31,884 bases of DNA, from positions 1-31,884 of the IMG/VR virus record IMGVR_UViG_3300033553_000565. One strand, written 5' to 3'. Below, one piece after another: positions 1-31,884 of this stretch. Position 1 is the stretch's first letter. Each line of letters begins with the position of its first letter. The DNA comes from a virus. The notes beneath the pieces were generated by a model. That model made no database searches. It was not told the DNA's origin and worked only from the letters and a program-made list of their open reading frames with translations. The translations under genes were made by a program, and so were the position numbers.

Positions 1-2265
1 GTAGAGCTTGCCCAGGCGGTCGACATAGCGGACCCCGCCCCAGGAGAAGCTGACACTGCCCGGGATGATGATCTTGCCGGTGATGCCGCGGGTCAGATCG
101 ACCACAAACGGCAGGGCCGGGGTGGTCTCGTTGGCGGTCTCCTGGGCGGCAGCGGCCAGCGAATAACGGACAGCCATACCGGCCGCGGACGCAGCGGTGA
201 GGACGGTGGTCGTTTTGCTGTACTTCTCCAGGAGCGTCCCCGGGATATTGTTGGTGAACCATCTTTTATAGACGATGGTGGTCACCACTTCGGTCCCGCT
301 GACCCCGGCCAGGTTGAGGACGATGATGCCGGTGGTATAATCGATAGTGCCGGCCAGGCCGGAGGCGGTGACATTTTTGGTAACATAGGAGCCCGGAATG
401 CCCGGCTCTACCTGGTCATCGGTGACATTGCCGCCCCAGCCGCCAGCTGAGACCGCCCCGTTGCCGTTATCGCGCAGGGCATAGACGTGGGCAGTGCCGT
501 TGTCCATGGTCACCGTCACCTCGGCGCCGAGGGAGCCCGGCTTGATCGGGGCCTCGGGCAGGGTAAAGGTGGTCCCGCTGCCGCCGGCATTGCCGGTGAT
601 AAAGGGATAACGGTCATAGTCGATGGTGTAGAAGCCGCCTGACGCCGGAATGGCCGTGGGCTTAAAAAGCAGCTGGCCGGTGGCGTAGTTGACAGTGCCG
701 GTGGCGGCGCCGGTAATAAGACCAAAGCCGTCATCGGTGGCGGTGACCGTTACCCCGCCGGACAGCCAGGAGATCAGCAGCGAACCCGGCTTGACCGGCG
801 GCGTGGCCAGCTGATGGCTGATTTCCGCGACATCAATCACCACGTCCTGGGCGATATCCTCCACTTCGAGGGGCGAGCCCCAGGCATAGATGATGCCGGA
901 GTCGACATCGGGCAGGGCGGCACAGGTGAGGATCACCGAGCCTGTGCCATAGTTGACGGTGCCGGTGCCGGTGCCGGCCACATCCGGGACCAGGGTGCCC
1001 AGGCCGTTATCGCGCAGGCGGTACCATTTGCCCTGGCTCATATAGTCGACCACCACCGTCTTTTTGACCGGCAATGGTTCGAGGATAACGGTGTAATTGT
1101 AGCCCTGATTGGCCAGCTCCACCGCCCTTATAATGGTGTTGGCCACCCGCTCAATAGCGGTGCCGATAATGGCTGTGGCGGTAGCGGTAGCGGTGGCGGC
1201 GACCACTTCGGCAAAGGTGATGGTGCCGAGACCGTAATCAACGGTACCGCGCTGGGCCAGGCCCTCATAGAGCAGGCCGTCGCTCTTGTCGGTGTAGGTC
1301 TTGCCGTTATGGACCAAGGACAGGCTGCCCATGGCGATGCCGCGGCCGAAATGGAACTGGGCCCCGTTGGTCAGGGCAAAGGCGGTCTTGACCACCGTGT
1401 AGGGGGCGCCGCTGCCGATCACCGGCCCGGCCTCGCCTACCGACAAATCGACCAGCGGCGATTCCCCCTGGGCCGACGGCACCAGGTGGGTAAAGATCGA
1501 CTCGACATTGATGGCGATATCGCCGGCACTGACCGGCGCGGTCGGCAGCATCACCCCGTAATATTTCGAGGCGTCCGAGACCACGGTGGTAAAGACGTTG
1601 GTGGCCAGGGAGTCATTGCGGCTGATCTCGACGCCGGGGAAGGTGGCGCGCAGCGGATCGCCGATCTCCAGCTGCAGGATATCGCGGCTGAAGGACATGG
1701 CCTGCGCTCCATATTCGGAATCGGAAGTGGTATTGAACTCCCCGCTGACCACCTCCACCTTGGTGAGGCGGACAAACTGCTGGATCTCGTTAGTCAGCCC
1801 TTTGTCTTTATAGAGGCACAGCACGCTGCCGACATCCGGCGTTTTCGTACCGCGCATGACAAAGAGCAGCAGGGCCCGGGAGCCCGCCGGCTGATCGCCC
1901 CACAGCCAGCCCTGAAATCTTGGCCCGACCGTGACATAGGACTCGACCCGGTTGCGCGCCGCGTCCCGCTCGTCATTGGCATCGCCGGTCGAAAACATGC
2001 AGACCGAGACGTTGGGATCAGCGGCCGGCAGCGACAGGATGACATGGGCCCCGGAATAGGTATCGGTATCGGCGGTCTGCACCGAGACAAAGGCCTTGCG
2101 CAAGGACACCCGACCATAGACCCGGTCGAGCCGGGAGATATCGGGAAAGAGGTTGTTGATATTGCCGTCGACAATCTCGACCCCGGTCATGCGGCCGCCG
2201 CCGTCGTCATTATCGGACAGGCGCTGCGAGGCCATCAGTTTGACGTCTTCTGTTAATATGGGCAT
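1..2265 (-). CDS. Large modular phage virion protein, C-terminus outside window
   Basis: The frame is open from ATG at 2265 (AAAGGA eight bases upstream) to the window edge, giving at least 755 residues without a stop. It lies just downstream of the tape measure and the small tail protein, so it is probably a tail-tip, baseplate or fibre component. The first ~250 residues are a mixed alpha/beta region. The rest is built from repeated beta-rich modules at about 1210-1335, 930-1080, 665-800 and 325-555, with another starting at 1-75. Modules tend to open with a PGS-type turn and close with a GTV(N/D)YxTGxI strand. No enzyme motif is visible. The long plus-strand frame opposite it (814-2256) is a high-GC shadow. 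The exact role is not recognised. Confidence 0.8.
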   Translation of the reverse strand, partial: MPILTEDVKLMASQRLSDNDDGGGRMTGVEIVDGNINNLFPDISRLDRVYGRVSLRKAFVSVQTADTDTYSGAHVILSLPAADPNVSVCMFSTGDANDERDAARNRVESYVTVGPRFQGWLWGDQPAGSRALLLFVMRGTKTPDVGSVLCLYKDKGLTNEIQQFVRLTKVEVVSGEFNTTSDSEYGAQAMSFSRDILQLEIGDPLRATFPGVEISRNDSLATNVFTTVVSDASKYYGVMLPTAPVSAGDIAINVESIFTHLVPSAQGESPLVDLSVGEAGPVIGSGAPYTVVKTAFALTNGAQFHFGRGIAMGSLSLVHNGKTYTDKSDGLLYEGLAQRGTVDYGLGTITFAEVVAATATATATAIIGTAIERVANTIIRAVELANQGYNYTVILEPLPVKKTVVVDYMSQGKWYRLRDNGLGTLVPDVAGTGTGTVNYGTGSVILTCAALPDVDSGIIYAWGSPLEVEDIAQDVVIDVAEISHQLATPPVKPGSLLISWLSGGVTVTATDDGFGLITGAATGTVNYATGQLLFKPTAIPASGGFYTIDYDRYPFITGNAGGSGTTFTLPEAPIKPGSLGAEVTVTMDNGTAHVYALRDNGNGAVSAGGWGGNVTDDQVEPGIPGSYVTKNVTASGLAGTIDYTTGIIVLNLAGVSGTEVVTTIVYKRWFTNNIPGTLLEKYSKTTTVLTAASAAGMAVRYSLAAAAQETANETTPALPFVVDLTRGITGKIIIPGSVSFSWGGVRYVDRLGKLY

Positions 2266-2277
2266 TGCAAAATTCCT

Positions 2278-2661
2278 TTAAACGGCCATTAACTTGAGGG
2301 CCTGCAAAATATAGTAGTCGCCATCAGCCGGTGGCGTGATCTTCACCAGCGGCTCGGTATCGAGGGCCTTCTTTTCTTCATGCCGGAACATCACCGTGAA
2401 CGTGGCGGCATGGATAACCAGGGTCATCTGTTTGCCCGGCACGGCCGCCAGGGCCTGCAGGGCGAGCGCCGTGGCCCTCGTGATCCAGGCGGTCGACTCG
2501 TCGCCGGCCAGGGTGATCGGTCGCCCGGCCTGTTTGGTGGTCAGATCGATGAGCAGGGCGCCGGTAGTCGAATACTCCACCGTTTGCTCAACCGGGGTCC
2601 AGTCGATTTCATCTTCCCACCACAGATCGTCGGGCAGGGTCAGGGCATCAAGAGTTATCAT
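2278..2661 (-). CDS. Small tail protein downstream of tape measure
   Basis: This 127-residue protein starts at an ATGA overlap with the tape measure stop, so the two are translationally coupled. The sequence opens with LTLPDDLWWEDEIDW, contains AGRPITLAGDE and MTLVIHA, and ends in a beta-strand YYILQALKLM. That layout is common in small siphophage tail proteins coded after the tape measure. From position it may belong to the tail-tip or distal-tail complex. No catalytic motif, signal peptide or membrane segment is seen. The phage tail assignment is firm by context; the precise role is inference. Confidence 0.72.
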   Translation of the reverse strand: MITLDALTLPDDLWWEDEIDWTPVEQTVEYSTTGALLIDLTTKQAGRPITLAGDESTAWITRATALALQALAAVPGKQMTLVIHAATFTVMFRHEEKKALDTEPLVKITPPADGDYYILQALKLMAV

Positions 2662-5600
2662 CCTGCAGTCATCCCGGATTGTTCCAAAAGTTTAAAGAGC
2701 GCCTCGACATCGGCCTCACTGCCGCGCATCGAGCCACCGGCAAAGCGCAGCTCATGGACCTTGGCGGCCGGCGCTGCCCCCTGACCGGCTGTTTTGCCGC
2801 TGCCGCCCCCGGCCACCGCCGCCAGCTGGCCGCGAATGTTGGCTGTAAGGTTGCCGAACAGATCGGCGCCTGACATAGCCGTGAGTGCCGTTTTGGCAGT
2901 GGCTGCCTGGATTGCTTTCGAGATTTCTATGCCGAATAACCCGGATGCTTTGACTCCCTGAAAGGCTGACTGATTACCAATCTTATCGGAAATACTTCCA
3001 GCCCCTCCCTTCAGACCGCTGTAGGCCGCCTTGGCCTGATCGGACAGGGCAAGCGCCTTGTCAAGATCTCCGGCCTTCATCGCCGCCTTGGCTGCCTGCT
3101 CGTATTCTTTGGCCTCTTTGGCCTTCCGGCGCCATCTTGATTCGGCAGTGCCTTTAGTGTCGAGGCTATCTAGCTCTTCGGCCAGCGATCTCTCCCGCCC
3201 GACGATTTCATTCTGCAGCGATTTAACTTTGTCGGCATATCTCTGGAAGACGGACTTGGCTTTTTCAACCGCCTGCGTCTCAGCCTGTGCCCATTCTTCC
3301 GCGCCTTGTTTAGCTGCGTCTACCCGGTCGGCATTGGCCCTGGTGATATCCTCTTCGGCTTCCTCGGTAATGGCCGTGCGTTCTTGTTCTGCCGAGGAGT
3401 AACGGCGGGTACTCTGATCGTTTTGCTCCTTCTGGCGGAGTTCTTTTTTCTCAGCAGGCTCTTCGGCTTCTTTCTCTTTGGCATCGGGTACCTCGGTCAG
3501 AAGGTCCATTTCCTTCTGCCTGGCTTTCTCTTCCTTCTGCCTGACTTTTTCTTCTGCTGCTTGAGCCCGCTGTTCGGCTTTTTCTCTGTCCTTTTCTTCC
3601 CGCTCCAGTCGTTTCTTTTCTTTTTCTTCAGCCTTTTTGGTTGCTTTTTCCTCTTTGGCTGTCTTGATTTTTTCGACCGGCGCCGAGGCGGTATCGATTT
3701 TCTTCTTCTCAATTTTTTTCGTTTCTTCAGCGGCTTTACTGTCTGGGGCGGAGGCTTTAGCCTTTGCTTCGACAGCACGCCGCTTTTCATATTCCTCTCG
3801 CAGTTTCTTGGACGCTTCGATCTGCTTGTTGGTCGAGTCTATCGCTGTGTCACGTTCTTTCAGGATAGAATCAATGGTCTCGTCTCTTGCTTCATTGATT
3901 ATCTTCAGCTGGCGATCGCGTTCAGCTGTCACCCCGTCAATCGTCTTGTCGTTGAATAAGGCGGCGACAGTATCCTTAAAGGCTCTGGCCCGAACTATGA
4001 TCTTATCGAACTCAGACGCAACTGAGACCGTTATCAACCCGATAAAAGCCCTCACGTTGGCTGGAAAATTGCGAAAGGCGTCAATAAGGACAGCGACGGT
4101 TGTTGCACCAATCGACTCCATATTGTTCATTTCGCTGCCAAAAGAACGGCCTACAAAATCGATGCTTTTGGTTACATCGTCAGCCCAGGCAGACCATTGA
4201 CTGCCCAAAGCCGCCAAATAGCCGGCAAATTCTCCGGAAGCGACCATCGCCGCCAACTCTTCAAGGGCCGAGATCATCGACCGAATCATTGCCGAGAGTA
4301 TTTCCCCGGCCCGGCTGGCGGAGATATCAGCAAACAGTTTTTTTAATCCATCCCCGGTGTTTGTCAGGGCCTTCGAAAAATCAGGGTGCGCCGTGACAAA
4401 ATCAATGATGCCGGTGGTAAAATCAGCAACCGCCCTGAAGGCCTTGTTGATTGTCGGCAGAAAGAATGTGCCGATGTTGATGCTGATTTCCTTGACTGCG
4501 TTCTTGGTGAGGATGAGTTGGTTTGCGGATGTTCGTGATCGCGTTTCAAACTCTTTCTGCATGCCGCCGGCATAGGAAGAGGCATCCGCGACTTCATTAA
4601 GGGCATGCTTATAACTGTCCAGGCCGGTGACCAGGACCCCGATATCGTCCTGAAATTCAGTGCCAAAAAGTTTGACCAAAGCAGTCGCTCGTTTGGCGCC
4701 ATCAAGTTTTTTTAAGTTCTCCAGAAATTTTATTATTGCCTCATTGGGACCTGCTTTGATATCCGCTGCCAGATCTGAAGCTGAAATACCGATCTCTGCC
4801 AGTCCGTCCTGAAATATAGCGCCCTGGCTCTCAGCCGTCTGCAGTTTTGCCAGCAGGGAATTTATGGCTGTCGCCGCAGTCTCGGGCGTTTTACCAAGAG
4901 AGATGAAAGCAGCGGAGAGAGCAGCTGCTTCTGTTGTCGCTAAACCGAACTGATTAGCGGAACCGCCGATCCGCATCATCGAATCCACGATCTCTCTTTC
5001 TTTGGCGGCAGTGGTGTTACCGAGTTGATTGACGGTATCGCCAAAGGTCGTCATCTCCGCCAGGCTGAGGCCAAAGATGTTCTTAATCTTACCTATGGCG
5101 TTCCCGGCATCTTCGGCAGTCATGTCAAAGGCTGTCGACATCTTGGCAACAGTCCGCGTAAACTCCTCAATATCGTCGACGGCTATACCGAGCGCTCCAG
5201 CTTCAGCGGCGATTGCCGCCAACTGAGAAGCAGTCAGTGGGATGTCTCTCGACATGCCGACGATGGATTCGCGCAGTCCATCGATTTCAGCCTTGGTGCC
5301 GTCCACCACTTTTGCTACATCAGCCATAGCTGATTCAAAATCCATGGCTGACTTGCCGGAGAACAGAGCAGCCCCGGCTATTGCCGCGATCGACAGGAGT
5401 TTATTGGCTACACCTGCCAGAGAAGATTGGGCGGCCTTGGACTTTCTATCGAGACTGCCCATCTCCTTATCCATCTCTTTTATCTTGCCCTTGGCCTTAT
5501 GGGCAGAAGAGCCAACGGCATCCACGGATTTACCCGTAGCCGTCAGGGTTTTGAACGCCGACGTGGCCCCACCAGCCATAGTGCGGACAGCCGTTCCAGC

Positions 5601-5672
5601 AGAACCGAGACCTTTTTTAAAGGCCTCGGCGTTGAGGGTAAGGATCAGCTCCAGGATATTGTTGGTCTTCAT
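2658..5672 (-). CDS. Phage tail tape measure protein (TP901 type)
   Basis: A 1004-residue protein that sets tail length and is threaded through the tail tube. Residues ~100-400 carry the TP901-type core (GKSAMDFESAMADVAKVVDG, then SQLAAIAAEAGALGI and FRNFPAN-type segments). A short hydrophobic stretch, LLSIAAIAGAALF, lies near residue 92. Residues ~580-860 are very rich in Lys, Glu and Ala and should be a long coiled coil; the DNA there (about 3090-3930) is visibly repetitive. The C-terminus is Gly/Ala-rich. It sits between the tail chaperone-like gene and small tail genes, the standard position. Large length fits a long flexible tail. Confidence 0.93.
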   Translation of the reverse strand: MKTNNILELILTLNAEAFKKGLGSAGTAVRTMAGGATSAFKTLTATGKSVDAVGSSAHKAKGKIKEMDKEMGSLDRKSKAAQSSLAGVANKLLSIAAIAGAALFSGKSAMDFESAMADVAKVVDGTKAEIDGLRESIVGMSRDIPLTASQLAAIAAEAGALGIAVDDIEEFTRTVAKMSTAFDMTAEDAGNAIGKIKNIFGLSLAEMTTFGDTVNQLGNTTAAKEREIVDSMMRIGGSANQFGLATTEAAALSAAFISLGKTPETAATAINSLLAKLQTAESQGAIFQDGLAEIGISASDLAADIKAGPNEAIIKFLENLKKLDGAKRATALVKLFGTEFQDDIGVLVTGLDSYKHALNEVADASSYAGGMQKEFETRSRTSANQLILTKNAVKEISINIGTFFLPTINKAFRAVADFTTGIIDFVTAHPDFSKALTNTGDGLKKLFADISASRAGEILSAMIRSMISALEELAAMVASGEFAGYLAALGSQWSAWADDVTKSIDFVGRSFGSEMNNMESIGATTVAVLIDAFRNFPANVRAFIGLITVSVASEFDKIIVRARAFKDTVAALFNDKTIDGVTAERDRQLKIINEARDETIDSILKERDTAIDSTNKQIEASKKLREEYEKRRAVEAKAKASAPDSKAAEETKKIEKKKIDTASAPVEKIKTAKEEKATKKAEEKEKKRLEREEKDREKAEQRAQAAEEKVRQKEEKARQKEMDLLTEVPDAKEKEAEEPAEKKELRQKEQNDQSTRRYSSAEQERTAITEEAEEDITRANADRVDAAKQGAEEWAQAETQAVEKAKSVFQRYADKVKSLQNEIVGRERSLAEELDSLDTKGTAESRWRRKAKEAKEYEQAAKAAMKAGDLDKALALSDQAKAAYSGLKGGAGSISDKIGNQSAFQGVKASGLFGIEISKAIQAATAKTALTAMSGADLFGNLTANIRGQLAAVAGGGSGKTAGQGAAPAAKVHELRFAGGSMRGSEADVEALFKLLEQSGMTAG

Positions 5673-5703
5673 GACTGTTTACCGTTCAAAGTATCAAGGG
5701 CGA

Positions 5704-6096
5704 TCAGGAAGCAGCTCCAGCCATAATGCCAGGCATTTTCTCCATGACCTTTTTGTATGAGTCGACAAACACTCCCGGTAAGATCGTCGATAGCTTGCTG
5801 AGTACTTCTGTCATCATTGTGACTATGACTGCTTCGAGTTTGAGCTTGCCGGTTATTGCCAAAAAAGAGCTGTTCACCTCGATATAGGCGTCAACTAATT
5901 GCTCTATTTCCGAAGCATAAAGGCCCTGCGTTTTCTCTTTTGACAGGCTGACACTCTCAAGGAAAAGGGTCGAGATTTCTTGCACCTTGTTCTCGGCCGA
6001 CAGTGCCTTGTAGATGGCAAAGGGGCTGATCTCCTTGACCGTCACTTCGCCGAGTCCATCGATGTTGACGATTTTTGCTTTCCGCATTTTCTTCAA
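5704..6096 (-). CDS. Tail assembly chaperone-like protein
   Basis: A 130-residue, mostly helical protein without a signal peptide, coded between the tail tube gene and the tape measure. That is where tailed phages keep the tail assembly chaperone, which coats the tape measure during assembly. The lambda G/GT pair uses a -1 frameshift to make a longer form. Here only 31 bases separate the stop from the tape measure ATG, and I see no second frame long enough, so a single product is likely. The functional call rests on position, size and helical character rather than a diagnostic motif. Confidence 0.68.
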   Translation of the reverse strand: MKKMRKAKIVNIDGLGEVTVKEISPFAIYKALSAENKVQEISTLFLESVSLSKEKTQGLYASEIEQLVDAYIEVNSSFLAITGKLKLEAVIVTMMTEVLSKLSTILPGVFVDSYKKVMEKMPGIMAGAAS

Positions 6097-6132
6097 ATTC
6101 CTTTAAGTATTATTAAAATTGGCGACCGCCGA

Positions 6133-6882
6133 TCACAGCCACTTATGATTGAACGGCTCCGTGTAGCCGGCAGGAGTTTCGAGCGATCCTTCAAAGGTTA
6201 CATCCACAAACTCCGAGCCGATCAAAGAAAAGGCACTAGTCGGCTGCAGCCGCATCTGATAGATCTCGGAAATGAAATTACGACCATCGTTGAAGTTCTG
6301 ACCATCGAGCTTGACGCGGATCCGCACGTTACTCTTGGTCATGCCCTTCATCTCAATACCGTCTACCGCCTCAAAAGTTGGAGTGACCTTGCAGATCTCC
6401 CCGCTGGTAATAGTCCCGGTGGACAGGGCTTTGATCATACTCAAGCGGGTATTGAGCAGGTAGTCGGTACCAAGCGTGTACGTAGTTACGCCGGTCGGAT
6501 CTTTCACTACGGCCGAGGCCACCATAACTCCGCCGATATCGACCCACTTGTCTAGGATCGTTGTCACATCCCGTTCCGCCGCCGCACCGGCAGCCTGGGT
6601 CAAAACTGAGTTGGTACCGAAAAATACCGCGGCAAACAGCCGCTGGCTGAGCTGGTTGAATTTAATGGTGGACTTCATCGGCTTCGGCAGTACTACGGAA
6701 GCAATCACCTGGCCGAAATTCGAGCGGCCGTTGGCTGATTGTTCCTTCAAGTCAGAATCCGGCTTCGGTGTAAATTCCATACAGTTGCCTTCCAGAGACA
6801 GGCCGGTGCGCGCGCCGGTGTCGGACAACACATCGATATAACAATCGGCGGCGCCGATAAATGAAAACGGAGTCTCTTCCAT
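6133..6882 (-). CDS. Major tail tube protein
   Basis: A 249-residue protein rich in beta strands, directly after the tail-terminator-like gene and before the chaperone and tape measure. It has the feel of siphophage major tail proteins: an N-terminal FSFIGAADCYIDVL strand pair, a middle GVTTYTLGTDYLLN strand, and a C-terminal VDVTFEGSLETPAGYTEPF. TTTTTCTCC on the plus strand before the start reads GGAGAAAAA on the coding strand, a good ribosome site. No sheath gene lies next to it. In Mu, sheath L precedes tube M here, so the tail should be non-contractile. Confidence 0.8.
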   Translation of the reverse strand: MEETPFSFIGAADCYIDVLSDTGARTGLSLEGNCMEFTPKPDSDLKEQSANGRSNFGQVIASVVLPKPMKSTIKFNQLSQRLFAAVFFGTNSVLTQAAGAAAERDVTTILDKWVDIGGVMVASAVVKDPTGVTTYTLGTDYLLNTRLSMIKALSTGTITSGEICKVTPTFEAVDGIEMKGMTKSNVRIRVKLDGQNFNDGRNFISEIYQMRLQPTSAFSLIGSEFVDVTFEGSLETPAGYTEPFNHKWL

Positions 6883-6900
6883 ATTTTTTCTCCTTGAGGG

Positions 6901-7308
6901 TTAAGTCGTTACAATCATTGCCGGCATGACCTTCATGGTCACCCGCGCTGTATAAATGAGCAGGGTTCCTTCGGTGCCCTCCAAAACAATGTCGACCTCG
7001 GAGGGTAAAACGCCGCCTGTGGTCCATGGCCGCCAGTCGGTAAAGGCCACACTGACGGCATCGGTAATATCTCCCGCCGCCACCTGACCCTTATCCGCCC
7101 CCAGGGCTGACATCACCAGTACCAGATCCCAGCCGAGGTCTCTGGTGACAGTCGGCTTGCTGGCGGCTTTGCGGTTACTGGCCAGATAGACCGCCACCGA
7201 GGGCGGAGCCTTTAAAACTTTTGCGGTGACGGTCTTCTCCACCGCCTTAAACAGGCCCAGGCTGTTCAGCTTGGCCTCAATCGCATTGGCAATCAGCGTC
7301 GTATACAT
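6901..7308 (-). CDS. Mu gp37-like tail terminator/connector protein
   Basis: Mu gp37-type proteins (DUF1834) sit at the head-tail joint or tail end. This 135-residue copy has the typical N-terminal amphipathic helix (IANAIEAKLNSLGLFKAV), a VTAKVLKAPPSVAVYLAS strand region and a C-terminal VDIVLEGTEGTLLIY strand region. I placed the start at ATG 7308, which shares one base with the preceding stop (TGATG). A GTG three bases earlier is possible but has no advantage. It is coupled to the gp36-like gene, as in Mu. Confidence 0.82.
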   Translation of the reverse strand: MYTTLIANAIEAKLNSLGLFKAVEKTVTAKVLKAPPSVAVYLASNRKAASKPTVTRDLGWDLVLVMSALGADKGQVAAGDITDAVSVAFTDWRPWTTGGVLPSEVDIVLEGTEGTLLIYTARVTMKVMPAMIVTT

Positions 7309-7736
7309 CACAGCCCTCTCATCTTGGTCCGGCTGAACAGCCGCTCGTTGCCGGGGATCAGCGCGCTGTTGCTGCTCTCACTTGACACCGCCGCTAAAGG
7401 AATGCCGATTGAGGCATCCCCTTTCTGCACCCGGCCCAGAAAAGAAAGGGCCTGCTTCTGGCGGTCGCCGATTACCTCCGGCACCGGCACATGCGTGCGC
7501 CGGCTGTACAGGTTATAGACGGCCAGGTCGACCGTATACATCCGCACCAAAGGCGGGACCGGATTAAACGGTACCGGATAGCGGTCACCGCAATGGGCAT
7601 CGATCAGGGTCATGGCGTTGGCAATGGCCCGATCAATGACCGTCTGATCAACCGCATCGAGCTGCTCATCGTCGGTGAGGTTGATCAGCTCAGCCAGGGC
7701 CACCTGCTCCAGGATGTCGTCGATGGTAGCGTACAT
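7308..7736 (-). CDS. Mu gp36-like head-tail connector (DUF1320)
   Basis: This 142-residue protein begins MYATIDDILEQV and continues with LTDDEQLDAVDQTVIDRAIA, DAHCGDRYPVPF and LAVYNLYSRR, the recognisable pattern of the DUF1320/gp36 family. Family members are helical connectors that join the portal to the tail. The ATG at 7736 overlaps the stop of the gp35-like gene as TAATG. Order gp35-gp36-gp37 matches Mu. Nothing is missing or truncated. Confidence 0.9.
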   Translation of the reverse strand: MYATIDDILEQVALAELINLTDDEQLDAVDQTVIDRAIANAMTLIDAHCGDRYPVPFNPVPPLVRMYTVDLAVYNLYSRRTHVPVPEVIGDRQKQALSFLGRVQKGDASIGIPLAAVSSESSNSALIPGNERLFSRTKMRGL

Positions 7737-8041
7737 TATTCAGCGGGCTCCAGCGCTTTGCGCCGGACGGCAATGGCCGCCATCACGCCTATGCGCTCTT
7801 CGCCCAACTGCAGGCCCTCCAGCTCCTCAATAGTCAGCGCCGCCTTGACCAGGGCGATGGTATCATTAGCGTTCAACCGCACCGGCGCATTCTCGACGTC
7901 CTCGACCTTCAGCATCGATTCCGCCCGTAAGATCTTAAGCTCCTCAACACTGAAATGGTCATCGCTATAGTTAACAGGCTGCCTGCTGTGAGGGACGCCA
8001 CAGCGCCGAAAACCCTCTTTTTTACTGCTGATTCTGATCAT
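7736..8041 (-). CDS. Mu gp35/HI1506-like protein
   Basis: A 101-residue protein beginning MIRISSKKEGFRRCGVPHS, the signature opening of the Mu gp35/HI1506 group found between the major head protein and gp36. The C-terminal half (EELKILRAES, then LTIEELEGLQL and GVMAAIAVRRKAL) is helical and resembles small sequence-binding end domains seen in connector proteins. GGGAG lies upstream of the ATG. Function is unknown in the family; position suggests a head-completion or connector accessory. A separate hairpin lies between it and gpT. Confidence 0.82.
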   Translation of the reverse strand: MIRISSKKEGFRRCGVPHSRQPVNYSDDHFSVEELKILRAESMLKVEDVENAPVRLNANDTIALVKAALTIEELEGLQLGEERIGVMAAIAVRRKALEPAE

Positions 8042-8072
8042 GGTTCACTCCCGGTTTGTCTTAAGCAAGGTT

Positions 8073-8100
8073 GGTGTGAGGGATAAACATCCCTCACACC
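8073..8100. other. Perfect 11-bp hairpin between gpT and gp35 genes
   Basis: GGTGTGAGGGA at 8073-8083 pairs exactly with TCCCTCACACC at 8090-8100 around a 6-base loop. It lies in the only sizeable gap between the major head gene and the connector genes. No T-run follows on either strand, so a classic intrinsic terminator is not supported. A processing or mRNA-stabilising hairpin that lets gpT be made in excess is a reasonable inference. Confidence 0.6.
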
Positions 8101-8122
8101 CTTCAGTCCTCATCGGCCGCTG

Positions 8123-9016
8123 TTACGCCAGCCAGGGGACCTCAAGAAGCTCGACCCGGTTGAAGTTGATATTGCTGTCACCGCCGTTGATCAGTTGGGC
8201 CTGGACGATCTTGCGCGCGGCGCTGGCATTGGACGAGCCGACCACCAGCATGTTCGGCTTGACACCCAGGGGCTTGCCGCCATCGCCGGTGAAGGCGGTC
8301 ATAGCATCATAAGCTGCTTCGAAATTGGCGTCGGTCAAAGCCAGCTGGGAGCCGAAGGCCATCTGCCAGAAGCCGAAGCCGACATTCTTGCGATCGTCGA
8401 TGCCGTAAATCAATTCATCTTTGGTGAAGACGTTATCATCCTCCGGTCGGTCCTTTTTGACAAACTGCGGCTTCTTGCGCATCTGCAGGATCAGCGGCTT
8501 GAGCGGCCGTCTGGTGTCGAGCAGGAACCAGGGGGTTAACGCGCCGGCCTGCATATTGACGACCGACTGCGTGACGCCGGCGGCATCTTTCACCGGATGA
8601 TCGATATCGAAAAAGAACTGGCCGTCATAGCAGGTGGTTGCAAAGCCGGCCGCCAGCAGGGCAAAGATCAGCTGGTCCGGATGCTCGGAGGCTGACGAGC
8701 CGAGCATCTCCATCATCGGCGCATAGACGCCGTATTGGTCATCTTCGACCTTGTCTCGAGGCACACCGACCGTCAGCTCGAACTTTTTGTTCTTGATGCT
8801 GTAGTCGTGCTGGGCCAGGTTATGGATCTGCCGATCGCCGATCCATTCCCGCATGCCGGGGATGTTGCCCAGCCAGCCGTAATCCTCGGTGCCGGTAGTC
8901 GATGGCACCATGGTGGCTATTTTGCTCCACATCGGATCGACGCCGTCGAAGCCGCGCTGGAATGCTGCATTGAAGGCCCGGAACAAAATGGCCAGGGAAC
9001 CGCTGTTAATGATCAT
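8123..9016 (-). CDS. T: Major head protein, Mu gpT type
   Basis: The 297-residue protein matches the Mu major head subunit pattern: MIINSGSLAILFRAFNAAF at the N-terminus, then FDGVDPMWSKIA, GWLGNIPGMREWIGDRQ, HDYSIKNKKFELTVGVPRD and DDQYGVYAPMMEMLG. Length is close to Mu gpT (about 305). It forms the icosahedral shell. AAGGAG sits six bases before ATG 9016. The gene follows the decoration-like gene and the protease/scaffold gene, the normal order for this head module. Confidence 0.95.
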   Translation of the reverse strand: MIINSGSLAILFRAFNAAFQRGFDGVDPMWSKIATMVPSTTGTEDYGWLGNIPGMREWIGDRQIHNLAQHDYSIKNKKFELTVGVPRDKVEDDQYGVYAPMMEMLGSSASEHPDQLIFALLAAGFATTCYDGQFFFDIDHPVKDAAGVTQSVVNMQAGALTPWFLLDTRRPLKPLILQMRKKPQFVKKDRPEDDNVFTKDELIYGIDDRKNVGFGFWQMAFGSQLALTDANFEAAYDAMTAFTGDGGKPLGVKPNMLVVGSSNASAARKIVQAQLINGGDSNINFNRVELLEVPWLA

Positions 9017-9063
9017 GATCCACTCCTTATTTTAAATTTTTATTATCCCGTGGGACTGAGACC

Positions 9064-9471
9064 TTATTCGAAGGTGACCCAGACACCCTGGGCGTCGACA
9101 TCAAAAACGGTGCCGGCAATCGACCTGGTCGCTCCACCATCGGTGGCGGCCACGGTCTGATCGTCGACAATAAAGCAGCTGCTGCCGATGTTGGCGATGG
9201 TGACCGGATCAGCGCCCAGGTTGTCGAACCGGAAGGTCCCTTTGTCGATCTCGACCTCTGTCGCCCCGGCCAGCCCCAGGGAGTTGTCGACTGTCTCGAC
9301 GGCCCGCCCGGCCCCTAAGAGGCCGACGGCGGTAGCGCCGGGGATGGCATTACCGGCCGCATCCCTGGCGACCAGGGCACCGGCATAGATCAGGACCGCT
9401 GCTGCCATCGCCAGATTGAGACGGGTGCCTGTCCTGGCGACTGTGTTACGTTCTGCGGTTAATGGTGGCAT
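9064..9471 (-). CDS. Probable capsid decoration/cement protein
   Basis: A 135-residue protein between the protease/scaffold and major head genes. Its sequence is Ala/Gly/Val-rich with short beta strands and phrases such as GALVARDAAGNAIPG, typical of small capsid-cement proteins (DUF2190-like) that bind the outside of the shell. GAGGAG precedes the ATG by six bases. No signal peptide or membrane segment is visible. The call is from position and composition, so another small virion role is possible. Confidence 0.68.
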   Translation of the reverse strand: MPPLTAERNTVARTGTRLNLAMAAAVLIYAGALVARDAAGNAIPGATAVGLLGAGRAVETVDNSLGLAGATEVEIDKGTFRFDNLGADPVTIANIGSSCFIVDDQTVAATDGGATRSIAGTVFDVDAQGVWVTFE

Positions 9472-9540
9472 GATGTACTCCTCTTGCTGTGATTGATGAT
9501 GATTTTAGCTAACTGATACTGCCAGCCGGTCCTGATCCGA

Positions 9541-10032
9541 TCAGGTCGCCGTCTTGAGATATTCGTCCGCTGTAATGCCGAGTGAGTCACAGACCTTCTG
9601 CTCCTCCGCGTTCAGAGCCTTTCGGTCCTTGTTCAGGTCCTTATCGTTTAGTCCGGAGTCTTCGCCGATGACCGGAGCCGCCGCGCAATAAGCGGTGAAG
9701 CGTTCCAGCCCGCCTTCCTGCCGGCACTGGGCCGTGTGGTAATCAGCAGTGGCCGGGGTAATCTTGCCATCCTTCAGGGCCTGGCCGATGACGGTGTCGA
9801 CCGCCGTTTCCAGCAGCTCGCCCTTGATCTTCTGGAGCTGAGCCTCGGCATTGTTTGCTTTGCCCAGGGCCGCGTCATAGTCGGCCCGCGGTACGAATTT
9901 TTCCAGGCTCGGGTTCTCCGCCCGGTTGGTGGCTGTGGCCAGCTCGCCCTGCAGGCCGCCGATCTTGCCTACGACTTCAGCCTCAGTGGTGTTCTCCGGC
10001 AGGCCCAGCGCCGCCAGTATTGCTTTCAGCAT
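9541..10032 (-). CDS. Internal-start scaffold protein (Mu Z-like)
   Basis: Codon 169 of the protease gene is an in-frame ATG at 10032-10030, preceded by AAAGGAGAACACT, a near-ideal Shine-Dalgarno and spacing. Translation from it yields a 163-residue protein starting MLKAILAALGLPEN, helical and charged, with the same C-terminus as the protease. In Mu, genes I and Z overlap in the same way: the long product is protease and the short one is scaffold. What is seen is the start and its ribosome site; production of the short form is inferred. Confidence 0.8.
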   Translation of the reverse strand: MLKAILAALGLPENTTEAEVVGKIGGLQGELATATNRAENPSLEKFVPRADYDAALGKANNAEAQLQKIKGELLETAVDTVIGQALKDGKITPATADYHTAQCRQEGGLERFTAYCAAAPVIGEDSGLNDKDLNKDRKALNAEEQKVCDSLGITADEYLKTAT

Positions 10033-10536
10033 AGTGTTCTCCTTTGGGGTCTTGGCCCCGTCTTTGGTTTCGCTTGTCTCAGGCTGACTAGCATTAAGTG
10101 CCTGCAGCCGAAAGTTCGGCTGATTAGTAGCGCCGACCGAGCTCAGGCCGACGATGATGCCGCTTGTCGCTTCGTAGATGATGACCGGGCTCAGATATCG
10201 ATATGCCTTGTCACCGACCAGTTTTTCTCCGGAGCCATTCCATTCCGCTTGGCCCCAGATGGCGCCGGCCCGATTTTCCACCGCCTTGATCCAGCCGATC
10301 GCCGGAGCCGGGTCGCCGTTTGGTGCCTTATGCTCCGTGCTGTGCTCAATATCGATGGGCAGATCACGGCCCAGGGCCTGGACAAAGTCGATGATTGAAT
10401 CAGGCTTGCTGTTATTCCACTGCCGGCCGTCACGGCCGATAATCGCCCCGGCCGGGATCAGCTCCACCCACTCCGGCACCAGGCCGTTTACCTGGGGTAT
10501 CTCTATGGCATTTAGCGCTACCGCATTTCTCTTCAT
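9541..10536 (-). CDS. I: Mu gpI-like head maturation protease with fused scaffold
   Basis: The 331-residue protein starts like Mu-like gpI proteins (PEWVELIPAGAIIGRDGRQW), followed by DLPIDIEHSTEHKA and a YRYLSPV segment near residues 110-120. The His in the DIEHST segment and a downstream Ser (GLSSVGATNQPNF) fit the serine-protease region of the family. From about residue 168 it becomes a helical, charged scaffold domain. A strong internal ribosome site gives a separate scaffold product (see next entry). The protease cuts scaffold and itself during head maturation. Confidence 0.9.
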   Translation of the reverse strand: MKRNAVALNAIEIPQVNGLVPEWVELIPAGAIIGRDGRQWNNSKPDSIIDFVQALGRDLPIDIEHSTEHKAPNGDPAPAIGWIKAVENRAGAIWGQAEWNGSGEKLVGDKAYRYLSPVIIYEATSGIIVGLSSVGATNQPNFRLQALNASQPETSETKDGAKTPKENTMLKAILAALGLPENTTEAEVVGKIGGLQGELATATNRAENPSLEKFVPRADYDAALGKANNAEAQLQKIKGELLETAVDTVIGQALKDGKITPATADYHTAQCRQEGGLERFTAYCAAAPVIGEDSGLNDKDLNKDRKALNAEEQKVCDSLGITADEYLKTAT

Positions 10537-10657
10537 CGCCTTCCCTCAAAACCTTGTTTAAAGTCCGTTTAAAATCTTCTGTATCGCTCGCTTTGTTTTT
10601 TTCCAGCCTACGGGGCGGGCGAGCATGTAAATCGATTTAAGGCCGTTCTGGGCACTT

Positions 10658-11191
10658 TTATTCCCAGCCCGTTATTTCATCCCGGATCATCTCCAGGATC
10701 CATGTCCGATCCTGGTCAGCGAGGTCCAGGCCATCACCCTTGTTCATGGCCAGATACTCCCTGGCCGGGATGGTCACTTTCCGGCCGCGTCCGGCCTGGC
10801 CGCCTCGCTGGTGGATGGCGGCGTAAAGGATGGAGCCGGAGCTGCCAATGGACACGCTGTCGCGATCCGCCTGGAAGTGGATCGAGCCTTCCAGATCACC
10901 GCTCTCCCGCAGGATCCGTTTGCCGGTGATGTAGCGCTTGCCTCTGGCCGACAGCCCGCCGTTCCTCTTCCAGCCTTTATTTTTCCCCAGCCCCATCATC
11001 ATGGTGTCCTGGGTCAGGGGCTTCCAGGGCGTGCCGTCCGGTGCTGATTCGGCCTTGAAGTTTTCCAGCACCCGCCGTTCGTAGAAGGCGCCGATCCTGG
11101 TCATCAGCGGCTTCATGTCGCCGGTCTTGGCCGCCAGCCTCTGCAGCAGGGCCGTCACCTCACGGTCATCTAGTCTGGCTGTGATATCCAT
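10658..11191 (-). CDS. G: Virion morphogenesis protein, Mu gpG type
   Basis: The 177-residue sequence has the phage virion morphogenesis family pattern (PF05069): an N-terminal DDREVTALLQRLAAKTGD helix, IGAFYERRVLENF, then PDGTPWKPL followed by KILRESG-type and SIHFQADRDSVSIGSSGSILYAAIHQRGG, and a final PAREYLAMN. Family members act in tail or head completion. It overlaps the end of gpF by 22 bases, and AAAGGA lies about eight bases before its ATG. A gap of ~120 bases to the protease gene follows. Confidence 0.92.
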   Translation of the reverse strand: MDITARLDDREVTALLQRLAAKTGDMKPLMTRIGAFYERRVLENFKAESAPDGTPWKPLTQDTMMMGLGKNKGWKRNGGLSARGKRYITGKRILRESGDLEGSIHFQADRDSVSIGSSGSILYAAIHQRGGQAGRGRKVTIPAREYLAMNKGDGLDLADQDRTWILEMIRDEITGWE

Positions 11192-11916
11192 TCCGTCAGT
11201 CCTTTGGCCGCCAGCTGCTCCATCCAGGCCGCGGCGATATCGGCAGGCATCTGCGCCATTTTCTGTTGCATTGATTCCATTAGCTGCTCTGTCCCCGCTG
11301 AGCCGACGTTATAATCCCAGCCCGCATCGGCCATGGTCTCCCAGCCCTGGGGCCTGATATTTTTGTCGCCCTCGTTGAATTCCTGCTCGGTGGCTGCCAC
11401 CGCCCGGCACTTGCAGCCCCAGCCGTTGGCCGGATAGTTGGCGGACCAGAACGGATCGGTGCGCGGCAGGACCGTGCCGTCCATCGCCACATGTTTGGGC
11501 CGGGGATGCCGAACTCCGTCGTTGTGGACATATTTCAAATAGTCGATGCCGCCGTCTGCAAACTGCTGCCAGCGGCCGGCCTGGTAAGCCGAGTTGATAT
11601 TGGTCCGCCAGATCAGGTTGCTGCGCCAGGCCGTCCCGCCGCCCTTCAGCTGCCAGCCGTACCGGGCCACCAGCGGCCGGAACTGCTTGCGGAATTCAAC
11701 GATATCCATCTCCCCGGCAATGGCCCGGTCGGTCATCGTCCGCAGCTCGGTGAGCAGATCAGCCTGATAAGCCCCTGCGCTGACAAAGGCCTTGGCATGA
11801 GCCGCCCCGGCGATATCGTCATAGGCCTTGGTCGGCAGGCTCAGCTTGTCGCGGAAAAATCGCGTCGCTTCGGCAAAGGGCAGATTGAATATGCGTTTAA
11901 ACTCTTCAGCGTTCAT
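11170..11916 (-). CDS. F: Minor head protein, Mu gpF type (SPP1 gp7 family)
   Basis: A 248-residue head morphogenesis protein. The family core is clear: WRTNINSAYQAGRWQQF, then DYLKYVHNDGVRHPRPKHVAMDG, WSANYPANGWGCKCRA with the conserved Trp-Gly-Cys-x-Cys, and an Asp-Pro-Phe-Trp segment. The protein is shorter than some gpF relatives (Mu gpF is much longer), so it may lack the extended N- or C-terminal region. In Mu this gene directly follows the portal gene; here five unrelated genes intervene. Confidence 0.92.
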   Translation of the reverse strand: MNAEEFKRIFNLPFAEATRFFRDKLSLPTKAYDDIAGAAHAKAFVSAGAYQADLLTELRTMTDRAIAGEMDIVEFRKQFRPLVARYGWQLKGGGTAWRSNLIWRTNINSAYQAGRWQQFADGGIDYLKYVHNDGVRHPRPKHVAMDGTVLPRTDPFWSANYPANGWGCKCRAVAATEQEFNEGDKNIRPQGWETMADAGWDYNVGSAGTEQLMESMQQKMAQMPADIAAAWMEQLAAKGLTEWISQPD

Positions 11917-11928
11917 TCGGTCCGGGTC

Positions 11929-12420
11929 TCACTTGTTTTGCTTAATGGCAGATTTCCCTCGGCCGGCTGCCGCTGCGGTCTTTTCCGCCTCGATATAGGT
12001 CTCTATTTTCTCCTGCAGGACGGCATCGTGTTTTTCAACTACCGCATTAAACCAAGAGATTTGCTTGCGATTGGCGTAATCCGGACAATTTTCGGGGTTG
12101 ACTATTACCGGCGGGCTTTCACAAAAGGGATCGGTGCTGATCTCCGGATAGACCACCGGCAGGATCTGGTCCGGGCCGTAGTAGGCGGCGCACTCGTCAA
12201 CATATACGGGGTCATAGATCATCGGCTCGTAGCGAAACTCTTTGCACAGGGCCTGCTGCAGCGTCTCCACCTGCAGGGCAGTCTCCACTTGATAACTGAA
12301 GGCGTCGATCAAAACAGGATCCGCGGCCTGGACCCGGCCCGGCATAATCGCCAGGAGCAACAGCCCGCCATAGGCCACAATTAAAACAGCCGCGAGAGAC
12401 ATCTTCATTTTCATCTTCAT
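11929..12420 (-). CDS. Secreted or membrane-anchored protein of unknown role
   Basis: I chose ATG 12420 because GAGG lies six bases upstream; an ATG at 12432 is in frame but has a poor ribosome site. The 163-residue protein starts with a Met-Lys repeat (MKMKMKM), then a long hydrophobic stretch (LAAVLIVAYGGLLLLAIM) and an Ala-x-Ala-like VQA/AD cleavage site, so it should be exported. The mature part has five Cys residues (…LCKEF, DECAAYY, PFCESP, ENCPDY) and a helical, Ala/Lys-rich tail. No family is recognised. It stands in the head operon between a DNA-binding-like gene and gpF, an odd place for an exported protein. Confidence 0.72.
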   Translation of the reverse strand: MKMKMKMSLAAVLIVAYGGLLLLAIMPGRVQAADPVLIDAFSYQVETALQVETLQQALCKEFRYEPMIYDPVYVDECAAYYGPDQILPVVYPEISTDPFCESPPVIVNPENCPDYANRKQISWFNAVVEKHDAVLQEKIETYIEAEKTAAAAGRGKSAIKQNK

Positions 12421-12436
12421 TCTCAGCCTCATCTTT

Positions 12437-12817
12437 TTATAAGTTTTGCCTTTCCCAGCTCCCCGGACTCCGGAGGGCCGCTAAATTGGCCAGCCGGTTC
12501 GCTGATAAGCCTTTATTGATATCTTCCACAACAATCGGTTCCCAATTCACAGTCATTCGGCGGATCCGGCCCCACAAGGCGGCGGGGGTAAGCCCCAATT
12601 CAAGGGCCTTTTCCTGGATTTTAAAGCCGTACTTTTTTTCCAGCGGTCCCTTACACACCTTACCTGTCAAAAGCACGTCATCATCGCTATATGTACCGTC
12701 CAGCCAGTTGCGTAGGCGTTTACGCATCGACACCCGCGATATGCCGGTTTTGTCAGCCAGCCCATTTACCAAAGTGCCAAAGCGGGCTGTCACTTTTGCC
12801 CTCTCTTCTCTAGTCAT
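12437..12817 (-). CDS. Small basic HTH-repeat protein, possibly DNA-binding
   Basis: A 126-residue basic protein. Two helix-turn-helix-like units can be seen: VNGLADKTGISRVSMRKRLRN (about residues 17-37) and QEKALELGLTPAALWGRIRR (about 68-87), followed by ANRLANLAALRSP and a final WERQNL. The units resemble the target-recognition modules that flank HNH homing nucleases, but no HNH motif is present. The ribosome site (GTAGGAGGCACC) overlaps the stop of the gene before. It may be an accessory regulator or a nuclease remnant. The role is inference. Confidence 0.6.
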   Translation of the reverse strand: MTREERAKVTARFGTLVNGLADKTGISRVSMRKRLRNWLDGTYSDDDVLLTGKVCKGPLEKKYGFKIQEKALELGLTPAALWGRIRRMTVNWEPIVVEDINKGLSANRLANLAALRSPGSWERQNL

Positions 12818-12825
12818 GGTGCCTC

Positions 12826-13299
12826 CTACTGGATAATCAACGCGCCGGTTACCACCGTCTCAGCGGTCGTTTCATCCACCTTGAGCAGCGGATTGAGGGC
12901 CGTGCCTAAAATTATTGCGCCCTTGACTGGGCTGATCGTGGAGCCGAGGACCAGATCTTCACCATCCGCGGTGCCACCATATATCTCCTGCCCACCAGCA
13001 TGGCCCAGTCTGGCGACTCCGCCCGAATCGTAAGCACCCACCGATATGGTTAAGGTCGTGCCGGTCACCGAGGTCACTACCCCGGTCCCACCCACGATAG
13101 TAATCGTGGTGATCGGGCCGCTGGCCATCGCACTGCCGGAATCACCGGCCACGGACTTAAATATATCCAGCCCGACCACTGGCCCCCTGATATCAAGGGT
13201 ACCTTCGACCTCCAAGTCGCCCACCGGTTCTGCGGCCACGGAGGCCGCCAACAGTAAGCAGAGGGCGATGGTGACGGTAAAGATGTTGCTTTTCTTCAT
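12826..13299 (-). CDS. Signal-peptide protein with fibre-like beta repeats
   Basis: The start at ATG 13299 has AGGAA four bases before it and gives a clean signal peptide (MKKSNIFTVTIALCLLLAAS, cleavage near VAAEP). A longer frame starting at 13341 is unlikely. The 157-residue mature body is beta-rich and fibre-like: IVGGTGVVTSVTGTTLTISV, QEIYGGTADGEDLVLGS and ALNPLLKVDET are phrases typical of phage and surface fibre shafts. Fibre proteins normally have no signal peptide, so an exported fibre-like protein inside a head operon is unusual. It may be a secreted surface or exclusion protein. Confidence 0.68.
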   Translation of the reverse strand: MKKSNIFTVTIALCLLLAASVAAEPVGDLEVEGTLDIRGPVVGLDIFKSVAGDSGSAMASGPITTITIVGGTGVVTSVTGTTLTISVGAYDSGGVARLGHAGGQEIYGGTADGEDLVLGSTISPVKGAIILGTALNPLLKVDETTAETVVTGALIIQ

Positions 13300-13309
13300 G
13301 CTATTCCTG

Positions 13310-13975
13310 TCATGGCTGAACTTTGTGATACCAGGTACCAACTATCGTAAAAACGGCCAGGTCAACCGTGAGGGTAGCACTGTCCACCACCACAACCCTG
13401 CTGGGCCGGATCCGCTGGCCACTGTCGTCCCACACCACCACATCCACAAACCTCTCGTCCAGACTATGATTGATGGTCAAAATCCCCGCCACCAAGTCGG
13501 CGGCCACAAAAGATGTGACTACGCCGGGCGCTAAGTCGGCACCAGCCGGACCAGCCGGGCCCATCGGGCCTTGCGGGCCAGGTGCGCCATCGGCCCCAGC
13601 GGGGCCAGGTGCGCCATCTATTCCGATCGTACCATCAGCACCGGCAGGACCAGCCGGGCCCATCGGGCCTTGAGGGCCAGCAGCGCCATCAGCACCAACC
13701 GGGCCAGGTGCGCCATCGGCACCGTCGCGGCCTTGCCTGATGACCGCCGTTATCTGCCTGGTGGTTCTGGCCACCGCGACTGTCACCGCCCTTTGGTCGA
13801 TGACCGCCGTTATCTGCCTGATGGTTTTGGCCACCGCGACTGTCACCACTCGTTGCTCGATGACCGCCGTTACCTGCCTGATTGTCCTGGCCACCGCGAC
13901 TGTCACTACCCGTTGCTCGATGACCGCCGTTATCTCGCGGCGGGGGATGGTGACGTTGACGGCAATATCAGCCAT
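13310..13975 (-). CDS. Collagen-like fibre protein with 20-residue beta repeats
   Basis: Of 221 residues, the first ~75 are three near-identical 20-residue repeats of the form TAVI(E/D)QR.VTVAVA(R/K)T, likely beta strands. Residues ~82-150 are Gly-x-y triplets ([23 protein letters not shown] twice) that should form a collagen-like triple helix. The C-terminal ~70 residues ([20 protein letters not shown] onwards) form a globular beta domain ending in VGTWYHKVQ. Similar layouts are used by phage fibres and head-surface fibres. The repeats make length changes by slippage likely. Confidence 0.82.
13741..13935. repeat. 60-bp tandem repeat array in fibre gene
   Basis: Three complete 60-bp units (13741-13800, 13801-13860, 13861-13920) and a 15-bp partial unit start with the same TGACCGCCGTTA motif (one C/T change in unit three). 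They differ at a handful of positions and keep an exact multiple of three, so each codes 20 residues of the fibre. A second smaller repeat, coding [15 protein letters not shown], occurs twice at about 13545-13680. No spacer-repeat alternation is seen, so this is not a CRISPR array. Confidence 0.93.
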
Positions 13976-14342
13976 GGGAGATGTCTTTAATTACAGCAAT
14001 CTCGCCGCACAGCCAGGTGTCCGACAAGCCGGAGGCGTCTGCGGTCTCAAAGGTTTCAAGATCCCATTCCCAGACCCCGACCGCCAGGGGCAGCGCCTGC
14101 TCCGGGATCGAGAAAGCATAAAGCACCGGGTCGTCAATGATGATAGTGCCCTGGCCCGTCAGCGGCTGGGACGATAATTCATAGCCCAGCGTCCCAGTCC
14201 CTTTGGCCCGAAACTGCAGGCGGCAGAACAGGCAGGGCGGGCCCACAACGCCGCCCGACTCATCGCTCATGCCGGCGATACCCCAGGCCGGCCATTTGCC
14301 GCCTCGCCGGTGGTTGCCTAATTCAATTACTGCTGGCTCCAT
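13968..14342 (-). CDS. Conserved phage protein of unknown function
   Basis: A 124-residue protein coupled to the portal gene by a TGATG overlap (start at 14342). The N-terminus is short and charged, with [10 protein letters not shown] after a Cys pair. The C-terminal half is beta-rich ([32 protein letters not shown], then [13 protein letters not shown]) and resembles the small beta-sandwich modules that code for fibre attachment in other phages. It overlaps the collagen-like fibre gene by eight bases, so it could be the fibre's anchor. That is a guess from position. Confidence 0.62.
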
Positions 14343-15925
14343 CAGATGCCTCCTGTTTCATCGGTTACGGTTACCCGGCCGCTCATATGGCTCAGCATCT
14401 CCACTCTGGCCATGACTTCAGCCAGCGCCTGCGGATCGGTGGCCGCAAACAGATCGATCAACTTTTCCCGGAACTCCTCCAGGCTGCTCACCTCGCCGAG
14501 CAGCGTTTCCGCCGCCACGATGATGGCCTCGGCCGGGCCTGCCGACTGCTCTTTTATCCAATCGAATAGAGAAGACTCGACATCGGCAGCTGGCAACGGT
14601 TGCTGCCGGTTCTGCGCTGTTTTATTATCCTGCTGCTTGGACTCTTTTTCGCCGGGCCCAGGGGCGGGCGGGGCAGCCTGTTGTGACGGCTGCAGGATAT
14701 CCGCATCTTTGGCCGGCTCCGGCAGGCCCAGTTTGTCACGGACGACCGACTGCTCCACCCGCAGGCCGAGCGGTACCAGTTTTTCCAGGGCCGTGGTCAG
14801 TACGGTCAGGTCTTCATTTTCGACCGCCCTTAAGACCAGCTCCGGATAGTTCTCCTGGGGGCCGAAGTTCAGGTCGATAAAAGGCCGGACCAGGTCACGG
14901 TTGATGGTTTCGGAGATCTGGGTGGCATCGTCATCGCGGATATCCGAGCGCACTTCCGATTGCGCCTCATCGCCGCCGAGCTTGCCGGGTGTCCCCTGGG
15001 TAGTTGCGGACTGGCCGAGGATCCCACGGCTGACCTGGACGTCGAGCCAATCGGCCAGGCGCATGTAGAGCGTATCGCCACCGGTCGACTTGCCGCCTTC
15101 GATGAATTCAATCTTCATCGACTCAGGGATGACCGCCGCCGCATCGCTGCCCAGATTGGCCACCGCCATCTTCAGGATGTTGATGTCTTCTTTCAAGGCG
15201 CCGCTCTGATATTTACCAAGACGCAGCGGCATGCCAAAGACCTCTGCAAAGGCCAGCCAGTCTTTGACCGCATAGTTTTTGCAGAGGTACGACCAGGCCG
15301 CCACCCTGGCCAGACCGCCCCGGATCGGCAGGCCGGTCTTCAGGTGCGGCAGATGAACAATGAATTTGTAAGGAGCAAGCTCGATCCCGTCCACCATGTT
15401 GGCGGTATCGAGCAGCCGGATTTTACGTCGGGACTCGCGGTCAAAAACAAAAAAACGGGGATCCCGCCATTCGTAGGCCGCCGGCAGCCATTTGGCCCCG
15501 CGCTGCCACATGATCTCGGAGACCGAATAGCCTTTACCCAGGGCATCGAGCAGATCCTTCAGGAGGCCCCGGAACCCGGCCCGCTTGATCATGGCCCGGA
15601 CTTCGTCGGCCAGCTGCACGTCTTTGGCATCATCGCTTGCCGCCTCAACCGTGATCGGCAGGGAGGCCACGGCCAGCCGCCGTTTGCCGATCTCGCAACG
15701 ATAATGCAGATCCCGCTCCTCCATCTCGCCAGCCAGGGTCAAGTAGTCATTGGCATCGCCTGCCGCCGCGCCCTGGAGCAGAGCCGCCAGCCGGTAAGGG
15801 GTCAGGCCGCCGGTCACCGCTTCGTCCCAGACCGTACGCACGCCGGACAGAGTGGGGGCCGCGAGCTCCTCTTTCAGCTGTTGCGGCATAACTTTATTGC
15901 CGCGATGATCGTAGAGTATCCCCAT
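14342..15925 (-). CDS. Portal protein, Mu gp29 type (DUF935)
   Basis: A 527-residue portal that forms the DNA-entry ring. Recognisable segments are GLTPYRLAALLQGAAAGDANDYLTL, EERDLHYRCEIGKRRLAV, LLDALGKGYSVSEIMW and KNYAVKDWLAFAEVFGMPLRLGKY, followed by the GGDTLYMRLADWLDVQVSRGILGQ block. The C-terminal ~120 residues (from about 410) are rich in Gln, Pro and charge and form a flexible tail. ATG 15925 overlaps the large terminase stop as TAATG. Length is close to Mu gp29. Confidence 0.95.
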   Translation of the reverse strand: MGILYDHRGNKVMPQQLKEELAAPTLSGVRTVWDEAVTGGLTPYRLAALLQGAAAGDANDYLTLAGEMEERDLHYRCEIGKRRLAVASLPITVEAASDDAKDVQLADEVRAMIKRAGFRGLLKDLLDALGKGYSVSEIMWQRGAKWLPAAYEWRDPRFFVFDRESRRKIRLLDTANMVDGIELAPYKFIVHLPHLKTGLPIRGGLARVAAWSYLCKNYAVKDWLAFAEVFGMPLRLGKYQSGALKEDINILKMAVANLGSDAAAVIPESMKIEFIEGGKSTGGDTLYMRLADWLDVQVSRGILGQSATTQGTPGKLGGDEAQSEVRSDIRDDDATQISETINRDLVRPFIDLNFGPQENYPELVLRAVENEDLTVLTTALEKLVPLGLRVEQSVVRDKLGLPEPAKDADILQPSQQAAPPAPGPGEKESKQQDNKTAQNRQQPLPAADVESSLFDWIKEQSAGPAEAIIVAAETLLGEVSSLEEFREKLIDLFAATDPQALAEVMARVEMLSHMSGRVTVTDETGGI

Positions 15926-17439
15926 TACATGGCCCCGCTGATAGCGCCGAATCCGGCGTTTGTTTTAATGGCGCGATAAGAGTCCTGGTCATCTTTTAAC
16001 TCCCGTTTTTTGATCGGCTGATAGTCGTATTCCATCCCGCCATCCTGCCTGGTGGCGTATATCACCATGGCGCCGGCAACACCGGCGTCACCATGGCGCT
16101 GGCCGCCGGTCGATTCGGTCTTACCGTCCGGCAGTTTGGCCACGCCCTTGACCACCTTAAAGGCCCTGTTGTCCTCGATCCAGTCGGCATCCAGGGGCAG
16201 CAGGAGCGTCTCGTCCTCGAATGCCGCTTTGTAGCGCGGCATATTGTCCCGGTACCAGCCTTCGGTGAGCATCACCTGGCTGATCCTGGTCTGGCCATAC
16301 TTCTGGGCCGATACCTCGGCCAGGTATTGCCCGTTGCCCCTGGCATCAAAGGCGCCATGGGTAAAGCGCGGCAGGCGGTCGCAGATATAAAAGACCACCT
16401 GCCGCTGGGTCTCAAATGGCACGTTTTGCAGCTCCAGGCCAAAGGGGGCGGCAAAGGTTGCGTCCTGCTGCTCCTGGACCGGCAGATAGATACTCAGGTC
16501 GCCGTTCCTGGCAAAGTCCTCGCCGAAGTAGCTGCGGCGATTTGGCTGCAGCTTTGCCAGCAAGGGGGCGAGATGGTCCTCGCACCAGGCCTCCGTCTCG
16601 CTGATCCGCTGGTCCTCGGGTAAAAAGGTGAACTCGTTTTTCAGCTCCAGCCGCAAAACAGGGATATCTGCCGACATGCAGCGCTCGACCAGAGCCCGGG
16701 ACAAAAAGGCGCCGCTGCCCTGAGCGGGCACGCAAAACAACTCCTCGTCATGGTTCGGGCTGTACCTTTTGACCAGGGACGCGCGCCAGGCTATTTCCTC
16801 CTGCAGGCTCCATGCTTTGCCGGTAACTGCACAGATCCGGCGATACAGTCCGTCATGGATGGCATCGTCAAGGGTTACCCGGTGGATCGAGTAATCGTTG
16901 CGACCGGCCCTGGCGTCCTGGATCAGCGCGTTGAATGGATTTTCCGTGCCGTTGTGGGTACTGATGATATGGACCGTTCCGCCCCACATGGTCATAGCGA
17001 TCGCCGCTTTTAAAAGTTCTTCGAGGTCATCGACAAATGCCGCCTCATCCAGCACTAGCCGCTCACGCGGACGGCCTTTGCTGCGCAGGTTTCGCGGATT
17101 GCTGGAAAAAGTCTCAATCGCAAAGCCGCTCTCAAATCGGATGTCATAGACATGAATATCCTTGCCATCGTCTCTTTTGAGGATCTTTTCTCCGATCCCT
17201 CCGACCGCAGTATGAAAGGCCTTGGCCCAGGTGGCACAGTCCTGGATAAACCCTGAGGTCATCTCCTTGTCGTAAGAAATATAATAGACGTTTGCTCCGC
17301 GATCCGCGTCGGCCGCATGAAGCACCGAGTCAGCGGCCTCACCGTACGACAGCCCGATGCGACGGCCCTTTTCCATGATCTTCACGGGTGAGTGATCATC
17401 GATCCAGCGCTGCTGATATGGGAGCAGTACGGCGCTCAT
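15925..17439 (-). CDS. Terminase large subunit, Mu gp28 type
   Basis: The 504-residue packaging motor. The N-terminal ATPase has KGRRIGLSYGEA (about residues 24-35, the adenine-binding/Walker A-like region of the family), VYYISYDKEMT, and a Walker B-like LVLDEAAFVDD with catalytic Glu, followed by IISTHNG coupling motif. The nuclease region follows from about residue 285 (GEDFARNGDLSIY, FDARGNGQYLAE) with acidic residues suited to metal binding. Its ATG overlaps the small terminase stop. Length matches the family. Confidence 0.95.
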   Translation of the reverse strand: MSAVLLPYQQRWIDDHSPVKIMEKGRRIGLSYGEAADSVLHAADADRGANVYYISYDKEMTSGFIQDCATWAKAFHTAVGGIGEKILKRDDGKDIHVYDIRFESGFAIETFSSNPRNLRSKGRPRERLVLDEAAFVDDLEELLKAAIAMTMWGGTVHIISTHNGTENPFNALIQDARAGRNDYSIHRVTLDDAIHDGLYRRICAVTGKAWSLQEEIAWRASLVKRYSPNHDEELFCVPAQGSGAFLSRALVERCMSADIPVLRLELKNEFTFLPEDQRISETEAWCEDHLAPLLAKLQPNRRSYFGEDFARNGDLSIYLPVQEQQDATFAAPFGLELQNVPFETQRQVVFYICDRLPRFTHGAFDARGNGQYLAEVSAQKYGQTRISQVMLTEGWYRDNMPRYKAAFEDETLLLPLDADWIEDNRAFKVVKGVAKLPDGKTESTGGQRHGDAGVAGAMVIYATRQDGGMEYDYQPIKKRELKDDQDSYRAIKTNAGFGAISGAM

Positions 17440-18044
17440 GTCCCGAGTTCCTTCATTATTGCCGCCCGCAGCTGATCGATAGTTTCCGAACTGGTGCCAT
17501 GGCTTCTGCTGTTCTCTCCCGACTCCTCGGCAATTTTGGCCTGCAGTTTTTCGAGTAAGGTCATCGACTGTTGCACATCCTTAATGCTGTTGACCGTGAC
17601 GCCTCCAGGAGCGCTGAGCATGAGGCCAATTTTGCGCTGGATTGCCTCGGACAGGGCGGTCGGCAGATCGGTGACGAGCTCTCCTCCCGTCGACTCCTGT
17701 TTGGCCGTTGCCTGCTGATTGCGTTCTCTGGCCTCCTCGTTAATGGCCTTGCTTGAGCTCACCAAAGCAGAAAAGGCATAAGCCTTCTGCGGATCCTCAC
17801 TCTCGATCACTGACGCGATCAGCTTGGCCTTGGCCAGCATCACCCCGCGCCGCACCGAGGTCTGGGCCTGACGGTATTCGCGCCGCCGGTCGCTCCAGGG
17901 CGGCTGGCTGTCCAGGCCCCAGCGCTTGAGCTGGGAGATGGAGACGCCGGTGGTTTCGGCCACCTGCTCAAAGGTGCGGCCGTCGATGATATACAGCTCC
18001 TCGGCAGCTTCGCGGACCTCCCATGTGTACGACTCCGGACTCAT
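17436..18044 (-). CDS. Terminase small subunit, Mu gp27 type
   Basis: A 202-residue DNA-binding protein preceding the large terminase. The N-terminus contains a helix-turn-helix (REAAEELYIIDGRTFEQVAE, then TGVSISQLKRWG at about residues 10-43) followed by a helical oligomerisation region (RRREYRQAQTSVRRGVMLAK). It resembles the DUF3486/gp27 group, whose members recognise phage DNA for packaging. It is coupled by ATGA overlap to both neighbours. The middle Gln/Glu-rich part is variable in this family. Confidence 0.85.
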   Translation of the reverse strand: MSPESYTWEVREAAEELYIIDGRTFEQVAETTGVSISQLKRWGLDSQPPWSDRRREYRQAQTSVRRGVMLAKAKLIASVIESEDPQKAYAFSALVSSSKAINEEARERNQQATAKQESTGGELVTDLPTALSEAIQRKIGLMLSAPGGVTVNSIKDVQQSMTLLEKLQAKIAEESGENSRSHGTSSETIDQLRAAIMKELGT

Positions 18045-18295
18045 GCGATCCCCAGGGCCTTCTTCATGGCGGCGATCTCACCGATCAGGCCGAGATAGTC
18101 GGCATGTTTGGCGGCCAGCTCCACGGCTTGGACGGCTGCCTGCTGGGCCTGCAGCTCTGCCACCCGGACAAAAGGCGGCAGGAGCGCCCGCACGGCTGAG
18201 ACATCACCGTCAATCGACATCTCCAGGCGGCGGGCCTCTTGCTCTTTTTCGGCCAGGCGGCCGCGCGCGGTCAATCTTTCAGTATCAAAGCTCAT
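18041..18295 (-). CDS. Small helical protein before terminase
   Basis: The 84-residue protein probably starts at ATG 18295, which overlaps the upstream stop (ATGA) behind a GGGGGAAGAAAAGG ribosome site. A TTG 30 bases earlier also opens the frame but is inside the previous gene. Sequence is Ala/Glu/Leu-rich and helical throughout (AVQAVELAAKHADYLGLIGEIAAM). It matches the position of Mu gp26-like genes between lysis and packaging. No known activity; likely a packaging or lysis accessory. Confidence 0.7.
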   Translation of the reverse strand: MSFDTERLTARGRLAEKEQEARRLEMSIDGDVSAVRALLPPFVRVAELQAQQAAVQAVELAAKHADYLGLIGEIAAMKKALGIA

Positions 18296-18756
18296 CCTTT
18301 TCTTCCCCCGTTGCCATTGCTCCAAATGCCGATTAACTGGTCAAATTTGCCGCCGAGAGAGGTCATGGCCTGGGTGTTGAGATAAATCAGGTTGGCCATG
18401 TCGCCGGCTGTCTTCTCCCAGTTTTTGACGAGATAGATATTGTTGTCGTACTTGACCGAGAACTCGGCATGCTGCTGGTTGAACATCCCGACCATCGCCT
18501 CGAAACGCTTGCTGTCCTGTTCATTTTTGGTACGGATCTCGTCTTTTAGGGATGTCATCGTGGTCTCGAAGCGATTATTGTCCAGCTCGTTCTTGGTACG
18601 GATCACATCTTTCAGGGCTGACATCGCCCCGACCACCTTGTACACCGCCACCAAACCCAGGGCCGGCGGCACCACGAAGATGCAGAGAATGACCGTGCCC
18701 ACGGTCCAGCCGTTCAGCGCCGTGAAGAAGGTGGCGATTGCCGTGATTAGTTCCAT
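18292..18756 (-). CDS. Membrane-anchored coiled-coil protein, possible spanin
   Basis: The 154-residue protein has an N-terminal hydrophobic hairpin or single anchor (residues ~5-41; TVILCIFVVPPALGLVAVY) and then two tandem 22-residue coiled-coil repeats (LKDVIRTKNELDNNRFE, then LKDEIRTKNEQDSKRFE; residues 46-89). The 66-bp units are visible in the DNA. The remainder is polar. It lies in the lysis block, and inner-membrane spanins have this shape (one anchor, periplasmic coiled coil). No outer-membrane lipoprotein partner gene is visible, so the spanin call is tentative. ATG 18756 has GAGGAG seven bases before it. Confidence 0.72.
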   Translation of the reverse strand: MELITAIATFFTALNGWTVGTVILCIFVVPPALGLVAVYKVVGAMSALKDVIRTKNELDNNRFETTMTSLKDEIRTKNEQDSKRFEAMVGMFNQQHAEFSVKYDNNIYLVKNWEKTAGDMANLIYLNTQAMTSLGGKFDQLIGIWSNGNGGRKG

Positions 18757-18980
18757 TAAGGTCTCCTCTTATTTTGAAGTTCTAGTTGTTCGGCGCAGTA
18801 GGTGCAGTGCAGCACATCAATGCCCACGATATTGCGCCTGGCCTCGGGGATCTCCTCATTGCATTCCAGGCAATGGGTGCGGGCCGTGCCCTGTTGCCGC
18901 AGGCGGGCTTGATGTTGCGCCAGGGCCTGCTGCCGATAGTGAGCGTCCAGCTCCTGGGCTCGGTCAAACTGATCGGCCAT
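18756..18980 (-). CDS. TraR/DksA-type zinc finger protein
   Basis: This 74-residue protein has Cys37-x2-Cys40 and Cys59-x2-Cys62 (HCLECNEEIPEARR and HCTYCAEQ), the C4 zinc finger of the TraR/DksA family, with an N-terminal helical hairpin holding a coiled coil and only a short acidic loop. TraR-like phage proteins bind in the RNA polymerase secondary channel and alter transcription without ppGpp. It is typical of Mu-like and P2-like phages. Start and stop abut neighbours with no spare bases. Confidence 0.93.
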   Translation of the reverse strand: MADQFDRAQELDAHYRQQALAQHQARLRQQGTARTHCLECNEEIPEARRNIVGIDVLHCTYCAEQLELQNKRRP

Positions 18981-19139
18981 TTATAGCTTCCAATTCCACA
19001 ACGGGCAAAAAACCAGACCGGCCAGGGCCAGCGCGGCGGCCAGCGTCCCGCTTTCCATGTAGCCATGAGCCAGCAAGTACGCACTCACCGCGCCCAACCC
19101 GAGCACCCCAGCCGCTGCCAACCATGTTTTCTTTGTCAT
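18981..19139 (-). CDS. Small two-helix membrane protein, holin candidate
   Basis: This 52-codon gene fills the gap between the lysin and TraR-like genes. Three ATGs in a row (19145, 19142, 19139) precede it. The last is best placed, six bases behind GAGG. The product starts MTKKTWLAAAGVLGLGAVS and has two hydrophobic segments (about residues 6-24 and 31-45), with a WNWKL tail. A two-helix small protein next to a signal-less lysin is the classic holin position. It overlaps the lysin stop if an earlier ATG is used. The role is inference. Confidence 0.72.
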   Translation of the reverse strand: MTKKTWLAAAGVLGLGAVSAYLLAHGYMESGTLAAALALAGLVFCPLWNWKL

Positions 19140-19141
19140 CA

Positions 19142-19516
19142 TCATCCTCGGTAGAACAGGTGTTGGCCGATCTTCACGACGAACTTGAGCTTCGCGGCCC
19201 AGACGGGCGGCTTGATGTAATCAGCAAAATAGTGGTCAGCCCCGAAGAAGTCCTTGCCGTCCAGCCGTTGCGCCAGACACTCCATGGCGACAGACAGACA
19301 GCGCTCCAGGGCGGCGAAATCATCAAGCGCCGGGCGCGTCGACCCTGGGTTCAACCACGAGAACTGCCACGGCGCTTTGACGATATCTTTGATTGAGGCA
19401 TCACGGCGCGCCACCCGGTTCATGATGACATGGCCGATGGCCATCTGCCCTTCTTTGGGCTCGCCCCGGCCTTCAAAGTAAATGCACAGCGCCAGCCACA
19501 GGATGTTTCCAGTCAT
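19142..19516 (-). CDS. Cell wall hydrolase, SleB/CwlJ type (endolysin)
   Basis: A 124-residue peptidoglycan hydrolase of the Hydrolase_2 family. Visible signature: LWLALCIYFEGRGEPKEGQM with the catalytic Glu at residue 15, AIGHVIMNR, and GADHYFADYIKPPVWA at residues 92-107. There is no signal peptide, so a membrane pore (the neighbouring 52-residue protein) would be needed to reach the wall. It is short for the family and consists of the catalytic domain alone. It heads the lysis/late block just after a 260-base gap holding regulatory signals. Confidence 0.92.
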   Translation of the reverse strand: MTGNILWLALCIYFEGRGEPKEGQMAIGHVIMNRVARRDASIKDIVKAPWQFSWLNPGSTRPALDDFAALERCLSVAMECLAQRLDGKDFFGADHYFADYIKPPVWAAKLKFVVKIGQHLFYRG

Positions 19517-19546
19517 TGAGTTGTCCTCTTGTCTATTTATTCTGCG

Positions 19547-19567
19547 GGACAGAATTCAATTCTGTCC
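19547..19567. promoter_or_regulatory. 21-bp perfect palindrome upstream of lysin gene
   Basis: GGACAGAATT at 19547-19556 and AATTCTGTCC at 19558-19567 form exact arms around a single central base, 31 bases before the lysin ATG. Such symmetry fits a dimeric operator, an attenuator hairpin or an RNase site at the head of the late operon. No T-run follows it, so it is not an obvious terminator. The structure is seen directly; the function is inferred. Confidence 0.62.
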
Positions 19568-19650
19568 TCAGCTGACTTATGAATCCAAGATAACCGGAGC
19601 GGGCCAGGGAGGGACCGCCCCGGCTTGCTCGGAGTCATTATGTAGGGGTA

Positions 19651-19690
19651 GTTATAGGAGATTTAGAACAGGGGGATAAGGCTGAGTTAT
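19651..19690 (-). promoter_or_regulatory. Candidate Mor-dependent late promoter
   Basis: On the coding strand, an ATAA-N7-TTAT dyad (19690-19676) lies 19 bases before a TATAAC -10-like box (19656-19651), and no good -35 box is present. Mu Mor/C-type promoters have the same logic: an activator dyad replaces the -35 element. The dyad centre falls about 39 bases before a start site predicted from the -10 box, against about 43 in Mu Pm. The dyad could be chance. Confidence 0.3.
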
Positions 19691-19707
19691 TGCAGGTGGT
19701 GGAATGC

Positions 19708-19743
19708 AAAAAGGGGGATATGAATTAAATTCATACCCCCCTT
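19708..19743 (-). terminator. Rho-independent terminator of the secreted-protein operon
   Basis: Read on the minus strand, a 16-base arm starting AAGGGGGG pairs with one ending CCCCCTT, one wobble position included, and a run of T (19712-19708) follows. It lies about 30 bases after the stop of the secreted Cys-protein gene and closes the early/middle operon before the lysis genes. Sequence supports termination directly. Confidence 0.85.
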
Positions 19744-19775
19744 GGCGTGGGACAGGAAACTACCGCGAAATAATA

Positions 19776-20081
19776 TTATTCAGAACCATCATACTTGAAC
19801 ATCGGCATCTCGATCTTATCTACAAGCCCGGCATCGGCCATCTTGACGACCTTCTTAATGATGGCCTTACACTCCATGATGGCGATGTAATTCTGGCATA
19901 GCCCTTGGAAGAAGGTAGGCTTGGCGAGGTACCTGTTCATTGGGTCCTCCATGACCTTCATGACAAATGCCTCCACCTTTGCTTGATTGTCGGCAGTCGC
20001 CTTCATACAGGCATCATTTGCGGCAACGGCAGTCGAACTAATCAAGAACACAAGCATAACAGATAGGATCAATCTCTTCAC
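19776..20081 (-). CDS. Small secreted protein with three cysteines
   Basis: I chose GTG 20081 because AGGAGG lies seven bases before it; the longer upstream frame has no ribosome site. The 101-residue product has a clear signal peptide (VKRLILSVMLVFLISSTAVA, cleaving before AND). The mature ~80 residues are helical with Cys in DACMK, GLCQN and MECKA. No family is recognised. The ribosome site itself can pair with AACCT just upstream, so translation may be structure-controlled. The gene ends in a strong terminator and is probably a lysogenic-conversion or exclusion gene. That is inference. Confidence 0.75.
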   Translation of the reverse strand: MKRLILSVMLVFLISSTAVAANDACMKATADNQAKVEAFVMKVMEDPMNRYLAKPTFFQGLCQNYIAIMECKAIIKKVVKMADAGLVDKIEMPMFKYDGSE

Positions 20082-20168
20082 GGCAACCTCCTGAAGGTTT
20101 AATAAGTGTTTAGGGGGAACGGAAGGCTCCCCGTTTGTCGTCATTTTTGATCTTGCAAACTCTCAGCA

Positions 20169-20196
20169 CACCAGTCAAGGAAAAACTTGACTGGTG
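20169..20196. other. Perfect 11-bp hairpin between two small genes
   Basis: CACCAGTCAAG at 20169-20179 pairs exactly with CTTGACTGGTG at 20186-20196 around a 6-base A-rich loop. It lies in the gap between the small membrane protein and the secreted Cys protein genes. No T-run follows on either strand. It may be an mRNA-stabilising or processing site, or a binding site. Function cannot be told from sequence. Confidence 0.55.
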
Positions 20197-20218
20197 CCAT
20201 AACCAGGCATGGTAATCA

Positions 20219-20386
20219 TCACCCAACCGCCCGGCGCAACTGCACCAGCAAACCGTAGCCAACCAGCGCCAGGCACAGGCCAACGCTAACCGTGCCTTGC
20301 ACGAACACGCAGAAAACCACGCCAACCCCCATGCTCACCCAGGGGAACAACCGATACATCGGCTCAGGTATCCAGACTTCTCGCAT
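20219..20386 (-). CDS. Small two-segment membrane protein
   Basis: A 55-residue gene with a strong ribosome site (TTAAGGAGGAACTT before ATG 20386), starting 10 bases after the Mor stop. The product begins MREVWIPEPMYRLFPWVSMG. Residues ~15-30 and ~33-50 (GTVSVGLCLALVGYGLLVQL) are hydrophobic, giving two membrane segments, and a basic tail (RRAVG) follows. It may be a second holin-like or regulatory membrane protein. No family is recognised. The frame 20110-20325 that overlaps it has no ribosome site and was set aside. Confidence 0.7.
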   Translation of the reverse strand: MREVWIPEPMYRLFPWVSMGVGVVFCVFVQGTVSVGLCLALVGYGLLVQLRRAVG

Positions 20387-20396
20387 AAGTTCCTCC

Positions 20397-20720
20397 TTAA
20401 AAAAGCTTCAACTGTTTATCCTCGCCGGGCTCCTGGCCGAGGATGTTATAGGCATGCCGTTCGCTGACCCCGTATTTGCGGGCCAGATCAACCACCGAGA
20501 TGCCGCCGTTGTCATAGTCGCCGCGCATCTGCTGATCCCGGTATTTGACCAACCAGCGGCGATGACCGTACAGCCGGGCCGGAGTGCCGTCGAATAACTC
20601 CGAGATCTGCAGCGCCAGCCGCACCCCGAATCTTTCCGCCAGCATCTGCAGGTCACCGGACAGCTCGTCCACCTCCGGCAGGGCCTCGTCCGGCAGCTTG
20701 TCAACGGTATAAATGCTCAT
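20397..20720 (-). CDS. Mor-family transcription activator
   Basis: A 107-residue activator of the Mu Mor/C family. The N-terminal dimerisation part (DKLPDEALPEVDELSGDLQM, LAERFGVRLALQISELFDGT) leads into a C-terminal helix-turn-helix at about residues 73-95 (ISVVDLARKYGVSERHAYNI). Mor turns on middle genes in Mu by binding a dyad in place of the -35 box. Only one Mor/C-type gene is seen, so it may also do the late-activation job of C. ATG overlaps the GemA stop. Confidence 0.92.
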   Translation of the reverse strand: MSIYTVDKLPDEALPEVDELSGDLQMLAERFGVRLALQISELFDGTPARLYGHRRWLVKYRDQQMRGDYDNGGISVVDLARKYGVSERHAYNILGQEPGEDKQLKLF

Positions 20721-21163
20721 CGTTTTTTCACCCCCGCGCTTTCCTGCCTTTCATTCAGATCGGTGATCAGGATATGCAGATCGCCCGGCTTGACCAGCCA
20801 TTCAAAGCGCTCCACCCCGAATTGCTTCTTGCAGCGGGCATGCAGCTTATCCATGCCGTAGCCGAGTGCGTTCCACATCGCCAACACCTTGCGCTGCTGC
20901 TTCGCGGTCGGACCCGGCTTGATGTCGATATAATTGCCGTCCCGCCGTTTCATCCTGGGCGCGCCGGCCGGGGCCTTCTTCGGCTTCCAGCCTTTGCTCC
21001 GAAAATGCTCCAGGAGCTGATCAGCCTGGCGAATGGTGAGCCCCTTGGCGCTCTGGACGCCTTTAAAGTTGAGGACCAGGATATCGCGGTAGATATCATC
21101 GGTCAGCTGCAGCTCTTTTTTGGCAATATGGATCTTGGCCAGCTGTGCCATGGTTGGCGGCAT
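20717..21163 (-). CDS. gemA: GemA/Mu gp16-like regulator (DUF1018)
   Basis: A 148-residue protein with the family pattern AQLAKIHIAKKELQLTDDIYRDIL, QADQLLEHFRSKGW, and QRKVLAMWNALGYGMDKLHA before the final helices. GemA (gp16) in Mu affects host gene expression. The protein is basic and helical. The start shares a base with the upstream stop (TGATG), and the stop overlaps the Mor start, so it is translated with both. No oddities are seen. Confidence 0.92.
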   Translation of the reverse strand: MPPTMAQLAKIHIAKKELQLTDDIYRDILVLNFKGVQSAKGLTIRQADQLLEHFRSKGWKPKKAPAGAPRMKRRDGNYIDIKPGPTAKQQRKVLAMWNALGYGMDKLHARCKKQFGVERFEWLVKPGDLHILITDLNERQESAGVKKR

Positions 21164-21609
21164 CAGGACACCTCCACTTTCTTGCCTAAGTCATCCGTCC
21201 AGGACAGCCCGCCCCCGCACAGCTGCGCGGTGCAGGCTGGACACAGGCTCTCTTCCAGCGACACCAAGACTCCACAGCCAGCACAGCTCCAGGGGGGCTG
21301 GTAGTTTTCGAACCTGATCTTTTTGCCGATAGCTATCACAATGACCCGGCCATCCAACTTTTCACCATTGGCACATGCGCAGAGGTCTGAGTGGGTGACA
21401 AAAGCGGAGACAAATTCAGCGACCATTAAAGGCCTATGTTTTCCGTATCCGTTACGGAAGTGAATCGTATCAAAATGCTTGTTTGAGCCATCATCATTAA
21501 AGATCCGTTTGTGCCAGTGATCGCTGTCCTGGCGATATTCGACCCCCTTGCTGCCAGCGGCGATCAGATCAAACCATTTACGGTAGAGAGTGAGATGTAA
21601 TACCGGCAT
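21163..21609 (-). CDS. ASCH-domain protein with C-terminal zinc ribbon
   Basis: The 148-residue product (ATG 21609, sharing a base with the previous stop) begins with LHLTLYRKWFDLIAAGSKGVEYR, the ASCH-domain opening with the typical Lys-x-x-Glu-x-Arg (KGVEYR). An ASCH core (about residues 4-95) follows. The C-terminus adds a zinc ribbon: Cys-x2-Cys (SCAGC) and Cys-x2-Cys (LCPAC) about 10 residues apart. ASCH proteins are RNA-binding or modified-nucleotide enzymes. The fusion to a zinc ribbon suggests an RNA- or nucleic-acid target. Its exact action is unknown. Confidence 0.8.
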   Translation of the reverse strand: MPVLHLTLYRKWFDLIAAGSKGVEYRQDSDHWHKRIFNDDGSNKHFDTIHFRNGYGKHRPLMVAEFVSAFVTHSDLCACANGEKLDGRVIVIAIGKKIRFENYQPPWSCAGCGVLVSLEESLCPACTAQLCGGGLSWTDDLGKKVEVS

Positions 21610-22163
21610 CAATCCATCCTCTTCATAAGCGTGGGGATACTGGCCAAACCAGCAGTCTCGGCGGCCGCCCCATGCTCAGCGTCCCACTTCTGCCGGGCTT
21701 TCTCCAGGGGATCCAGCGAGATATCCGCCGGCCTGGTCCTGGCATAGGTCATGGCGGTGTCTTTTTTCGTCTCAGCCTGGCGATTGGTCTGCTCGGCCAG
21801 GTCGTAAGCGACCTTGCTCAGATAGGTATGATTCGGCAGGGGCAGGCTCAGGCCGGTCCGCCGTTCGACCATTTGTTCCATGGCCTGCGCCCAGATCCGC
21901 GCCGGGCAGTCGCGATCGATGCGGCCCTGGACATGGACAAAGCCCTTAGCAGCGAACTCCTCAATTTCGAGGACCAGGCGCAGCGCTTTCTTCCAGGAGA
22001 GCGCCTGCTTGCCCGGACGAAAGAGGGAGAGGTAGCCTAACGCCGCTTTCGGCAGCGGCGCGGGTAGTCTGCTGATCACCAGCAGGGTCTCCCGGCAATT
22101 GGTATCGTTGAGCCAAGCTTCAGCGCTGGCGATGGCTCCACAGCCTGGGCAGATCATTTTCAT
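21609..22163 (-). CDS. Conserved early protein with N-terminal zinc knuckle
   Basis: I placed the start at ATG 22163 (TAATG overlap with the upstream stop); the longer frame to 22445 runs over the Cys-rich gene and is not supported. The 184-residue protein begins MKMICPGCGAIASAEAWLND with a Cys-x2-Cys knuckle. It continues with PLPKAALGYLSLFRPGKQAL and ARIWAQAMEQMVERR. The layout is conserved among Mu-like early regions, but I know of no function. The C-terminus is acidic and Ala-rich. It may bind nucleic acid through the zinc knuckle. Confidence 0.7.
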   Translation of the reverse strand: MKMICPGCGAIASAEAWLNDTNCRETLLVISRLPAPLPKAALGYLSLFRPGKQALSWKKALRLVLEIEEFAAKGFVHVQGRIDRDCPARIWAQAMEQMVERRTGLSLPLPNHTYLSKVAYDLAEQTNRQAETKKDTAMTYARTRPADISLDPLEKARQKWDAEHGAAAETAGLASIPTLMKRMD

Positions 22164-22336
22164 TATATTTTCTTCCATTGGCAGATTTTGCCGGTACGCC
22201 AGTCCTTGCACCAGTCGCCGCGCGCCTTCCGGCACCATCCAATAGGGCAGCCGGAGCCGGTCGGATAGGCGACACAGCCAGGCAACACGCCCGACACTTC
22301 CTGTTTCCCGCCCTTTATGTCTCTGTTCTTGTCCAT
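22163..22336 (-). CDS. Small Cys-rich early protein
   Basis: A 57-residue gene with a strong ribosome site (GGAGGAAAAGG before ATG 22336) and a stop that overlaps the next start. Five Cys at residues 21, 30, 35, 43 and 52, with PIGWCRKARGDWCKDW and KICQWKKI, suggest a compact metal-bound or disulphide fold. High charge and no signal peptide point to the cytoplasm and metal binding. No family is recognised. Confidence 0.72.
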   Translation of the reverse strand: MDKNRDIKGGKQEVSGVLPGCVAYPTGSGCPIGWCRKARGDWCKDWRTGKICQWKKI

Positions 22337-22366
22337 CCTTTTCCTCCGTGTGTGGCTGCTCATCAG

Positions 22367-22407
22367 ATCGGCGGAAACACCCGCCGATGACCCCGGCGCA
22401 CCGGGGT
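22367..22407. promoter_or_regulatory. Pair of adjacent hairpins in an early-operon gap
   Basis: Two perfect stems stand two bases apart. ATCGGCGG (22367-22374) pairs with CCGCCGAT (22381-22388), and ACCCCGG (22390-22396) pairs with CCGGGGT (22401-22407). They fill the gap before the Cys-rich gene. The minus-strand RNA would meet the 7-bp stem first. No U-run follows. They may slow polymerase or protect the 5' end of a processed mRNA. Confidence 0.55.
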
Positions 22408-22417
22408 TTCGCGTTTA

Positions 22418-22660
22418 TTAATCTTGAGAGCTGACCATGTCCCATTCATGTAGATTCGCAGCGATGCCGTCGAGATCAGGGAACAAGACGTTTTCTCCAG
22501 GAGTTCGGTTACTATTATCTACTGCTTGTCTCAAAAACATCCCCACGTTCTTCTTGATTTCGCTGATATTCGTGTTAATTTTCAACCCGTTCAGCAGTTC
22601 ATTCATATCGACTTCAACCTTAAAACTGACGGTTACTATCAATGGCTTTATTTTTTTCAT
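22418..22660 (-). CDS. Small helical early protein of unknown function
   Basis: I set the start at ATG 22660 (GGAG seven bases before), codon 28 of the longer open frame, because the upstream stretch overlaps the previous gene. The 80-residue protein starts MKKIKPLIVTVSFKVEVDMN, then LLNGLKINTNISEIKKNVGM and DNSNRTPGENVLFPDLDGI. It is soluble and mixed alpha/beta. I do not recognise it. Confidence 0.6.
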   Translation of the reverse strand: MKKIKPLIVTVSFKVEVDMNELLNGLKINTNISEIKKNVGMFLRQAVDNSNRTPGENVLFPDLDGIAANLHEWDMVSSQD

Positions 22661-22884
22661 ACCCACTCCTTCGTTTCCGGATAGCCGCAGGCAATCTGCG
22701 AGCCCTTGCCGTTGGTGACCGAGCCCTGATAATGCCCGCACTTGACCTGCCTCTCCGTCCGCCCCTCGCCGACCGTGCTGACGCAGGCCCCCTCAATCGG
22801 GCACAGGGCCAGGGTCTGGTGGGACAGGATCAGCGCCGCCCGCATGGTTTTATTGCTGTTCTGTTGGTTGTCAGTCATCGTCAT
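22657..22884 (-). CDS. Small Cys-containing early protein
   Basis: This 75-residue protein starts at ATG 22884, overlapping the DUF3164 stop (ATGA), and its stop (TGA at 22657-22659) overlaps the next start. It has four Cys (28, 34, 49 and 66), in LCPIEGACV, VKCGHYQG and ACGYPE, which could bind a metal ion. No known motif is otherwise present. It is one of several Cys-rich products in this operon. Confidence 0.6.
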   Translation of the reverse strand: MTMTDNQQNSNKTMRAALILSHQTLALCPIEGACVSTVGEGRTERQVKCGHYQGSVTNGKGSQIACGYPETKEWV

Positions 22885-23489
22885 ACCCCCGAGAAATCCA
22901 GGCTGATCTGCTGATAATTACCCGCCTCATCCCGCTCATAAACCCGGTAATAGGTGCAGGAGCCGACGACCGTCACCGCATCGCTGATGGCCTCCATGGC
23001 CTGTTTCCAGGTGGGATGTTCAATCTTCAGGGTGCGCAGACTCAGGATGCGCTTGGCGTTGATCCGGCCCTTCTTATCGACCTGGAAGGCGCTATCGATC
23101 AGGGTCCGCAGCTCCGGCCCGGACTCCTTGCTCCACTCCCGCAGGCAGGAGTCCACCAGTTCTTTCGCGGCCTGCAGGCGTTCGTCAAAGTCAAGCCGTT
23201 CACTGACCGCCCGCAACACCTTGTAGCGGCCATCAAAGGAGGTGAGCGACAGGTTGCCGCGCGCGCCGCCCAGATCCGCCCCGTACTTTTCAGCGGACAG
23301 CTCCAAAAAAGCCTGCATATCGCCGGCCAGTTGCTGCTTGAACTGGTCGAGGACGACGCTCACCTCGCCGGCCTTGGCCACCACGCCTTTGACAAACTCA
23401 TCACGAGCCAGATCAATATCTTTAATGCTTTCGATATGGACTAAATGGCCGACGCCATTGACCATGTATCCTGCCGGTACTTCCTGCAT
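22881..23489 (-). CDS. Internal-start DUF3164-only product
   Basis: Codon 59 of the fusion is ATG 23489, preceded by GGAGGTAAGACG, a better Shine-Dalgarno than that of the long form. Translation from here gives 202 residues starting MQEVPAGYMVNGVGHL, the normal size for the DUF3164 family. The gene thus probably makes a DNA-binding long form and a DUF3164-only short form. It may reflect loss of a stop between two ancestral genes. Confidence 0.7.
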   Translation of the reverse strand: MQEVPAGYMVNGVGHLVHIESIKDIDLARDEFVKGVVAKAGEVSVVLDQFKQQLAGDMQAFLELSAEKYGADLGGARGNLSLTSFDGRYKVLRAVSERLDFDERLQAAKELVDSCLREWSKESGPELRTLIDSAFQVDKKGRINAKRILSLRTLKIEHPTWKQAMEAISDAVTVVGSCTYYRVYERDEAGNYQQISLDFSGV

Positions 23490-23663
23490 CGTCTTACCTC
23501 CATAAATTTCCATTACTTTTTGGGCAATGCCGGCCGTATCGCCGGGATAGATACCGGCCACCGTCTGCGAGATGGTGGCCGGACTGTAACCGAGCGCCTT
23601 GGCGACCTTGCCCTGACTGCCGTCAGCCACAATCGCCTTGTTCAATAACTTACGCCAGTCCAT
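22881..23663 (-). CDS. HTH-DUF3164 fusion protein
   Basis: The first ~55 residues (KLLNKAIVADGSQGKVAKAL, then GYSPATISQTVAGIYPGD) form a helix-turn-helix resembling small stand-alone phage regulators. From about residue 59 the protein matches the DUF3164 family (PAGYMVNGVGHLVHIESIKD; SFDGRYKVLRAVSERLDFDE; CLREWSKESGPELRTLI). That family usually stands alone, near 200 residues. Here a 260-residue fusion is in frame with no stop between. A ribosome site GAGG lies before ATG 23663. A second, stronger site lies before codon 59 (see next entry). Confidence 0.85.
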   Translation of the reverse strand: MDWRKLLNKAIVADGSQGKVAKALGYSPATISQTVAGIYPGDTAGIAQKVMEIYGGKTMQEVPAGYMVNGVGHLVHIESIKDIDLARDEFVKGVVAKAGEVSVVLDQFKQQLAGDMQAFLELSAEKYGADLGGARGNLSLTSFDGRYKVLRAVSERLDFDERLQAAKELVDSCLREWSKESGPELRTLIDSAFQVDKKGRINAKRILSLRTLKIEHPTWKQAMEAISDAVTVVGSCTYYRVYERDEAGNYQQISLDFSGV

Positions 23664-23895
23664 GACCCAGCCTCTGCTGATTGCATTGATGCAACCGGCG
23701 CATTTCCATGTTGACCTGGTAGAGCTTGCGCACCGTGGCGGCAGTGCTCTCAGCGGCCAGCGCCGTCACCGCCAGGGCTTGGATATCCTTACCGTCGCAG
23801 CTGCCAAGCATGGTCTGCAGGACGGCCAGCTGGGCTTTGGCATCCGCCCGGCAACCGGCCAGGATGGCTGGTGTTTTGTCTGTCTCTGTTCTCAT
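23650..23895 (-). CDS. Small helical early protein of unknown function
   Basis: The 81-residue protein starts at ATG 23895 directly after GAGGAGGAATAAG, and the upstream gene ends within this ribosome site. Sequence: MRTETDKTPAILAGCRADAK, then AVLQTMLGSCDGKDIQALA and LYQVNMEMRRLHQCNQQR. It is helical with three Cys. The C-terminus overlaps the HTH-DUF3164 start by 14 bases. Not recognised. Confidence 0.65.
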   Translation of the reverse strand: MRTETDKTPAILAGCRADAKAQLAVLQTMLGSCDGKDIQALAVTALAAESTAATVRKLYQVNMEMRRLHQCNQQRLGHGLA

Positions 23896-23896
23896 C

Positions 23897-24451
23897 TTAT
23901 TCCTCCTCAATTAATAATTGTCTGACCTCGCCCAGGGCCGTAAGGGCGCTGTTGAGCCGGGCCAGAGCCTTCTTCTTTTTTAATCTGAGATTGCGCAGCC
24001 GTTGCGCCTTGTCTTCATCCTGCGGCATCTCAGCGCTGTCGTTGATCAGCATCCACCGGCCCGGCTGACCGGGCTCCGGCTCCTGAATGCAGCGGACCAC
24101 TCCCCGCTTGACCAGCAGCCGCAGCCACTCGTTGGCATAAGCCTGGCTGACCGCGGCCATCTCTACCAGGTCCTCAACTTTGAGATGGCGTCGCATCTTG
24201 AGCAGCCGCCACATAACCTCGCGTTTATCCGGCTGACCGGCAGCAGGGGCCAGGGCATAAACGCCCTGGCGCACCCTGACGATCTTGCCGCTACGGGCCA
24301 GATCACATAAAGTATTGAGTAGGCGCTTATGCTCCTTGCCGGTCTTCAACCGCAGCCAGATGGACAGTTGATTGACGCCCACCTCGCCGTCGTTCTGGGC
24401 CGCTGTCTGCATGGTATCTAACACTGTTTTGGCAAATGATTGCTGGGCCAT
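23897..24451 (-). CDS. Two-unit winged-helix early protein
   Basis: This 184-residue protein has two winged-helix-like units: residues ~22-68 (GEVGVNQLSIWLRL, HKRLLNTLCDLARSGKIVRV) and ~72-122 (KREVMWRLLKMRRHLKVEDL, SQAYANEWLRLLVKRGVVRC). A basic coiled-coil tail (AQRLRNLRLKKKKALARLN) follows. It lies next to the transposition genes, which suggests DNA binding near the phage ends or replication control. No enzyme motif is present. Confidence 0.75.
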   Translation of the reverse strand: MAQQSFAKTVLDTMQTAAQNDGEVGVNQLSIWLRLKTGKEHKRLLNTLCDLARSGKIVRVRQGVYALAPAAGQPDKREVMWRLLKMRRHLKVEDLVEMAAVSQAYANEWLRLLVKRGVVRCIQEPEPGQPGRWMLINDSAEMPQDEDKAQRLRNLRLKKKKALARLNSALTALGEVRQLLIEEE

Positions 24452-24453
24452 GA

Positions 24454-25173
24454 TTATCCCCTCAAACTCTGTTTAATGGCCACCTTGACCATGTCCAGAT
24501 CCGGGGCGGCTTTACCCCTGGCATTCATGATATTGACCAGGGATATCAGGTCGCGCTTGATCACCCGAAAACAGCCACCGGCCTGACCGTGCAGCATCTC
24601 CGCCACCTCGGTCGGCAGCTCGAGGCCGGCCGCTTCCCTGGCAAACATCACCACATCGCCAACCCCCAGGGGCTCGAACTCCAGGAGCTGAAAGGTGCGG
24701 TTCCAGATCCGGGTCACCTGCTGCATATGGCTCTGCAGCTCATCTTCGCCCACCAGCACAAACGGGGCCGCCGACAGATCGGAGAGATCGCGGACCAGCT
24801 CCAGATGCAGACGGGGCAGTTTTTCTATTTCCTCGATAAAAACCGGCCGTCCGCCCTGGGCGTTCAGGGCATCCATGACCGCCAGAAAGGCCGGGTCCTT
24901 GCGATGGGCCACCTTCTTGACGCCCAGCTCCCGGCCCAGGGCCTGCAGGAAACCAAGCTCGCTGCCGCGCCAGATCGACAGGCAGCGGACAAAGGCGCAG
25001 CGGTTATTGGCCGCATACCACTGGGCCGTCCGGGTCTTGCCGCGCCCGGCCGGGCCGATCACCGCCGCCAGCCGGCCTTCACCGGCCGACATCATCAGGG
25101 CCTCAATCATGGCCTGAAAATTGCGGACATTCTTTACATTGACAAACTTCGGGAAAAATCGTATTTCTGGCAT
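24454..25173 (-). CDS. B: MuB-like AAA ATPase, transposition target activator
   Basis: A 239-residue ATPase with Walker A at residues 40-47 (GPAGRGKT), Walker B-like VFIEEIEKLP at 111-120 (Glu replaces the usual first Asp), and an FVLVGEDEL sensor region. MuB coats target DNA and stimulates the transposase. The C-terminal helical part (DVVMFAREAAGLELPTEVAE and later) carries the sensor-2-like segment. The N-terminal region preceding Walker A is short relative to Mu B (312). Close spacing to the transposase gene matches Mu. Confidence 0.93.
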   Translation of the reverse strand: MPEIRFFPKFVNVKNVRNFQAMIEALMMSAGEGRLAAVIGPAGRGKTRTAQWYAANNRCAFVRCLSIWRGSELGFLQALGRELGVKKVAHRKDPAFLAVMDALNAQGGRPVFIEEIEKLPRLHLELVRDLSDLSAAPFVLVGEDELQSHMQQVTRIWNRTFQLLEFEPLGVGDVVMFAREAAGLELPTEVAEMLHGQAGGCFRVIKRDLISLVNIMNARGKAAPDLDMVKVAIKQSLRG

Positions 25174-25212
25174 TACTTTTCATCAACCTCCATGGTTCGA
25201 GAATTTAGGGGT

Positions 25213-27435
25213 TTACCCGGCAACCGTTGACGCGGTTGCCGGGTTTTTTTGTCTATAGAGGGCCAGCGCCGCCCGTTGGCCCTCCCAGTATTCACGTTCA
25301 AATTCGGGCATCATCTGCTCATACACCCGCATAAACCGCCGCCAGTCAGCGGTCAGCTCTTCGCCGCTCATCTCCATCTCGATGAATTTGCCGTAGCGGT
25401 CCGCCTCGCTCAGATCTTCCAGATCAGCGCTCAGTTGCGCGGCCTCCATCTCGCGTTGATAACGCTGGCCCTCGTCGGCCTCTTTCAGGACCTGTTGCAG
25501 CTCTTCATTGCTGAGCTTTACGGGCCTTTCAGGCAGCTGCCTGACGTTGTTTATTTTGCCGCCGGTACCGGGCAATAGCTTTTGGCCGACAGGAGCGCCG
25601 GAGCCGAAACCGGCATCCGCGATCAGGCGCTGGGCCTCGGGGATAACAAACTCGGCAGCCATGGCTTTGGCATGGGAGACGGTTTGTTTTCTGAGGCTGC
25701 CGATCATCTCCAGCTGCGTTTCCAGCAGGGCGATATCCGCCTCACTGCCGAGGATGCGGGCGGCAGGGTGCACCTTGGCCGCCCTGGAGGCCTCGCAGAT
25801 AAACTCGTCGGTGCGCTGATCATAGATCAATACGGCATCCCGCTCCTGCAGATCGTAGCGGACAAAAACCTTGTGATTGCGGCCGTACAGCGCCGGGTGG
25901 TAGTACCAGTCGCCCTTGTCGTACACCTTGACACCGCGGCCGTAGACCTTGCGCTCTTCTTTTTTCATCATCAGGATGCGCAGGGCCAGCGGATCGACGC
26001 CGGGGCCGCGTCCGGCATCAAACAGTTCCTGGGGGCAAAGACCGGCCAGATGGCTGTTTGGTCCCTGCGGGCGAGCGGCGTAAGCATCAAACCAGGTGGC
26101 GATCGCCTGATGGCTGTCAATCAGGGTCGGCACAAAGCCGCCGGTGATCTTGTCGTTGATTTGCCGGTGCAGCTTTTCGCCCCTGTTTAAATGGGCCGGT
26201 TTGCTGTCGATGGCTGTGCCGATAAAGGACGGCGACAGCCGCTCCAGCTCGCCGAAGGTCTTGAAAAAACGCTCGATGGTCTTGGACTGGCCGTGATAGG
26301 GCTTGGCGATGATCAGCTTGATGCCGAGCCGTTCATAAAGGCCGGGCAGCTCCGTCTGCTCAAAGTCGGTACCGGTGAAATAATGGCCCTTGAAGGCCCG
26401 GCCGTTATCGAGATAGACAATCTTCGGCACCAGGCCCAGGCGGATAATCGAGCGGCGCAAGGCAGCGGAGATGGAAGCGGTATTCTCAGTCGGCAGGAGC
26501 TCCCAGCCGCACGGCATTGAGGATTTCATATCGAAGAACAGCACCAGCATCATGCGTTGTGGTTTGCCGGTCCAGGGGTTGATAACCAGAAAGTTAAGGA
26601 CATGACCGTCGGCAACCAGGATGTCGCCGACCTTGATTTGATCATAATCACGCTCGGTCCAGAACATGCACTTGTCCTGCAGGCCCTTATCGCCTTCCCG
26701 CCACCAGGTCCATTCGTCGTAATTAACCGCCACCCAGTCATCGAGAAAGCGGCGATAAGTAGCGTCGGAGAGGGTATCCACGCCCTTGCTCCGCATGACA
26801 TCCCGGGAAAAGCGGATGATTTCGCTCTTCGGCAGGCTCTTGCCCTTGGGCTGGCGGACAAAGGCTAAAATTATTTGCGCCTGCAGCGGCGTGATATTGC
26901 GGTCGCCGCGCTTCTTGCCGCGCCGGTCCGCGAGCTGCAGGCTGTCGCCGCAGGTCTTTTTCAGCTTGGTTTTCCAGTTTTCTATGGTTTTCCAACTCAG
27001 GGGACCCAGGGCCTTATACAGCTCCGGATAGGCGGCTCCGCTGTTGTAGGCAGCCATAAAATTATCACAGGCCTGCTCTTTATGGCCCCAAACGGCGGCT
27101 GCCAGCGCCTGCATATACAACCGCACCAATGAGGCTTTAAGATTGGCCTTGCCCGCCTGAGCTGCGCCGACGATACCGTTGCCGAGGATGGCCGGCAGAT
27201 TGGCTGAGCCGCTCACCGGCACCAGGGCGTCAATCTCCTCCAAGGCCAGGATAGCCTTGCGCACATAATCAGGCAGGATATGCGCCCGGTACATCTTGCG
27301 CTGGGCGCCCCGGCCCGCTTCCCACAGAAAAGGCCAGTTTTCCTGATCGGCCCGACGCCCAATGCTGCGCTCGGTTCCGGGCAGCACAGCCAGGCCGAGG
27401 GCCAGTAAGTCTTTTGCTGAATACAATGCCTTCAT
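25213..27435 (-). CDS. A: MuA-like DDE transposase
   Basis: The 740-residue transposase (Mu A is 663) cuts and joins phage ends. The N-terminus has a Mu_DNA_bind-type winged helix with AHILPDYVRKAILALE at about residues 51-66, and an HTH-rich end-binding region extends to about 240. The catalytic core shows Asp276 (VADGH), Asp343 (YLDNGRA) and Glu388 (HGQSKTIERFFKTF). The C-terminal region is charged and helical, for target complex and MuB contact. All three acidic residues are present, so it should be active. Start ATG 27435 follows GGGGTTAAGCC. Confidence 0.95.
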   Translation of the reverse strand: MKALYSAKDLLALGLAVLPGTERSIGRRADQENWPFLWEAGRGAQRKMYRAHILPDYVRKAILALEEIDALVPVSGSANLPAILGNGIVGAAQAGKANLKASLVRLYMQALAAAVWGHKEQACDNFMAAYNSGAAYPELYKALGPLSWKTIENWKTKLKKTCGDSLQLADRRGKKRGDRNITPLQAQIILAFVRQPKGKSLPKSEIIRFSRDVMRSKGVDTLSDATYRRFLDDWVAVNYDEWTWWREGDKGLQDKCMFWTERDYDQIKVGDILVADGHVLNFLVINPWTGKPQRMMLVLFFDMKSSMPCGWELLPTENTASISAALRRSIIRLGLVPKIVYLDNGRAFKGHYFTGTDFEQTELPGLYERLGIKLIIAKPYHGQSKTIERFFKTFGELERLSPSFIGTAIDSKPAHLNRGEKLHRQINDKITGGFVPTLIDSHQAIATWFDAYAARPQGPNSHLAGLCPQELFDAGRGPGVDPLALRILMMKKEERKVYGRGVKVYDKGDWYYHPALYGRNHKVFVRYDLQERDAVLIYDQRTDEFICEASRAAKVHPAARILGSEADIALLETQLEMIGSLRKQTVSHAKAMAAEFVIPEAQRLIADAGFGSGAPVGQKLLPGTGGKINNVRQLPERPVKLSNEELQQVLKEADEGQRYQREMEAAQLSADLEDLSEADRYGKFIEMEMSGEELTADWRRFMRVYEQMMPEFEREYWEGQRAALALYRQKNPATASTVAG
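25215..25250 (+). terminator. Plus-strand intrinsic terminator over transposase 3' end
   Basis: ACCCGGCAACCG (25215-25226) pairs exactly with CGGTTGCCGGGT (25233-25244) and seven T residues follow (25244-25250). It is oriented to stop plus-strand transcripts, opposite to the transposase, and lies inside its final codons. The stem also exists in the minus-strand mRNA, but there it is followed by TAAACCCC, not U-rich. Directly seen; a role in blocking antisense transcripts is inferred. Confidence 0.8.
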
Positions 27436-27438
27436 GGC

Positions 27439-28305
27439 TTAACCCCGCAGGTGTTTTTCGTCCTGCAGGATTGTTTTCAGCTCTTCGTCCATCGCCTTGA
27501 TGGTGTCGAAAGGGCCGCTGTGTTTCTTCCAGCCCGTCCCGCCGTGCTCTTTGACGGTCATGCTGGAGCGGTCCGTGCGGAACAGGCGGTATCCGGCCCG
27601 CAGCAGCTTATTGGTGTCGTCCGAGCCGCCGTGAAAAGCCGTTCCCTCAATCTCTTCGCCGTCCTTGGCGATCTCGGCCCGCAGTTGGTCCAACCGCTTG
27701 ACGATCTCAAATCTGGGAGTGTATTTGTAGTCCGCCTTTTTTTCCTTGATCAGCTGGCTGGCGAAAAGCTCGAAGGCCTCAATAAATTCGGCGCTAACCG
27801 GTGACAGCCGCACCTCAGCCTTAGCCTTGCGGATGGCCGTGACCACCTTTTCACCCATATAACCCTTGACCGCCTTGTTGACCAGGTTGGCGGTAATCTT
27901 GCCCCCCGGCCCGGCGTTATCGACCACCTGCCGCCATACCGCTGCCTGCTGCTCCGGTTTCAGCCTGGTCAGGGGCCGCGCCTGCGCTTCGTTGACGGGC
28001 AGGAGGACCGGCCCCTCATTTGTCTCCAAATTGGAGACATTTTCTACCACCTCAGCCGCCGCGATATAGCGGTGCGCCGTGCCCCGTGCCATATCCCACA
28101 GGCCTTTGCAGTACGACTCGAATGTTTTATGAGACTGGCGGTACAATTTAAGTTCATTGATCTCCGCCAATGCCTGGCCGACCCGAAAAAAGGCCGCGAA
28201 ATCCTGGACGATCCGCCGTTCGAGTTCCGCTTTTTTCATTTGCTCTCTGGCTGACAGCGCCGGGATTATTTCCATTTTTGCACTTGAGGTAACAGCCTTG
28301 CTCAT
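27439..28305 (-). CDS. Conserved early protein (DUF3102-like)
   Basis: The 288-residue protein has the typical phage/plasmid block QDFAAFFRVGQALAEI, YRQSHKTFESYCKGLW and AHRYIAAAEVVENVS at about residues 34-95, then VNEAQARPLTRLKPEQQAAV and, further on, GGKITANLVNKAV. Such proteins often carry helix-turn-helix-like elements and are thought to act in replication or partition, but the role is not settled. It overlaps the gene before by ATGA and precedes the transposase by three bases. Confidence 0.78.
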   Translation of the reverse strand: MSKAVTSSAKMEIIPALSAREQMKKAELERRIVQDFAAFFRVGQALAEINELKLYRQSHKTFESYCKGLWDMARGTAHRYIAAAEVVENVSNLETNEGPVLLPVNEAQARPLTRLKPEQQAAVWRQVVDNAGPGGKITANLVNKAVKGYMGEKVVTAIRKAKAEVRLSPVSAEFIEAFELFASQLIKEKKADYKYTPRFEIVKRLDQLRAEIAKDGEEIEGTAFHGGSDDTNKLLRAGYRLFRTDRSSMTVKEHGGTGWKKHSGPFDTIKAMDEELKTILQDEKHLRG

Positions 28306-28778
28306 TTCTCCATCTCCCTTAAAAACAGCTCCCGTTTCCGGCGCTCCTGATTGATCTTTTTAGCCTCTTCTTCCAGCCGCTTAATCTCACTCCGCAAGGC
28401 ATCCGGCCCCGGCAGGGCGAAGAGCCCGGCGGTCTCAGCCAACACGCGCAGCGGCCCATTATCTGTCGTCACCATGCAGAAGGCAGGCAGGTACTCGCCG
28501 GGCAGCCGGTGGCCGTCCTTGCTCTCCGCCGTCCAGGCGTCGAGCTGGTACTTGCTGATCTCCTGCCCCAGCAGATGGCTCATCTTCCCGGCGATTTCCC
28601 AGCGGGACAGTGGGCATTGTTTGATCGCCGCGCACAGGGCCAGCCGCAGCCTCTCCCTTACGTTGGCCACCCCTTCGCAAGAGGGCTCATCCCGCAGCTT
28701 TTCCTGGGCCTTGGTTAACAGATCGAACAGGCTCATTTGGACGGGAGCGCCGTCTATTTTTTTATATTTTTTAGCCAT
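28302..28778 (-). CDS. Conserved Mu-like early protein
   Basis: A 158-residue protein with VQMSLFDLLTKAQEKLRDEP at the N-terminus and CPLSRWEIAGKMSHLLGQEI, LDAWTAESKDGHRLPGEYLP and RSEIKRLEEEAKKI after it. The middle part looks like a helix-turn-helix and the WTAESK/LPGEYLPAF core is shared by early proteins of many Mu-like phages. It follows the Ner-like gene at the head of the operon, so replication control or regulation is likely. Not characterised. Confidence 0.72.
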   Translation of the reverse strand: MAKKYKKIDGAPVQMSLFDLLTKAQEKLRDEPSCEGVANVRERLRLALCAAIKQCPLSRWEIAGKMSHLLGQEISKYQLDAWTAESKDGHRLPGEYLPAFCMVTTDNGPLRVLAETAGLFALPGPDALRSEIKRLEEEAKKINQERRKRELFLREMEK

Positions 28779-28794
28779 TGACCGTCATCCGGTG

Positions 28795-29085
28795 TCATGA
28801 TACTGTGCGCGAATCGAGGAACTTAGCTTTCAGTTCACCCTCGTATTCAGTGCGTTTCTTGTTGATCTCGCTTTCGATGAGCGGCCTGAGGTAGCGGCTG
28901 GAGCGCGGCCCGAAACACTGTTCCACGGTCAGGCCGAGATAGCCGGCCACCGCTTCCTGGATCGGCCTGTTTTTACGCACGCCCTTGACGTTCTTCTGCA
29001 CCGAGTGGTGGTCAAGACCCAGGGCGTCAGCCAGCGCCTGCATGCTGATGCCGCGCGCCCTGAAGAGTCGTTGGAGGTTGTTCAT
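28795..29085 (-). CDS. ner: Ner-like helix-turn-helix regulator
   Basis: This 96-residue protein begins MNNLQRLFRARGISMQALAD, then ALGLDHHSVQKNVKGVRKNR and PIQEAVAGYLGL, a Nlp/Ner-type helix-turn-helix. Ner in Mu is a small repressor that turns down early and repressor transcription. It has the same location at the head of the early operon. The C-terminal region (RSSRYLRPLIESEINKKRTE) is longer than Mu Ner (75 residues). AAAGGG precedes the ATG. Confidence 0.85.
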   Translation of the reverse strand: MNNLQRLFRARGISMQALADALGLDHHSVQKNVKGVRKNRPIQEAVAGYLGLTVEQCFGPRSSRYLRPLIESEINKKRTEYEGELKAKFLDSRTVS

Positions 29086-29131
29086 GGTTTTCCCTTTTTA
29101 AAGTTGGCTCTATTATTCACAGGAGGTCCTT

Positions 29132-29374
29132 ATGCGTTATTTTGTTGTTTGTTCCGATACCAAGTGCCGCTTTTCCAAAGGCTTTGCCAGTGGCGAAAAG
29201 CGGCCCGAATTTTGTCCGATGTGCGGCAAGCCCTTTTTGCATAAATGCCCAAACTGTCAGACTACGATCATCACAAAAGGAGCCTCCTGCTGCGAACAGT
29301 GCGGCAAGCCGTTTCACGTTCAGACAGACTCTTTAAAAGGCTCCCCGCAGAACGGACAGAACTCCCCGACATGA
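29132..29374 (+). CDS. Double zinc-ribbon protein, plus strand
   Basis: An 80-residue gene with a very strong ribosome site (CACAGGAGGTCCTT before ATG 29132). Cys are at 7, 12, 28, 31, 39, 42, 53, 54 and 57 (FCPMCGKPF, KCPNC, CEQCGKPF), giving two zinc-ribbon pairs. It runs against the minus-strand early operon, divergent from Ner with a 46-base gap. Its last 55 bases overlap the convergent zinc-ribbon gene. Likely a small regulatory protein binding nucleic acid or RNA polymerase; not recognised beyond that. Confidence 0.78.
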   Translation: MRYFVVCSDTKCRFSKGFASGEKRPEFCPMCGKPFLHKCPNCQTTIITKGASCCEQCGKPFHVQTDSLKGSPQNGQNSPT

Positions 29375-29535
29375 TCGGTTAAAGGCAGAATGGTTTCGCC
29401 GCAACATCTATACTCATGCCGATAGGGTTTGAGGTCTGTGCCGCATTGGTCGCAGTAGTTGTAATCGGTATCAAGATCGGCGTTGGCACAGGTTGGACAG
29501 ACAAAAATCTTTTTCATAGTTAGTTGCTGTTTCAT
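29320..29535 (-). CDS. Double zinc-ribbon protein, minus strand
   Basis: I set the start at ATG 29535, eight bases behind AAAGGAG; an ATG at 29517 is also possible. The 71-residue product has four Cys pairs: 13/16, 28/31, 44/45 and 60/63 (FVCPTCANAD, YCDQCGTDL, RCCGET, FCPFCGEPF). It resembles its convergent neighbour in motif style (PxCG.PF). It would be the first gene of the early operon after the operator region. Function unknown. Confidence 0.76.
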   Translation of the reverse strand: MKQQLTMKKIFVCPTCANADLDTDYNYCDQCGTDLKPYRHEYRCCGETILPLTDHVGEFCPFCGEPFKESV

Positions 29536-29585
29536 GGTTAACTCCTTTTTTTTGTTGGTTGACTGTCTAAATATTTTCAGTTGAC

Positions 29586-29615
29586 AGACTAACATAATGA
29601 AAAGTTTTGAGTCAA
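29586..29615 (-). promoter_or_regulatory. Candidate early promoter
   Basis: On the minus strand TTGACT (29615-29610) is followed after 18 bases by a TG-extended -10-like TAGTCT (29591-29586). It is about 50 bases before the first early gene. The -10 box is weak (3 of 6), fitting a promoter under tight control. GTTGAC motifs recur at 29558 and 29580, with an inverted copy at 29611. Confidence 0.35.
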
Positions 29616-29625
29616 CTTAAAACTT

Positions 29626-29762
29626 TACGTCCGAATACAATTTTTTCTATTACTATCTTTTCCTTATATAAATATCCGTTTTAACGTGGTTTTATTAAAC
29701 GTCCAAACCTAAGAAGAATGTCCGAACTCACGTCCGAACTCAACGGTACGTATTCGGACGTG
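29626..29762. promoter_or_regulatory. Repressor operator-like array (GTCCGAA motifs)
   Basis: Five copies of an ACGTCCGAA-like motif occur: 29626-29638, 29698-29709 (a weaker GTCCAAA form), 29717-29729, 29729-29741 (two abutting copies, 12 bases apart) and an inverted copy at 29751-29762. The last two form an inverted repeat. The array lies directly upstream of the repressor start and downstream of the early promoter candidate. It most likely binds the S24 repressor or the Ner-like protein. The motifs are seen; binding is inferred. Confidence 0.78.
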
Positions 29763-29775
29763 AAAATGGTGCCTT

Positions 29776-30438
29776 GTGTCATTACCTGAAAGAGTAAAAA
29801 TTATTCGTGCACACCTCGGCTATAGCCAGAAAGCCATGGCTGAGACTCTTGGTATAAACACCAGAACCTGGCAAATATGGGAAGAGGGCGGAAGTGTTCC
29901 AGGTGGGGCTCATCTTGAGTCGTTAGTGCGGCTTGGTTTTGACGCCAATTGGATACTCACAGGCGAAGGCTCAATGTTCTTAGGCGATAGCATAGCCGTA
30001 GATGCCCCCGGCGCTGCCAGCGATTACGTTCATATCCCGCGCTACGAGGTCGCCGCCAGCGCCGGGGGCGGGGCTATTGTTAACAGCGAACAGATTGTGG
30101 ACTATCTTTCCTTCCGAGCGGATTGGGTGCGAAGTGCTTTGGGTGTCTCGGTGCGCGACCTCGCGCTGATCAGCGTGATCGGCGACTCCATGGAGCCGAG
30201 TCTTTCTGAAGGGGATGTGGTGCTCCTGGATATGACGACCAGAAGCGTTTTAGATGGGTCGATCTATGCATTGCAACTCAACGGCGGCCTGCTCGTTAAG
30301 CGCATCCAGCGCATGCTCGACGGTAGCCTTATAGTAAAATCAGATAATGCGCGTTATGACACGGAGACTGTCTCTGAAGAAAATGCGGAGCGGCTCAAGA
30401 TTATTGGCCGTGTTGTATGGGTTGGCAGGCGTCTATAA
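29776..30438 (+). CDS. S24-type phage repressor (CI/LexA-like)
   Basis: A 220-residue repressor, GTG start at 29776. The N-terminal XRE helix-turn-helix (residues ~5-40, AHLGYSQKAMAETLGINTRT) binds operators. The C-terminal S24 peptidase has Ser138 in GDSMEPSL and Lys175 in LLVKRIQ, and a probable self-cleavage Ala-Gly at 96-97 (AASAGGGA). Such repressors cut themselves when RecA is activated. Mu's own repressor lacks this domain, so lysogeny here may be SOS-inducible. No ribosome site is visible, and translation could be leaderless or weak. Confidence 0.94.
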   Translation: MSLPERVKIIRAHLGYSQKAMAETLGINTRTWQIWEEGGSVPGGAHLESLVRLGFDANWILTGEGSMFLGDSIAVDAPGAASDYVHIPRYEVAASAGGGAIVNSEQIVDYLSFRADWVRSALGVSVRDLALISVIGDSMEPSLSEGDVVLLDMTTRSVLDGSIYALQLNGGLLVKRIQRMLDGSLIVKSDNARYDTETVSEENAERLKIIGRVVWVGRRL

Positions 30439-30793
30439 TATTTGGTCAACAAATATAGTTATTCAGACTTGATCTGACATAATCTGGAGAAAGACCAGAG
30501 CCCGTCTGACACCTTGATATTCAGGAATAATGTTTCGTTGCTGTTTCTCCCGTCAATGTTTAACATTGCCACCGGCTCCTTTTAAAATATTTTTCAGAAT
30601 CACTGTTAATTATATTGCCATTGTGCTTAGATGAATGGTGATTCATTGGTGAGGTATGAATTCAGGGATATGACAAAACAGTAGAAAACGAAGCATGCAC
30701 GACTGTCTTCACTTATTGAAAGACATGTAGACATGCACTATACGCCCTGACTGAATTTACATACCCCACGAGTGCATCTTCAAGAGTATTAAC
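30439..30793. other. Non-coding region with prophage end and nested inverted repeats
   Basis: 355 bases without a convincing gene, GC falling toward the host level. The prophage terminus must be here. A nested inverted repeat spans 30653-30765: GGTATG/AATTCAG arms (left 30653-30667, right 30745-30765), an inner GCATG/CATGC pair, and a TGTCTT/AAGACA core stem (30704-30709, 30720-30725). CAATGTT/AACATTG forms a small perfect stem near 30554-30568. I could not identify transposase-binding repeats. A 35-codon minus-strand frame near 30465-30570 is too short and unplaced to be called a gene. Confidence 0.5.
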
Positions 30794-31210
30794 ATGACTC
30801 AGAGATATAAACATTGTCCAACATATGCGAGGTATCACTTGATCGAAATATCTAACCTAGATTCCGTAACCAATAACCATTCAGGCAGACGCCGGTTTTT
30901 ACGCATTCATAAAAAGTGTAAGATTTTGGTCCATACCTGTAATTCAAAAGGTACAGTGATTGGAGATTTTGCTGCGCAGGCCTTGACCCTTGATTACAGC
31001 CAGGGAGGGATGCGCGTCCTAATAGACAAAGAAATTCCCACCGACAGCCTGTTGCTTGTCGACTTTGGAAATGATTTTGTAGTTCCACAACTCCAAGGGA
31101 TAACAGAAATATGCTGGCAGAGAAAACTTGAGAACAAACCGCAAAGTACTGAAGTAGGACTTATCTTTAAAGACCATTTTAGTCAGGCAGTCCTAGCCGT
31201 CCAAGATTAA
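30794..31210 (+). CDS. PilZ-domain protein, probably host
   Basis: This 138-residue protein has the c-di-GMP-binding signature: Arg33-x3-Arg37 (RRFLR in GRRRFLRIHK) and Asp67-x-Ser-x2-Gly72 (LDYSQGGMRV), with a beta-barrel pattern to VGLIF. The first ~30 residues are an extension of unknown role. Lower GC than the prophage genes and plus-strand orientation suggest a chromosomal gene flanking the insertion. CAAGAG lies before ATG 30794. It may regulate motility or surface polysaccharide in response to c-di-GMP. Confidence 0.82.
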   Translation: MTQRYKHCPTYARYHLIEISNLDSVTNNHSGRRRFLRIHKKCKILVHTCNSKGTVIGDFAAQALTLDYSQGGMRVLIDKEIPTDSLLLVDFGNDFVVPQLQGITEICWQRKLENKPQSTEVGLIFKDHFSQAVLAVQD

Positions 31211-31625
31211 TATTATAAATAAATTCAGGGAAGGACTTCTGTCGTTTAATAGGGAGAAGTTTGTATATGCGTCATCCCAGAGATCCGGGTGAGCTCCTTT
31301 AAATCTTAGACAATGAGCTGATGGCTGTTATCCGAAATAATCCCGGGTTTGGCTTCCGGCACAGGAATGTGGTTGCGGACATTAATATTGCCACATCGAA
31401 TATCTGATTTTCATCCAACTACCCTCGAGTTAATCTTACTACTGTGAATGTCAGATTAAGTGTGCGGCTTTCTCCTAGCTGGCAGATCTGATCTAAGCTT
31501 CTACAGCTGAACTTCTAGATTAACATCAAACAAATATTCTGAGTTTATCTGCAAAAATCTTTGAATTACGCCATAAAATGATCAAATTTTCTGGCGTTTA
31601 AATATTCCATGTTTTCCGCTCTCAT
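31211..31625. other. AT-rich host intergenic region
   Basis: No good gene is present. A short stretch (31267-31408) reads in one frame with a single stop (LDNELMAVIRNNPGFGFRHR) and could be a degenerate gene fragment. The rest is AT-rich and unremarkable apart from several short repeats. Confidence 0.4.
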
Positions 31626-31850
31626 TCAACACACTGATAATCCCGCAAACGCCCACCAGTTCCGGAAAAATCTCATAAAAGTTTCATAAAAGTTTCGACA
31701 AATTTCTATATATAAAGTTTCTACGTTCATCTGCCCCCCTATACTTACCCGCCTGAGCAGAACCTGATTAAGTGCCAGCAGTACCAACTTTCTTAATTTA
31801 AACAGCAGTAAATCTCCATCCCGCCCTTTTTTCTTCTCCTGTTCTGCCAT
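31626..31850 (-). CDS. Possible small host protein, low confidence
   Basis: An open frame of 74 codons beginning MAEQEKKKGRDGDLLLFKLR. It contains an AT-rich stretch with a CATAAAAGTTT tandem repeat at 31674-31695, and its composition changes along the length. There is no strong ribosome site, and the region may instead be a promoter or leader for a gene past the window. No family is recognised. Confidence 0.2.
   Translation of the reverse strand: MAEQEKKKGRDGDLLLFKLRKLVLLALNQVLLRRVSIGGQMNVETLYIEICRNFYETFMRFFRNWWAFAGLSVC
31674..31695. repeat. Two 11-bp tandem copies of CATAAAAGTTT
   Basis: The motif occurs at 31674-31684 and 31685-31695, exactly head to tail, with a related AAAGTTTC a little further on. 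An 11-bp period matches one DNA turn, so both copies face the same side of the helix. It may be a regulator site for a flanking host gene. Confidence 0.5.
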
Positions 31851-31884
31851 GCCCGCTACTCGCCAAAATCAACACCCCCGCTTA

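Follow-up and report, generated by a model that had tools for sequence, protein, structure and literature searches.

A block of five genes (A to E, 11929-14342, minus strand) between the portal and gpF genes of a Mu-like head operon is best read as a swappable accessory module that has been exchanged between phages. The window in which it lies is the whole linear IMG/VR virus record IMGVR_UViG_3300033553_000565, with a length of 31,884 nucleotides. This reading is supported by sequence comparison, as the site is closed in the nearest relatives, its content varies where it is filled, and the block moves between phages. A cargo site had been proposed here in an earlier note based on the DNA letters, and this claim is now well supported. 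Regarding the products, a somewhat better than even chance is given to the overall explanation of an exchangeable late-operon module in which A and B form a virion fibre and C and E are exported to the envelope.

The Mu-type head operon of the window comprises genes for the terminase, portal, gpF, gpG, protease, a gp35-like protein and the gpT major head protein, and is accompanied by a flexible-tail module (Ig-like major tail protein and tape measure) and a Mu-type transposase. The late genes are located on the minus strand. All five ORFs were found where the earlier note had placed them, on the same strand as both the Mu-type portal (gp29) gene upstream (14342..15925, minus strand; Portal_Mu, E 2.4e-104) and the gene for a gpF-type minor head protein downstream (11170..11916, minus strand; Phage_Mu_F, E 3.2e-12). 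The gaps from portal through A, B, C, D and E to gpF are -1, -8, 10, 8, 4 and 12 nt, and the tight coupling to the head operon that had been claimed thus holds throughout. With every intergenic gap at 12 nt or less, the block has no room for a promoter of its own. Promoter-like sites show no excess (2 versus 1.5 expected, none on the coding strand), and the two terminator-like sites on the coding strand within the block are weak and little above chance. The block is therefore not a moron in the strict sense, which implies its own promoter and terminator. Because of the tight packing, it is probably expressed late and translated from the late head operon. The GC content of D (52 %) and E (54 %) is lower than that of the flanks (about 58-63 %), while A, B and C are flank-like. 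The length of gpF differs between loci, with 248 AA in the window, 370 AA in L031, 261 AA in L032 and 439 AA for gp30 of Mu. Elsewhere in the window, a 66-bp tandem repeat (1.9 copies, 18499-18626) lies within an ORF (18292-18756) with weak similarity to tail fibre PHROG 1162, and a long tail gene that follows the tape measure gene (1-2265, minus strand) is cut off by the window end. A plus-strand ORF at 814-2256 was rejected as spurious because this long tail ORF covers the same stretch.

The content of the portal-gpF slot was surveyed in 112 loci collected with portal and gpF as main probes, and both genes were found in 96 of them. The gap between the two genes was closed (131 nt or less) in 80 of the 96, measured 166-773 nt in 12 and exceeded 1 kb in four, namely the window, L031, L032 and L012. 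The slots of intermediate size belong mostly to Pseudomonas prophages and mostly hold small genes, several of them with one antisense ORF. As had been noted earlier, gp29 and gp30/F are neighbours in Mu, where the two genes overlap; the pair is likewise contiguous in D3112, Alteromonadaceae phage B23 and Vibrio phage martha 12B12. In the nearest relatives by portal identity (L002, 92 %; L003, 87 %; L004, 81 %), portal and gpF overlap by 4 nt and the slot is closed. Since whole-record profile searches with A and E found nothing in these three, the block is absent from them and was not moved, and a relocation of the cassette from the tail-fibre locus in the empty relatives is likewise ruled out. 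The same site is thus closed in L002, L003 and L004 and filled in the window, L031 and L032, a pattern of presence and absence among close relatives that is typical of an accessory insertion. Other contents were also found. The slot of L012 (8970-11586), a distant Mu-like relative, encodes a GDSL-esterase fibre of 618 AA and a LamG lectin, neither of which is related to A-E. In L070, a Mu-like prophage of Pseudomonas huaxiensis, it holds an antisense gene of 239 AA (11539-12258, minus strand) matching the defence-library model PD-T4-10_B, a part of an anti-phage defence system (E 1e-39). The slot content therefore varies among relatives, being closed in the nearest, filled in some and variable in its interior, and the same five genes were not seen in all relatives.

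In total, carriers of the block were found in four phages, one of them a fragment, and in one prophage. L031 and L032, whose portals are about 70 % identical to that of the window, have A, B, C and E arranged as in the window, with amino acid identities to the window of 76-79 % for A, 78 % for B, 65-77 % for C and 58-70 % for E. The interval between C and E holds D in the window, an exported-type protein of 319 AA and a homolog of D in L031, and a phrog_2044 protein of 82 AA and an HNH endonuclease (phrog_1891, E 1e-58) in L032. A, B, C and E thus constitute a fixed core, with variation limited to the C-E interval, so that for the block the site is not a free-for-all slot. The additional protein of L031 (6010-6969) contains a repeat of about 90 AA that is 50 % identical to the head decoration/head-DNA stabilisation protein D of Pseudomonas phages. 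In the fragment L033, A (81 %) and the beginning of B follow a portal of a different type. This portal (L033:2683-4197) is divergent and Mu-family-like, and its last ~70 residues match the portal tail of the carriers; it is a chimera with a junction close upstream of the cassette. None of the carrier contigs extends far enough to include the tail-fibre genes.

The history of the block differs from that of the flanking core genes. In a portal tree built from the first 430 residues, the window groups with the empty L002 and L003, and L031 and L032 are placed elsewhere beside L043, which is also empty. A single clade for the three carriers is rejected on this tree (delta lnL 52.9, p-AU 1e-5). At the upstream edge, the final 62 nt of the portal gene are set apart: the identity between the window and L002 falls there from 0.91 to 0.48 (Fisher p 2e-11), and that between the window and L033 rises from 0.53 to 0.90 (p 9e-9). 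At the downstream edge, gpF is 0.61 identical to L002 over its initial 36 nt and 0.89 beyond them (p 9e-5). These breakpoints, which cover the last ~20 portal codons and the first ~12 gpF codons, flank the block, and the aligned sequences indicate that the exchanged unit includes the terminal ~62 nt of portal and the initial ~36 nt of gpF. Judging from the identity shifts at both edges, recombination within the portal and gpF genes most likely brought the block into this lineage together with the adjoining ends of the two genes. Between carriers, A has accumulated fewer synonymous changes (dS 0.42-0.70) than the portal (dS 1.0-1.4). The pN/pS values of 0.2-0.5 for A, B, C and E indicate purifying selection and thus that these genes are maintained. 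L002 (5623-8597) shows mosaicism at another point, between terminase and portal, as its terminase is only 33 % but its portal 92 % identical to the window.

A copy of the block was also found in a different kind of phage. A profile search with E gave one match among 258 genomes of the order of Desulfobulbaceae bacterium BRH_c16a (L136), and among about 395 genomes of the phylum no further copies of E and C were found. In this Desulfobulbales-type genome, B, C, D and E follow in the same order as in the window, with blastp identities to the window of 69 % for B, 71 % for C, 46 % for D and 58 % for E; the E proteins of the phage copies are 49-56 % identical to the L136 copy. The DNA identity to the window is 66-71 % and ends at the stop codon of E. 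The surrounding prophage has a GpA-type terminase and a lambda-family portal. Here, the block begins 6 nt after a Hydrolase_2 endolysin gene and is followed by three small genes and then host-looking genes. As in the Mu-like setting, it is packed directly behind a late gene. Since B-C-D-E also occurs behind the endolysin of a lambda-type prophage, the block is not head-specific, and it moves between phages with unrelated heads. A and the N-terminal repeats of B are missing from this copy; no profile match was obtained between A and a beta-rich-looking gene of 120 AA located beside it.

Gene A (13968..14342, minus strand; 124 AA) encodes a beta-rich protein and a probable fibre adaptor. It is conserved among the carriers, with 76-79 % amino acid identity in L031 and L032 and 81 % in L033, but no homolog was found in GenBank phages, no family match was obtained at E<=0.05, and a pattern search of 84,980 species genomes found none. 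The beta-sandwich suggested by the earlier note is only a low-confidence prediction: beta strands are predicted, and the AlphaFold model, with a pLDDT of 35, is too poor for a fold search. Gene B (13310..13975, minus strand; 221 AA) is, by sequence, a collagen-shafted fibre. It consists of about four 20-AA beta repeats, a Gly-X-Y triplet stretch and a conserved C-terminal domain, and it matches the Pfam Collagen family (E 2.5e-13) and tail fibre PHROGs (E down to 9e-16). The collagen-like fibre and the 60-bp repeats described earlier are both real; however, the 60-bp repeat (13739-13935, minus strand; 3.3 copies, 90 % match, TRF) encodes the N-terminal 20-AA beta-type repeat and not the collagen part, and the Gly-X-Y part has a separate 99-bp repeat (13539-13717, minus strand; TRF). 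Among the carriers, both the beta repeat region and the Gly-X-Y part vary in length, and the number of beta repeat units in L031 differs from the window. The C-terminal domain is 71-84 % identical across homologs and has a weak match to structural proteins from the virions of large phages (PaBG and Dickeya phages). Neither A nor B has a signal peptide. In PDB sequence searches, B matched collagens, and A, C and E had chance-level matches only.

Gene C (12826..13299, minus strand; 157 AA) has a predicted signal peptide and a trimeric-fibre motif, as judged from its N-terminus and its match to phrog_677, a baseplate wedge/tail fibre connector (E 4e-10). Its start is most likely the ATG at 13299 rather than the TTG at 13341 because homologs start there and an AGGA-type site precedes it. 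The motif VAGDSGSA...GGTG..TSVSG is common to C and baseplate/tail fibre connectors (phrog_677; L130 and L131 look like such genes), in agreement with the earlier description of C as fibre-like. Homologs of C are 77 % identical in L031, 71 % in L136 and, over its C-terminal part, 70 % in L032, where an insert of 411 AA separates the signal peptide from the conserved C-terminal part. The predicted signal peptide is present at the N-terminus of every copy with a known start and argues against a simple virion assembly of C. Sec signals had been claimed for two proteins of the block, and those of C and E were indeed conserved in their homologs, with a positive n-region, a hydrophobic core and an AxA motif as judged by a heuristic hydropathy script rather than by SignalP. 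No lipobox was seen by eye in either protein.

Gene E (11929..12432, minus strand; 167 AA) combines its Sec-type N-terminus with four conserved cysteines, as expected from its earlier description as an exported Cys-rich protein, and these features are typical of a periplasmic disulfide protein, which E may be. A helical C-terminus is predicted with low confidence, the AlphaFold model (pLDDT 45) is too poor for a fold search, and no family match was found. Neither A nor E has recognisable relatives beyond these loci, and none of the genes A-E of the window has a match in the defence library. Gene D (12437..12817, minus strand; 126 AA) occupies the variable position and has two HTH-like units. 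Its description as an HTH-repeat protein holds in part: the match of the window protein is weak and misses the cut-off (E 0.007), whereas that of a homolog is better and just under it (E 2e-4). D is 29 % identical to its counterpart in L031 and 46-50 % identical to that of the lambda-type prophage, and no further copy was found in the viral contigs searched. The window protein contains only the HTH-like units and no nuclease domain, the HNH domain being confined to L032.

Taken together, A-E form a horizontally exchanged accessory module at a recurrent insertion site between portal and gpF, which spreads among phages through recombination in the head genes on either side and enters other late operons as well. 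The accessory status, the exchange, the fixed A-B-C-E core, the variable interior and the purifying selection are shown by the sequences, whereas late expression, a place of A and B in the virion, and export and an envelope role of C and E are inferred. The fibre motifs of B and C, the decoration-like repeat in L031 and the signal peptides of C and E make a role in virion decoration or at the host surface plausible. It is fairly probable that A and B join the virion, where they would build an accessory collagen-shafted trimeric fibre with the C-terminal domain of B as its tip and A perhaps as an adaptor. Such an A-B adaptor role is not universal because neither A nor the N-terminal repeats of B are present in the prophage copy. 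The fibre-like C and the four-cysteine protein E, with their Sec signals, are likely exported to the envelope of the producing cell. There, they may act on a surface target that is also recognised by the fibre, for example by masking the receptor at release or by excluding competitors; this joint role is a guess by analogy and should be regarded as doubtful. D, or the HNH gene at its position in L032, may mark a DNA-binding or homing-type interior. Equally tentative is the idea of a transferable unit of a fibre and its envelope partners that is passed as a whole between Mu-like and lambda-like phages of sulfate-reducing-type bacteria; the hosts of the viral contigs were inferred from relatives.

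Alternatively, all products could be virion parts, such as head or neck decoration fibres, with the hydrophobic N-termini of C and E acting in assembly and not in Sec export. The location in the head operon, the similarity of the L031 repeat to decoration protein D and the motif that C has in common with baseplate/tail fibre connectors are consistent with this. However, B-C-D-E is also found in a lambda-type prophage whose head is unrelated, downstream of its lysis genes, and C, E and the additional L031 protein all have a signal-peptide layout, which is conserved in the homologs of C and E. This explanation is considered unlikely. The block might also be cargo for lysogenic conversion or superinfection exclusion, in which case exported proteins would act at the surface of the lysogen and the fibre-like appearance would be incidental. 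The signal peptides of C and E, the position of the lambda-type copy near the host end of its prophage and the antisense defence-like gene in the L070 slot fit such cargo, which nevertheless appears quite improbable, since in both contexts the block closely follows a late gene and reads in its direction, lacks an excess of promoter-like sites and includes A and B, which have no signals.

A selfish passenger, whose middle DNA-binding or HNH gene spreads the flanking genes by homing and requires no benefit, would explain the HNH endonuclease in L032, the tandem HTH protein D in others and the breakpoints at the slot edges. It is very improbable given the purifying selection on A, B, C and E, the missing nuclease domain in D and the fact that no cleavage site is known. 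A fixed part of the head module in this phage group, despite the tight coupling with portal and gpF, is rejected by the slots that are empty in the nearest relatives and closed in most loci, and by the copy located away from any Mu-type head.

The preferred reading of an exchangeable late-operon module can be compared with several known systems. In collagen-like phage tail fibres (PHROGs 366, 6320 and 1806), a Gly-X-Y shaft, N-terminal repeats and a C-terminal tip are found as in B, but B is encoded in a head operon together with partners carrying Sec signals. The head decoration protein D repeat of Pseudomonas siphophages resembles the repeat of about 90 AA in the additional L031 gene, but it is not part of the cassette of the window itself. 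In T5, the llp gene adjoins the gene for the receptor-binding protein, and the exported Llp blocks the receptor. A similar arrangement, a gene for a receptor-binding virion protein beside one for an exported protein, may exist here by analogy; in contrast to C and E, for which no lipobox was seen, Llp is a lipoprotein. Like lambdoid morons, the block consists of extra genes between two genes that are adjacent in relatives. A deviant base composition may be a further parallel, but the lower GC content is seen in D and E and not in A, B and C. Unlike them, it comprises multiple genes in a late operon and leaves no space for an independent promoter and terminator.

The closest parallel is provided by the D3112-type Mu-like phages of P. 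aeruginosa, which have accessory regions (RGPs) between core head genes that vary among close relatives (PMC4378225). In D3112, acrF2, which encodes an anti-CRISPR, and two small ORFs are located between G and the protease gene. Both cases have accessory genes between core head genes of a phage with a Mu-type head and a flexible tail. They differ in that the site of the window is the portal-gpF junction, which is closed in D3112 and Mu, and in that the block comprises five genes, with fibre-like and exported proteins among their products, and its conserved core is found in another setting as well. In the literature searched, no description was found of a portal-gpF site with a conserved fibre/export block that is also present in a lambda-type prophage. 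Accessory sites in the Mu-like head operon are therefore already known, and the portal-gpF fibre/export block is apparently new as far as searched. If A and B are virion fibres, phages could gain surface-binding parts at a site in the head operon, away from the tail-fibre locus. Screens for cargo can also be directed at the portal-gpF junction, as the GDSL fibre and the lectin in L012 and the defence-like gene in L070 show. The accessory sites known from head operons of Mu-like phages mainly hold small genes of the anti-CRISPR type. Here, a neighbouring site is occupied by a larger block of genes for fibre-like and exported proteins that are inherited together.
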